DNA of 64,000 bases from the NCBI GenBank assembly GCA_033816765.1, contig CM066292.1, positions 2,790,001-2,854,000 of the forward strand, in the 5' to 3' direction. This document shows positions 1 to 64,000 of this stretch, in pieces. This stretch comes from Nothopassalora personata (Eukaryota > Ascomycota > Dothideomycetes > Mycosphaerellales > Mycosphaerellaceae). Below the pieces are notes generated by a model. The model did no database searches, was not told the DNA's origin, and worked only from the letters and a program-made list of their open reading frames with translations. How positions within the stretch are numbered: the first letter of the stretch is position 1; every line of letters begins with the position of its first letter. The position numbers and the translations under genes were made by a program.

Positions 1-126
1 TTGACATCGACCCCCCGACACGACGTTGCGCAGCGGCACCGCGGCACAGACGGCGGGGACAGCCAAGGCACCACCACCCTCTGGTCGGCGCACTCGGTGG
101 CCAGCGATCGCGCGGACGCCGCAGCA

Positions 127-2912
127 ATGGCGAACGGACAACCCAATACGTGAGTCTCAACCTCTCCTCACTCTTCACGCTCATCATGTGCCTGCACGTG
201 GTGCGACGTGCGCTCAAAAGACAGCTGGAGGCGTGCCGGCCCTTGGTAGCACACGGCAAGCTCGATCGGGCGCGAGGGAGGAGGGGTCGAAGCAATGCCA
301 GACATGTACTGACAGCACCGCAGGCTATACAGGCCCGACCAGTTCATGAACCCCGGCCCTGCGCCGAAGCCACCCTCAGAGCGTCCAAAGGTGACCCTCA
401 CGCCAAATGTCTTCAACACGCCTGGAAACCCAAACCTCGCCCACCTGAACAATGGCTCCAGCAACTCGCTAGCATCGCCCTCACAGACATCCCTTGGTCG
501 TTCCGAAACGAGCAACGGCGATATGACGGTCATCAGGGACGGCTGGGCGAAGGTGAAGGAGGAAGGCGGAGGTTTTATGAAGGCTTTCTGGAACGAACGA
601 TTTCTGGTGCTACGAGAGAAACAGCTCGACTTTCTCAAGTCTGATAAGCATGGCAAGGTCTCCAACACGATCATGTTGCGGGACGTTTCACACGTTACAC
701 GCTCAGACAATTATCCCTTCAGCGTGGAGCTGACCAAGGAGGGTAACAAAACATGGATTCTAAAGTTCGAGAATGACACGGACGTGTACAATTGGATGGA
801 CAGCGTGTACGACAGATGCCCTCAGATGGGAGGCGTATCGCACCCGACTGGCTTCTCGCATCGCGTACACGTTGGATTCGATCCGGTCACTGGTGGATTC
901 GTTGGTTTGCCAGTAGAGTGGGAAAGGCTACTGAAGGGCTCGGCATTGACCAAGGACGACATGCAGAAGAATCCTCAGGCAGTCATGGAAGCCCTGCAGT
1001 TCTACACGGACAAGCTTCAAGTTCGAAGCGACGATCCCGCAAGATACGCCTCACTCACGCCAACGCCAAGCGCTGGAGACAATCGCGAGAAGCAGCTAGG
1101 TTATTCGACTGGTAACAGCGTTGCACCACCAAGACCGCAGCCGCCAGGCATGAATAGACAGGAAAGCTATCAAACGGGTATGAGCAGTGCGACTAATTTG
1201 CAAGGACGACACCTGAGCTCACGAGATGCAGCTGATCGATACGGTGCGCTCAAGCGGACGGATACGGCTGACAGCAGCACCCCTACCGACGAAGAGCGCC
1301 GAAAAAGGCAAGAGGAGCAACGAAGACGTGCCGAGTCCGAGCGAAGAAGAAATGAGGAAGAACAAGAGCGGAGGCGCAAGGAGCAGGAGGATCGAGAATA
1401 CAACGATTCGCTGCCTAAGACCAAGATCCCTCTCGCGAAACAGGAAATCGGTGGCTACAGCTCCGACACATCGCGAGATGCGAGTCCAGGTAATGGACAA
1501 AGCAGATACAATGCGACACGGCCTGCGCCGCCAGCACCTGCAAACAGTAAGAGTGGGCAGCCCGGCAGTCAACTGCCACTGCGGAACTTGCAAGCGCAGC
1601 GACCTGCACCAGCTCCTCCTGGGTCACAAAATGGTTCGAAAGGCCCTTCTGATGCAAAGCAGCCCACTTCTAATGGTTCCTCTCCTTACACAGCCAAACA
1701 AGTGTCTCCTCCTTCAGAAACGAAGAAAGATCAGCCACTCACGCGCAAGCCATCAGGCTCGGGCAACCACCAGAAACAGCCCTCGCAGCAAGTCCAGCCT
1801 CTCAACGTTGCCACCAAACAGCCAAGTGGCCAGCCTAAGGATGCGGTCAAGCAAGCTGAGATGGCACTGACGAAGAAAGATCCAGCCGAGAAACCACAGA
1901 AGGACGTTCGCATGAGCGCCATGTCCGACGCCCAGGTCATGGACCGTCTGCGTTCTGTTGTGACCCTGTCCAACCCTCTTGAGAGCTATAACAAGCAGAA
2001 GAAAATCGGTCAAGGTGCATCGGGATCCGTGTATGTGGCGCGCATTCGCGAGAGTGCTCCAAGCAAGACAGCGAAGGACCTCATGGCACAGTACGGTCCC
2101 AGAGCACAAGTTGCAATCAAGCAGATGGACCTTCGGTCACAGCCTAGAAAGGAATTGATTGTCAACGAAATTATCGTCATGAAAGAAAGCCGGCATGACA
2201 ACATTGTGAACTTCCTGGACGCGTTCTTGCAGGAAGAGACGTTTGAGCTCTGGGTAGTGATGGAGTTCATGGAGGGCGGTGCACTGACAGATGTCATTGA
2301 CAACAATGCTTCCATCACGGAAGAGCAGATTGCGACGATATGCTTCGAGGTAAGTGTGCTACGTGTCTGGATCCAAGCTTCCTGCTGACGTAAAGGTAGA
2401 CGTGCAAGGGTCTCATTCATCTACACGCTCAAAATATCATCCACCGAGATATCAAGTCCGACAATGTCCTGCTCTCATCTCGAGGAGCAGTCAAGATTAC
2501 CGATTTCGGCTTCTGTGCCAAGCTCACGGAACAGCGCTCTAAGCGAGCAACGATGGTCGGTACACCATACTGGATGGCCCCTGAAGTTGTCAAGCAAAAG
2601 GAGTATGGGTCCAAGGTCGACATTTGGTCTCTCGGAATCATGGCAATTGAAATGATCGAGTCAGAACCTCCCTACCTCAACGAAGAGCCACTCAAGGCTC
2701 TCTACCTCATTGCAACGAATGGCACGCCCAGACTCAAGAAGCCAGAGAAGCTTTCCAAGGAGCTCAAGGCCTTCCTCAGTGTCTGCCTATGCGTAGACGT
2801 TAAGAGCCGAGCAACAGCCGAGGAGCTTGGCCGGCACGAATTCTTGCAGCACGGGTGTTCACTCCAAAGCCTGAGCGAGCTTCTGAGGTTCCGCAAGGGA
2901 GGCGGACACTAG
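127..2912 (+). CDS. CLA4: PAK-family protein kinase Cla4 (PH-CRIB-kinase)
   Basis: p21-activated Ser/Thr kinase acting downstream of Cdc42/Rac in polarity, septation and hyphal growth. Rebuilt exons are 127-149, 324-2349 and 2400-2912 (853 aa). The ATG at 127 splices (GTGAGT donor) into a frame reading [11 protein letters not shown]; a second in-frame acceptor lies at 332/333. A PH domain is near residues 77-175. A CRIB motif follows directly (ISHP-like [16 protein letters not shown], about 178-208). A low-complexity Pro/Gln/Lys linker precedes the kinase domain, about 560-830: [11 protein letters not shown] glycine loop, VAIKQ lysine, HRDIKSDN catalytic loop, DFGFCAKLT, and [11 protein letters not shown] with the PAK-type activation segment. 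The 50-bp intron 2 interrupts the kinase domain just before TCKGLIHLH. The frame upstream of 127 is open to the window edge, so a longer N-terminus cannot be excluded. PH plus CRIB distinguishes Cla4 from Ste20. Confidence 0.95.
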
Positions 2913-3648
2913 AAGATGCGACACACAAGGGACCGCACAAGTTCGGGCCATTCTCCGCAAAATGGTGGGAAGAAAAATTAGGACCCCCATCTGAAGGCAG
3001 CAGACTAGGGTGGAATGCAAAGTCACCCTTATGTGCAGACGAGTGTCGGACCTGGTCCTATCTTTTCGTCCACGGCGGCCGGCGGATGACTAAAGAGGAG
3101 CTCAAGCGGATGGGAGAGCGCCAGATCGAATGGAGACGACTGAATCTCGAGCACCGGACGCATGGGAAATGCCTCCGGCAACATTCGCCGCCACGATTGG
3201 ACATTATTGCTATACCACTGTTCTGGACACGCCAGGACTGCGATCGCTTGGGATGAACGAGAAAGATACCACTAGACTGTGAGCGTTTTTTGAAAAGCTG
3301 AGAAACTTGAAAAGCGGATGAACAGCATGGACATTCGCTGGCTGACGTTCTGATGAGTGCAAGGATATGATACTATGAGATAATTGACTTACGCGATGGG
3401 GTGTCGAGGTCGTTTACGCGCGCGATGGCGCATGAATAGGAGCAGATAAATGAGAGTTAATGAAAGTCATGGATCATGCGCCTCCGTGAGTGAATCTTTC
3501 TTCCACCGAGATGTGACTTTCTGGTTCTGCATGTGATGACGCATGTCTTAGCGCGCCTTCAACTTTAAACCCCTGCAACGACTCCTTTTGCTCTGCGACC
3601 TTCGCTGAAGCCAGACTCGTCGCCACACACATTACTCACAACTCCAGC

Positions 3649-3957
3649 ATGGCGGCGCATAACATCAAGCCGCTTGCATTACGTCGCGCGCGCGCCGGGG
3701 AGAACGACAGCGGTCCCAGCATCCCAGAGCCCTGGAGATACGATTACACACTGCAAACATCCTCACCCTTTGACGTTTGCCTCTTCGCCCTCAACGTCGC
3801 CACCCGCTCCTACCTGCAAGGCGTGCAATGCGTCCTTCTGAATGAACTTTCCGCGCCTTGCGGACCGCTTCTGCTATGTCAAGCCGGGTTTGTGACAGAG
3901 CAAGCTGGAATGGAATCGGAAATCCATTGGACAGGTCAAGATCGTGGTTGGCAATAG
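3649..3957 (+). CDS. Possible small hypothetical protein (weak)
   Basis: An open frame of 102 codons begins with an ATG in a favourable context (CCAGCATGGCG) after a pyrimidine-rich, CA-containing leader like those of fungal genes. The product starts MAAHNIKPLALRRARAG and has no domain I recognise. It overlaps a longer antisense open frame (3791-4228), so coding strand is uncertain. A spliced gene using only its first part is also possible. Treated as a candidate because of start context only. Confidence 0.25.
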   Translation: MAAHNIKPLALRRARAGENDSGPSIPEPWRYDYTLQTSSPFDVCLFALNVATRSYLQGVQCVLLNELSAPCGPLLLCQAGFVTEQAGMESEIHWTGQDRGWQ

Positions 3958-5137
3958 TCACGCCGTTCGGCGGGAAATTCTTGTACGAGCCGCTGTTCGG
4001 CCGCGACCGGATGCGATTTTGGGAGTGGAATTTTGGGCATGCTAGCTGCCAGCGTGGTTGGCTGTGGCATAGTTCTCGTCCTGGTGGCGCTTGTTGCGCT
4101 GTTGGGTAGGGCTGGGGATTAGTTGAAGAGGGTCGCGGGCTGGCGGTGGCAGCAGGAGGACTCCAGATACTATCGAGAGTCGAGTCGATGCGATGGGACT
4201 TGTGGAAGGTGCGGTTATGAAAAGACACAGTACCAGGAACTCACTAGGACCCCAAGGTCAACTGTCACGTCCGACGATGGGGGGTCAAATCCCAGTCGGT
4301 CCGCGAAGCCATCACAACAAGCAATTTCAAGACTCATGGAAGCTGGATGACACCGATCATAAACCATTTGTCGACAGGGCACCGGCCAGCTTTGACAACC
4401 GGGTCCACGGCGTGCTGACCGGATAGTCACCGGTGTCCAAAGTCCGCCAGTTTCTCTCGCCCAAGTTGCTTTCGCCTTTGCCGGAGTATATCGGCATACC
4501 GTAACCACAACGTAGGCACCGGTCAAACGGAAGCTTACCAGACCATCACTGCAAATGCAGACTACCGGGACGAGAGCCATGAAGAGCTGCGTCTCAAGCA
4601 CTATCACCAGCAGCCAAAAATAACCGAAGCAGAGTCTGAGAACGCGGCAATGGGAGCGGCTCAAGACATGGACAAAGTCTGGCTACGCGCTCGTCAATTC
4701 GCCACCTCGATCTCGAGCAATTCGACCTCAACCTCTGCCAGCCGCGACAGCTTCGTCAAGTCCCGCATTAGTCAAAGAGGTCTCTTGTGTGGAAAGCGAG
4801 AACACGACACTGCTCATGGAGAAGGACACTTTAAGCAGGAACTAACTACACCTAGAGGCGAATGGTGGCTGTGATCAAGAAATGCTTCTTCTACACGAGC
4901 CGCTGGGATTCTGAGCTGGAGTGACATGAGCCGGGTTCAGATGATCGAGAACGGATCGCTCGTAGCTGGAATGTAATGACGATGGTGCGACGCACGGGAG
5001 ACACAGTCGTAAAAGCCTCCTCTTCTGTGCCTATTAGCCGCTCTTGGCTGCCAAGCGGTCGGAAAGTGAGTTGCTGCATTAGGACATTCGCATGTGATCG
5101 ACGTCAATACGGCCCCACCCGGAGGGAGTATCAAACT

Positions 5138-5222
5138 GTAGTTGGTGATGCAGTGTAGTTGGTGATGCAGTGTAGTTGGTGATGCAGTGTAGTTGGTGAT
5201 GCAGTGTAGTTGGTGATGCAGT
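5138..5222. repeat. 17-bp minisatellite, five perfect copies
   Basis: Five head-to-tail copies of GTAGTTGGTGATGCAGT run without a mismatch over 85 bp. They lie in the gap between the CLA4 and STH1 3' ends. No gene or known regulatory site overlaps them. Perfect identity implies recent or ongoing slippage expansion. Confidence 0.95.
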
Positions 5223-5722
5223 ACACAGCTGAAACTGCATCAGGTCTCCAGGAGAAGTGAAGGCCTTCGTCGCCTCATTGTAAGTTACAGTATCTTTATC
5301 GGCATTCTGCTGCCATCTACAGGCAGCGGTCAATGGTTTGTGGTGCGTCGAAAAGCAACAGACCATACGCATAGAACGCCATTCGCCCTTCTTGCCTTGT
5401 TGAGACATCCTTTCCTTCGTGCTTCGTAATCATGCACATGTCCGCTCGTCCCAGCCATGTATCAATGCAGTACGCGCGCCGTCGCTCTCAAAACTCCTTG
5501 GTTCATTACAAGATCTTCGACGCAGATCACTCGAGCCTACTCATAATGATAAATGCCACGCGGCCTTGCTCGGCGTGCCAGAAGGTGATGTCCAATTCCA
5601 GGTCAAGGGCAGCTCCTTGTGCGTGATTCAACCCTGCCTCCGTCGTGGCAAGAGTTGTGCTTCGTGGTCCGTCTGTCTATCTTTCTCCGTGATCTACGTG
5701 GTGAACACGCACTCCTGCAGCT

Positions 5723-8700
5723 CTACTCATCGTCGCTTTGAGCTGCGCTTTCAGTACCGCCTCTGGAGGTGTTGCCATTTGCTCTGGCGCCGTTTAGCTT
5801 CAACTTGATGCTAGGCTTTGCTGCAGGCTGTGGCGTGCCAACGGATGACATGGGTCTTGTAGAAATCCCATCGGCCACGGAGCTATCGTCGTCAAGATCT
5901 CGCTGCCATCGGGGATGTTCTGCAATTTGCTCCCGCAGCTTTTCGTCGCATGCACGCTATTTAGAAGGTCAGTATAATAGAGTGCAGTATGGAACGATGG
6001 TAATGACTCACCTCGATGGTGTTTGCGTCCGCGAACAGCACGCTGCCATCTTCGTTGTATTGTCGGCAATTGCTGCAAAGCAGAGCAATGTCCGAGCGGA
6101 ACTCCTTGAGACTCTGGTACTGCTTCTTGTTGATCTTGGTCTCGATGTTCTTCATGCAGATGGGCTTCTTGATCAGATCGTAGTAATCTGGGTAGTACTG
6201 CTTAGGTGGCAGCTCCAAGAATGGATCGATGATACCACGGTTCGCCAGTGCAGGATCTGTCGACTCTTCTTCAAGGTCTTGCAGCGAGTCGTGTACGCTG
6301 TCCAGAATGCCTTGCAGTGTAGCACGGTCGTCCGTGGACAGCGTCTCGACCGTCTTCGGGTTGCGGCCGCGCTTCTTCGGTGGTTCGGGAGCGCTGTCGA
6401 GAGCCACTTCCTCCTGCTTGCGCTTGCCCGAGTCTCTGGGTGGCTTGCGACCACGCTTCTTGGGTTGCGGGGTCTCTTCTTCGCTGTCGACATCTGGTGG
6501 TGGCGTATCCACGCCCGTACCATCCCGAAGCCGTGACTCTTTCTTCTCGCTACGTCTTGCTATCCGTGCCTGTTTGCGAGCGATGGCGTCCTCAATGGAA
6601 TCATCGTCGGCATCAACAGCGTCGAGCCATTGCTCCTCGGTCAAGCCGTCGTCGTACTTGACCTTGGTCCGCTCTCTTGCTCCGCGACCGTAGTTGAACT
6701 CAATCTCTTCGACGACTGGGTTATCGTCTTGCAGGTAGATATCTGGCAGCTCGCTCTCGCCAAGCAGGCGGGGAGTCTTCTTGTCAGGACCGTACTTCTC
6801 TGTCCGTTGTCGTTCGCGATCCATCTCCTGGAACTTGACAAGCTCGGCATCGTTACGCATCATGATAAGGTTGAGGTCGTCATCGTCCATCTCCTCGGAC
6901 TCCATGTTTTCCACTGCTTCTGCAGACTCCAACATGACACGCAACATTTCGTCACGTTCTTCGTTTGTGGACTTGTTGTCGAACTTTCCAGCTTGGATGA
7001 CTTTGCCGTCCATGTCAAGCTTGTATTGGGCACGCTCCAAGATCTTTTCCTCGACAGAGTTTGACGTGATGAGACGTAGAATGCGAACTTCGTTCTTCTG
7101 ACCAATGCGATGGGCACGATCCTGGGCTTGCAAATCTTGGTGAGGATTCCAATCCGAGTCGTAAATGATGACAGTGTCGGCAGTCTGCAAGTTCAGACCA
7201 AGACCACCGGCACGAGTGGAGAGCAAGAAGATTTGGTACTCAGAGCCTGGGGCGTTGAACAACTTGAGCAGTTCAGATCGATCATCAGCCTTAGTGCTTC
7301 CGTCCAACCTTAGGTATTTTGTGCCCCTGTATCGTAGGAAGTCCTCCATGATATTCATGATTTGAGTCATCTGGAAGAACATGAGCACTCGGTGACCCGT
7401 TGCCTCGAACTTCGGCAGCACTCGGTCAAGAAGCTCGAATTTTCCGGCTGTTCGCCAGATAAGGTCGTTGGTCAGCCTGTTGGGGTTCATCTGGTCCTCG
7501 ACTTCCTCGAAGACGAAGGGATGGTTACAAAGCTTGCGCAGCTGCATAAGCATGTTGCTGAGACCACGCAGGCCAGTCTTCTTGCCATCTGCGCCCACGA
7601 CGTCGATGCGGTTGTGTTGCATGAGTTGCTTGTAGAGCTTGGCTTGAAGCGCAGATAGGGAACACTTGATGACACGTTCTTGCTTGTCAGGAAGATCCTT
7701 CTCGACATCTTTCTTGAGACGACGCAGCAGGAAGGGCCGAAGGACCTTATGAAGACGACGAATAACGAGCAGCTGTTCTTCTTCGGTGAGCTCCATCTTG
7801 TCCTGGCCACCAGTGTTGGCAAAAGGTGTGTTGAACCACTCATCGAAGGACTTCGCCGACTTGAAAATGCTCGGCAGCACGAAGTTCAACATTGACCACA
7901 GCTCCGTGAGGTTGTTCTGCAATGGAGTTCCGGTCAAAATCAAGCGGTAGCGTGTGTGATAGTACTGCGAGATGGTGTTGCTAAGCTTGGATTGAGCGTT
8001 CTTCATACGATGTCCTTCGTCGATGATCATGTGCAGCCAGCGAACTTTGCTGAGGATGGGTCGATCCTTGATGATGAACTCATATGTGGTGAGTAGAACC
8101 TGAAAGTTGCCATATCTTATCTGTTGCTGGTGGTTCTTTCGCTGAGCTGGTGGACCTTTATAGACGATGCGATTGACACTTGGAGCCCAGCGCTCGAATT
8201 CACTGTTCCAGTTGGTGAGCGTGCTGAGTGGTACAATGACGAGGTACGGCCCGTGCTGTCGCTTCTTCTCGATGAGGTATGTGATGAGAGAGATGGTCTG
8301 GATAGTCTTCCCGAGACCCATCTCGTCGGCCAAGATTCCATTCAGGTTGTTGTTGTACAGCGAGATCATCCATTGCAGACCCTTGATCTGGTACTCCTTC
8401 AAAGTACCTCCGACCAAGTTCGAGGCCTGAGCCACGACAGGTTCCTTGATGCGATGGGCGACTTCGTAGTAGTCGATCTTGGGCTTGCTTTCGTCTTCGC
8501 TGTCGGGCTCGGCGTTCTCGTCCGGTTCTGGTTCTGGAGAAGCGCTGTTTCCCAGCGCTGTTCGCTGTTGTGCCTTGACAGATGCTGCTAGCTCGTTCAA
8601 GAAACCATCGGTCTGCTTGAGCAAGTGCGAGATACGAGAATCCTTTGCCTGTCCAAGCAGCTTGAGGTAGGTCTCTTCATCGTTGGCCTTCAGAGCCTGC

Positions 8701-10128
8701 AGACGTTGCTTGGCGGTTCGCTCGATGCGCTTCTGTTCCTCCTTTTCTATGTTGGAGTGAGTGGCGATCATCAAGCGACCGAGCTTCTGCACGCGTTGCT
8801 TGTGAAGTTGAGCGCCATTGCGAATGTCCTCGGAGTGCTGCACAATCGACCGGATGTATTCGTTGTGCTTCTTCTTCTCCTTGTTCTCCGCTGCATCGCG
8901 TTGTTGCTTCTCCAGCTTCTCTGTGACCCTTGCTTCCCGGAGGGACTGCTTCTTTACACGACGATACATACTACGATTCGCAGTCATGGACAGGCTATCT
9001 GAAAGCATCATCTCTTTGCCGATCTTCTGTCGCATCTCGCGCTGCTTTGGCAGAAGTGAGAGCATCTTGTACTCGAGGAGAGCTCGCCGTTTCAGGTCAG
9101 CGTTGTCCTCTGGCGTGTCTGACTTGCTCATGTCCCAGCCGCCAATGTTGGCAGACAGCTGCCCGAGTTCAGCCTTTCGTGTGTTGATGCGATTGAAAAC
9201 GATGTTTTCCCGCTCTTCTCGAACTCGTTCTGGGTCTACTCCGAGCGGCATGATGCTGGGGATCATGGTGCGGTACTGACGATGCGTGTGGTCAGAGTAG
9301 CTGATGCGCTTGAGCATAAGCTCGTGAGGGTCCGTGAAGGTTTCGAACTTGTGTCGTGCCTTTCCATTCTCTTCTGCAGCCGTAGCGCTCGGGTCTCTCG
9401 CCGCATCGTCCAAGAGCTTGCCAGCTGCTGCCACGCCCTCAGCAGGAGTCGCAGCCTTCTGATCCTGTCTCGAAGGAAAGATGTGCTCTGCAATGGACTG
9501 CGGCACCGGCAAGTTCTTCTGGAGATGTGAGAAGGCCTGCATCTGAGCCCGTAGAGTCGCGACCTGGTCTTTGCTGAAGGCTTGTCCGCTACTGCTGTCT
9601 ACCTGGCCGGCTAGAGCTGGGGCAGAGGTCAGGGACGCCGACTGGGCCGATGCTTGGGAGACACCGTTTGCCGCACCCGTCGTAGATTGAGGCGGCATCT
9701 GCGAGTCAGGTTGTGATGTTGCGACAGAAGCGCCGTTCATCTGAGGCTGCTGGGGAGCTCCGTTCTGCTGGCCAGCCGTTTGCTGCTGTTGCATCTGCAT
9801 CCTCATCTGCTGTTGCTTCATCTGCTGCATTTTCTTGAGCTGCTCAGTCCGCTGCTGTATCGTGTGCAGGATGTTGCGTGCCTTCTGCATCTCTGGGTCG
9901 GTATCCGGGGTACCTGCGGCCTTCATGGTTTGATATCGCTGTGTCGTGTGAGTATCCCCATCAGCACATCCAACACGTACATGTTCATGTCCATACCTTG
10001 TAAAGCGCCTGCACTGACTCTTTAGTCATGCCATTGGGCAGTATGCTGTTGGCCATGGCAGCGGCAGCAGTGGTGTTGCCTTGGCTGTTGGCCGACTGCT
10101 GCATGCCGGGTTGCTGCACGGCCGCCAT
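5723..10128 (-). CDS. STH1: SNF2-family chromatin remodelling ATPase, RSC catalytic subunit Sth1/Snf21 type
   Basis: ATP-dependent nucleosome remodeller. Exons are 10128-9997, 9938-6012 and 5956-5723 (1430 aa); both introns are short (58 and 55 bp). Exon 1 supplies the N-terminus ending NGMTKESVQALYK, which joins RYQTMKAAGTPDTDPEMQKARNIL. A Gln/Met-rich tract, a QLQ/HSA-like basic helical region and the helicase core follow: DEMGLGKTIQT near residue 580, DEGHRMKN near 684, and a C-terminal helicase part with STRAGGLGLNLQTADTV and AHRIGQ. Next come a SnAC-type acidic region, AT-hook-like KKRGRKP and KKRGRNP, and a bromodomain at about 1247-1345 with YYPDYYDLIKKPI and NCRQYNEDGSV. The last splice restores the bromodomain end (ANTIE then RACDEKLREQ). 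Domain order and the short N-terminus fit Sth1/Snf21 better than Swi/Snf Snf2; this paralogue choice is inferred. Confidence 0.93.
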
Positions 10129-11086
10129 GTTTGCGGGTGCTGGTAGCGATATGCGCTTCACTCAATGCCTCCACCGAGCGCACGCTTTCACTGAAGTCGC
10201 GCGTGCTCTAGTGCCAAGATCGTCCAGACAGCGATCAGGTTTGGGTGGCGATCATCGAGACGCGCTCGTGCACGGCGGCGGCGGCGGCGGCGTGGTCGTG
10301 ATGGGTGGATGCGACCCGTTGCGACTGAGGCCGATCAAGCTCGCTTGCGGATGGGCGTCGTGGTGATGGGCTGCTGTGTGGCAGGCGCGAGTTGGGGAGG
10401 CCGAGAGGAAAGGGCGCAATTCCGCGATAAAGACAGTAGCGGCGTGGAATCGCGCAGTGTTAGCGATACATCCAGCGCGCGTGTCTGTGTTGGCTTTCTG
10501 GTGTTCGGCAGGCGAGACGTTCTCGTCGCCGCGGGGGTCTCTGCTGTCGGGACGTGTTCTGTGCAGTTCGTCAAGCAGTCGCGACATTAGCCAAGGGTGA
10601 GAACGGGAGGAGATAGCCGAAGCTTAATCTAGTGGATCACCATCACGTGCACGAAACGACCACTTTCACTCCAACACCACAGTCGAACGCAGCTCTCTTC
10701 TCCATTCAAACACTGCCGCCACGGGCTTTCTCTGTGTCAAGAACGTTTGTATCAATTCTGGCAGGCCTCATTCACGTCAACCATCTTTCACGCATCGTGA
10801 CTCCCATACTGACGAATACGCGTGCGTGATCACGATTAACCCCAACATTAGCCCTAACCTCAGGCATCCACCTCGCGACGACGAGGTCGACGACGAGGCT
10901 GTCTAGATACGACGACTTCAGACCCTCTTGTATCGGTCTATACAGCTGTTACAACAATTCTGTTGGCCTATTCGAGCGACGTATCCCGCGGGGAAGTCTT
11001 GGTATCGAAGTCCGAAGTAGACCACACCGGAACTCAACGCAACGACCTTGCGACCCATCGTTCCGGATCCTGATTGACCTGACGGG
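10129..11086. promoter_or_regulatory. Divergent intergenic region upstream of STH1 and the F-box-like gene
   Basis: About 960 bp separates the divergent starts at 10128 (minus) and 11087 (plus), so it should hold both promoters. It contains GC-rich and CT-rich tracts but no canonical TATA box or conserved site I can name. Open frames inside it are short and lack recognisable motifs. Confidence 0.5.
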
Positions 11087-11932
11087 ATGTCCTTGCTCTC
11101 CATACCAGCAGAACTTCGCCTTCGCATCTACGACTACCTACCAGACCTGCAGCGTCGAGATGAGATCATCTCATCACGCTCTAAATTGACTCCACCAATA
11201 TGTCAAGTGAGCCAGACCCTTCGGTGTGAGACTATTCCCATCTTCGCCTCCAACAGCAGCTTCCTGATCGACATTGATGGTCCCTCCAAATATTGGAACA
11301 GCCGCATATCAACCTGGCTCGCAGCCCTGGGGTCTGAATCAATCTCACGCGTAGGCTCTCTCCAGATCAGTCGACACTGGCAGATTCCTTTGCCTATGCG
11401 CGGACAAGGTCATGTCGGCTTCTATGTGAGAGTGGACCAGCGGAAGCCAAAGAGACTGACCTTCAAGTCATCAGTGAAGTCAACATCGTTTCTCAAGTTG
11501 GAGTGGAATGATCGCTTTGTTCTGCCAATGTCGGAAGGCATGTGGGAAGTGACGACAGGCACTTACCCGTTTGCTAGAGACGTGCGAGGCATGCGGTTGG
11601 AAAGCGTTGAGCTATTGGCCGAGATCGTTAGGCACTACCTTCATGTACCTACACCCATTGCTCGTGAGGACACTGCTACTGGGGTCGCCGATCGCACTGG
11701 ATTGACGACAGAGGATGTGGAGTTTCTCGCGAAGGCGATCGAGATTGTCGCATCACACCCAGTACCCACTTTCGATCTTGAGCAAGGACAAGAAGGACGC
11801 AAGCGACGACATGTCACCTGGACGAATATGGAGCAGCAATTGCGAGAGTCGAGTGCACAGAGAATGGCGACGGCAACGACAATTGATGATCCCGATGTTC
11901 CTTCTCTGCAAAGATACTCAACCCAATACTGA
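11087..11932 (+). CDS. F-box-like / 2EXR-type fungal protein
   Basis: Single-exon 281-aa protein opening MSLLSIPAELRLRIYDYLP. This leucine/proline pattern is typical of F-box-like and 2EXR domains in the large lineage-expanded families of Pezizomycotina. It is followed by a CQVSQTLRCETIPIFASNSSF segment in which an expected R-x-E-x-x-P-x-F-Y/A-x-N pattern can be seen. The rest has no recognised domain. F-box proteins bridge substrates to SCF ubiquitin ligases; whether this one binds Skp1 cannot be told from sequence alone. No signal peptide or membrane segment is seen. Confidence 0.75.
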   Translation: MSLLSIPAELRLRIYDYLPDLQRRDEIISSRSKLTPPICQVSQTLRCETIPIFASNSSFLIDIDGPSKYWNSRISTWLAALGSESISRVGSLQISRHWQIPLPMRGQGHVGFYVRVDQRKPKRLTFKSSVKSTSFLKLEWNDRFVLPMSEGMWEVTTGTYPFARDVRGMRLESVELLAEIVRHYLHVPTPIAREDTATGVADRTGLTTEDVEFLAKAIEIVASHPVPTFDLEQGQEGRKRRHVTWTNMEQQLRESSAQRMATATTIDDPDVPSLQRYSTQY

Positions 11933-12217
11933 AAGCATGATGCGACAGAGTCAACAGTGTCTCACAGGTCTGAGATGAGAAGGATGAGAAAGATTTTTGA
12001 GCAAGCGTGATTTAATTCAGGCGTACTACCAGAGCTCCATTCTGACCTTCGAACAAAGGTTTCGCAGAAGTAGTCGACGACAGCGTGTATCCTTCAACGT
12101 GACGGCAGACTGTCTTCGACTTCAGCCAAGCGTATCATAACAGTGGTTGCATCCGACCAGACTCTCTTGCACAGCCCGCTCATGCACAAGCATTGGACTG
12201 CCATCTGGACAAGTCGT

Positions 12218-13338
12218 TTAGACACAGTTTCCCGCCAGTAGGCACCCGTACTGATTTGAAGCAGAATCCTTCAGGCACTGCTGCTCAACTGGTGTGCACG
12301 TAGTCCAGACCGGCGGGTTGCAAGTCGAGCTCTGCTGAAGGCAAGACTGGTTGCAGCGCTGACATGGGATCGGGTCTCGCTTCAACTTGGATACGTCTCG
12401 CGCGCAATTGCCAGCGATCAGGCAGCTGTAGAAGCTATCTGCCTGGCCGAGGATACAGTCCTTCTCTTGCTGGGAGCAGTGGGACCACTCGGGTGGATTG
12501 CAGGTGGAGAAGCGGTTGAGGCAGGCCTGGGAACAAGTGCCGCAGTTGGTGTCGCGTCTAGAGGGACGAACGACGGCACCGACGGAGTCAGGGCTGGCGT
12601 AGAAGACCAGCTGGAGTTATGTTAGTACCTGACCTTAAGAGAGTGTGTCGCGGCGAACATACGTAGTGGCCGCAGCCCGTTGGGAAGTCGGACGTCACGT
12701 TGTAGTTCAGAGCGCCGCCGGAGAACTGCTCACTACCATCGACCTGGCAGCTCTGGACGGTGCTAGAGAGGACATCGGCAGCATTCTCAATCTTGACGTT
12801 GTCGCAGGCGCGGTTGGTGACGGAGATGTAGAACTTGCCCGAGTTCGAGGCAGTGTACCACTCGGCAGACTCAGCGCCGCGAGCGAGTAGAGTCTGCAAA
12901 TCATGTCAGCGCAATGTTGATATGGAGTCGGCAGATGGTACTCACATCATCATAACTGGCGGCGAAGTCAGCGATGAAGTGGTCCAGTTCGCCTTGGATG
13001 TCCTCCTTCCAGCCATGCTCGGTGTGGCAGCTGATCTTGTTCTCCGAGTCCACGAGAGCGACTCTGCTGTGACCGCCATCCTGATGCCTTTGTTAGCTCA
13101 TGTTGCAAGAGAGGGAGGGCATTGGATACCTCTGGGTCAGAGAGAACGGCCGTGAGATTGCCTTCGCCGTTGGATTTCGGGCCGGTGATGGTGACGTAAC
13201 CCGCCTGCCATATTTGTTAGCTGATACTATCGACGAGGAAGGTGCGACTGTACTTACCTCGGGCTCAGAGACCTCTATTTGAGCGACGGCGCCCACAGCA
13301 AAAGCTACGAGAGCGAGTAGCTCGGTGATCGGAGTCAT
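12218..13338 (-). CDS. Secreted cysteine-rich protein with duplicated 8-Cys module
   Basis: Five exons reconstructed: 13338-13258, 13204-13130, 13080-12946, 12893-12663 and 12610-12218, joined by four introns of 49-53 bp in phase 0 (304 aa). Residues 1-20 (MTPITELLALVAFAVGAVAQ) form a clear signal peptide. The central part has NLT and NVT glycosylation sequons. The C-terminal about 110 residues hold two tandem copies of one module: C-X2-C-X3-C-X6-CNPP-X-W-X2-C-X6-C-X9-C-L-X-AGNC. The copies match at all eight cysteines and at CNPP and AGNC. A dibasic KLKR lies between the modules. Extracellular location and disulfide bonding are inferred. I do not recognise the family; candidates include cell-wall protein or effector. 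Confidence 0.88.
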
Positions 13339-13979
13339 TTTGCGAAGTTGATGCTAATGTGGTGAAGGAGTGTGTTGTGCGGATCGCTGGGTTGTAATGA
13401 CAGTGGAGGCGGAAAATCAAAAGGGCGACTTGATACAGCGAGTGTATGTGTGTTGAGTAAGAAGCATGGAAGTGTCTGTCGAGATGGCCGGAAAAGAAAA
13501 TTTCCTCGTCGTGTACTTCTGTGCGCTTTAAGGTGACGCCCGTGTTCGTGAACAGCGGCGGAAAGCGGCGCCAAGATTTTCATATGTGTGAATGTTGAGA
13601 ACAGGGTCGGCGAAGTTCAGTCCTTAATCTTGCTCGTATCACGTTGTCAGATCATTGATACATATTCATTGCCAAATGCTCATGCCAAATGGCTCGAATC
13701 GTGTGCTGTTGTACATGTACGCTGTCAGGGGTTCGCCAGTATTAGGTTGTGTAGAAGTTTTGACTGTGATATCGATACTGCTATCTCAGGCAGCCAATGC
13801 ACCAACCAAGATCCAGTAATCAAATGAGTGAACAAGGACAGTCGTCGTAGAATTTAAGATGGCGTCGCCTGACCTTTCTGCCGGTGCTTCAGAGCCTCGA
13901 CCCTCGTCAAGCTGAGTTCGGATCATCAACAACACAGCATACCACCCAGGTCAACTGTCAACCACCATATATTACAGCC
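13339..13979. promoter_or_regulatory. Divergent promoter region, secreted protein gene / coiled-coil gene
   Basis: About 640 bp lies between the starts at 13338 (minus) and 13980 (plus). It should serve both genes. I see no conserved element I can name. An in-frame upstream ATG for the plus-strand gene exists at 13884. Confidence 0.5.
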
Positions 13980-15081
13980 ATGACTGACGATATTGAGACC
14001 ATTGACCTCTCCGACGAGCAACAGAATGACAGCTACGAGCCCGTCTACCGGTGTAATGGTGTCAATTCAAGCTTCAAGAAGCCGTTGAACCCTGTTACAT
14101 ACGCCTCACCATCTGGCTTTCCAACGCCGCAATCACTAAATGATATCATCGCTCAAGAGAAGGCGTTGCCGTGGACAAGCGAGGAAGAGGATATCCCAAT
14201 CAGGTCCAAGGGCGAAACCCGGGAGCGGAAAAGTCGCCCAGCAACTAGCCCGTTCGCACAGCAACGGCCGCGAAGCAGCAAGTCAACATCTCCGAACCAG
14301 GGCGACTTCGGTAAACATACCGCTGGAGAAACAACGAGCATGGCATACTCTCCAGAAGCCACCCCTGGCAAGAAGCGCCGCATCAACTCCGCCACCAACA
14401 CTCTCTCCAGCGATGCGCGGCCACAATGGCCCTCCAACAGCCCCTTTCCAACGTACAAGGACACTGACGCCAACGCACTCTACCGGCCGATCACACCAGA
14501 CTGCACACCAGTCCGAGCTCCTCCAGCGCCACATGGCATGTTTAGTAAACAAGCCAGAAGTCAGCGCAACGGTATTCAAGCTGCACTGCAACCTCCACCA
14601 CCCAGTCTCGACTCACAAGGTAAGCCCTCCCAATCAAACCCACTCCATACACTACTAAAGTTGCCCAGCAGCAGGCTTAACAACTGCTCTATCGCAAGCC
14701 GAACACATCCTCAACAACCTCGACTCCCTCATCATACGCCCAATGAACGACATGGCAAAAGAACTAAACACCGTCAAGGACGAAGTCAGACAAGCGCGAT
14801 CCGAGAACAAGACACTAAAGACTGAGAATCAGAACCTCAAGAACGAGCTCACCACCCTACGCCAGCACGTCGACGACTATTTCACAGATCGAGCCAGCAA
14901 GACACAGAAAGCAGTCAGCGACGTGAACGCGAACGTAGAAGAGCTGCACGTGCGCGTCGATGATCTTGAGGGAGATGGTGAGCCGGTGCCGGAAGGAGCC
15001 TATGGAGGGCCGAGAATGACGGGACCGGCTCGACAGCCAAGTGTATTCAATGGGCTGCCGGGATTCAACGATGGTGCTTGA
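13980..15081 (+). CDS. Low-complexity protein with C-terminal coiled coil, function unknown
   Basis: Two exons, 13980-14619 and 14669-15081, give 350 aa. The acceptor is a run of three in-frame AG choices (14669, 14672, 14675), so up to two residues may vary. The start at 13980 (MTDDIETIDLSDEQ) is preferred over 13884 because the latter leader is poor in typical N-terminal features. Residues 1-213 are Ser/Pro/Thr-rich and disordered, with SPEATPGKKRR and several T/S-P sites suggestive of a nuclear phosphoprotein. From exon 2 onward a heptad-like helix runs AEHILNNLDSLIIRPM, then continues through ELNTVKDEVRQARSENKTL. No catalytic motif is present. Role unknown; a structural or scaffold function is only a guess. 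Confidence 0.75.
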
Positions 15082-15426
15082 GGCGGCCTGGCGGTACGCG
15101 CGGACGACGTTCATACGAAAAGTCTTGTCATGAAGCGGAGGGAATCCGAGGAGATGGTGCTTGAGCTTCAGGATGCTGCAGCGGTGAGGTGCCGTTATTA
15201 TCGTGCGCGGGAACTTTCGTGCTCTCACCGATTAGTCAGGACATGATAGTTGAAGGCAAGCTTGGACGTCAGAAAGGGCTGCAGTTTTGGAGCGAGATCA
15301 TGCGGTAAGGTTCGGGCATTGGATGCTGGGACCACATGTCCCGAATCCGCGAATTTCACGAGACTGAGTGTACGAGACGAGAGCGAAGAGCTTACTGTAC
15401 GTTGACCAGCAAGATGCTGCAGACTA
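15082..15426. other. Convergent 3' gap, coiled-coil gene / PGS1
   Basis: 345 bp between converging stop codons at 15081 (plus) and 15427 (minus). It should contain both 3' UTRs. I see no other feature in it. Confidence 0.6.
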
Positions 15427-17105
15427 TCACAAAGCTCCTCCCACTAAAGTCACAATCCACATCGCCAGTCTTACATGCAAGCCCACACGACGCTCCGTCT
15501 TGGCATAGTCGTCACGAGTCATGGGCGTTGCGTGTTCTTGTAGCCAGTTCTCCTCTTCGCCAAGACGTCGTTGTAGGTTTGGGTTCTTTGTGACGATCAG
15601 AGTGTTGGCTTCGACATCCAAGGAGTAGCTGCGCTTGGTGTAATTCGAGCTACCGATTAAGCTTATGCTGGGGTGCTCCTGGCCTGGTAAAGTTACCCAG
15701 ATACCCTTAGCGTGGTAGGTCCAGCCTCCGGGCTCATTGACAGTGCCCCTTCGCCACTCCTTGATGGAGATCTGCCTGTTGAGCCCTTCCCGGGCGACAG
15801 AATCTAGGAAGCGTCGGGCTAGGTAAGTGTATGCAGCAGGAAGCATGCCGCTGACGCCTTTGCTGCCGTAGAATCCATTTGCCCATGGCGATGCTGCGAC
15901 TACGGTGGCTGAAGATGGATTCGACTGTAGCAGAAGTTGGCGTACTTCTGGAGTCATGTTGAAGTACCCTGCGGTGAACGTCCACTTCGAGCCTGCGAAG
16001 TCCGGCGTGCCAAGCTTGCGGAGTACGCCAGTCAGTGCTGGAAGCTCCGTGGAACTGTCTGGTTTCAGCAGCGGTGTCAACTGCACGAGCGGGTAGACTT
16101 GAGTATCGCAACCTTGAGACGACGCGGATACCGGCGGCAGCTCGGTGTACTGATTCAGGGTCTTTGTAGCAGCCTCGATGAATCGTTTGGGATCCTCAAG
16201 CGGGGAAGGCTGTATATTCGTCTCTGGCCAGAGCGCAGTAAAGCCACTCTCCTCCTTGTCCGAAGGCAAGACGCAATAGCTCAAACTGGTCATCGAGCCA
16301 TAAAGCTTGCCAAACCAATCAGTGATCGCCTTTGACTTGAAGACATGGTATCGATCCTGGCGATTCGTGAAGTAGTCGTTCGACAGATTGGCTCCAGACA
16401 TGATGATCTCGTCATCAACTCCATACAACTTCATGTGCTGCAGACCCCAACCCTCATTGATGCGTTTCGGGATAATTGACTTTCGAATACCTGTCAGATT
16501 GGGCGTGTGGTACAACCGTACGTCGACTCGCTCTGGACCGAAGTCTTCGACTAAAGAAGCAAGCAGACTGGCACATGACGGCTTTGGCGCCTCTCGAGTG
16601 CCTCTGAGGTAGTCTGTGAGCAATGATACTTTCAGATCAGGATTTGCTCTAAGCGCTTCTCGTATGGTGTCGATCTTGGTCGTTAATCAGTAGAGTCGTA
16701 CAAGGCATTTAGCATGGGACATACAAGCTCATGCTCTTTCGAACCAATGTACAGCGTAGACAGATATATACGACGTTTGGCATTTCTGATTTTCGCCTAC
16801 TATGCTCTGGTCAGCTGTGGGGTGGCCAATCGAAACGGTGCAGTTACCTTCAACGTCTCATAAAAGTCGCTAGGCGATCGTAGTATCTCTATGGACTCTG
16901 CGGAGATGTCGAAACGTGGTGAAAGCTTGTCAAGCTCGTTCGTGATCATCCCAAGCTGTGATGTTGCAGACTGTGGTGTTGTGTAAGGAGCAGCCGAAGC
17001 CGTACTGACACGTCGCATCTGGAAGCTGGCATATCTGCCTGTCTTTGCCGGATACCTGACACTTCTCTCTAGCCTCAAACATGTTGAGGCGCATCTTTGG
17101 ATCAT
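15427..17105 (-). CDS. PGS1: Mitochondrial phosphatidylglycerophosphate synthase
   Basis: Converts CDP-diacylglycerol plus glycerol-3-phosphate to phosphatidylglycerophosphate, the committed step toward cardiolipin, at the mitochondrial inner membrane. Exons are 17105-16848, 16796-16725 and 16674-15427 (525 aa) with 51- and 50-bp introns. The chosen start (MIQRCASTCLRLERSVRY) gives an Arg-rich, acid-free presequence; in-frame ATGs also exist at 17171 and 17204. The body shows SPSDFYETLK joined to AKIRNAKRRIYLSTLYIGS. It has the two phospholipase-D HKD motifs: HMKLYGVDDEIIMSGAN near residue 190 and HAKGIW...GSSNYTKRS near 430. The C-terminus RRVGLHVRLAMWIV...VGGAL matches fungal Pgs1 ends. It shares a 175-bp upstream region with the complex I gene next door. 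Confidence 0.93.
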
Positions 17106-17280
17106 CTGGAGTACATTGTGAGTGAAAGCCTCGGTGGTGTTACGTGAAGTGTTTCGACGGGGAGGAAGCATTGGTGCCGGGTGCTGCCGACCGGCTCCGA
17201 CCAATCGTCACGACCTCGACTCGGCGTAATCAAGTCGCCCTTCGTCTTCGTCATTGAGTCGCAGGACACATACAGCAACC
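17106..17280. promoter_or_regulatory. Compact bidirectional promoter, PGS1 / NDUFA12
   Basis: Only 175 bp separates the PGS1 start (17105, minus) from the complex I gene start (17281, plus). It must hold both promoters unless PGS1 starts further upstream at 17171 or 17204, which would leave 109 or 76 bp. Both products act at the mitochondrial inner membrane, so co-regulation is plausible. No TATA box is evident. Confidence 0.6.
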
Positions 17281-18081
17281 ATGTCGACGATTCTCAGAAC
17301 GCTCCGTAACCTTCGGAGTATCGGCTTGAAGGTATAGGAGACTGTACGCGACTTGAGTGGACTGCGCTAATCGCAGACAGGAATACGGCCACCAACTTCA
17401 TGTACGCATATGAACCTCCTTCGCCTAATCGATCGATGACTTTCGCAGACCACGAGACTGACCTTACGAATAGTACCAAGGTACACCGAAGACGCTGCAA
17501 CAAAAGCTGTGACGGGCACTGAGACGATACAGGTGACACCAAGCGCGGTGCGCTCGTTGGCATTGACAGATACGGCAACAAGTACTTTGAGAACATAGAG
17601 GAGGAGCTGCCATGTACGTGCTCTGGCAGATGAAACTTTGGGCAGGTTGCTAAGTAATGCTGCAGTGCGAACGCGATGGGTGGACTACAAGGATCACGAA
17701 TATGACCCGTGAGTGCGGCACATAACCGCTAAATATTTGCACAGCGTACTGATCAGAGGACAGGTCGCAAATAGAGCCAGGCTGGTGCGTCGCAGCAAGC
17801 GGAAGAGAATCGGCCTGGGAGGTACTGACATTGACAGGCACGCCTGGATGTCCTACATGGTCGACAAAGCACCTTCAGAAGACAAGCTCCTACAGCGTGG
17901 AATCCGTCCTTGGGAGCCAAAGGAGCATGTGCCGGTCATGACGGCCTCGCAGAGTGCATACAAGCCTTTCAACACGTCAGCATTCCCGCCATCTTCTCTG
18001 GGTAGTGGCTTCTGCTAACGGTGTCTGTGTAGTACCAAGAACAAGTATGCGCCCTGGACACCAGTTGCAGCTCCGAGATGA
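17281..18081 (+). CDS. Mitochondrial complex I accessory subunit, NDUFA12 / 13.4-kDa type
   Basis: Accessory subunit of NADH:ubiquinone oxidoreductase. I rebuilt eight exons: 17281-17331, 17381-17401, 17474-17480, 17533-17613, 17666-17708, 17764-17784, 17838-17975 and 18033-18081, for 136 aa. All seven introns are GT-AG (49-72 bp). Exon 3 is only 7 nt (TACCAAG). It is needed to keep phase and restores the family motif H-Y-x-GDTK followed by GALVGIDRYGNKYFE. Later conserved blocks are LPLRTRWVDYKDHEYDP, SQIEPGWHAWM and SYMVDKAPSEDKLLQ. The protein ends KYAPWTPVAAPR, as fungal homologues do. Without the microexon no path through this region keeps the frame; skipping it or extending it to the upstream AG gives a stop. 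Confidence 0.92.
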
Positions 18082-18900
18082 TTGAGCAGAGCGCGGTATG
18101 AAGAATTACAGGTCTCGGGTACTAGGCCATCACCAGATCAACCAATATGAGGAGAAACAAAGTCGATGGCGTTCGAGGAGCGAAGAACCTGAACGGGTGT
18201 TTCTGACACTTGGCTTGCGTTTATCTGCGCTGTTTCGAGCATGAGAGTGATGGTGTATATAACATGCATATGCAGTGCAATGCAGCAGCTTACAAGGGAT
18301 GTGGCACGAGCCGAGCAGAGATTAGTTCCGCATTTGCACGTGGACGGAGCGAGCATGTCTACTGTATCAATGCGGAGCTTGCAGACGGACACCGACCTGC
18401 CGAATTCGGTGTAGAGCTTCATCCTGGCACGCAAGCACGATCTCACTGTTGAGGCGGGCGGATGTTGAGCTCATATCTCACTTGCGGGCATCGCATGCAA
18501 TTTACGAAACCGTGGTTGGGACCTGGTATCGCAACGTTATTGAGACTCGGATCATTGATGAGTAGCGTGATGGTCGAAATTAAGTTCCCTCCAAAGTCTC
18601 GTCATATCCTGTTCGGCAGCTCGTGCCTACGGTCCGATCCCTAGTGTCTAGCATCATCTTGTGTCTCTTCTGCTGCTTGCCGCCACTTTATTAAACGGAC
18701 TGCACCTTTCTCTCTAATGTGCAGGGAAACCGCATGCATGTTTGCCCCCGAGTGTTTCGCCCAACCTGACCCTTCTCCACCGTCCATAATCTGTCTGCGG
18801 CACGCTTTCTTGCCCACTCAATGATGAGATAACGAGTGGACTGAGACGCTGCGGGACTGAACGACATTCCCGATCCGAAACATAGCTGCAGCCACCGGCG
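18082..18900. other. Intergenic region upstream of ABCC transporter gene
   Basis: About 820 bp between two plus-strand genes. It should hold the NDUFA12 3' UTR and the promoter and leader of the ABC transporter gene. No repeats, RNA genes or supported ORFs were found. Confidence 0.55.
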
Positions 18901-21900
18901 ATGAGCGCATGCAACAAGCCGGTCTGGCACTCGGATGACCTCTCGCGATGCTTCCAACGAGAATACCTTCAAGAGCTGCTGCCCGTAATAGCATGCATAA
19001 TATCAGCGCTCTATCTAGCATACCAACTAATACGAGGCGCCCAACGACGATCACGAGAAACGAACGCCGAGTACAGTAGACTGAAGCAGAATGGCTGGAA
19101 CGGGGCGCACAGCTATGGCGCAACACAGCAGCCCCATGATGAGGCCGAGGACTCGAGCGAGGATGAGATGCAGCGCAACCAGGACCTGGCGCTGCAGTTG
19201 ACCAAGACGACGGCTACCGATCATTCAGTCCTGACGCTGGATCGACCAAGGGGAGAAGTAGTGATACCTGTGATTGAAGAGCTAGCTGTACTGGCAGAGC
19301 TGGGCGTGCAGGTGGCGGCATACCTTCTACATGCTTGGGGCAAGAAAGGCCAGGTCGCAGCACTTGCGAACATTGCTGTCTGGGCATACATCGCGGCTTT
19401 GACATCGTCAAGATTGCTGTTCGCAGCGCACTCGAGATGGTCATTTCCAAAGCTGTGGTATCACACTGCATTCCTCTACTGTTTCCAATGGCTGTTCGTG
19501 GTGATGCTCTTCCGATCAGAGATCATCCATCCCCGATCAAAGCTTTCGGAAGCTCTGATGAGCACCCACTTCGCCCTGACTACACTTCTGGCCATCATTG
19601 CTCTGACGTCGAGGAAGGGCAACAAGGCGGTGGAGCTGGAGTACGAGGGTGACATCCAGCCATCGAAGGAGCCACTGGCTAGCGTCCTCTCGCTCATCAC
19701 TTTCGGCTGGTGCGATGAGATCGTCTGGCATGGATACAGGAACGCGTTTGAGATGAAGGATGTCTGGAATCTCGTGCCGAAGGACAAAGCTGCAGCGATC
19801 CTAGCGGATTACAGGCAGCTGAAGAAGACCAACATCTTGGCCTGGCACCTGCTAAAGTACTTCAAGAAAGAGTTGATTACACAGGCATTGTGGGCTGGCA
19901 TCTCCGGTGTGGTCACATTCGTGCCGACACTTTTACTGAAAGTTATCCTGGAGTACGTTGAGGAACCAACACAAACACCTCGAAATGCTGCCTGGTTATA
20001 CGTGATTCTGCTCTTCGTATCAGGTGTGGTCAATGCCATATCCAGTGGACAGGCTCTATGGATTGGCCGCAAGGTCTGCATTCGCCTTCGTGCAATCATC
20101 ATTGGCGAGATCTACGCCAAGGCGCTGCGTCGACGTGCGGCTGCGGCGGCGGACAAAGTGCTTGGTCAGGAAGAGAAGAATTCGGTGCAAGGCGAGCCGA
20201 AGCAAAATCTAATCAAGCGCATCACTGGCATTGGCAAGAGGAAGAAGGACAAAGCTGGCGAGAACGGCACTCCTGCTGGTAGCAACAATGCAACGCCGGT
20301 CGACGATTCGCAAGTCACATCGGGCGCCATCATCAACCTCATGGCTGTCGACTCATTCAAAGTATCGGAAATTAGCGCCTACCTGCATTTTTTGTGGGCT
20401 GAGACACCGGTGCAATTCGTCCTTGCGATCGTGCTGCTGTACCTTTTCCTTGGCAACAGCAGTATTGTTGGTATTGCCATGATGGGCCTGCTGCTCCCGG
20501 TCAACATGTACATTGCCAAGCAGTTTACTTCTGTACAGAAGAAGATTCTGGCCGCGACCGACGCACGAATCCACACTACCAACGAAGTCTTGACCAACGT
20601 ACGCATCATCAAATACTTCGCCTGGGAACAGCGCTTTCTCGGCCTAGTCGAGGAGAAGCGAGTGACGGAACTCAGGCATCTGAGGTACCGATACATCATC
20701 TGGGCCGCAGCAGCTACCATCTGGTCCGGTGCCCCGATCGTCATTACGTTCCTCACGTTCCTGGTCTACACACTCGTCGAGAAGAAGGACCTTGTGCCAT
20801 CGGTTGCATTCACAGCGCTATCGTTGTTTAGTCTGCTGCGAATTCCGCTGGATCAGCTGGCAGACATGGTCGCTCACGTGCAAGAATCGAAGGTCTCTGT
20901 GGACCGTGTCGAAGAGTACCTCAACGAACCTGAGACTGACAAGTACAAGCAATTGCGATGTGACGAGGTCAACGCGGATGGTGACCCACTTATCGGCTTC
21001 GAGAATGGCACATTCAGCTGGGGCAGCCAAGACAGCGATGACTTCAAGATGATGGATCTTGATATGTACTTCAAGGTCGGCCAGCTCAATGTGATCATTG
21101 GCCCTACTGGGAGCGGCAAGACTTCTCTGCTGATGGCTCTCCTGGGTGAGATGACCTTGCTGGACGGCTCTGTCTATCTGCCGGGTGGCCGTAGCAGAGA
21201 ACAAGTCAAGCGAGATTCAGAAACCGGTTTGACAGAGTCAGTTGCATACTGCGCGCAGCAGGCTTGGCTTGTCAACGGCACCATCAAAGAGAACATTGTA
21301 TTCGCGAGCAGGTACGACGCCAAGAGATACAAGAACGTGATCGTGGCTTGCTCCTTGCAGCGCGATCTGGAGATCTTGGATGCAGGCGACCAGACGCTAG
21401 TAGGCGAGAAGGGCGTCACACTCTCTGGCGGTCAGAAGCAGCGTATAAGCCTGGCGAGAGCGCTTTACTGCGATGCTCGTCACATCCTACTGGACGACGT
21501 GCTCAGCGCTGTGGACTCTCACACTGCTAAGTGGATCTTCGACAAGGCGCTCATGGGACCACTTATGTTCAACAGAACTTGCATACTGGTCACTCACAAT
21601 GCAGCTCTCTGTCTACCTCGTGCCGAGTTCGCAGTGGTTCTCGAGAACGGCAGAGTCACTGCACAAGGTACTGCATCGGAAGTCATCCGCTCAGGCAAGC
21701 TTGCTGAGGATGTTTCGAAATTCGAGCTACCGCCGTCAAGGCCGACCTCCGTATTACCTTCGCGTGTGCCTTCTGATGTCGGCCTCGATGAGCCCATGGG
21801 CGATCACCTATCCAACGGCAACGCTAATGGCGCCTTGACTCGTCGCGAGACCGAGACGAATGGTGTACCTGCCGGTGAGCCCCTATCCAAGGCCATATCG

Positions 21901-24057
21901 AAGGACATCCCAGGCATGAACAAGGCCGTCGATGAAACCGCTGCCTACGATGAGAAGAAGGCAACTGGAGCTATTAAGCTATCGATCATCAAGATGTACC
22001 TTGGCAACATGGGCGGCATGTTCTACTGGCTTCTGGCTGCGTTGTGCTTCGCCCTGCAGCAGCTGTCACAGGTCGCCACCAACGTCTGGATCCGACAATG
22101 GGCCAATGCTTACACCAGAACAGAGTACCAGGCCGCAGATGTAGCTCGTCATGGGTCCCAAGTAACCCACGTACATGGCATCACCAGCTCGGCCAACTGC
22201 ATGAGGAGCGGATCTTGCGTCTGGAGCGGTCTATGGAGTCAGCAAGTCAAGGACTTCACATCCTTCAAGGTCATGAACTCTGAGGTGGATGTCGGCTACT
22301 ACCTTGGAGTCTACGCGGTCATCGGCATCGCTTACATGGCGGTGACCTTGTTCCGCGAAGGTGTTCTGTTCGGCGGCTCCCTCGCAGCATCAAGGAGAAT
22401 TCACAGGCAGCTCATGGAGCGTGTCACCCACGCAAGGTTCCGCTTCTTCGATTCCACGCCGCTTGGTCAGATCATGAACCGCTTTTCCAAGGATGTCGAG
22501 GCCGTCGACCAGGAGATTGCACCCGTGGCTGTCGGTGTCGTCCACTGCCTGTTCTCGATCTTGACCATCGTGATACTGATATCCGTAATCACTCCTGCTT
22601 TCCTGATCGCAGGCGTGTTCATCAGCATACTATATTTCATCATCGGCAAGGTGTACATCAGCTCATCTCGAGACTTGAAGCGCCTGGAGTCAATCCAGCG
22701 CAGCCCGCTCTATCAGCAGTTTGGAGAAACACTTTCCGGCATGACAACGATCCGAGCATACGGCGACGAGCGCCGCTTCATCCGCGAAAATCTGCAAAAG
22801 GTGAACACTCACTCCCGGCCGTTCATCTACCTCTGGGCAGCCAATAGATGGCTCGCACTGCGCGTTGATGTCGTCGGCGCTTTGGTGTCGTTCTTTACTG
22901 GTGTGTTCGTCATCCTCAGTGTTGGTCGCATCGACGCTGGTGCAGCTGGTCTCGCCATGACCTACGCTGTCACGTTCACAGAAAACGTGTTGTGGTTCGT
23001 TCGACTTTATGCGAGCAACGAGCAGAACATGAACGCTGTTGAGCGTGTGAAGGAGTATCTTGATGTCGAGCAGGAAGCTGCGCCAATCATTCCCGAGAAC
23101 AGACCAGAGGCGAACTGGCCAAGCCAAGGTTCGGTCGAGTTCATCGGCTACAGCACGAGGTATCGAAGTGACTTTGACTTCGTGCTCAAGCAGCTTACCT
23201 TCAAGATCTTGCCTGGCGAGAAGGTTGGAATCGTCGGCAGAACTGGTGCAGGAAAGAGTTCGCTCGCACTTGCACTATTCCGAGCTCTTGAGGCTGAAGA
23301 GGGCAAGATCCTGATTGACGGCGTCGACATTGGTCTCATCGGTCTACAAGACCTTCGTGAGAACATCGTCATGGTGCCTCAAGATCCTACACTGTTCACG
23401 GGCACGGTTCGAAGCAACCTGGATCCCTTCGGTCTCTTCACAGATGAGGAGATCTTCACTGCCCTGCGTGGAGTACAGCTCGTTGGAGCTGCTAACTCGA
23501 CCGTGCCATCAGCTGCACCATCGCGACCAGAAACACCTGTCGAGGACATCAAGTCAAGAAGAGGCTCACCAGTCCTTGACATGAAGAAACAATGCCCAAC
23601 CACGAAGACCACGTCGGTGCCAGCAAGCCCAACAAGTCCGACCGCTCTCGAAAACAAGAACCTCTTCCGCAACCTCAACTCACCAGTCGCCGAGCACGGC
23701 TCGAACCTGTCTCAGGGACAGCGTCAACTTCTGTGTCTAGCGCGAGCAATGCTCAAAGCACCCAAGGTGCTCCTGATGGACGAAGCCACAGCGTCGATCG
23801 ACTACGCCACCGATTCCAAGATCCAGGAAACAATTCGCGAGATCAAGAACACAACTATCACCATCGCACACAGACTACAGACCATCATCGACTACGACAA
23901 AGTTCTCGTCCTCGACCAGGGTGAGGTAAAAGAGTACGGCGATCCCTTCGACTTACTCAACACCAACGGCGGCATCTTCCGCGGCATGTGCGAGATGACG
24001 GGCGACTTCGAGATTCTGCAGCGGGATGCTAAAAAGGCTCACGATGCGAGGAAGTAG
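18901..24057 (+). CDS. ABCC (MRP-type) full-length transporter, Ybt1-like
   Basis: Single-exon 1718-aa ABC transporter. N-terminal hydrophobic segments (LLPVIACIISALYLAYQL and following) form a TMD0-like region. Two TMD-NBD halves follow. NBD1 has Walker A GPTGSGKTSLL near residue 735, signature LSGGQKQRISL near 841, and Walker B ILLDDVLSAVDSHTA with Asp in the catalytic-base position, the degenerate site usual in ABCC proteins. NBD2 has Walker A GRTGAGKSSLA near 1447, signature LSQGQRQLLCL near 1603, and Walker B LLMDEATASID with the catalytic Glu. A Ser/Pro-rich insert of about 65 residues sits inside NBD2 before the signature, a feature of the Ybt1/Bpt-like fungal group. Likely an ATP-driven exporter of organic anions or conjugates at the vacuole; membrane and substrate are inferred. 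The absence of introns contrasts with the other ABCC gene here. Confidence 0.93.
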   Translation: MSACNKPVWHSDDLSRCFQREYLQELLPVIACIISALYLAYQLIRGAQRRSRETNAEYSRLKQNGWNGAHSYGATQQPHDEAEDSSEDEMQRNQDLALQLTKTTATDHSVLTLDRPRGEVVIPVIEELAVLAELGVQVAAYLLHAWGKKGQVAALANIAVWAYIAALTSSRLLFAAHSRWSFPKLWYHTAFLYCFQWLFVVMLFRSEIIHPRSKLSEALMSTHFALTTLLAIIALTSRKGNKAVELEYEGDIQPSKEPLASVLSLITFGWCDEIVWHGYRNAFEMKDVWNLVPKDKAAAILADYRQLKKTNILAWHLLKYFKKELITQALWAGISGVVTFVPTLLLKVILEYVEEPTQTPRNAAWLYVILLFVSGVVNAISSGQALWIGRKVCIRLRAIIIGEIYAKALRRRAAAAADKVLGQEEKNSVQGEPKQNLIKRITGIGKRKKDKAGENGTPAGSNNATPVDDSQVTSGAIINLMAVDSFKVSEISAYLHFLWAETPVQFVLAIVLLYLFLGNSSIVGIAMMGLLLPVNMYIAKQFTSVQKKILAATDARIHTTNEVLTNVRIIKYFAWEQRFLGLVEEKRVTELRHLRYRYIIWAAAATIWSGAPIVITFLTFLVYTLVEKKDLVPSVAFTALSLFSLLRIPLDQLADMVAHVQESKVSVDRVEEYLNEPETDKYKQLRCDEVNADGDPLIGFENGTFSWGSQDSDDFKMMDLDMYFKVGQLNVIIGPTGSGKTSLLMALLGEMTLLDGSVYLPGGRSREQVKRDSETGLTESVAYCAQQAWLVNGTIKENIVFASRYDAKRYKNVIVACSLQRDLEILDAGDQTLVGEKGVTLSGGQKQRISLARALYCDARHILLDDVLSAVDSHTAKWIFDKALMGPLMFNRTCILVTHNAALCLPRAEFAVVLENGRVTAQGTASEVIRSGKLAEDVSKFELPPSRPTSVLPSRVPSDVGLDEPMGDHLSNGNANGALTRRETETNGVPAGEPLSKAISKDIPGMNKAVDETAAYDEKKATGAIKLSIIKMYLGNMGGMFYWLLAALCFALQQLSQVATNVWIRQWANAYTRTEYQAADVARHGSQVTHVHGITSSANCMRSGSCVWSGLWSQQVKDFTSFKVMNSEVDVGYYLGVYAVIGIAYMAVTLFREGVLFGGSLAASRRIHRQLMERVTHARFRFFDSTPLGQIMNRFSKDVEAVDQEIAPVAVGVVHCLFSILTIVILISVITPAFLIAGVFISILYFIIGKVYISSSRDLKRLESIQRSPLYQQFGETLSGMTTIRAYGDERRFIRENLQKVNTHSRPFIYLWAANRWLALRVDVVGALVSFFTGVFVILSVGRIDAGAAGLAMTYAVTFTENVLWFVRLYASNEQNMNAVERVKEYLDVEQEAAPIIPENRPEANWPSQGSVEFIGYSTRYRSDFDFVLKQLTFKILPGEKVGIVGRTGAGKSSLALALFRALEAEEGKILIDGVDIGLIGLQDLRENIVMVPQDPTLFTGTVRSNLDPFGLFTDEEIFTALRGVQLVGAANSTVPSAAPSRPETPVEDIKSRRGSPVLDMKKQCPTTKTTSVPASPTSPTALENKNLFRNLNSPVAEHGSNLSQGQRQLLCLARAMLKAPKVLLMDEATASIDYATDSKIQETIREIKNTTITIAHRLQTIIDYDKVLVLDQGEVKEYGDPFDLLNTNGGIFRGMCEMTGDFEILQRDAKKAHDARK

Positions 24058-24778
24058 AGGTATCTCTTTTGCTCGCTCAGCGGCAGCGATGGCGATGGGA
24101 AGGCATTCAGAGCGCAAGCTCTATCTTCGCGATCAACAGTGGGACAATGGGAGGTCTAGTCAGCGTCTGTTGAGGTTCGTGTTCCTCTCGCGTACAAGAC
24201 TGGCTGGCTGGCAACATTCTTGCTTGTTCCCACATGGCGTTCGGGATCTGCTTTTGCTCTAAACGGCAGAATTGGGTGGCAGAGGAGTCAAGCGTTCTGT
24301 CATTGCTCCTGCTCGGGTGGCTGCTCTGCTTGCTTCGATTCGAATGACTTTGTACATGATGTAGACACAAGTTCAAACGGAAGGGACTTCTTTCCTCCCT
24401 GTAGCAGACGGCCCTTGTTGCCCGCTGTGTCATTTTGCGGTCCAGGTAGAATTACTGTCACATGAAGCGCTTGCACTTTCTTCGGAGCTGTCTGTGGTCG
24501 TTCTAGGCATAAGGTGAAACGTGAGACAGACAACATGTGTGATCGAGACTTTCGAAGCCTTTTCATCATCGTGCGCTGCTGGCATTCCTCAATTCCACAT
24601 CCCGAGCGATCTATGTGTCAGCCTTGCTACGCTCATTAGTGACCCCCCGCTACCTGGCGGAAGTCTTCAAGTCCCCCACCGCGTGGGAAGTCTCAGACAT
24701 CTTCCTTGCTCTCGTCTTTGAGTCTGATGTTCCATATTGTTTCTACACAGGGTATCTCCGCCCAGCGAAGACGCCATA
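24058..24778. other. Convergent 3' gap, ABCC transporter / SAC3
   Basis: About 720 bp between converging stop codons. It should contain 3' UTRs. No supported gene, RNA or repeat was seen. Confidence 0.6.
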
Positions 24779-27700
24779 TCAGTCACTAAGCTCGATGGCT
24801 TCTTCCTCCGTACGGCCCACCATCTGCAGAGCCGGATCTATCTTTGGCGCGGTCTGCATGACGCGTGTGTTGTACGCGTGGTTCAGTAACGCGAAGCCGC
24901 GAGGTTCTTCCTCTTCGTCATCGTCTTCGCCGCCAAATTCCCAATGACCGTCAGCTTCGCTATCCCAATCGTGAGGACGCTCCTCTCCAAGATCACCATC
25001 CTCGTCCTCGATGTGGCCATCCTCCTCAGCTTCAGAGTCGATGTAGCCGTTGGGCACAACATCGTCATCTGAATATTCGTCGACTGGCGTGCCTTCGCCT
25101 TCATAGTCACCCTCTTCATCATCAGAGGATTGATAGCTGTCGGGCTGAGGTGCGGTATCTCGCTGATCATCGTCCTCATATGCCTCTTCGGACTGCTGAT
25201 CGTGGTCCACCTCTTCAAATTGCTCGTCGTCGGAAATGCCGTCCGCAAGAGCAGCGAACGAATTGTTTGAGTAGTCATAAGCACCTTGCAGTAGAGATTG
25301 ACTAGCAGCTACCTGGTGGTCGAAGGAGACAGCCGCGCTACGTTCGGCGAAAGGAGCATTGATATCATTGTCCGTGCTGGCGTTCAGAGATGCTTGCTGG
25401 CCGTAGGATATCTCACCACTTTGCTGCTCTTGATGACTTTGCTGAGTCTCTTCCTCATCATCTGAAAGTAGTGAGAGAGCCTCTGAAGCAGCTTGTGATG
25501 GCATATAGGAGTTCGTCTTGGGAGGCGTAGGACTGTTCTGACCAGCTCGGGCGAAAGCACTCGGTGCACCCTGAGACGGCTGGCCGAGGGATAGTGCCAA
25601 TGTACCATTAATCTGCGACGGTGCCAGAGTGTTGTCTTCCGGGACGTCATCGAACGATGTCGCGTTGGTCGCTCCGAATGTCTGCAAAAATGGATTCTGA
25701 CCATTACTCGGGGGTGCAGATGAAGATGATTGAGAGAACGGGTTGCGCGCCGAAAAGTCAGGGACTGCTGGCTGTACTTTAGGCGCCTGCATTGGAGCCC
25801 CGAACCCACATGAAGGCGCCATAGCCGTTTGAGCTGGCGCACCGAACCCTGATGACTGCTTTGATGGCTGCACAGGCTTTGGTGGCGAGTCGAATAGCAT
25901 AGAAGCGGTGTTCTTCTCGTTCACTGTGTCGACGACACCCTTGGCCACCTCAGGAGGCCTTGAGCTCTCGCGTGAACCTGCTCTGCTATTCGCTCTTGAG
26001 GCACGCATCTGGCGCGCGCGTTCTTCGGCAAGCTGGTATTCTTCGCGAGGCACGAATCTGCTCTCGCGCAGTCTGTACGCCGGCACGTCTCGCTCGCGAC
26101 TTTCTGAGTTCCTTCTGGACGCTCGAAGGCGCACCTCGGCTCGTACTCTTGCTAGTGAAGGTGATTCGTTGGACGATTGCGAATCATTCATGCTCCGACG
26201 TAGCTCTTCCTTTGCGACTTCTTCTCGCATAATCTTCTCGCTGTCGCGTAAAGCCTCCCTGGCTGCCTTGAGACGAGCAAACAAGGCCTCGTCCTCCTCG
26301 TCCGCCTTCGATCGGACAGATCTTGCAGAGGCGACGCTGGGTGCTTCTGGACTCGAAGCGGCGACCGTTCGCGCGTTCAGCCGAGCTGGAGGTGGCATCG
26401 ATATGGCATCCAGTGATTCTGAGCGTAATCGCTTCGTGCCACGAGAAGCAATCGGGTCAACGCCACCTGTGCGACCCTGCAGTCCTAGAGCCTTCATGCG
26501 GAAGTACGTCGACTTGGTCGTGTTGGCGCGTTGCTGAGCATCGCGACTGGAGAAGCCAAGGAATGACGAACGTTTCAGGATATCATGATCTGGATTGCTG
26601 GGTGGCATAGGCTTCGTGATCTTGCCTTGGTCGTCCACGTGGCTCATGCTCTTCTGACGCTTGTGCATTGGTGAGCTTGTGGATGCCGCCACCTCAGAGC
26701 CGTAAGCTGAAGCCGACCGCTTGCTGCCTGCTTGAGTCTGGCCTTGAAGATGTGATCGTCGACCACGCGCAAGAGACCGCAGCAGTACGTCCACGTGTCC
26801 TCGATTGACACCATTCGCCTGTGACTGCGAAGTGGGCCCGCTTGCACCGAAGCTTGAAGTACTGTTCCCCATTGTTGCAGCACTTGAGCCGTTGCTCAAA
26901 ATTGATTCCTGTAGTCTTCGGCGCGTACGCTCTCTCCGCACCTTTGCCTCAGCGCTCACTCGTCTTCTTCGCACAAGCTCCCTCAAGGCATGGAGTAAGC
27001 GCGTGGCGCGTCTCCTGAACAGTAACGCGTTGTACCGCTCGAGCCAGATCTCGTCTTGGACTCTCTTCTGTGTTGTGGCGATGATCTGGCTGACTTGAAA
27101 GTCTACAAACTGCTTCCAGATACCCCAGGCCGGATCGAATGTCACGATCTGGGCAACCTCGCTGAGCAGTTCATCAGTTGTCTTCTCAGGCGGAGGTAGG
27201 GGGTTTGCAGGTGCAGCTGACGAGGGGCGCACCGAGTGAATGTCTGGCTGCTGTGTCGCACGTGTCGTGCTGTCGGCGGTGGGCGTGTGTGAATTTTGCA
27301 GCGGACTCGGCCTCTTCGGCTTGGTGTCCTCCCAACCAGACGAGCGCCGTTTGGTGGGCGACTGCGCGCCCGGTGGCAGTGGCTGACTTGTCGTCGGTGG
27401 CTGTGACGAGGTCGCGCTTGCCGCAGCTGTTTGTGGCGGTGATTGTTGTGCCGGCGCGGTTTTAAGCTTTGTTTCAGATCGCGCAGAGAGGCTTGGCGCT
27501 GCAGGGCCGTCAATGGTCTGCAGCTTCGAGGCCTCTTCGGCTTGTGGGAAGTCCTGCTTCTTGGGGCTGTTCGTAGGCGAGGAATCTTCCTCGAAAGGTG
27601 CCTTCTTGACGCCGCTGGGACTCTTAGGTTTCGCAGGCTCCGGCGCGCTGGCTACTGGCGGTGTGGTGGTTGACGGTGCACCAAATGCAGTGCCAGCGTG

Positions 27701-30020
27701 GAACCGCGACTTGAGTGCCGCGTCTTGGTTGTCGGTACTCAAGCTCAAGGTGGCCGATGGAGCGAACGGACTCGCCTGAGGCTCAGCAGCATCGGATTTG
27801 GCGGCCAGGCCTAGCGTAGTCGATGGCGCAAATGGATTCGCTTTGGGTGCTCCGGTAGTGGGTGCAGCAAAGGGTGACGCCCATGGATTGCTCGCCACAG
27901 CAGCCTTGCCAAATGGGTTGTCCCCGCCGCCAAGGGCAGACTTCAGTGCCTCTTTGGCGCCGTCCGTCTTATGAGAAGCTTCAGTGGGCTTGGACGCATT
28001 GAATGCATTGGAAGGCTGGCCGAAACCTGAAGACGCAAACGGCTTGCTTGCACCATTGACAGTAGTTGACTGTACACCAAAGCGCGGTGCGCCAAACGCC
28101 GTGCTAGGGGCACCAAAGCCAGCCGGTGGGGCATTGCTTGGCGACATCCTGTCAAGCGTCTCATGATTGAAGGGAGACTGCTGGCTCTGCTCCTGATCGT
28201 GCTTTGAAAGTCCCACGAAGAGACCGTCGCCTTCGTCCTCGATCTCCTCATCTCCATCCTCGGCTTCTTCTTCTTCTTCTTCTTCTTCCAACTTTTCAGA
28301 ATCGTCCATTTCCTCCTCGTGCTCCTCTTCGACTATCATACCCTTGTCTGCCGCTTGACGCACGGTCAGACCATCAATGACAGCCGGCAAAGTCCGGCCG
28401 AATCTTTTGCTTTCCACGAGGAAAGATTTCTGCTGCGTCGCTCCGGCCTTGGGTTCTGGCAGAACGGTACCGGCAATATTTCGAATGTCGAGATACATGG
28501 TCTCATCACCAGCAGGCTGGAACTCCAGACCCCATCTTGCAACAAAGCTGTAAAGATCGTCTAAATCATCGTATTGAAGAGCCTCTGCCACATGGTCGAG
28601 ACTGAGCTCGGAGTTGATCGGGGACGTTCCATCCGAAGCTCTTCGCGAAGTGCGTAGCGACCGGATGAGACTCTTCAGCGCTATCTCTCGAATATAGTTG
28701 AAGAAGATCTCGCAAACGCAAGCTGCCAGGTAGGACATCTTTCGAGACTGAACCAGATTCCAGAACTTCTGCCAATCCTGCTGTGCGATGACAGGCTTCG
28801 CTTTTGGAGGCATAGGTCCTTGTCCATAGGTGGTCTGGCAGGCTGCAGCGTAGACCTCCAAGGCAGTCTGCACACGCATGTCCTTGGTGATATGCCTTGG
28901 CCAGGTCTGCACACGGTCTTCGAGATCGGGAACCGGGTTCGTGATCGCAAACATCACACAGTATGCGCGGAATTCGGCCTCGTTGGTGTTCTCTAATCGG
29001 CCGCGGGTGTCATCGTAGTACTGCATTAGCGAGAGAAGGGTCCGATCCAGCTGCTCTCGTTCTTGCTGAGAATCGTACTTGTCGTAGGGCTTCTTGGCCA
29101 GTGCTAATTGATGCAACGACACAATATGGAACCGTGCAATGCGCTCGTAGCATTCAATCGCGATCCGGAGGTCATCAAGCTTGGTCAGCTGCTGGATCGA
29201 GAAGTCGTTTCGAATCGCTCGTGTCCGGTCCCAGACGAAATGGTGGACCTTGCCCAGAGTGGCTGCGTTTCCAACGATCTCGTTGAATAGATAGTCGCAA
29301 GTTCGCTTGAGAGAAGCCGGAGGTCGCAGATCTGAAGGTAGTTGCGCTTCTGCACCAGCTTCAGATCTCTTGAATGTCTTGACGAATCGACTCTCGTCTG
29401 GTTCGCCGTTCGGGTCTCCATTGACCTGAACATATATCAGAACAGTCCCCTCCAGTCTTCAAGGTACCATATCCGACTAACCTTCTCTTCGGGGAAGACC
29501 TCGTTTCTGTTCACTCTCAAGACCATCTCATACTCTGAGCACATGCCTTGACATGTTCCAACAAGTGTGATCGCATCCGCAAGAGCTACAGCCTTGTCCG
29601 GATCCGTCATAAGGCCTCGGGCAATAGCATCTTTCCTCTCTTGTTCGCGATGCGCTTTGAGCTATGCAATACGGAGTCATCGTCTATTCTCCGTTAGTAG
29701 TATCATGGGGCGGAATCGCTCACCTTCTCTTGTCGCTCTTGCCAGCTCCCCGTCGTCGGCGCCACTCGTAGCCCTCGCGCCCCTCTACCCATTGCTGTGA
29801 CGGGAGACGCCTGTCCTCGTCCTCGACCTCGTGTTGATGGTGGCCCGTTGCCTCGAAATGGACCGCCGCCGGCCGGCGTTCGGGTCGCATTGCTGCCGCC
29901 GCGTCCAGGAGAGCTCGTGAAGTCACCTCTACCTCGTCCTCGTGATCGTGGCGCGCCGCTGTTGAATGGCGTGCCGCGACCGCGTCCGCCGCGTGTTCCT
30001 CCGTCTCTCGAGGTCGACAT
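24779..30020 (-). CDS. SAC3: SAC3/GANP-family mRNA export factor (TREX-2 scaffold)
   Basis: Scaffold of TREX-2, which couples transcription to mRNA export at nuclear pores. Exons are 30020-29724, 29661-29482 and 29425-24779 (1707 aa). Exon 1 is an RGG/RG-rich segment (GGRGRGTPF, RSRGRGRGDF, RGRGRGQAS), likely RNA-binding. Exons 2-3 give the SAC3 domain start LVGTCQGMCSEYEM and its core, including FNEIVGNAATLGKVHHFVWD, then CYERIARFHIVSLHQLA and YYDDTRG (about 130-430). An almost pure Glu/Asp tract lies near 528-558. FG-type repeats (GFGAPS, AFGAPRFG, SGFGQPS) lie near 585-650 and again near 1350-1375. These could contact nuclear-pore transport factors. The C-terminal 130 residues are again strongly acidic. 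Basic helical segment RRRATRLLHALRELVRRRR may be the Cdc31/Sus1-binding CID; that is inferred. Confidence 0.92.
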
Positions 30021-30603
30021 GGTCGCCGATGAGAGACAGACTCGCAGCGTCCGTCATGTGTCGTTGATTTTATCGAGGACTTCCGGTTTGGGACTGTGCG
30101 CGCATTGTCGAGGTGTAGGCCTTTGTCGTCCTGCACGCGTGTTTCTTTGTCCGCACGTCGAGATCTAAGCGAGGTGCACGGGCTTCTATATAAGAGAATA
30201 CGGTAAGAGCGAACAACACCTTCACCAACATTATTCACCTTCATAATCGTTACATCGTCGTCGCTTGTGAAACTCTGTGTCAATGCCGTGCCATAATGCC
30301 ATCTATCCTAATTTAACCTAACACCACCATACATCGCCTATCGAAGGCACCTTTTCAATGAATCATTGGCCTCGTGCTCTCATGGCTTATATTTCGTGCC
30401 GAAACGGAATCCTAGCCAGGATCGGGTATCAATACTGTACAATGTTCGAAATCAATGCAGACAGCAGCCCAAAGACTGTGTAAACGAAAGACGGTCGCCT
30501 CGCTCGCTTCAAACGCTCATCAAAACTGGACCGAAGCATGGCAGAACTCCAAGGACGACCGGCGGGTGACTACCCTTCTGCGAGATCATGGACCTCATTG
30601 CGA
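30021..30603. promoter_or_regulatory. SAC3 upstream region
   Basis: About 580 bp between the SAC3 start and the stop of the next minus-strand gene. It should hold the SAC3 promoter and the upstream gene's 3' UTR. Nothing else is supported. Confidence 0.5.
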
Positions 30604-32811
30604 TTATGGCCATCCAGTGGGCTGGGTGTATGGCCAGCCGTGGTAGTGTATGGGAGCAATGTGGCGCTGGGCCAAGCCCTGTTGTGGCTGCTGATGGTGA
30701 TGATATCGTGGGTGGCTCGGTGCAGGCTCCTGGTAGATCTGTTGCGGAGCTGTTGTCCTCGGTGGGTGGAATTCGGCGACACCAGGCTCGAACGCTGGCA
30801 TGAAGAACTGATTAGGTGCCATTGTGGTGGTGTATGCCTGCTCTTGCAGCAAGTGTCCGTCATGCTGAACGTGACTGTTCAATGGCATTGGAGCTGCGCT
30901 CTGTGGAGAGTACCTTGGTGTGTTCGGCACAGCGTGAAACTGCGGCTCTGGTATCTGATTGACCTGCTGGACTTGGATGATTCCTGGTGCTGGATATGGT
31001 GCAAAGGCGAAGTCATCGCGACCTGGAAAGCTCGAGGACGCAAGTTGAGGGTGGTGATGGTAAGGCTCTGATACCGGCACGTGGTTGCTCTGATCAGCGA
31101 TGAATAAGTCTGTGGGCTGTGTCTGTGGCGTCCACTGCATTGGGTCGTGTTCGTACTTCATCCATTGCTGCTGCTGCTGCTGCTGCTGTCGTGGCTGCGG
31201 GCAGAAGTTGTGATGACGCTCAAGACTGGGTTCGCGCTTCAGGTCAACGACTTCATAACGGCCGATGAAGGGGTCACTGCGCCTCGGTCGACCTTCTGCC
31301 TCACTGGTGCAGAGGTTGTCCGCCAATGCCGAGTCGTATCCGTTGTCCGCTTGCGAGAAGTCGAAACGGCCTTCGTCAGGTTGCTCTCCAACCCGGAAAT
31401 GCTCCTGTGGTTGCGGCTCTGGCACTCTCGACTCGACTTTCTGTGTCCTCGCTTGCATTGGGACCACGCTGGATGCATCTGAGGGCGTAATTTGTCGCAC
31501 ACGCTTTGCTCGCGTGCAGCTGACAGATACTGATGACTGCCTGGACTCTCTGTCGATGCAAGAATCTACAGAAATCGAGCGAGCTCGTTTCGATGGAGCT
31601 TGTTTCTTCTCCTCTTGATCCTCTTCCCAGGAATACTGTTGAGTGCCGTCTGTCAAGAAAATCAGTATCGAGCTGTTTGCTACGTCAGAAGTGGCGAGCC
31701 CTCACCACACGCGCCTTCCAGGTAGTCTTGCTCAAGCTGAGCGACTTCATACATCTGGCGCATCAAGTTCTTCCTCTGTTCTGTGCGAGTCTTGTCCTCC
31801 TTTGGCAGCTCGTCGAAGATTTCCTCACCAGCAGACTCCCTGAGGAAGGCAGTCCATCCGTCATATTTGTGAGTAGCATTCGGCTCTGTCTTATCGTCGT
31901 TCCACAGCTTCAGCTGCTCTGTACTCGGTCGCAGGCGGAGTAGATGAAGACACAACTCCATTCGCTCTGAAAGCAGTGTCAGTGACCTAGAAATGATACG
32001 GCAGAGAACACTGGACTCACCCTTTCTCTTGATGTGGTCAGGTTCAATGAAGCGACAAACATCAAGGTCCGGCCACCAGCCTGGGACCCTTGACGGCTGC
32101 TCACGTTTCTCTCCATCACCTCCAGCCTTCTTGTTTTGGTACGGGAAGTTGGCTTGCTTCTTTGGGCAGATGCTCTTGATCCAAGCCTTAGCAATCTTTT
32201 TGTCAGCAAGCTGCTGCATGCCCTTGAGACGACTGAGCAGAAACTCCTTGACAGCATGCTCGTCCTGGATCAAGAGAGTTCGCTGCTGCTTTCGTTGCGG
32301 GATGGGTGGTTCGTCATCAGAGTCTGATGTTGATACCGCGGTGGGCTGCGAATATGGGTAGGCTGGCTTGCTTGCGGTATCACGGCGAACAGTTGAACGA
32401 CCACGGCATCTGGTTGCTCGGCTTATTCGCTTGCCCTTAGCTCTGATCATGGGCTGGCCAAAGAGCTCGTCATCGGCAAAATCCTCTGCTTGATCCATGG
32501 CTGTGGGGTGACTGTGCACTGACGATCCAGCGGCCCGAGTACTCGTGGTCTGTGTGGAGGACTGAACCTGGACATTGCCCTCGCCGTCCACGAAGAGGGC
32601 GAATGGTTGACCGTTGATGCTCTTGCGGGCAAGAGCATTCTTGATGGTGGACTCCATGGTGTGTCGAATCGACTCCATTTGCTGGTATGATCGTCAGTGG
32701 CTGTCAAGTGTCAATGCTGACGAAGTCAGACGGTACCTTTTGTCTGTCTGCGCTCTCCATTCGTTCTCTCGTCACCTGGCCTTTCATGTTGCGTCGAGGG
32801 ATTCGGACCAT
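30604..32811 (-). CDS. YDR124W-like helical-bundle domain protein
   Basis: Four exons: 32811-32737, 32681-32021, 31966-31706 and 31649-30604 (680 aa). Exon 1 encodes a short basic N-terminus (MVRIPRRNMKGQVTRER) and was found from the splice into QMESIRHTMEST. The conserved domain, about residues 160-330, includes VKEFLLSRLKGMQQ, then KKIAKAWIKSICPKKQANFPYQ, WWPD and CRFIEPDHIKRKERMELCLHLLRL. This is the pattern of the fungal YDR124W-like family (also found next to the hrmA locus of Aspergillus). The 54-bp intron 31967-32020 is frame-neutral and stop-free, but removing it restores the conserved IKRKERMEL. The C-terminal half is disordered and Pro/Gln-rich with an eight-Gln run. Molecular function of the family is not established as far as I know. 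Confidence 0.88.
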
Positions 32812-35133
32812 GATTGGGATGACTTGGGATCTGGCTTGGTCGATCTAAATAACGGACCGGAAGCCGTGTCGAGTGTTGAAATGCACCTGAGGACTACGAT
32901 TCCATGTGCTGCGAGATGGCGACTGGGGATTGTGCACTGGTCGAGATAGAGGGCGACACACTGTCGTCGAGGTCAGCTTAGAGTCGCCCGACTGGAATGT
33001 GGCATTCTCACGTAGCCCGGTGACTCGGATACGCCTGTCTCGACCGGGATCGTCGAAACCTAAGCTTTGACGGCGTAGGTGTGAGCGACTGAGTTGTTGC
33101 TTGGATGCGACCTGGAGAAGGGGAAAGCGTCAAGACGATTGGTCAATGCAGTGCTGGTTGGTTGGTCACAACTGTAATGACCGTAACGTGAAGTCGAGTT
33201 GTGTGAGAGCCGAACGATTATTAGGTTTGGTGGTGTCGAACTCTGAGAGAACGATGCTCTGGCTTCGAGGGCACGGAGGGCTGAACGCAATATGTAGAGC
33301 GGATCGAAACGATCTGGCAAATATGATGGCCCTAAGCGTGGGCGCCACGAATCTTTGACATCTGTCAAGCAGTGGAGACTTGCCACCCCTGCTATGAGAG
33401 AGCGACCCACGACGTGGAGCGATCAGTATCCCTCAACCCATTATCAAATCTAGCAATTTGGGGGATAGAGCACATAACCGCCGAGACATGGCCAGATCAC
33501 AACCCTGGATAGCGCTCTACTAGCTGGCTGCGGCAACTCTCAGAGGCTGGTCATGCTGCCAGCTCGATCGATGCACTCATATGAGGCGTGACTGACCTCA
33601 TGCACAACGCGGTCCTGCTATGAGTGCACAAAATCGGGAGGACATCACCAGGTCGCAGGGACCGCTGTGCCTCAACGCTACACCGTCGCCGATTTTCACG
33701 AACAGACATGGATCCAGGTCTTGCACTGTGCGCACAACTGCTTGCCATGTAGTCCCGATAGGATGGCAAGCTAGACCAGGAACACAGTCGCAAAACGCAT
33801 GATCCGTCCAGTGAGCGGTCAAACTCAATCCGGGGCAGTGCGGTTCGGGATCTACATGCGTCTAGGCGAGATTTCAAGAGACATGGATTGCCTAGCAAAT
33901 CTGCAAGGCAAGGGTCGTGGAGAGATTAGTTCCGGCATTGCAGCGCGATCAGCCGGACATATGCTGTGCAGCCCTGGTACAACGCGGCCACAGCAATCAG
34001 ATGATCACCGCGCCGCAGTACTGTACGGAGAATCGCAGCTAGCTTGGCCACATCTTGCCTTCCCATGCGAGGGACACGGCCGCGTAGCACGGCTATGTAG
34101 CTAGATAGACAGGGTACGAAAGGTGTTTCTCTCATCATCAATCAGAAATCCTTGCCGCAACAGGCGCCGGAGCGGCGTCAACGAGCTTGCCAGCCCTCTA
34201 CCACCTTGTTGAAGTCGGCCTTGCCTGCAGTGCCTGCAAGGCGAACCGCTCGATGCGCAGACGTTGAACAACCACGACCGACTTCGTGGACCTCAATGCT
34301 GCGGCTTCCTACATAGTCGACCAAATTCTTCATTCCTCGCGAGCGCGCCTTCCGCCGAGACGTGGACTACCTGCTCTGGGCGTGGCATCTTCGCATTTTT
34401 CGTAGATAATGGAGACATCGTGTCCTGCAAGGTACTGTAGACCCAGCGGAGTGGCCGTCAGCCCAGCAAGTGTCGTCAGACGTCCAGGGATATGCGACTA
34501 CCACAAACAGTATAGCTTCCCCTTCTGCACACTACCGGTGAAGCGAAGCCCGCTGTTCCTTGATCGAGCAAGTGGAGGACCACATCGTGCACAGAGCATA
34601 TAGATCACACACCAGGACATTAGCCGCTTCATCCGGCCAAAGCCCTGACACGCCCCACACGTCTCGAAGGCTTCCGAACAACCTGTGGGGTTTGGTATCT
34701 TTTGGGCGACAGCAACGGTATGCTTGAGGTGAATCGAAATCTGATTCAGCGAATCGATAGAGCGAGCCTCCGCACACAATTTGCACCAACTTGAATTCTG
34801 CTGCGACCTTGTTCGCGTTAAATCTCTGGGTTGAAGCAAGTGGTGCTTTGCGCGCTTCGATCCGCGTAGAGCTTGCTTGATCGGTACCATCGTATAAGCG
34901 GCATTCTCGTAGATTCGTACTCTGGAACTCGCAAGGGGCAGCATGTCTTACATCGTTCACGACATCAGTGGACGTGCGTATTTCGCACCGGGAACAGCCA
35001 CAAACGGGTCGGCATGTGCAGTTAAGTGCGTATAATCCTTCGGGGAAGAGCGGCTTCATGCGAACCTCTGAGAAGAACATGGCATGTGGCGTGGGATTTT
35101 ACAAGAACATGGCTTTTGAACTTTGGTTCATAT
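32812..35133. other. 2.3-kb intergenic region without supported genes
   Basis: Lies between the start of the YDR124W-like gene and the stop of the Ycf1-like gene, both on the minus strand. It should hold the former's promoter and the latter's 3' UTR. Several open frames of 60-180 codons overlap on both strands but none has a family motif, good start context plus splice logic, or repeat structure. I see no RNA gene. Confidence 0.5.
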
Positions 35134-38100
35134 CTACCGTGCGCTGCCTGGTGGTGTTTCGAACTGGCCAAGAAGGCCTGACTCCCTCACAAGCTCGTAA
35201 AATAAGCCTCTGCTCTGGACCAGATTCGATGGTGTGTCGAACTCCTTCACTGTACCATGATCCAACACCACTATCCGATCGCTGTCAAGGATCGTATTGA
35301 TGCGATGCGCAACTGCATATACTGTTAGCCGGCGTTGCTCTCGCGACCCTCCATTATGCACCGACTTACTCGTTATGATAGTGCGATCCTTGAACATGTT
35401 GCTACGGAGAGTCGTCTGCAGCATCGCATCTGTCTCAACGTCAACCGCAGCGGTAGCTTCGTCCAGCACGAGGATATTGCTGGGTGTCAGTAAAGCCCGG
35501 GCTAGTGACACTAGCTGTCTTTGACCTTGTGACAAGTTAGAGCCTCCTTCGTGAATGGTGGCGTCGAGTCCTCCTGTCATCGAGGCGACGTGATCTCGGA
35601 GCCGGGCATGATCGAGAACACTCCACAATTCAGTGTCGTCGTGGATGTGGCCTGGATCCAAGTTGTCTCTGACGGTACCTTCGAACAGGGCAGCATCTTG
35701 AGGAATGATAGCCAACCGACTCCTGAGATCCAGCAAGCCGATCGAGCTGGTGTTGAGGCCGTCGATAGTGACGTCTCCCTCGGTCGGCTCAATGATCCGA
35801 AACAGCGCCAACGTTAATGAAGACTTGCCGGCGCCGGTTCGACCAACTACACCGATCTTTTCGTGCGATTTGATGCTAAGGCTGACGTTCTTGAGCACCG
35901 AGTCGAGGCCTGGTCGATATCTCGTGCTGTAGTTGTTGAAAGACAGGGCGCCCTTCGATGGCCAGCTGTTCGGCGGACGGTTCTTCGAGATCACCTCAGG
36001 CGCCTCGTTAGGAAGCCTAGCATACTCCAAGACACGTTCCACGGACACGATGTTGGTCTCAACCTCGACAGTCTGCCTCACGATCCAGTTGAGCGACTGC
36101 GTGATCTGCAATGCATAGCTCATTGCTAAACCGATCAAGCCCGCAGAGAGTCCGCTGCCAGTCGTTACCGACGCGATCGCAAAGCCAGCCGCCGCAAGAA
36201 TGATGACTGAGCCGAGGAACTCCAGCCGAACTGCAAGCCATCTGTTGGCGCTGATGGAGGGGAAGTAGGCCCGGAGGTTGGCGTCGACGCGCCACTCATT
36301 CTCAAGGGAGAAGCGCTTAGTTTGACGATAAGCTCGTATCGTGCTGATTCCGCTAAGCGACTCCTGAAAGTGAGCATAGATAGGGCTGCGGCTGATACTG
36401 TCGAGACGTTTCAGCTCACGCGACGTTCGCAGATAGTACTTCTGAATCCAGAGATACAGTGCGCCAAGAGGGATGATGAGTGCAATGAAGACCGGGGTTG
36501 ATGCAGAGATGACCACGAGCGTAAACACCGCTGTGGCACTGTCAGTACGCGACCTCAAGAACCCCGACGACCCGACGACTCCCACGCTTTGTACGTACCT
36601 CTAGCTGCGTTAGTAAACAGCATGTTAAAAGTGCGCCTAGATCGGTTGTCAATTAGCAGTGACTAAACACGGTACTAAGACCGGATGCACGTACGCGAGT
36701 ACTTCGTCGATGCGATATATGTCGCTAGCAAGAGTGTCAGCAAGGATAGTTCCATCGAGAGGTCCTGGTCAGCGCAGAAAGCCTGGACCTCGACGACAGG
36801 TCCTCGGAGAGTCACTCACCTTGAGAATCGATTGAGAATTCTTCCGCTGGGCGTCGTCTCGAAGAAGCTCATAGGCGAGCGGAAGATCTGCAGGAGCGTA
36901 AGCAGCCATCAAAACACGGCAGGAGCAATCGAGTCTCAACGTCCATACGTACCGCGTACGCCATTCTCTCATGGAGTTTTCGTGAAGCCTGTCCTTGCAT
37001 TAGCATGCTTCGGTCCGCATCGCCAAAGCATCCATGCGCGTAGGAGCCGGGATGTTGTGCCGATGCAGTCGGGAGTTCCCTGGATAAGACTGACCTCGAT
37101 CGAGCAGAAAATCCACAGAATCAGAGTCTGCATCACAACGAGTGCTGCACTTCCAATGCCGAACGCGAAGTAGACCAGAATGTACTTAACGACGTCCGGA
37201 TTTCCACCGGCGACATCATTGGCTTCTGACCATTCTTTGAGCCAAACGCTGCCCCCTGTGCGCGCATGCGTTAGCAGATTCAAAACAGGATAGCATCTCA
37301 TCGACCGAGCATGTCCGATGCCGCGGTCTGCTGAGGGTCGCATGCAAGATACATAATCTCCGGCAAAGACTTACCTATCTCTCCAGTTTTGGCGGCAATC
37401 AGGGTAAAGAGATATATGGCAACTGCCCATACGTTGCTCGTCTTCGCGTACTCCTTGTAGACGTCCCACTTGACTTTACCCTGCTCGGAGAACTCCTTGC
37501 TCTGCTTCGACTTCATGTTACCCTTGTTCTCCTCTTCGTCGTTCACCTTGCCGCGTGGCCCGCGGAACGAGACTGTCGAGGCGCGTCGAAGAGTCAGGTT
37601 GCTGTCCTTTCTGGCCGGAGCGCCACCATTCGGCTTGATGGGTGCAAGCTGCGTCAAGCCATCCTCAGCTTCATCCATTTCTTCAGGATCTGCGGGATTC
37701 TCTGGAACGTAGACAGTGCTCTGTGATGATGGACTAGTGACGTCGCTTGTCTCCTCAGTCTGGTCTTCATTACTCGAAGTCTTGATCAACTGTGCGATCT
37801 CCCCTTTCATGGCAATGAGCTGTTCGTAAGTGCCACGTTCAATGATCCTTCCTTCACGGAGAAGAGCTATGAAGTGTGCCTCCATCAGCACTGGAATAGA
37901 GTTGGTGGCCAGAATCCGTGTCTTGCCGGCCAGTAAACCCTTAGGACCAAGAACGTTGTCGATGAGATGTCTTCCAACATGCTGATCAACGGCGCTGAGA
38001 ACGTCGTCCAACAGATAAATGTCTGATCGTGCATATACCGCACGCGCCAATGTCAATCGCGCTTTCTGTCCCCCAGATAATGAGATGCCTCGCTCGCCAA

Positions 38101-40333
38101 CTTCTGTCTGGTCGCCATCTGGGAGACTGGCGAAGTCATCTTTGAGAGCACAAGCAGTGATTGTACGTTCATAGAATTGAGGATCCCAGCGATGACCAAA
38201 CACAATGTTCTCACGCACACTCGCGTTCATGACCCAAGGGCTTTGAGCGACATATGCCACGCTACCACGCATGACGACTTCACCTCTTAGCTTGTAGAGG
38301 TCACCAAGCATGGTCTGCAAAAGACTTGACTTGCCAGCGCCGACTCGACCCACAATGCAAGAAAGTTCTCCTTTGTGTGCTGTGAAGTTGATGTCGTGAA
38401 GGACATCCCGATTCTCGTCTTTGTTCCAAGTGAAAGTCGCATCGCGAATGCGAACAGATTCTTCTCCACTGTCGACAGGGTCACCACGCAGTACTGCATC
38501 GGGCTGAAGCTCCGGTGCGACGAAATAGCTGGTAAGACGGTTAACAGCCACCGAGGCCTCGATGATGGCGGTAATAACCATAGGAAGAACAGCAAGCGGG
38601 AAACCAAGCAAGTTGAACAAAGTCAGAGCCGGGAACACAATATCGGTAGATAGTGGTTTGTCAGTGGTGGCAACAAATACTGCAAATGTGGAACAGGAGA
38701 CCAAGAAGGGAGTGGTGTTCCAAGTGAAATTGGCGATTGCTGTGACGCCACCGATCTTGCGTAAGGTGTGCAATTCCTGATCGTTTCGGATGGCATTGAG
38801 CTTGTCCATGAACGCCTTGGTCCATGCATAAAGCTTGATAGACTTCATGTTGTTCAAGATCTCAGTCATGAGGCGAGTTCTGGCATCCTTGTTCTTCATC
38901 TGGCGTTTCTGAAGAGTCTTCGATATCTTCGCAATAGCGCCGTTGATGGGTATCATGAGCAGCATGACGCCAAGTCCGGCAAACATGCTGGGTCCTACAA
39001 GCTGATATAGTGACAGGAGACATAGCGTGATCTGCAGTGGCGCCGACCAAACTTGTTGTCCGTATTGTGCAAGATCTTGGAGACGTTGAGTATCCACCGC
39101 CATGTAGTTGACGATGTCTCCCGTGCTCTTCGCTGCGCGTCCCTCGTTACTCAGTCTCATAGACTTTGCATAGATGGTCGCGGTCAACGCGCTCTTGATC
39201 CTCATGCCCGTTTCAAAAGCCCGCTGGAAGTACTGGTGTAAGCAGGCAGTCTGAGCGACCGATGTTACAAACATAGCCAGTGCAATAGCTGCACCCTTGA
39301 TGGGCGGTTCCGGCTCGTTTCCAGGCCTGTATGAGTCCACGAAGGATATCAGAAATCGTAGAAGCTGCGGCTGTACAAACGCCAGACAATCCGCAAGAGT
39401 CTTGATGATAGCGCCCGACAGGTAAGGACCTCCAAACGCGCTGAACATTGCGATCCAAAGACTTGGGTTCTTCTTCTCCAACTGCTGCTCCCAGGCCTCC
39501 TCAAAGTCACCAGTGGTGGCGCGAGTAGTGTCGCGCTTACGTAGATTCCACAGGTCGTCCTGGGTGAGGTACTCCTTGTAGCCGTACTTCATGATTGGTG
39601 TCATCCACGAGAACGTGAGCTCAGAGAAGATGTCTGCATATTCCAGCGGGCATTCATCCTCATCGCCCAACGCCTCGTACGCTGAAACCTTCTTCTGCAC
39701 TAGCCATTCCAGAACGAACTCTGCCACGGCCAAAGCCATGTTCACGGTGAACACCACAAAGTATGCCAAGTGCAGCTTGTGGTTTTGCTGCGAGACCAGA
39801 GACCGTAGCTTGACTGCATGTGCAAGCACATACAGCAGCCAGTACACCAGCACTACGGCGTGTGGATACCTCAGCCGCCAGTGCTCTGCATATTGTGCCC
39901 ATCCCACAACTACCAAACTGATGAGCTGTATGACGGTAGTCCAGAACCGGAAGTCCTGAAACCAGATATTGCTACCAAGCAGATAGACCTGCAGTCCAGC
40001 CTGTGCCGCAGTCAACGCTGCAATTATACCCACAACGGCGAGCTTAGTGTAGAAGTGCCAATTCTGCGCCACGGGGAGCGGTGTGTTTTTCTTGTATAGC
40101 CACCATAATGCGCCTGCTCCTGCAACAATGCCCCATGCTCCCACCGCGACGATCCAGATGTCCAGGAAACACGGCGTAAAGTCATATCTGATGGGACTGA
40201 GCGGTCCCCATCCCTCGCTGTTACCGCATAGCGGCTGCGCAACGTCGTTGCTCGCTGACAGATAGGTCGGAAAATTGCTGCCGAGCTCGCTGAGGTGATG
40301 GCCAAAGACGATCTGCTGTGTGCTCATTGACAT
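35134..40333 (-). CDS. YCF1: Ycf1-type vacuolar ABCC glutathione-conjugate transporter
   Basis: Vacuolar pump for glutathione S-conjugates and metal-glutathione complexes. Exons are 40333-37375, 37255-37095, 36988-36953, 36887-36820, 36724-36695, 36636-36599, 36530-35370 and 35312-35134 (1543 aa; yeast Ycf1 is about 1515). The N-terminus has the Ycf1 pattern LCGNSEGWGPLSP...DFTPCFLDIW and a five-helix TMD0. NBD1 carries GRVGAGKSSLLQTML near residue 663, LSGGQKARLTLARA near 750, and YLLDDVLSAVDQHVG. An acidic Ser-rich linker follows. Small exons rebuild TMD2: FCSIE joined to ASRKLHERMAYA, then IFRSPMSFFETTPSGRILNRFS, DIYRIDEVLA and RTFNMLFTNAAR. NBD2 has GRTGAGKSSLTL, LSQGQRQLVSLARA, VLDEATAAVD, and ITIAHRINTI after the last splice. 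In-frame ATGs exist upstream (40477) but 40333 gives the family-like start. Confidence 0.93.
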
Positions 40334-41604
40334 CGAGCGGGCAGGATCGACCGAGCTTCCTCTGTTCCGGGAGAGGAAGACAGCGGTGAGGGGCGATGCA
40401 GATGGGAGGGTCGGCGTCGTTTGGAAAGAGACGAGGATGATGCGAGGACAAAGAAGAGAGAAAAGAGAAACAGACAAACTCCTATGTCTGTACTTCTACC
40501 TGGCGGACATGCAGACGCGCCTTCCACGGTGTATAGTGCCTTCACCTTTCGCCCTGCTCAATAAGCTTTCAGTTCTAGCGGAGTCTCGGCACGCATATTA
40601 CACCGTCATCGATTGGTCAGTTCTAATAGTGCCATTACGGCAAGAATTCACAACACCACGCTGTCGACCCCAATATCCTCATCAATATTCGATGAGACAC
40701 GACGAGAATGCGCAAGCATGGCAGCCTGACCCACGACGCAGAGATCAATGAGGCATCTTGGGTAGCGGCGAGGGGCGCGGCCGTCGGAGCCTGTAAAGTG
40801 AGTCCTCCGTCTTGCCGACACGGATATGTCCAACGGCGGTGTGGCGGGCACGTGGCAAACAGCACTGCTTGTCGCAGAGCATGGCTGACGCTGTGCGACA
40901 GTGGGGTCTGTTTTCGTTAGTCGCCGCCGGTTGCGGCTACATGTTCAGTCCGGTCTATAGAGGCCTCACGGTCCAGATGAAAGTGTAGGTCGGGTCGGTC
41001 ACCTTGCTTGGCTTGGCATGCGATGTGCTAAGCTTTTTGATCCAGATTCCTCCAGATGAGTGGCATGACTTTTGGTTCGATCGTTGAAGCCGACAGACGC
41101 TTGATCGCCCACGAGAAGCTCATGCGGATCAGGAAGAAGGGAGAGAGGGATGCCCATATTTGGCGCATGTATGAAGAAGACTATGAGAGGTCGAGGCAGG
41201 CCTCCTCCAAAGATGAATAGAGCCATCGCCAGCAAAAACGAAAGATTGTCCAACAGCATGGCGCTATGAACTTGACACACACAGCTTGTTGGAGACGCTC
41301 TGCCATATTCTCACGACTCTGCCTTGCCGCCCAACTGGATCAACATGTGCACCCGCAGAATGTCCATGTAAAATCGTAGCCATTGGTAACCAAATGACGA
41401 TGTCAAGCTTCACCACTACCGGCATCTATCCCACAAAACCGCAGCTGCTTGCACATACCATCACTCGCCAGCTCCAACTCGCTTCCACCACACTTCAATT
41501 TGGCTTCATGATCATCTCCGCCATGCCCCCCATCCTCCCGCCGCCTCATCCTACATTAGCCTCCTCCTCTGCCTCCGCTCCACACTCCTGCAACGGACTT
41601 AATG
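40334..41604. other. Intergenic region, YCF1-like promoter
   Basis: About 1.27 kb upstream of the Ycf1-like gene and downstream of the small unknown gene's stop. A CT/AG-rich tract near 40430-40480 lies just upstream of the chosen start. No supported gene, RNA or repeat was seen. Confidence 0.5.
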
Positions 41605-42332
41605 TCAACACAGAATCGTATGCAAAGGGACATCCTGATAAGCCCCATACGCCCTAACTAAATCCTGTTCATCCCAGTCCCGTTCAGGCTCGGTGCCTGC
41701 ATAATTTCCCTCCCGATCTCTCGCAAAATGCCTCTTGTACTCGCCACGGGGCATCTTGATAGCCTTATACCTTTGCTCCTTCTCAGCCGCCGTGTCCCAG
41801 TGGTCGCTCATGCGGGTTGAGAGACGGCGGAAGAAGGACCTGGGAGGGGGCCTAGGAGGAAGTAAGAATATGTGGAGAAGGCAAGGGAAGGGAAGGGAAG
41901 GGAAGGGAAGGAAACGAGGTACCGGCTAGGCAGATCTGAAGCGCCGTCGATGGAAGATTTGCGGAATTTGTTGCTGAGGCGGACTGTGACAATTATGACA
42001 TCGTCGTCTGTGGGTGGTGCGTCTCGTTCGAAGACTACACCTGAGTTGCCGAAACCGCCTATGCTGCGGGTCCTGATATTTGCTGATGCGTTGAAGATCT
42101 TTGGATTTCGGTGTGCAGCTAAGGCGCTATTTCGTCTTGCTGGGTCGTGGTCTGCCTGTGTTTGAGCGTTGCTGGAGAAGCTATCGTTGCGGTCTTTGGA
42201 ATCCGTGGTGTTGTCACTATCTGATACGTCGATCAAGGTCTGAGGAGGTTGTGGCAGCGGCATTGGCTGGGTTCGTTTCTTTTCAAAGTAGCCTGGAGGT
42301 ACGGGTGGCGGGAAGTAGAAGAAGTGTGCCAT
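41605..42332 (-). CDS. Small conserved-looking protein of unknown function
   Basis: Two exons, 42332-41923 and 41839-41605, give 214 aa. The splice joins DLPS-R to SFFRRLSTRMSDHWDTAAEKE in frame. The N-terminus is Pro/aromatic-rich (MAHFFYFPPPVPPGYFEKK), the middle is disordered and Asn/Asp-rich, and the C-terminus is charged (EYKRHFARDREGNYAGTEPERDWDEQ). The 83-bp intron contains an (AAGGG)n microsatellite that reads CCCTT on the sense strand. An upstream in-frame ATG at 42554 would add 74 poorly characterised residues. I do not recognise the family. Confidence 0.7.
41883..41911. repeat. (AAGGG)n microsatellite inside an intron
   Basis: Nearly six uninterrupted AAGGG units lie on the plus strand within the intron of the minus-strand gene. 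On the sense strand they form a CCCTT pyrimidine tract a short distance after the splice donor. Confidence 0.95.
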
Positions 42333-43241
42333 CTCGTCACGCTTGCCACCACTAGCAATATGTATTCTTTCTGTCGACTGCTGTAGACGCAACGCGGTGC
42401 TGGCCGCGCTTCCTGAAGAGGCAGTATTCCCAACTCGGACAGGAAGCAGGAATGTATCGTGGGTTAATGGTTGGTAATGAGGGTGGAATCGGAATGACAA
42501 AGGATGGTCCGCGGCGGTGATGAAGCAGAAGACGGAAAGTGCCAAGTTTATCAATGATCAGCGGAACCTACGGATTGTACCTTTCTTTGAAGTGGTACAG
42601 CAGGTGAGATGCTGAGAGGTCGCGTGCAGGAGGAAGTACCTCAAGATCAGAGTCGCGAGGCTCTTTCGCACGTCTCTCCTGCTATTGTGCCATCAGTCCA
42701 CCAAGCGTGTGCTCGCCCACAGTGCCGAGGGACAGCATCTAGAAGGCAGCATGGCTTTTGTGGCTGCAAGCTGTGTTCGCAAGAAATGTACAGGGTCATG
42801 TACCTTTCTGGGCGGCTGACTAACGGAGCTCACGCGGTGGGAGCCTGCAACCCGCGCCTGTATATCGTCTGAGAATTGTTGCGGGATGAGACGCCGGCAG
42901 CACATTGCTTAGTCTGATATCACGAACCGCGAATGAGGACACCGCCTGGTAATGGCACGGTCCTGTGGTGACCATGCAAAACTTTGTGACGCCCCAGAAG
43001 GCTGGCTTGATGAGTCTCATGGCAAAGGATACGAGTCGCATGACTCAATCTGACACGGGCCACCGCATCTATTGGAGGCACCGCTGTTTAAAACATTACA
43101 ACTCTTTCCATAGCAATCTAAGGCATACTCTGCTATCACTTCTGCTTCTGCTAGTAATGCTGATGCTGCGGTTCTGCCGTTACTCATACACAAGGCGCTG
43201 CTGAGCCGTCCTGCCGTCACAAATGAAGTTTTCCTGGGGTA
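42333..43241. other. Intergenic region between two minus-strand genes
   Basis: About 900 bp holding the promoter of the 214-aa gene and the 3' UTR of the RA-PH gene. No supported feature inside. Confidence 0.5.
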
Positions 43242-46073
43242 TCAATATCTTTCACCAGACTTTACTGTCCTCTCATCCCTCTTCTCTCGATCAATGACCG
43301 GTGCCGGCACCGGTCCTCCCTGAGCCCGTTCCACCTGCTTAAGGAGACTGCCTTTGACGAAGGTGCTTTCGGCTTGCAAGTCGATCAGTGGTTTGCCACC
43401 AGCGTGGCTGCCATCGATAACGCCGCGACCCTTGGACGAGGTACCCTGTCCTTGTCTGTTCTCCTCCTGGCTGAGCAGACCGCCGCTAATGAATCCGTCT
43501 TTCGGGCGACTGGTGGACAACTGACGCTGTATTGACTGTGCTGGCTGTGTTGAGCCTGCAGGGGGTCGGCCCTCTGGCATTGCGTTGGTGCTGCGGAAGA
43601 TGTTGTTCTGCGGCAGACCAAGCGGGTTGTCTGGAGTTGTGGCGTGTCCCACCAACCCAGTGGTACCAGGCTCTGCTTGGTAGCCTTTACCCTTCCTGGA
43701 GTGATGGATTGGCTCACGGTGCTGCGGTGTGAGGTCGACCAGACCAGAACCGCTCTGCGCTCCATACTGACCACTAGTGTTGCGGAAAATGGTATGGCTG
43801 GGGATGTTGAGGGGATCTTCCGGTGACGTTGCGCTTTCGATAAGGCCGCCTGCACCAATTGTTGCCGGTTTGTATCCTTTGCCCTTCTTCGAGTGCTGTG
43901 GTGGCTCATTGAACTGCGGCGTCAGGTCCACCAGTGGTCCTGACGGCTCTCGCCTGGACCCTGATCTTTGAAGGTCGACACTACCACCTCGAACGTGACC
44001 ACCATTTCGTCCGTTGTTGCGAGTACTGCTTGTTCGCTTCACCTCACCAGCGCTGGTGGTCGGCTTGCGGACGGAGGTTTGCCTTGGCATGCCACCATTA
44101 CCGCCGACTAAGCCTCCAGTGAATGGCTGCTGGTGTTGTGCTTCTCGCGCGTCATTCTCCTTGCGTCGCTGCGTATACTCCTTTCCGAGCAAGCCCCCGG
44201 GGTCGAAATCGGAGCTCTCCGTGCGCCTTTGGTCCAACGATGAGCGCCGTCTGTTCACAGATCCGTGCCTCGTGAGGTTGCCAACAGGCTCGTCTTCCGC
44301 AAGCAGCGTTTTCTTGCTCAGCGCGACTGGCGGATGTTGACGCTTAGCTGTCGATGTTCTGCGCTCTGGCGACACATTGATATCAAACTGATTAGATGAC
44401 TTCACGAAGCCATTGCCTTCCTCAGGTCGATCGAATGAGAAATCACCCATCAATGGTTTGCATGAACCAAGCTGGTAGTGCGACCCCGTCGAGCCTTTTG
44501 CGCGATGCGTTTTGACCTGTTCGTTGCTCACCACACGGTTTCCGCTAGGAGATGGCTTTGCTTTCATATCTCCCTTCTTGCCTTCGCCCATGACGTTCAC
44601 GAGATACCAGCTCCGCCATGCCTGCACGGCGTCGTGAAAGCTGTCGGCAATCTGTGCGTCGCCGGTCGAGAACAGATGCACGTAATCCTGTGTCGACTCG
44701 AATAGACTAGTCTTCTGTTGACTCTTGATTGCGTAACAATGTGACTTCGGCGGCTTAAACTTCTTCTTCGCCTTGTCCTTAGCAGGCGTGTAGATGTCAA
44801 AGTCGCTGAGGTGACAAAAATTGGTGAGGTCCTTCGGCTGAGGATCAGGGTCTTTCGATTGCACCATCTGCCCATCTCCACGAAGGGTAACATAGCGATT
44901 CTCCCACTTGCCAGGCTTCTGTGAGTATTTTAGGTACCAGGTTTGTTCACTGGGCTCCTGCTTTGGCACACCATCGATCGTTAACTCTGGTTCCACGCTA
45001 CCAGTGCCAGGATCGATCAAGACTAAGCTGTTCTGCCGATCGTGATCCCAGCTATTCATCACGTCGCGAATGCGCTCATATCTGCGGAGCGGTCGTTCCA
45101 CTCCCACAGTCCCAAAGCTCTCTAGCAGTATTGCCGAGTTGACATCTATACGCTCAGACATATATGTAGCCGCACTTTTTATCAGGTCGAGCACTGTTGT
45201 TTCTGGCGTGAATAGGAATGATCTTTGGGATCTGTTGCATTCAATGAGCACCTGTCTGTCGCCTGCATTGATCGCCGACACTGGTGCGTCTGTACCGGGC
45301 ACGATTCCGCCTCCACCTGCCTTGATGGCTCGATAATCTTTTGCGGTTCTCGGTCGTGCAGTGGGCGCCTTCTCAGCGGTAGGAGACGTGACGTCTCCCT
45401 TCCTTCGCTTGAACATGCCTGAGAAGCATCCTGCCTCTTCTCCTGCCTCTCCATACCTGGGGAGGTTGTCCACGCTCTTTGTGGCGCGGATGTCGCTGGA
45501 TTGTGGTGGTCCATCGATCTTCGGCGGCGTAACGTGTTTCGGCGGTGGAAACAGCTCGCCGGAGGGCATGGAATGGAATGGCGGTCGCTGCGGTGACGAA
45601 GAGAGGTTCGCAATTGGGTTGACGAGTCTGTTCCCACTGCTACTTTCATGCAAGCGCTGCCTGCTGGCGTTGCCGGTCTCGTACCTTATGTCGTTGCCGC
45701 TGAAGCTTCGGAGGTCTGCTGCACCCGATTCTGCTGGCGGTTCGTACCGTTCTCCAGTGTTCTCGCCGGTCCTACAATGCTGCCCCGGTGTCTCGACCAC
45801 CTGCTCCTGGTACATGGACTTCATGGGCGATTCTCGGTGCTGCGAATGGTACCTGGATGGAACATCGTTCCGCTGCTCCTGGGAGGCTAGACGAGCATTG
45901 TCTGGCGGACCTGTAGAGTTCGTAGGCTTGCGGTGGTACCTGGACCTGCTCCTGCCAACGATTACATCGCCGGTGGTGCTGGGGAGGGGCTGTGCTGTTT
46001 CGTCCCCTGGCGGCTGCTTGCGCCGCTGCGACTTATAGCGCGAGGGCGGCTGGAGAGACGTCGGATCGCTCAT
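43242..46073 (-). CDS. RA-PH domain adaptor protein
   Basis: Single-exon 943-aa protein. The start at 46073 (MSDPTSLQPPSRYKSQRRK) is preferred to an in-frame ATG at 46154. The N-terminal third is disordered with repeated SRYxSQxR and RSRSRYHRK motifs. A Ras-association-like domain spans about 272-355 (DRQVLIECNRSQRSFLFTPETT, then VLDLIKSAATYM and LLESFGTVGVERPLRRYERI). A PH domain follows at about 382-495 (QTWYLKYSQKPGKWENRYVTL ... DAVQAWRSWYLV). RA next to PH resembles the animal MRL (RIAM/lamellipodin) arrangement and suggests a small-GTPase effector that binds membrane phosphoinositides; this is inference. The C-terminal 430 residues contain two copies of a module of about 60 residues and three G-[GS]-LL motifs. 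A fungal family name cannot be given from sequence alone. Confidence 0.85.
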   Translation of the reverse strand: MSDPTSLQPPSRYKSQRRKQPPGDETAQPLPSTTGDVIVGRSRSRYHRKPTNSTGPPDNARLASQEQRNDVPSRYHSQHRESPMKSMYQEQVVETPGQHCRTGENTGERYEPPAESGAADLRSFSGNDIRYETGNASRQRLHESSSGNRLVNPIANLSSSPQRPPFHSMPSGELFPPPKHVTPPKIDGPPQSSDIRATKSVDNLPRYGEAGEEAGCFSGMFKRRKGDVTSPTAEKAPTARPRTAKDYRAIKAGGGGIVPGTDAPVSAINAGDRQVLIECNRSQRSFLFTPETTVLDLIKSAATYMSERIDVNSAILLESFGTVGVERPLRRYERIRDVMNSWDHDRQNSLVLIDPGTGSVEPELTIDGVPKQEPSEQTWYLKYSQKPGKWENRYVTLRGDGQMVQSKDPDPQPKDLTNFCHLSDFDIYTPAKDKAKKKFKPPKSHCYAIKSQQKTSLFESTQDYVHLFSTGDAQIADSFHDAVQAWRSWYLVNVMGEGKKGDMKAKPSPSGNRVVSNEQVKTHRAKGSTGSHYQLGSCKPLMGDFSFDRPEEGNGFVKSSNQFDINVSPERRTSTAKRQHPPVALSKKTLLAEDEPVGNLTRHGSVNRRRSSLDQRRTESSDFDPGGLLGKEYTQRRKENDAREAQHQQPFTGGLVGGNGGMPRQTSVRKPTTSAGEVKRTSSTRNNGRNGGHVRGGSVDLQRSGSRREPSGPLVDLTPQFNEPPQHSKKGKGYKPATIGAGGLIESATSPEDPLNIPSHTIFRNTSGQYGAQSGSGLVDLTPQHREPIHHSRKGKGYQAEPGTTGLVGHATTPDNPLGLPQNNIFRSTNAMPEGRPPAGSTQPAQSIQRQLSTSRPKDGFISGGLLSQEENRQGQGTSSKGRGVIDGSHAGGKPLIDLQAESTFVKGSLLKQVERAQGGPVPAPVIDREKRDERTVKSGERY

Positions 46074-46840
46074 GTTGCATATTGACGCTGTACTGTAATA
46101 CTGTACGCTGCAATGTCGCGTGCTGGCCTGTATGTATTGTTGGTGAATGGCCAAATGGTGTTTGCATATGCCAGGATCCTGTCCGTAGCGCCAGACTTCG
46201 AATCCAAGGACCGGCGTCCTGATTGAGCGCGTCGAGCAATGCTATCGTCGGAAAGAGAATCGCCGACGGTCAAAGGCGCGAGAAGTGGTCAATTGGCAAG
46301 TGCGACGCGGGCGTGGAAGAGAGTTTGCGCGAACAACTGGAAGCGGTCAGGTGAAATTGTAAGGTCCGCGATGCCAAATAAGCTTTCTCTCCATCTGGAG
46401 CCTGCAGTTAGATCGCGTGCCTGCCCCTGCCCGCGGCGGCTAGCTCGCAGCGGCTGTATGCACCTCGCGTTTCCGGTTTGTACTGTACTGTAGTCTCGGT
46501 GATGGCAGATGCTTCGATCTGTGCGTGGTGTCATCTGATGTAGGAGAAAGGTGCGTACTTCTTGGGCAATAATACGCGATGCTCATACTGTACTGTTGTA
46601 GCTGCAGTACGACATGGGTCAAGGCTGCAACGATCTCGAACGCACGGCCTCGGCTAAGTAGAACTACCGGCGTGGCAGCACTGTGGCAGGGTCTGAAACT
46701 TTGCCTTTCTGGCCACGGCGAAGCGAGAACAGCCACACCTTCCTTCTCTTCCAAGGCAGATACTATTCGCCAGGCGGTAGATTGCTATTTACCAGGCGGT
46801 GAGGTAATTCACGATATTACCCTGAGTTGATTTGAGAAGG
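46074..46840. other. Intergenic region at the edge of the AT-rich repeat island
   Basis: Upstream of the RA-PH gene. Composition is still GC-balanced and contains two TACTGTACTGT motifs (near 46480 and 46590). AT-rich, stop-dense sequence begins at about 46840. Confidence 0.5.
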
Positions 46841-47928
46841 TGTTTTTATGTGATAATCTTATCGTTGCTAGGGTGTTTCCTTATTAACTCTAGGTGCGTA
46901 GTAACGCACCTTACTGTCGCAATTGTAGAAAATGGTAGCGTTGTCCGTTTATGGTATTTCTTCTTTTAGAATGCTCGTGATAATGTTGCGAAACTGTTTC
47001 TTAAATAATATATCGCGATACGTAATGTAGTAATGTTGTTTCGTAATAGAGAATAATTTTATGTTTATGTTAATAGAGTTAATAGCGAAGTGCGGAAGAA
47101 CCCGCGCGGTGTCGGAGCCTTAGCCGTGTCCGCCAACGATTATATGTTAATTATTAAAATGCGAGATCTATAGGAAAAGAAGGCTCTTAAGATCAATTCT
47201 AAAGCCGTAAGGACGTAAACTCCTCCGTTCTAAAAAATACTACTCGAATTCTACGTTCTACGCGTTAATTTATGTAGAGGTGTTATTACCTATAGAGGAC
47301 TTACCTGCCTAAGTGTTTTAGAAGCAATTGCTTACCTAAATCTCACTTCTAAATTAAATTGAGGCCTTACGAGCGCTAAGCCTTCGAGTTTAAGCTTATA
47401 AGCTTAGCTCTAAAGTGGATTAAGGCCTTAAGCTCACTAGCCGGCTGTCTCTAAACGCCTTAACTTTATAAAAATCTCGAAACTTTGCGGCACTATATCT
47501 TACCTAATTCTTAATATATTAATACTATTCTTAATGCGAGCTAAGACAGTTTAATACGCTCTATAACTCTATTATACATTATTAAGCGATACATGTAGTA
47601 GTTAGGGTCGATGTTAATGCCCTAAGGAAAAATCTAAACCTCCGCTTATTAATACCCGAGAACTCCGTATCCCTAGCGTAAATAGACACTTAACACCCCT
47701 TGTAAAACCCCTAATACACTTCTAAATTGCTTAAAACTAGCCTTAAATATGTCGGCTAATAAGAGCGTTAGAAACACCTAATAGTCTACATCTTTAGAAC
47801 TGGTTACCGTACCCTAACTACTAATATTGCCTTAGATGTAATCGTAGCTCCTCGTACGGCGGAGCACTCGTATTCGGCATGCTCTAGAGTATATTACTCG
47901 CCTATTAAAACGACATGCCGAAGCTCTA
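46841..47928. repeat. AT-rich RIP-degraded relic, family unknown
   Basis: About 1.1 kb with abundant TA dinucleotides and stop codons in all frames, in sharp contrast to the genes to the left. The texture matches that of the clearly RIP-mutated retroelement that follows. I cannot identify the original element; no reading frame or terminal repeat is recognisable. Confidence 0.6.
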
Positions 47929-48370
47929 TGTTACGGAATAACCGATAGGAAGGGCATAGCTAACTAATCCGGTCTTATAGCTAGCGGGCGCTCCCGTAGA
48001 AGCGCTCCCGAAGTGCTCTCTACGGCTCTCTAAGATTTCGGCTAAGACAGCGAAGAACGCGAGAGAGCACGCGAGAGCGTAACGAGCGAGCTCCCTAGTG
48101 CTCTCTATAGACCTCTTACCTATTAGGAAAGGTGGTGGAGGGTATAAGAGAGTATAGAAGAGTACCTAAGGAGAAACGCATGTATTTAGGAACGCTAAGA
48201 AACCCTTATAGTTTTAATACGTTTAACTTATGTTACGATCTCACTAATTGGAATACACTCTTACTCCAATTATTTATCTTCGCTTAGTTTGCTTTAGCCT
48301 CTCTAAAGAATACCGCTACGTGACTTAACTTATCTCTCTTTTAAGATTAGCCCTAGAACGAGATATAACA
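47929..48370 (+). repeat. 5' LTR of the old, RIP-mutated chromovirus
   Basis: 442 bp beginning TGTTACGG and ending ATAACA. Its right 220 bp align with the reverse complement of the intact element's LTR (shared GTATTTAGGAACGCTA, ATCTCACT-ATTGGAATACA, and CTAGCCCT-GAACGAGA) with C-to-T/G-to-A differences. The left U3 part instead has GCTCTC and GAGAGAGC stretches like those of the second element's LTR. The next bases (CTTTAAACGCC) are the RIP-changed primer-binding site. The 3' partner LTR lies outside the window. Confidence 0.85.
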
Positions 48371-48814
48371 CTTTAAACGCCCTTAGGATGAGCGCTACTT
48401 AAGCAGCTAGTAGGGGAACACCCGCCCTAGCGAAGTAGGAAGCATCCGCCGTACGCTACTATAATAGACCACTACGAAGGACGATGAGTCTAATAACGAT
48501 GACGAGCCTACTCTAAGGAAGAATAACGTTAAGGCTACTAAGCTAGACCTCTTCTATAGAGATAGAGCCAAGTTCGACGACTGGATTAACTAGATGGATA
48601 TATATCTTATGTTTAACCTAGTCGATGCCGATAAAAGAACTATCTTCGCTATTACGTACCTTCGCGGGAATGCGTAGAACTAGATTAAACCTTACCTTAA
48701 GGAATACCTCGAAGGTATAGGACGATTAGACCCTACCGGTATGTTTAGGAGCTACACCCTTTTTAAAGAAAAGATAAAATTAATCTTTAGAACCTCGAAC
48801 GAAGTCTAACAGGC

Positions 48815-48975
48815 TGTAAGGGCACCTGCTTAGGTAGTACGAAGTTGTTAGACAAGCTATCTAAGAAGTGCGCGAGGCGCGAGAAGTTAATATACAAGCC
48901 GAGGCACGCGGGTCGGCCCGGGCCCGGTCACGTAACTCGCCACGTTCACTCGCTGTGCGGCCATGGGCCGTCACA
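48815..48975. mobile_element. 161-bp TG...CA insertion with 5-bp target duplication (possible solo LTR)
   Basis: Relative to the intact gag, an extra 161 bp begins TGTAAGGG and ends GTCACA. It is flanked on both sides by CAGGC (48810-48814 and 48976-48980), the direct repeat expected from LTR-retrotransposon integration. The interior is GC-richer than its RIP-degraded surroundings and includes GGGTCGGCCCGGGCCCGG. Ends are imperfect inverted repeats (TGTAA/TCACA). Best read as a solo LTR of a very small element. Because it also shows GTAAGG at one end and ACACAG near the other, an intron-like insertion was considered. Confidence 0.65.
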
Positions 48976-50735
48976 CAGGCTATACGAATTATTTAACACC
49001 TAAAGTAGAAGACGTCTACTTTAGAGTATGCAGCCAAATTCGAAGAATACGGACAAATTACCGGATAGGACTAGACGGCGTTAATAACTATGTTCCGACG
49101 TAGACTTAAAGACTCCGCTAAGGACGAGTTAATAAGATACGGGGGACGGATTACTAACCTCGAAGAGCTAATGAAGGCGTCGATTAACATCGATAACTAG
49201 CTCTAGGAACGATACTAGGAAAAGAAATACGACTCTAAGGTAGGAGGTATAGCGGGATACACTCCGGATCGTAGACCCTTAGGAGGATACGTTACGAAGG
49301 GAGAATTCTTACGATAAAGCCAGCCCTACTATAGACTACAGCCAATAGAACTGGACGTTACCTAACGAGGACGGAAGATCGGAAAGAGTAGGGACTACGG
49401 AAAGCCCTTTAAAGGAAAAGGAAAACTTACATACTATGCCTATAGTAAGGAAGACTACATAGCGCGGGATTGCCGCGGTAAAAATATAGTGCGCCGCGAG
49501 CAGTTTAATATAATGCAACCCCGAACTAGTAAATCTAAGAGTAGCGTTAGATCTCGAGGAGATACCGACTATACTCGGAGAGTAGGGGAGAGAGCTAGTA
49601 ATAGAAGTACAATGCCTCTCCTAGACCCCTTAGAAGGACGAGGAGGATACTATAGGCAGTAAATAGTAGTCATTCCATTTCATGCGAAGAACCAACTACG
49701 ACAGTTTAACATAATAACACGAAGAGTCGACTACGAGATCGAATCCGAGTCTCGAAATAGTTATAGAAGCCTTCATTAGCGATTCTATTACTAAGACTCG
49801 TGTTAAATCCACTACGCCGCGAAGTTAGGCGCAGGGTATTAGCCTTAGTAACTACAAGGAGCCCTAGGAGCGACGTATAGGCAAGACGCTACGCTCCGAG
49901 AAGTAGACATCGATAAATCCTACTTTAACGAAGATAGAAGCGATAAAGAAAATCAGGACCTAGGATAGAACGGATCATAGTCACTAGAACTATAGGAAGA
50001 AAGTTAAGAAACTACCGGGCTAAATACCATTAAGGAAGAATAGGATCCGGAAGAATTAAGCGAAGAAGATTCCTCCGAAGGAGAAGAGAGCGATACTAAC
50101 GACGATAACGAACAACTTACCTTCACGGTAGATACACCTAAGAAACTGTACGATATGATTATCTACCTATAAAGAAGGTACGAGGAATTCCTACCTAAGA
50201 TAGGTAGATAAAGGAGGCTATACTCTATTAAGTTTAATAAGACACTCGACACCCTACGAGGCATGGCCTAGGGATACCTACTTATAGAAACAACCGAGAA
50301 TCTAGTAACCGCCGTTATAGAACGACTACCGATAGAAAGCCGAATAATAGGAACCGGATATCTTATACCGTTAGGAACATTTATATTGAATAAATTACGT
50401 AACATAGTGCAACACGTACGCGCACTCTACTTAGAAACGTAGAAGATCTAGGAACGTAATAGACTACAAGTGTGGACACAGGGCAACGGGCTACAGGTTC
50501 TAGCCGAAGCCTCTAGGCACGAAGTACAGCGAACTACATACCATTCGGGAAAAGGATTAGCTCCCTAGGAATAAGCGACTAAAGGGAGTTATGCAATACT
50601 TAGGCTCACGCATTGACATTAAACACAGTTTTCTAGACATAAGCAATCGTTAACGGACATAAGACTAGTGTTATAATCGACTTAGGAGTAGCGGGGAACT
50701 TTATCTCCGAGTCTTTCATAACAAGAAACGGGTTA

Positions 50736-50740
50736 GCTAC
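50736..50740. repeat. Target-site duplication GCTAC (left copy)
   Basis: GCTAC at 50736-50740 recurs at 57907-57911 immediately outside the other LTR. It marks insertion of the intact element into the protease region of the old copy. Confidence 0.95.
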
Positions 50741-51175
50741 TGTTATTGTCTCGTTCCAGGGCTAGTCTCAAAAGAGAGATAAGTCAAGTCACGTGGCGGT
50801 ATTATTCTTTGGAGAGGCTGAAGCAAGCTGAGCGAAGATGAATGATAGGAATAAGAGTTGTATTCCAATCAGTGAGATAGTAACATGAGTTGAACGCATC
50901 AGAACCATAAGGGTTTCTAGCGTTCCTAAATACAAAGGAGGTTCGTATGCCATCCGGTGTTAGATGTCCGTCTGTCCACTCGACCGGTCGTCTGGTCGTG
51001 TGGTCGTGTACGTCCATACGCTACTTCTGCGGTCGTGTTCGACCATGCACTAAGCGCGCGGTCGTGCACGTGACCCGGACGTGGGGTCCCTTTCTCATCC
51101 TAGCGATTGGTTCGTGTCTTCTGATTCTTCCTCCCCATGCCACGTCCTGCACCGTCCTTCATCCGAACCGTAACA
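50741..51175 (-). repeat. Element 1 3' LTR
   Basis: 435 bp, identical as far as I can read to 57472-57906. In plus orientation it starts TGTTATTGTC and ends CCGTAACA. Five GGTCGT repeats lie in its U3 part (about 50985-51067). In plus orientation it sits directly upstream of the antisense ORF at 51245, so its U3 could also act as an antisense promoter. Confidence 0.97.
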
Positions 51176-51189
51176 CCATCCCCCTTCCT
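51176..51189 (-). other. Element 1 polypurine tract
   Basis: On the element's sense (minus) strand the bases just upstream of the 3' LTR read AGGAAGGGGGATGG. This is the expected plus-strand primer for reverse transcription. Element 2 has the near-identical GAAGGGGGATGG at its own 3' LTR. Confidence 0.85.
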
Positions 51190-51244
51190 GCTGAAACTCG
51201 TCCTCGAGTTTTCTTTCTTCTCCTGTGAGTTCCCATCTTTTACC

Positions 51245-51844
51245 ATGAGCGGCGAGCGGCTAACACGTCAGGAGCGCCGCGAACGTCAAGCACTAGGCAT
51301 CGAAGCCGAGGGCCGCGAGATGCCATCCCCATGTTCTGGTTGTTGAAAGGCCAGAGTGCCTGAAGGAAAGAAGAGTCCTCGTTGTGTGGTGGATGTGCGC
51401 TTTGGGTGTTGTTCGGAGTGCGTTCGCAAGGGTGTCAAATGTGACGTGACTGTCACGTGGACTGAGTGGGAGCGGCTTCGCAACCAGCGTCGAAAGCTGA
51501 AGCGAGAGCTTGATGAGGCTGAAGAGAAGGTGACAGAGGCGATGTCAAAGGTGCATCGTCTTAGGAAACAACTGCGCGTTGCTGAGGACAGGGAGGAAAA
51601 GGCGATAGCGAAGGATTTCGAGGATCTTCGCAGTTTGCCGAGCGTGGGTGTCGATGCCTTTTCCGCGCCTTCGTCCTGTCTTCTCGTTCCTGAAGGTAGC
51701 CCCGAAGAGCTAGAGGGGGTTTTCCAGATGTCGATTCCTTCCTGGGAGGACCTTTCGATGATTCCGGATGATGCCCTCTGGTCATATCCGACCCTTGAGG
51801 ACGCCGCAGCAGCTTCTTCGAGCGCTGGTCCTTCTGGTGGATAG
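51245..51844 (+). pseudogene. Antisense accessory ORF of element 1: Cys-rich coiled-coil protein with one in-frame TGA
   Basis: A single plus-strand frame of 200 codons, antisense to gag-pol, begins 69 bp inside the 3' LTR (MSGERLTRQERRERQ). One TGA at 51344-51346 interrupts it right after CSGC. Downstream residues are SPRCVVDVRFGCCSECVRKGVKCDV, split here as SPRCVVDVRFG then CCSECVRKGVKCDV. Next are W-T-E-W and a long charged helix (RLRNQRRKLKRELDEAEEKV, then VHRLRKQLRVAEDREEKAIA). The tail is acidic and aromatic (SWEDLSMIPDDALWSYPTLED). Layout and motifs (CSxC, CSEC, CDV, AEW/TEW, RKL/DKL-RELE, EAIA) match the antisense gene of element 2. The third Cys spacing is stretched to 13. Either recently inactivated, or read through the TGA; expression data are needed to decide. 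Confidence 0.8.
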
Positions 51845-51904
51845 GTGTTTGGTTTCTCATAGGAGATATGTTCGTGTAAGTTCTCCGTTTCCCTTATTAA
51901 ACCT

Positions 51905-52028
51905 GGTCATGTAGCTTAGTGGTAGAGCGCAAGCTGTCTACACTCTTGAGGTCGTAGGTTCGATTACTACTCTGGCTGCTTCCAGCCGACTGGTCGCCAA
52001 TCGGTGACTAGTAGGCTGGCCGTTTTTT
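51905..52028 (+). ncRNA. tRNA-like Pol III unit with hairpin and T6, antisense to the pol 3' end
   Basis: TAGCTTAGTGG (51912-51922) fits the Pol III A box exactly, and GGTTCGATTAC (51957-51967) fits the B box with one mismatch. A D-arm, a TTCGATT T-loop with four of five stem pairs, and a wobble-rich acceptor stem can be folded; the start resembles tRNA-Ala. The anticodon arm is abnormal (four pairs, 11-nt loop). Downstream, 51982-52019 form a strong hairpin: CCAGCC/GGCTGG plus ten inner pairs (two G-U) around an AATC loop. TTTTTT follows at 52023-52028, a Pol III terminator. The unit runs opposite to pol, whose stop codon lies inside the hairpin. It could be a tRNA pseudogene or a short antisense RNA gene. 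Confidence 0.6.
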
Positions 52029-55000
52029 GGTCTTGTAGTATTCCTGGATCTTTTGCTGACAGTTTCGTAGGTTTTGTTTTGGTTCCCAGGTATTTTCTGA
52101 TTCGTCGTATCCTTTCCATTTGACAAGGTATCGCTGACCTTTCTTATCTAGGATTCTTTCGACTTCGAATTCGTTTTCTGCTTCCGGTTCGAAATGGAAG
52201 CTCTCCTGGCAGGGTGTTTGGGCGTCTGCGGGTTCCAACTTGGAGATATGGAAGACTGGGTGGATTTTTGCGTCAGGTGGTAGTCGTAGTCGATAGTTAA
52301 CTGGTCCTACGACTTTGTCGATTAAAAATGGTCCGACCTTGACGTGATCCAGTTTCTTGGTCTGTCTTCTTGTTCTCAAGTTTTTTGTGAGGAGATAGAC
52401 CTTATCCCCCTCTTTTAGCAGAGGTGCCATTTTTCTCGTGTCCTGCCGTTGTTGAGACAGTTTTCGTTGTGCATCTTCGATCGCCTTGCGTGTTTCTTTG
52501 TGCACTTCCTTAAGAGTATCCGTCGTCACGATTGCTCTCTCGGCTTGTGGATGGGATCCAGGTGTTCCAAATAGGTTAGGATCTTTACCAAAGTTCGCAT
52601 AAAATGGCGTCGTTGAAGTTGTCTCCGATTTGTGGTTGTTCAGTGCAATCTGCGCCATTGGCAGTAATGAAACCCAGTTGTCTTGTGCATAGTTGATGTA
52701 GTGTCGTAGGTATTGTTCCAGCGTTTGATTCATCCTTTCGGTTTGTCCGTCTGTCTCCGGATGATATGCTGTTGACAGCTTGTGTTTAATTCCGATCGTT
52801 CCCATAAGCGTCTTCCAGTAGTTTGATGTGAATAGCTTGTCTCTGTCCGTTATAAATACTTGGGGGAATCCGTGGTATCGGATAAGTCTGTCCAGTACAA
52901 GGTATCCGAGCTGCTCTGCATTGTACGTTTCCGATGCAGGAATGAAGTGTGCGTATTTCGTAAGTCTATCAACCATGACTAGTATCATGTCGTATGGTTG
53001 TTTCGTAACTTGATCCTTTGACGGTGGGAGTTTCGTAATAAAGTCCATTGTGACTTCGTCCCATGGTTTTGTCGGTGGTGTCCTGAACTGTAGGTGACCG
53101 TATTTTGCATGTCTCGCAGTCTTGTTTCGTTGGCAGTGTACGCATTGTTTAATATAGCGTGACACCTTAAGTCTCATCTGTGGGAATGAGAAACTGCGTT
53201 GTATTAGGTCCATTGTTTTTGAAGTTCCGGGGTGTCCGTAATTTGGTCCGTCGTGATGTTGTCGTATGCATTCTTCTTCTCGATCCTTAGGTACTTGGTA
53301 TTTTCCTTGCGATATAGGGAATTGTTCGTCCCTGTCGCCTAGTATCCGTACGATGTTATTGAATTCTCTTGTGTTGGCACTAAGACTTCCGTCGGAGTTT
53401 GTCTTTAATATCTTATGTTGCACTGGTTCTTTTCCTTCCATGTAGTCGCTTCTTCGGCTCAGCGCGTCGGCGCGGCCATTCTCTCGTCCTGGAGTATATT
53501 TAATTTCGAACTTATACTGTCCCAGCAGCTCCGACCAGCGGGCTTGCCTTCGAGTAAGTTCTTTCGTCGTCGTAAAGTACGTAAGATTCTTGTGGTCAGA
53601 AAGAATCGTTAACTTCGGTGGGCCCTCGACATATACTCTCCAATGTTGCATAGCAGCAACAATGGCTAGAAGCTCTTTATCATGGATGTCGTAGTTCTGT
53701 TCCGCTGTGGTCATTTTCCGGGAGTAATAGGCTACTGGGTGTCTCTGCCCATCGTGTGTCTGTGTTAGACATGCGCCTATTGCCATATCAGACGCATCGG
53801 TCTCGATGTGGACTTCCTTGCTACCATCGAATAGTCGAAGCGTAGGGGCTGAAGCGCATTGTTCCTTGAGTTTCTTAAATGCCTCAATCTGTTCCTTTCC
53901 CCATTTCCAAGTGACGTCCTTTCTTGTAAGCATCGTCATTGGTGCTGCTATTTTTGCGTAATCCTTGATGAATTTCCGGTTGTAGTTCGCTAGTCCAAGG
54001 AATGATTGTACGTCCTTGACTGTTTTTGGTTCTGGCCACTCTCTAATTGACTGTGTCTTCGCAGGGTCGATCGTTATCCCTGTAGTGCTGATGATGAAGC
54101 CTAAGAATTTGACTTCTTTCTTATGGAATTCGCATTTCTCGGGTGCCGTCTTAAATCCTGATTGCGTGAGTCGTTCGAAGACGTCCTGGACTTGTCTTAT
54201 GTGTTCCTGTAGGGATCCTTTCGTGTAGACTAGTATGTCGTCCATGTAGGCGATAACGCATACGTCGAGTAGGTCTCTAAGTGTTTCGTTGACAAGGTCC
54301 TGGCAGGATGCGGGTGCGTTGGTTAATCCCATTGGCATAACTAAGAATTCGTAGAGTCCGTATCTTGTCCTGAAAGCGGTCTTCCATTCTTCTCCTTCCG
54401 CCATTCGTATAGCGTAGAAGGCATCTCGTAGGTCAATCTTCGTGTACCAGTCTGATCCGGTTAATCTGTCTTGTGCTTCTTCGATGTTGGGTAGCGGGTA
54501 TCGGTTCTTGATCGTGATCTCGTTTAACTTCCTGTAGTCTTGTACGAGTCGTAACTTCCCGTTTGCTTTTGGAACGAACATGCATGGAGTTCCTGCACTT
54601 GAGGTGGATCTTCTTATCCATCCTTTGGCTAGCTTCTCCTTCAGCCATTCTCGTAGGGTCTGTAGCTCTTTCTCAGACATTTGATATAGGGGTCCCCATG
54701 GAGGCTCTTTCCCTGGCTGAATGTTGATCTTATGATCCCATGGGCGGTGCTTAGGTAAGGCGGTTTTGCCTCTCTCCTCTTCAAAGAGTCGCGACCACTT
54801 GCGATACTCCTTGGGAATACTCAACTCTGAGATGTTAGTATTCTTCGATGGTGCGTTACTTCCATCACTTCCAGTGACTTCGTGACCCGGCGGCCCCACG
54901 CCAGTGTCTGTCCCGGTCGAAGGTGGTTCTTCTGTCCTTCTGTTCGGCGCAAGCTGTATCTCGTTTAGCTGTTTCCTGGCCTCATCTGCCAGTGAACGCT

Positions 55001-55433
55001 GCCACTGCGCAGGCTGAATGTCGACAACGCAATCGCATTCCCTAAATGTGAGTACTCCTCTTCTCCAGTCGATTACTGGATTGTGCTTTCTCAACCAAGG
55101 CATACCTAATACTATGTCATGACTGGCCATATCAGTGACATCCAAGGTAATATTCTCGTGGTGCTGTTGGATAGCCAGTGGCAATGGTGTCGTCTCCCAT
55201 TCCACGCTAGGTAACGATGATCCGTTTACCGCGATCAACTCGTAACCCCATTTCTTCTTCAGGGTAGCTAACCCGTTTCTTCTTGTGAAAGACTCAGAGA
55301 TAAAATTCCCCGCTGCTCCTGAGTCGATCATGACACTGGTCTTGTGTCCGTTGACGATCGCTTGTGTCTGGAAAACTGTGTTTAATGTCGATGCGTGAGC
55401 CTGAGTATTGCATAACTCCCTCCGGTCGCTCAT
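52008..55433 (-). CDS. pol: Element 1 Pol: protease-RT-RNase H-integrase-chromodomain
   Basis: 1141 codons from the ATG at 55433, in the -1 frame relative to gag and 2 nt past its stop. Domains in order: aspartic protease with MIDSGAAGNFIS (about residue 36); reverse transcriptase with KLRLVQDYRKLN and catalytic YMDD near 397; RNase H with IETDASDMAIGACLTQ near 540; integrase zinc-binding HHDGPNYGHPGTSK ... CVHCQRNK near 725-765; DDE core near 796, 861 (ITDRDKLF) and 896 (HPETDGQTERMNQ); GPF/Y-like VGPFLIDKVVGPVNYRLRLP; and a C-terminal chromodomain near 1088-1131 (FEVERILDKKGQRYLVKWKGY, then DESENTWEP). All catalytic residues are present. The chromodomain suggests heterochromatin-targeted integration, consistent with insertion into a RIP-degraded repeat. 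Confidence 0.97.
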   Translation of the reverse strand: MSDRRELCNTQAHASTLNTVFQTQAIVNGHKTSVMIDSGAAGNFISESFTRRNGLATLKKKWGYELIAVNGSSLPSVEWETTPLPLAIQQHHENITLDVTDMASHDIVLGMPWLRKHNPVIDWRRGVLTFRECDCVVDIQPAQWQRSLADEARKQLNEIQLAPNRRTEEPPSTGTDTGVGPPGHEVTGSDGSNAPSKNTNISELSIPKEYRKWSRLFEEERGKTALPKHRPWDHKINIQPGKEPPWGPLYQMSEKELQTLREWLKEKLAKGWIRRSTSSAGTPCMFVPKANGKLRLVQDYRKLNEITIKNRYPLPNIEEAQDRLTGSDWYTKIDLRDAFYAIRMAEGEEWKTAFRTRYGLYEFLVMPMGLTNAPASCQDLVNETLRDLLDVCVIAYMDDILVYTKGSLQEHIRQVQDVFERLTQSGFKTAPEKCEFHKKEVKFLGFIISTTGITIDPAKTQSIREWPEPKTVKDVQSFLGLANYNRKFIKDYAKIAAPMTMLTRKDVTWKWGKEQIEAFKKLKEQCASAPTLRLFDGSKEVHIETDASDMAIGACLTQTHDGQRHPVAYYSRKMTTAEQNYDIHDKELLAIVAAMQHWRVYVEGPPKLTILSDHKNLTYFTTTKELTRRQARWSELLGQYKFEIKYTPGRENGRADALSRRSDYMEGKEPVQHKILKTNSDGSLSANTREFNNIVRILGDRDEQFPISQGKYQVPKDREEECIRQHHDGPNYGHPGTSKTMDLIQRSFSFPQMRLKVSRYIKQCVHCQRNKTARHAKYGHLQFRTPPTKPWDEVTMDFITKLPPSKDQVTKQPYDMILVMVDRLTKYAHFIPASETYNAEQLGYLVLDRLIRYHGFPQVFITDRDKLFTSNYWKTLMGTIGIKHKLSTAYHPETDGQTERMNQTLEQYLRHYINYAQDNWVSLLPMAQIALNNHKSETTSTTPFYANFGKDPNLFGTPGSHPQAERAIVTTDTLKEVHKETRKAIEDAQRKLSQQRQDTRKMAPLLKEGDKVYLLTKNLRTRRQTKKLDHVKVGPFLIDKVVGPVNYRLRLPPDAKIHPVFHISKLEPADAQTPCQESFHFEPEAENEFEVERILDKKGQRYLVKWKGYDESENTWEPKQNLRNCQQKIQEYYKTKKRPAY

Positions 55434-55435
55434 TC

Positions 55436-57454
55436 CTAGGGAGCTGATCCTTTTCCCGAATGGTATGTGGTTCGCTGTGCTTCGTACCTAGAGGCTTCGG
55501 CTAGAACCTGTAGCCCGTTGCCCTGTGTCCACACCTGTAGTCTGTTGCGTTCCTGGATCTTCTGCGTTTCTGAGTAGAGTGCGCGTGCGTGTTGCACTAT
55601 GTTGCGTAATTCATTCGATACGAATGTTCCTGACGGTGTTTGGTACCCGGTACCTGTTATTCGGCTTCCTATAGGTGGTCGTTCTGTAATGGCGGTTGCT
55701 AGGTTTTCGGTTGTTTCCATGAGTGGGTATCCCCAGGCCATGCCTCGTAGGGTGTCGAGTGTCTTGTCAAACTCAATGGAATGTAGCCTCCTTCGTCCAC
55801 CTATCTTAGGTAGGAATTCCTCGTGCCTTCTTTGTAGGTAGATGATCATGTCGTACAGTTTCTTGGGTGCATCTACCGTGAAGGTAAGTTGTTCATTGTC
55901 GTCGTCAGTGTCGCTCTCTTCTCCTTCGGAGGAATCTTCTTCGCTTGATTCTTCCGGATCCTGTTCTTCCTCGATGGTATCTAGCCCGGTGGTTTCTTGA
56001 CTTTCTTCCTGTGGTTCTGGTGACCATGATCCGTTCCATCCTGGGTCCTGATTTTCTTTATCGCTTCCATCTTCGTTGAAGTAGGATTCATCGATGTCCA
56101 CTTCTCTGAGCGTGGCGTTTTGCCTATGCGTCGCTCCTAGGGTTCCTCGTGGTTGCTGAGGCCAATACCCTGCGCCTGATTTCGCGGCGTAGTGGATTTG
56201 ACACGAGTCTTGGTAACAGAATCGCCAATGAAGGCTTCCATGACCATTTCGAGACTCAGGTTCGGTCTCGTAGTCGACTCTTCGTGTCATCATGTTGAAC
56301 TGTCGTGGTTGGTTCTTCGCATCAAATGGAATGACCACCATTTGCTGCCCATGGTATCCTCCTCGTCCTTCTGAGGGGTCCAGGAGAGGCGTCGTGCTTC
56401 TGTTGCTAGCTCTCTCCCCCACTCTCCGAGTATAGTCGGTATCTCCCCGAGATCCAACGCTGCTCTCAGATTTACTAGTTCGGGGTTGCATCATATTGAA
56501 CTGCTCGCGGCGCACCATATTTTTACCGCGGCAATCTCGCGCCATGTGGCCTTCCTTGCCACAGGCATAGCATGTGAGTTTTCCTTTTCCTTTAAAGGGC
56601 TTTCCGTGGCCCCTACTCTTAACGATCCTCCGTCCTCGTTGGGTAACGTCCAGTTCCATTGGCTGTGGTCCATAGTAGGGTTGGCTTTGTCGTGAGAATT
56701 CTCCCTTCGCAACGTATCCTCCTAAGGGTCTGCGATCCGGAGCGTATCCTGCTATTCCTCCTACTTTGGAGTCGTATTTCTTCTCCTGGTGTCGTTCCCA
56801 GAGCTGGTCATCGATATTGATCGACGCCTTCATTAGCTCTTCGAGGTTGGTGATCCGTCCCCCGTGTCTTATCAACTCGTCCTTGACGGAGTCCTTAAGT
56901 CCACGTCGGAACATAGTCATCAACGCCGTCTGGTCCCATCCGGTGATTTGTCCGTATTCTTCGAATTTGGCGGCATACTCTGAAGTAGACGTCTTCTGCT
57001 TTAGGTGTTGAATAATTCGTATGGCCTGTTGGACTTCGTTCGAGGTTCCAAAGATTGACTTCATCTTCTCTTTGAAAAGGGTGTAGCTCCTGAACATTCC
57101 AGTGGGGTCTAATCGTCCCATACCTTCAAGGTATTCCTTAAGGTAAGGTTTGATCCAGTTCTGCGCACTTCCGCGAAGGTACGTGATGGCGAAGATAGTC
57201 CTTTTATCGGCATCGACTGGGTTGAACATGAGGTACATATCCATCTGATTGATCCAGTCGTCGAACTTGGCTCTGTCTCCGTGGAAGAGGTCTGGCTTAG
57301 CAGCCTTAACGTCGTTCTTCCTTGGGGTAGGCTCGTCATCGTCATCAGACTCATCGTCCTTCGTGGTGGTAGTCTGTTGTGGTGGCGCACGGCGGATGCT
57401 TCCTGCTTCGCTGGGGGCGGGTGTTCCCCTACCAGCTGCTTGAGTAGCGCTCAT
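55436..57454 (-). CDS. gag: Element 1 Gag
   Basis: 672 aa from the ATG at 57454 (MSATQAAGRGTPAPSEAG), which lies just inside the 5' LTR/PBS. An open frame extends into the LTR but starts upstream of the likely usable region. The capsid-like part contains FHGDRAKFDDWINQMDMYL, then FAITYLRGSAQNWIKPYL and TSEYAAKFEEYGQITGWD, a retrotransposon Gag pattern. A single zinc knuckle CYACGKEGHMARDC (CX2CX4HX4C) follows. The C-terminal third is strongly acidic. The last codons, TCG GGA AAA GGA, contain a -1 slippery heptamer; the stop is TAG at 55438-55436 and the pol ATG follows after two bases. Confidence 0.93.
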   Translation of the reverse strand: MSATQAAGRGTPAPSEAGSIRRAPPQQTTTTKDDESDDDDEPTPRKNDVKAAKPDLFHGDRAKFDDWINQMDMYLMFNPVDADKRTIFAITYLRGSAQNWIKPYLKEYLEGMGRLDPTGMFRSYTLFKEKMKSIFGTSNEVQQAIRIIQHLKQKTSTSEYAAKFEEYGQITGWDQTALMTMFRRGLKDSVKDELIRHGGRITNLEELMKASINIDDQLWERHQEKKYDSKVGGIAGYAPDRRPLGGYVAKGEFSRQSQPYYGPQPMELDVTQRGRRIVKSRGHGKPFKGKGKLTCYACGKEGHMARDCRGKNMVRREQFNMMQPRTSKSESSVGSRGDTDYTRRVGERASNRSTTPLLDPSEGRGGYHGQQMVVIPFDAKNQPRQFNMMTRRVDYETEPESRNGHGSLHWRFCYQDSCQIHYAAKSGAGYWPQQPRGTLGATHRQNATLREVDIDESYFNEDGSDKENQDPGWNGSWSPEPQEESQETTGLDTIEEEQDPEESSEEDSSEGEESDTDDDNEQLTFTVDAPKKLYDMIIYLQRRHEEFLPKIGGRRRLHSIEFDKTLDTLRGMAWGYPLMETTENLATAITERPPIGSRITGTGYQTPSGTFVSNELRNIVQHARALYSETQKIQERNRLQVWTQGNGLQVLAEASRYEAQRTTYHSGKGSAP
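55451..55457 (-). promoter_or_regulatory. Candidate -1 ribosomal frameshift site G GGA AAA
   Basis: On the sense strand the heptamer GGGAAAA lies in the zero frame as G-GGA-AAA, matching X-XXY-YYZ, five codons before the gag stop. A -1 slip enters the pol frame with no stop before the pol ATG, giving a Gag-Pol fusion. The alternative is termination-reinitiation across TAG-GA-ATG. Confidence 0.6.
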
Positions 57455-57461
57455 CCTGAGG

Positions 57462-57471
57462 GCGTTCAAAG
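57462..57471 (-). other. Element 1 primer-binding site, self-priming type
   Basis: The sense strand directly after the 5' LTR reads CTTTGAACGCC, not the TGG start of a tRNA-complementary site. Its TTGAACGC (57469-57462) is the exact reverse complement of GCGTTCAA inside the LTR (sense strand 57628-57621). That LTR position lies about 30 nt after a TATTTA box (57663-57658), where the transcript should start. This is the Tf1/sushi-like arrangement. Confidence 0.65.
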
Positions 57472-57906
57472 TGTTATTGTCTCGTTCCAGGGCTAGTCTC
57501 AAAAGAGAGATAAGTCAAGTCACGTGGCGGTATTATTCTTTGGAGAGGCTGAAGCAAGCTGAGCGAAGATGAATGATAGGAATAAGAGTTGTATTCCAAT
57601 CAGTGAGATAGTAACATGAGTTGAACGCATCAGAACCATAAGGGTTTCTAGCGTTCCTAAATACAAAGGAGGTTCGTATGCCATCCGGTGTTAGATGTCC
57701 GTCTGTCCACTCGACCGGTCGTCTGGTCGTGTGGTCGTGTACGTCCATACGCTACTTCTGCGGTCGTGTTCGACCATGCACTAAGCGCGCGGTCGTGCAC
57801 GTGACCCGGACGTGGGGTCCCTTTCTCATCCTAGCGATTGGTTCGTGTCTTCTGATTCTTCCTCCCCATGCCACGTCCTGCACCGTCCTTCATCCGAACC
57901 GTAACA
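57472..57906 (-). repeat. Element 1 5' LTR
   Basis: 435-bp LTR, the sense-strand promoter copy. A TATTTA box at 57663-57658 precedes the inferred transcript start near 57630. The right edge is followed by the GCTAC duplication (57907-57911). Confidence 0.97.
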
Positions 57907-60900
57907 GCTACCCTAAAGAAGAAATGGGGTTACGAGTCAATCGCGGTAGACGGATCATCGTTACCTAGCGTAGAATAGGAGACGACACCATTACTACTGG
58001 CTATCTAATAGTACTACGAGAATATTACCTTAGATGTTACTAATATAGCTAGTCATGACATAGTATTAGGTATGCCTTAGTTAAGAAAGTACAATCCAGT
58101 TATCGACTAGAAAAGAGGAGTACTTACATTTAGGTAATGTAACTACGTTATTAGCATTAAACCTACGCATCGACAGCGGACGATAGTAGATGAGGTAAGG
58201 AAACAGCTTAACGTATTCGAGCTTACGCCGAATAGAAGGAACTTAGAACCACCTTCGACCGGGATAGATACTAGCGTGGGGCCGCCGGATTACGAAATTA
58301 CTAGAACGGATAGAAGTAACGCACTATCGAAGGATGCTAGTAGATTGGAGCCAAGTATTCCTAAGGAGTACCTTAAGTAGAAAAGGCTCTTTAAAGAGGA
58401 AAGGGGTAGAGACGCCTTACCTAGACACTAACTATAGGACTATAAGATAAACATTTAGCTAGGGAAGGAGCCTCTATAGGGACCCCTATATTAAATGTCC
58501 GAGAAAGAGCTTAAAACCCTACGAGAATAGCTAAAGGAGAAACTCGATAAAGGATAAATAAGAAGATCTACCTTAAGTACGGGAACTCTATATATGTTTA
58601 TTCTAAAACCGAACGGGAAACTACAACTCGTATAAGACTACCGAAAGTTGAACGAGATTACGATAAAGAACCGATATCTACTACCGAATATCGAAGAAGC
58701 ATAGGACCGACTTACCGGATCCGACTAGTACACGAAGATCGATCTACGAGATGCCTTCTACGCTATCCGAATGGCGGAAGGAGAGGAATAGAAAACCGCA
58801 TTTAGAACACGATACGGACTCTACGAATTCTTAGTTATACTAATAGAACTAACTAACGCACCCGCATCCTATTAAGACCTAGTTAATAAGACGCTAAGAG
58901 AACTTCTCGACGTGTGCGTTATTACCTATATAGACGACATCCTCGTCTACACTAAGGGATTACTATAGAACTACGTTAGACAAGTCTAGGACGTCTTCGA
59001 GCGCCTTACACGAGTAGGATTCAAGACGGCACTAGAAAAATGCGAGTTCTATAAGAAACAAGTTAAATTCCTCGGATTCATTATAAGCATAATAGGAATC
59101 TAGATCGACCTAGTAAAGATACAGTCTATCGAAGAATGGCCGACACTAGCTAACGTTAAGGACGTATAATTATTCCTTAGACTCGCGAACTACAACCGCA
59201 AGTTTATTAAGAATTACTCTAAGACGGCTATAGCTATAACTGCACTTACTAGAAAAGACACTAAATAGACCTAGGGCAATAAAGAACGATAAGCTTTCGA
59301 AACACTTAAAAGACAGTACGCCTTAGCACTAACGCTTCGACTGTTCGACGGAATAAAGGAAGTCTAAATCGAAACGGACGCATTGGACATAGCTATAGGC
59401 GCATGCCTTACATAAGAACACGATAGGAAAAGACACCCAGTGGCCTATTACTTAAGGAAAATAACACTCGCGGAACAAAACTACGACATCTATAATAAGA
59501 AACTTCTCGCTATTGTCGCTATAATGCAGTACTAGAGAGTATACGCGGAAGGAGCACCTAAGCTAACGATTCTTTCTAATCATAAGAATCTCACTTACTT
59601 TACTATAACAAAAGTACTAACCCGAAGACAGGCCCGCTAGTCGGAACTGCTTAGATAGTATAAGTTTAAAATCCGCTATACCGTAGGAAAAGACAACGGT
59701 AGGGCCGACGCACTAAGCCGAAGAAGCGACTACATAGAAGGAAAGGAACTAGTGCGACAATAAGTACTTAAGACTAATCTAAATAGAAGTCTAAGCGCTA
59801 ACATAAAGGAGTTTAATAACATAGTGCGCGTTCTTTAGGACATAGAAGAACAGTTCCTACTAGCATAAGGAAGATACTAAGTACCGAAAGAACGAGAAGA
59901 AGAATGTATACGATAACATTACGATAACCTAATGTACGGACATCCTAGAACTATAAAAACTCTCGAGATTATATAACGTAGCTTCTCATTTCTATAAATA
60001 AGATAGAAGGTATTAAACTACATTAAGCAATGTGTTTACTATTAACAAAATAAGGCTATACGACACGAGAGATATAGACAAATATAGTTTAGGACACCGC
60101 CGATACAACTATAGGACGAAGTTATAATAGACTTTATTACGAAACTTCCTATATCCACGGACAAGGCGATAGGCACGGAATACGACATAATACTAGTTAT
60201 AGTCGATCGCCTAACGAAATATGCACACTTTATACCTACTAGCGAGACATATATAGTAGAACAACTCGGATATCTCGTTCTCGATAACCTAGTACGATAC
60301 TACGGATTCCTAAAGGTCTTTATTATAGACCGAGACAAGCTGTTTACATCTAACTACTAGAAGACTCTTATAGCGGAAGTTAGTATATAACATAAACTGT
60401 CTACGGTATATCACCCATAAACGGACGGATAAACTAAGAGAGCAAATTAAACCTTAGAACAATACCTACGACACTACGTTAACTACGTATAAGACAATTA
60501 GGTATTACTCCTACCTATAGCACAACTTGCACTAAACAATCATAAATCGGAAACAATAGGCGAGACACCTTTCTTCGTAAACTTCGGAAAACACCCTATA
60601 CTATTTAGTAAAAAGAGAAGTTACCTATAGGCAGATAAGGCAATTGCTATAATAGAGGACCTAAAAAAGATACACGATTCCGTTAATGAACGGATTAGGG
60701 ATTTATAGTAACGGCTCGTTAAATCTCGGCAAAAACGACAAATAGCACCTTAGCTAAAGAAGGGGGATAAGGTCTATCTTCTTACGAAAAACCTTAAGAC
60801 AAGGAGAAAGACTAAAAAACTAGATTATGTAAAAGTCGGGCTATTTCTCGTTAAAGAACTACGAGGATTACTTAACTACCGACTACGACTACTAAAGGAC

Positions 60901-61146
60901 GCTAAAATCTATCTAGTATTTCATATCTCTATGTTAGAACCCGTAGACCCTAAGACGCTATACTAAGAAACATTCCACTACTAACTAGAAGAAGAAATAG
61001 AGTTCGAAGTTGAAAGGATCCTAGATAAAAGAGGTTAGCGATACCTTGTTAAGTAGAAAGGATACGATAACTCAGAAAACACTTAGGAACTAACCGACAA
61101 CCTTATAAACTGCTCGTAGGCCCTACGACAGTTCTATCAAAACTAG
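57907..61146 (+). pseudogene. Old chromovirus pol, RIP-destroyed (part 2)
   Basis: Resumes the protease exactly where part 1 stopped and continues through RT, RNase H, integrase and chromodomain, colinear with intact Pol. Relics can be read: the catalytic YMDD appears as TATATAGACGAC (58928) where Met became Ile. HPETDGQTE remains as CACCCATAAACGGACGGATAAACT, shown here only as a landmark near 60411. Chromodomain motif FEVERILDK is intact near 61000. TAG and TAA replace CAG, CAA and TGG throughout. There are no large deletions, so the element was probably full length before RIP. Confidence 0.9.
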
Positions 61147-61168
61147 TAGTTAACTCGGCGAGAGAAGA

Positions 61169-61496
61169 CTACAAGAAGGCGGCGCTAGAACCGGAGTCTA
61201 ACTACGGAGGATCCTCGCTAGGGAACTACTAGCCCTCTAAAAGATTAGTAGCAGATTGCTCGCCTTCCTCTAGGCGCTAGATGTCGGCCTCCTTAACGGC
61301 TATCGCCTCCTCTACACGACGATCGAGAAGGTCTATCTCCTTCTAAATCCGGAGGTCCTCCCCCTAGGCTCGACTCTCCTCCTCGTATAGGTGCTAAATC
61401 TCCTTTTAAAGGGCTAGCGCCCTCTCTCGGAGATCGCGTGTCTTTTCGCGATTCCGTACCTTGCGCTCCCGAAGCAGTTTATGCTACTTCTCTAAT
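61169..61496 (-). pseudogene. Old element's antisense accessory gene, RIP-destroyed (distal part)
   Basis: Read on the minus strand, this is one continuous frame broken only by TAG and TAA. It continues the fragment at 63903-64000 once element 2 and one target duplication are ignored. Landmarks match the antisense gene of element 2: a charged helix (KLLRERKVRNREK), VEEAIAVKEAD against GEAIAVEEAS, and two adjacent TAG followed by FPSEDPP against WWFPASDPS, i.e. two Trp codons lost to RIP. It ends about 20 bp from the old pol stop, tail to tail. Confidence 0.75.
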
Positions 61497-61501
61497 CTCG
61501 A

Positions 61502-61820
61502 TGTTACGGATCGGTCTGGGGAAGCCCGTAGCCAACCAATCGATGCCAGCAGACCAGCGGATGCACCCGATATGCAGAGTGCTCTCAGTGCTCTCGGGTG
61601 CTCTCTCGAGAGAGCAGAGAGAGCAGAGAGAGCAGGAAAGATCACGCCAAGACACGGCACTATATAGACGACGCTCTTTTGCAAGTAGATAGGAGCCTCG
61701 TGCTCAACTCATTTTAAGTATACACCATATACTGTTTGGGACCACTACCTTCTCAACGAGTCAGAGACATCACTGCAAAGATCCAAGCCCAGTTGGGATA
61801 ACGTACAGCGGTTCCTAACA
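61502..61820 (+). repeat. Element 2 5' LTR
   Basis: 319 bp. U3 contains alternating GCTCTC and GAGAGAGC arrays centred on an 18-bp perfect palindrome (61599-61616). TATATA at 61661-61666 precedes the inferred transcript start near 61695-61700. Confidence 0.95.
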
Positions 61821-61831
61821 ACTTTGAGCAC
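61821..61831 (+). other. Element 2 primer-binding site, self-priming type
   Basis: Just after the LTR, ACTTTGAGCAC contains TTGAGCAC (61824-61831), the exact reverse complement of GTGCTCAA in the LTR (61700-61707). That LTR site lies about 35 nt after the TATATA box. No tRNA-type TGG start is seen. Confidence 0.65.
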
Positions 61832-61852
61832 CACCACCAGGGCCCTTTGCAT

Positions 61853-62845
61853 ATGTCTGGGAGAGACGCTACCCGGAGTCCGTCACGACAACAGCCACAG
61901 TCAACTGGCATCACGGAACGAATGAGCGAAATGTCGATTACAGGAAGCAGCAAGAACAACAACACTCCTATGGGTATGCTGAACCCATTGGACCACCACC
62001 GTGCACCTAAGGTGTCTACGCCGGAGACGTTCGACGGGACCAAGGACAAACTGGAGGCTTTTCAACTGCAGGTTCAGTTGTACCTTCACTTCAACGCACA
62101 CCAGTTTCAAGGCGAGGCTTCTAAAGTCTTGTACGCCGCATCCTTCCTACGAGGAAAAGCAGCTAGAGGATTCCGACCATACCTCAAGGACTGGCTACAC
62201 AACCAGGGCGAGGGAGAAACACCGAAAACGGAAACTCGAAAAATTTTCCACGACTACGACGAGTTTGAGACGAAACTCGATGATCTATACGGGATACCAA
62301 ATGAGGAGGTATACGCCGACCGACATATCCGACAACTTCGACAGACTACTTCTGTAGCGCTGTACGCCTCAGAATTCCAAGGATATGCCGCCGACCTGGA
62401 ATGGAACGACGCAGCTTTGCGATCGCAGTTCTACCTCGGGCTGAAAGACAACGTCAAAGCCGAACTATCCCGAAACGCCAGCGTCGTTACGCTAGGGGCG
62501 ATGATCAAGGCAGCAAAGGAGATCGACGAAAGGCTCCAGGAGTTGAGGTACGACCGACACGTACAGCCTGGATACCAGAGACCCGCCGCGGGCGGAAGAG
62601 GGGGCTTCAAGGCCAGAAGTCAGGACCCTAATGGTTACGGAGACCCAATGGAATTGGACGTAACGGAACGTAGGACAGGAAGGGGGCTGAAGAGCAAAGG
62701 TTCCACCTGCTACGTATGTGGCGAGCGAGGCCATTTTGCAAGGAACTGCAAGAAAAAGAACATGGTTAGCCGCGAGTTCAACGCAATGATTCGCGAAGAG
62801 AATGCATACCAGGAATGCGAGAGCTTTCTCTCGAAATCTGCCTAG
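61853..62845 (+). CDS. gag: Element 2 Gag
   Basis: 330 aa from the ATG at 61853 (MSGRDATRSPSRQQPQ). The capsid-like region has ETFDGTKDKLEAFQLQVQLYL, then FLRGKAARGFRPYLKDWL and VALYASEFQGYAADLEWND, matching the Gag pattern of Ty3-type elements. One zinc knuckle CYVCGERGHFARNC (CX2CX4HX4C) is near the C-terminus. It is more diverged from element 1 Gag than the old copy is. After the TAG stop the frame stays open for 18 codons to a second TAG, then for more than 30 further codons; no protease or RT follows. It probably coats RNA and assembles particles that recruit another element's Pol. Confidence 0.9.
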   Translation: MSGRDATRSPSRQQPQSTGITERMSEMSITGSSKNNNTPMGMLNPLDHHRAPKVSTPETFDGTKDKLEAFQLQVQLYLHFNAHQFQGEASKVLYAASFLRGKAARGFRPYLKDWLHNQGEGETPKTETRKIFHDYDEFETKLDDLYGIPNEEVYADRHIRQLRQTTSVALYASEFQGYAADLEWNDAALRSQFYLGLKDNVKAELSRNASVVTLGAMIKAAKEIDERLQELRYDRHVQPGYQRPAAGGRGGFKARSQDPNGYGDPMELDVTERRTGRGLKSKGSTCYVCGERGHFARNCKKKNMVSREFNAMIREENAYQECESFLSKSA

Positions 62846-62949
62846 CAGAAACGACCTGACGATAAAGGCATCAAACAGCGGCTTCTTGATTTGATGACCT
62901 AGGACACAGAAGTCAACACTACGACACGGAAAACAGATAAAGGACGAAC

Positions 62950-63510
62950 TTACGACGAGACCAACTCCGAGAAGGATTCAGGAAGGAGGAGATTCCCATC
63001 CAAGGACAAGCTAGGGTCGAAGACCGAAGGATCGGAGGCAGGAAACCACCAGTCTTCCGGGATGGAAGGCGGAGCGGCCTCGAGCTCCCCTTGTTCTAAC
63101 ACTTGGATGCTCGCCTCCTCGACAGCGATCGCCTCGCCCTCGCGCTTTTCGTGCAGCTCAAGCTGACGACGAAGACGCGCCTCCTTCGCATAGGCTGCCG
63201 CGATCTCTTCACTCTTGCGAACGAGATCATGACGGACCGCTTCAAGCTCACGGGTGAGCTTGTCCCGTACGGACTGAAGGGACTTCCACTCAGCAGGAGT
63301 GACTCGCACGTCACAACCCTTGATGTTGTGTTCGTTGCACTCCGAACAGCGGCCCGATTTGATGTGGACACGGCACACCTTTTTCTCACGAGTGCAGAAA
63401 GAGCACGACTTGACCATAGTAATCCCGTTCTCTCGAATGAACTTGGCAAGCTTCTTGCGACGATGCGTACTGGTTTTGGTGACGGGAAGGGAAAGGGAAG
63501 AAGAAGACAT
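62950..63510 (-). CDS. Antisense accessory protein: Zn(II)2Cys6-like cluster plus coiled coil
   Basis: Intact 186-aa ORF on the strand opposite gag, starting 73 bp inside the 3' LTR and ending 104 bp from the gag stop. A basic N-terminus (THRRKKLAKF) precedes six cysteines at 36, 39, 46, 55, 58 and 66: C-X2-C-X6-C-X8-C-X2-C-X7-C. This spacing falls within the fungal binuclear zinc-cluster consensus, although basic residues between Cys2 and Cys3 (TREKKV) are fewer than in typical factors. A long charged coiled coil follows (about 75-135), as in dimeric zinc-cluster regulators. The tail is acidic and aromatic (PEDWWFPASDPSVFD), resembling an activation region. DNA binding and regulation, of the LTR or of host genes, are inferred. 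Retained although pol is lost. Confidence 0.82.
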   Translation of the reverse strand: MSSSSLSLPVTKTSTHRRKKLAKFIRENGITMVKSCSFCTREKKVCRVHIKSGRCSECNEHNIKGCDVRVTPAEWKSLQSVRDKLTRELEAVRHDLVRKSEEIAAAYAKEARLRRQLELHEKREGEAIAVEEASIQVLEQGELEAAPPSIPEDWWFPASDPSVFDPSLSLDGNLLLPESFSELVSS

Positions 63511-63570
63511 CGTTGGATGACAAAGTTGGAAAGGAATGACATCTTGTAAGCTTCGGGACGAAGCTAGGCT

Positions 63571-63583
63571 AGAAGGGGGATGG
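63571..63583 (+). other. Element 2 polypurine tract
   Basis: AGAAGGGGGATGG abuts the 3' LTR. It shares GAAGGGGGATGG almost exactly with element 1, consistent with use of a common reverse transcriptase/RNase H. Confidence 0.85.
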
Positions 63584-63902
63584 TGTTACGGATCGGTCTG
63601 GGGAAGCCCGTAGCCAACCAATCGATGCCAGCAGACCAGCGGATGCACCCGATATGCAGAGTGCTCTCAGTGCTCTCGGGTGCTCTCTCGAGAGAGCAGA
63701 GAGAGCAGAGAGAGCAGGAAAGATCACGCCAAGACACGGCACTATATAGACGACGCTCTTTTGCAAGTAGATAGGAGCCTCGTGCTCAACTCATTTTAAG
63801 TATACACCATATACTGTTTGGGACCACTACCTTCTCAACGAGTCAGAGACATCACTGCAAAGATCCAAGCCCAGTTGGGATAACGTACAGCGGTTCCTAA
63901 CA
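63584..63902 (+). repeat. Element 2 3' LTR
   Basis: 319 bp, same sequence as 61502-61820. In minus orientation it lies directly upstream of the antisense gene, so it could provide that gene's promoter. Followed by the CTCGA duplication. Confidence 0.95.
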
Positions 63903-64000
63903 CTCGACTACTCCGCCTTTATAACCCGAATATTACAATCCTTCTTATTCCCCTTAGTGTAGGCACCGCATCTCCCGGAGCTTACGAGCACGCGATAGAT
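63903..64000 (-). pseudogene. Old element's antisense accessory gene, RIP-destroyed (proximal part, cut by window end)
   Basis: Minus-strand reading of the last bases gives YRVLVSSGRC, then GAY, seven residues, C, then IRV and AE before a TAG. This aligns with CRVHIKSGRC-SEC-X7-C-VRV-AEW of element 2's antisense protein. Two Cys codons have become Tyr (TGY to TAY) and Trp has become TAG, all RIP-type changes. The cysteine spacing is identical to element 2. The gene's start lies beyond the window. Confidence 0.75.

Follow-up and report, generated by a model that had tools for sequence, protein, structure and literature searches.

The window, a stretch of 64,000 nucleotides from Nothopassalora personata contig CM066292.1, contains a recent gag-only LTR element, here called element 2, at positions 61502–63902. 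Its 5′ LTR (61502–61820, + strand) and 3′ LTR (63584–63902, + strand) are identical and 319 bases long, and the sequence CTCGA flanks the element at 61497–61501 and again at 63903–63907. The gag gene (61853–62845, + strand) encodes 330 amino acids with a capsid region and a CCHC knuckle, for which a Pfam scan gave Retrotrans_gag (8.9e-11) and zf-CCHC (1.7e-6). No pol follows it; the earlier reading of the locus is thus corrected in that element 2 is a gag without pol. Apart from the absent pol, the element has the features of a Ty3 element (chromovirus), namely LTRs, gag, a polypurine tract (PPT; AGAAGGGGGATGG, 63571–63583, + strand) and CTCGA on both sides.

Opposite to gag, an antisense open reading frame (aORF) for a Zn2Cys6-like coiled-coil protein of 186 amino acids occupies 62950–63510 (− strand), as given by the ORF list and by homologues, and its ATG lies 73 bases away from the 3′ LTR. 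The encoded protein begins with a basic lead (8 K/R vs 1 D/E in the first 34 residues), followed by six cysteines at residues 36, 39, 46, 55, 58 and 66 with the spacing C-X2-C-X6-C-X8-C-X2-C-X7-C (cluster at 63313–63405, − strand). A single long helix, taken as a coiled coil, is predicted for residues 72–145 (63076–63297, − strand), and the last 46 residues (141–186; 62953–63090, − strand) form an acidic, aromatic tail with 9 D/E, 0 K/R and 12 F/W/Y/L. The original prediction, made from the letters of the DNA, had described a 186-residue frame antisense to gag beside the 3′ LTR, with this cysteine spacing, a basic lead, a coiled coil and an acidic aromatic tail; the ORF list, a recount of the cysteines, the residue counts and the helix prediction all agree with that description.

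Between the aORF and the 3′ LTR, the hairpin AGCTTCG-GGA-CGAAGCT (63549–63565) immediately precedes the PPT. Within the 3′ LTR, the U3 region contains an iteron array of six copies of TGCTCTC/GAGAGCA (63662–63716; 6-mer test p 0.001, 1000 dinucleotide shuffles), which are candidate binding sites and are found at 61580–61634 in the 5′ LTR. A conserved TATA block (GGCACTATATAG, 63738–63749, + strand), recognized in an LTR alignment of 12 elements from 11 classes, marks the end of the class-specific U3.

Two other copies lie in the same window. The full-length element 1 encodes RT, RNase H, integrase and a chromodomain (Pfam scan) and contains, antisense to gag-pol, a relative of the aORF at 51245–51844 (+ strand). 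This relative has one in-frame stop and matches G000 C6:2841275–2841775, and stop-free copies of it are present elsewhere in the same genome. Between elements 1 and 2, a Ty3 copy at 57906–61501 has decayed via many TAG/TAA changes (RIP-like); element 2 is inserted in its 3′ end, and an aORF remnant is readable near 61170–61500 (− strand).

Zinc-cluster features and genomic distribution of the antisense gene

Zn2Cys6 domains (PF00172) are defined by the cysteine pattern CX2CX6CX5-12CX2CX6-8C, and the spacing in the window aORF, CX2CX6CX8CX2CX7C, falls within it. Pfam Zn_clus scored 10.4 bits on the window aORF, below the cut-off of 21, and 3 of the 14 family members scanned matched Zn_clus at E ≤ 1 (best E 0.064). 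Because the score is below the Pfam cut-off, we name the aORF Zn2Cys6-like and do not file it under PF00172. The TRP28 domain (PF04195), the VANC domains (DUF1985/DUF287) and the bZIP families were all absent among the families found at E ≤ 1 in the Pfam scan of the window aORF.

The predicted models resemble Zn2Cys6 DNA-binding domains, with a putative cluster fold and then a predicted long helix. A Foldseek search with both models gave no match at E ≤ 0.001. Sequence searches of the PDB returned nothing usable, either with the window protein (5 rows, E 0.26–0.87) or with the family profile (14 rows, the best of which, 0.0009, was a helical stretch of a FemA-type protein, with LAC9 at 0.62). 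The proposal of a Zn2Cys6-like regulator is supported by the cysteine spacing, the predicted fold and the conservation in 21 classes, with the reservation that Zn_clus stays below its cut-off. Overall, the aORF product is very likely a DNA-binding regulator.

The own genome (54.5 Mb, 40 contigs) was searched with the window aORF, and the best 150 of 781 candidates were scored, which gives lower bounds: at least 32 matches show 99–100% identity (27 are stop-free), and the remainder show 34–46%. Queries with other aORF classes produced further match lists, likewise lower bounds. A gag search detected at least 121 copies (121 of 1043 candidates). Homologues in other elements had been named originally as a check on the prediction, and they were found antisense and on the 3′ LTR side: an aORF match lies downstream on the opposite strand in 116 of the 121 listed gag copies, with none on the same strand, and a listed antisense aORF accompanies 77 of the 81 listed pol C-termini (≥86% identity, stop-free over the 249-aa query). 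Of the five gag copies without a listed aORF, three were read; in L038 and L045 the aORF is shortened, and in L052 gag is the only ORF of ≥110 aa.

The pol census comprised 150 rows, that is, 81 at ≥86% and 17 at 75% identity, all stop-free in the 249-aa query, plus 52 stop-bearing rows that were excluded. For the distant group (17 copies, 75%), no aORF is among the matches listed, and the single copy read, L066, has one. Since the census relies on match lists with lower bounds, an unlisted aORF is not an absent aORF; leaving out about 20 weak aORF rows, duplicates and some stop-bearing rows can make the match count too low but not too high. Most copies thus carry an antisense ORF between pol (or gag) and the 3′ LTR, the arrangement that defines aORF-3R in plants.

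We read 21 aORF classes, 14 on one gag family, six on gag-pol backbones and one (L060) whose backbone was not read. The gag of L055, L057, L058 and L062 was assigned from a neighbouring or sister copy or from the gag match list, and four of the six gag-pol backbones were read as ORFs, L056 and L066 being assigned from the pol match list. All six cysteines occur in 21 of 21 classes, the length is 159–240 aa among the classes read complete, and the C2-C3 spacing is 11–13 in one clade of aORF relatives. Furthermore, public protein searches (overlapping results of 8, 32 and 16 rows) gave 47 distinct relatives, some of which are without one or more of the six cysteines (e.g. P0001, P0008 and P0030). 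Their sources are lgn, jgi or ena in all but one, a hypothetical protein of Elasticomyces elasticus. P0010 and P0011 are labelled “galactokinase” by their source, a label that is unfit for what is a zinc-cluster aORF sequence. In viral contigs, 80 pattern matches included no aORF relative.

Two arrangements in the genome deserve a record of their own. Six tandem gag copies, each with an aORF, are spaced at 2056 bases in G000:C12:1355698–1367583. In addition, one aORF class with an identical stop pattern (4 TAG, 1 TAA) recurs on G000 contigs C9, C20, C21, C30, C31, C33, C34, C39 and C40, near the contig start on C9, and these are perhaps subtelomeric copies.

Selection, exchange between backbones and the accompanying U3 change

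Codon comparisons show that the aORFs are old protein genes under purifying selection. Between L039 and L055, dN was 0.073 and dS 0.85 (ratio 0.086), and five further aORF pairs gave dN/dS of 0.16–0.22 at dS 1.5–2.3, where such estimates are rough; dS was saturated in 3 of the 9 pairs measured. A chance ORF is ruled out by the copies, the relatives and this codon evidence.

The backbones carrying these genes are far more alike than the genes themselves. Among nine gag-only elements (36 pairs), gag dS was 0–0.033 vs an aORF dS of 1.2 to saturation, and a tenth gag-only element, L046, had a gag dS of 0.13–0.17. The gag-pol elements W1, L032 and L035 showed pol dS of 0.05–0.11 vs aORF dS of 2.5 or saturated. 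When W2 is compared with L034 and L036, backbone similarity stops 85 bases past gag, just short of the aORF stop, and resumes 36–38 bases upstream of the aORF start codon; in L040 it stops sooner past gag than in L034 and L036. Fast protein evolution was rejected as a substitute for exchange, the silent sites of the aORF being near saturation while gag differs at 0–3% of them. Because the aORF dS runs from 1.2 to saturation on carriers with a gag dS of 0–0.033, exchange of aORFs between elements is the only explanation we see for near-identical carriers with saturated aORFs, and the comparisons make it almost certain that aORFs have moved between elements as cassettes.

The change extends into U3. 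LTRs from 12 gag-only elements of 11 classes, once aligned, all begin with the same eight bases (TGTTACGG); ~100–180 class-specific bases follow, and near-identity across classes sets in a little upstream of the TATA block GGCACTATATAG and continues through R, U5, leader and gag, with a variant R-U5 in the 5′ LTR of L046. The repeats in U3 differ by class: GACGAGCA in L043, GAGAGCAA/GAGATCAA in L040, TGCTCTC/GAGAGCA in the window class and CGACC in W1 and L057. In the 6-mer test (1000 dinucleotide shuffles, 20 classes), half of the classes reached the threshold of p ≤ 0.01 (W2, W1, L031, L032, L035, L043, L047, L055, L056 and L062) and the other ten missed it, L040 narrowly (0.012) and L057 clearly (0.14). 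A TG[AC]TC core, chosen after inspection, occurs 7–18 times in 12 of the 20 class U3s vs about once in shuffles. The usual target of Zn2Cys6 proteins is a CGG triplet, unlike the TG[AC]TC type of most of these iterons, and CGG-N2-CGG at the LTR end, sought by eye in the LTRs, was not general.

Within the window class, U3 is kept at 94.5–100% with 5–7 iterons in all 30 loci (L001–L030). A search of the own genome with the window U3, in which the best 40 of 170 candidates were scored and 82 rows listed, gave at least 41 strong matches and at least 41 weak 55-base matches on the other strand. Visual inspection placed 26 of the 41 listed strong matches in window-class aORF elements; the other 15 lie apart as solo LTR candidates, none of which is within ~1 kb of another listed aORF on the right strand.

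Across the 21 classes, aORF identity and U3 6-mer similarity were correlated (r 0.20, p 0.009; r 0.27, p 0.002 without the discordant L058), and the 10 class pairs at ≥50% aORF identity had a U3 similarity of 0.25 vs 0.11 (p 0.004). Pairs on different cores account for the relation (r 0.37 vs 0.03 within one core type). The linear test is significant but modest, and the rank correlation was not significant (p 0.06–0.18). L058 (G000:C9:892400–893750), the sole listed copy of its kind, combines an L037-class U3 with a different aORF and represents a discordant cassette; moreover, in L031/L035, L032/L047 and L037/L043/L044, the aORFs are 52–62% identical yet the U3s are unlike. The coupling of aORF and U3 is therefore loose, which could reflect fast turnover of binding sites or partly mere adjacency on the RNA, since U3 adjoins the aORF there and joint transfer alone would yield part of the pattern of joint change.

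Other signals were noted in the stretch around the PPT. A purine-rich tract similar to the PPT of element 2 is present in the 21 class leaders compared. The arms of the hairpin before the PPT vary by class with complementarity kept (e.g. AGCTTCG, AGCTCTG, AACTCG, AGTTCCG, GATCG, CCGTG and ATTGTTG); at most 3.5% of shuffles equal the hairpin in 18 of 21 leaders, L037, L043 and L044 being weaker (10–14%). It may act at the RNA level as a signal in plus-strand priming, in packaging or for an antisense leader. A match between hairpin arms and iterons was seen by eye only in L032 and L035, and this idea was dropped. In 11 of 20 classes, U3 has a CCAAT box among its first 75 bases, vs 1.1 expected by shuffle (63618–63622 in the window), and CACGTG occurs in 11 of 20 leaders or U3s; both are possible host-factor sites or part of an antisense promoter.

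Possible role of the antisense protein

A question raised by these findings is what such a protein does for its element. Control of the element's own LTR, one of the roles offered in the original prediction, fits best among those roles, given that the variable U3 block changes along with the aORF, and binding enters this reading only by inference. We regard the own U3 as the probable target of the aORF protein, and an element-encoded regulator of its own LTR, most likely an activator, as an evenly balanced proposition; the direction, activation rather than repression, is overall just as finely poised. According to this model, the antisense gene would be transcribed from a promoter in or beside the 3′ LTR and would yield a small, probably dimeric, Zn2Cys6-like DNA-binding protein that enters the nucleus, with the long helix serving for pairing and the acidic-aromatic tail for activation. 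This protein would bind motifs that its own LTRs carry in their class-specific U3 and would switch on transcription of its own element, forming a self-specific positive loop. The aORF, the PPT and the upstream U3 would constitute one cassette that could be exchanged between elements during reverse transcription, since aORF, PPT and U3 are contiguous at the 3′ end of the RNA; first-strand transfer to a second RNA would be enough for a swap if reverse transcription later changed template close to where gag or pol ends.

Several other readings were weighed against self-activation. A sequence-specific anti-silencing factor like VANC, which would bind repeats in its own non-coding DNA and remove silent marks, seems rather unlikely to us. 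It would suit the fast-changing U3 next to a conserved backbone as well as the many genome copies with several TAG/TAA stops, as after repeat-induced mutation; according to the cited passages, VANC targets are often tandem repeats that differ from one related element to another, and the sets acted on differ among related VANCs (PMC5735166, PMC10398659). However, the aORF protein resembles a transcription factor with its basic lead and acidic tail, the variable block lies directly upstream of the TATA box, and no VANC domain appears at E ≤ 1 in the window protein. A model in the opposite direction is known from lambdoid phages, in whose immunity regions swapped regulator cassettes give heteroimmunity. 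A comparable repressor would shut its own LTR as copy-number control and block elements with the same site, and a swap would create a heteroimmune element; many coexisting classes, in which regulator and cis block change as a unit over an almost identical backbone, are in keeping with this. Still, we think a repressor improbable, given that the acidic-aromatic tail of the window protein lacks K/R and that several classes have at least 12 near-identical copies, which fit activation at least as well.

The remaining two readings place the function outside LTR control. If the protein were a cofactor of replication or integration (a cDNA chaperone, or a factor in nuclear import or target-site choice) that is antisense by chance, the U3 differences would merely hitchhike; adjacency alone would carry U3 along with the aORF, and the loose link seen in L058 and in related aORFs with unlike U3s agrees with this. 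Yet repeat arrays reach significance in half of the U3 blocks, and U3 words tend to be shared when related aORFs sit on different backbones (r 0.37 across core types); we give this explanation little credence. Finally, the product might be the antisense RNA as a silencing trigger, the open frame being incidental, and antisense transcripts that may feed small-RNA silencing are discussed for plants in the source cited (PMC7264820). Such a role is very hard to reconcile with dN/dS of 0.09–0.22 and six cysteines conserved at dS near or above 1, and is largely refuted by this codon evidence.

A wider picture may also be drawn, which we put forward tentatively and with somewhat more doubt than belief. 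The genome would harbour many self-recognising circuits, each consisting of an antisense zinc-cluster factor and its own U3 site array. Much like phage immunity regions, these circuits would be shuffled as single cassettes among near-identical backbones, gag-only as well as gag-pol, and an element with a new cassette would thereby evade silencing or interference directed at the old one.

Comparison with known systems

The aORF protein shares with fungal Zn2Cys6 factors (Gal4, Leu3, HAP1 and Pho7) the cysteine spacing, a predicted cluster fold that leads into a long helix, and an acidic tail. It differs from them in its length of 159–240 aa, in the C2-C3 spacing of 11–13 in one clade and in scoring below the Pfam cut-off. 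The nearest antisense regulator at a 3′ LTR is HBZ of HTLV-1, a bZIP-type factor, whereas the window aORF protein has no bZIP family at E ≤ 1. Foamy virus Tas is a virus-encoded transactivator of its own LTR, and we know of no cassette exchange for either HBZ or Tas. As described in the cited passages, HBZ is antisense and nuclear, and the HTLV antisense promoter lies inside the 3′ LTR (PMC11963269, PMC7264820).

The nearest case of an element-encoded protein whose repeated targets diverge fast is VANDAL/VANC of Arabidopsis, in which the targets are tandem repeats in the non-coding DNA of the element itself (PMC5735166, PMC10398659). VANDAL is, however, a DNA transposon whose protein has other domains, and the function of VANC has been demonstrated, while that of the aORF protein is proposed from sequence. 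Cassette exchange is not described in the passages on VANDAL elements.

Antisense ORFs at the same site are known in plant Ty3 elements (Grande, RIRE2 and Retand/TRP28). In the part of the Retand report considered here, TRP28 is encoded in 97% of clusters, its DNA binding is judged probable by the author, and about half have tandem-repeat arrays between pol and the 3′ LTR (PMC11963269). The present elements differ in that PF04195 is not found at E ≤ 1 in the window protein and in that the repeats lie in U3 and change with the gene. According to the cited passages, plant antisense genes beside the 3′ LTR have been known for years with their function unassigned (PMC7264820, PMC11963269). Here, a recognisable protein type, measurable selection, an adjacent candidate target and many natural swaps on a near-constant backbone come together, and the role of such genes is therefore directly testable. 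If confirmed, these elements would provide a ready-made set of DNA-binding domains, each paired with its short motif, as well as a clear case of retroelements evolving via regulator exchange.

Among the papers listed, titles and abstract openings mention neither an antisense gene of the zinc-cluster type from any fungal LTR element nor an exchange of regulator plus U3. The earlier statement that no such fungal family had been described was nevertheless too strong as worded, since Botrytis cinerea has been reported to carry an additional antisense gene, brtn, in its Boty-like (Ty3) elements (Zhao et al. 2011, Virology; cited in PMC7264820 and PMC8365987), and a Monilinia transcript is given as 63% identical to BRTN (PMC5987419). 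As far as the cited passages describe it, Boty resembles the present elements as a fungal LTR element with gag-pol, a chromodomain and an additional antisense gene (PMC7264820, PMC8365987, PMC4227169), and BRTN, compared here by description only, may be a relative of the aORF. Overall, antisense ORFs at this site are already known from plant Retand and Grande and from Botrytis brtn, and what appears to be new here, judged by the papers listed, is the zinc-cluster/U3 cassette.
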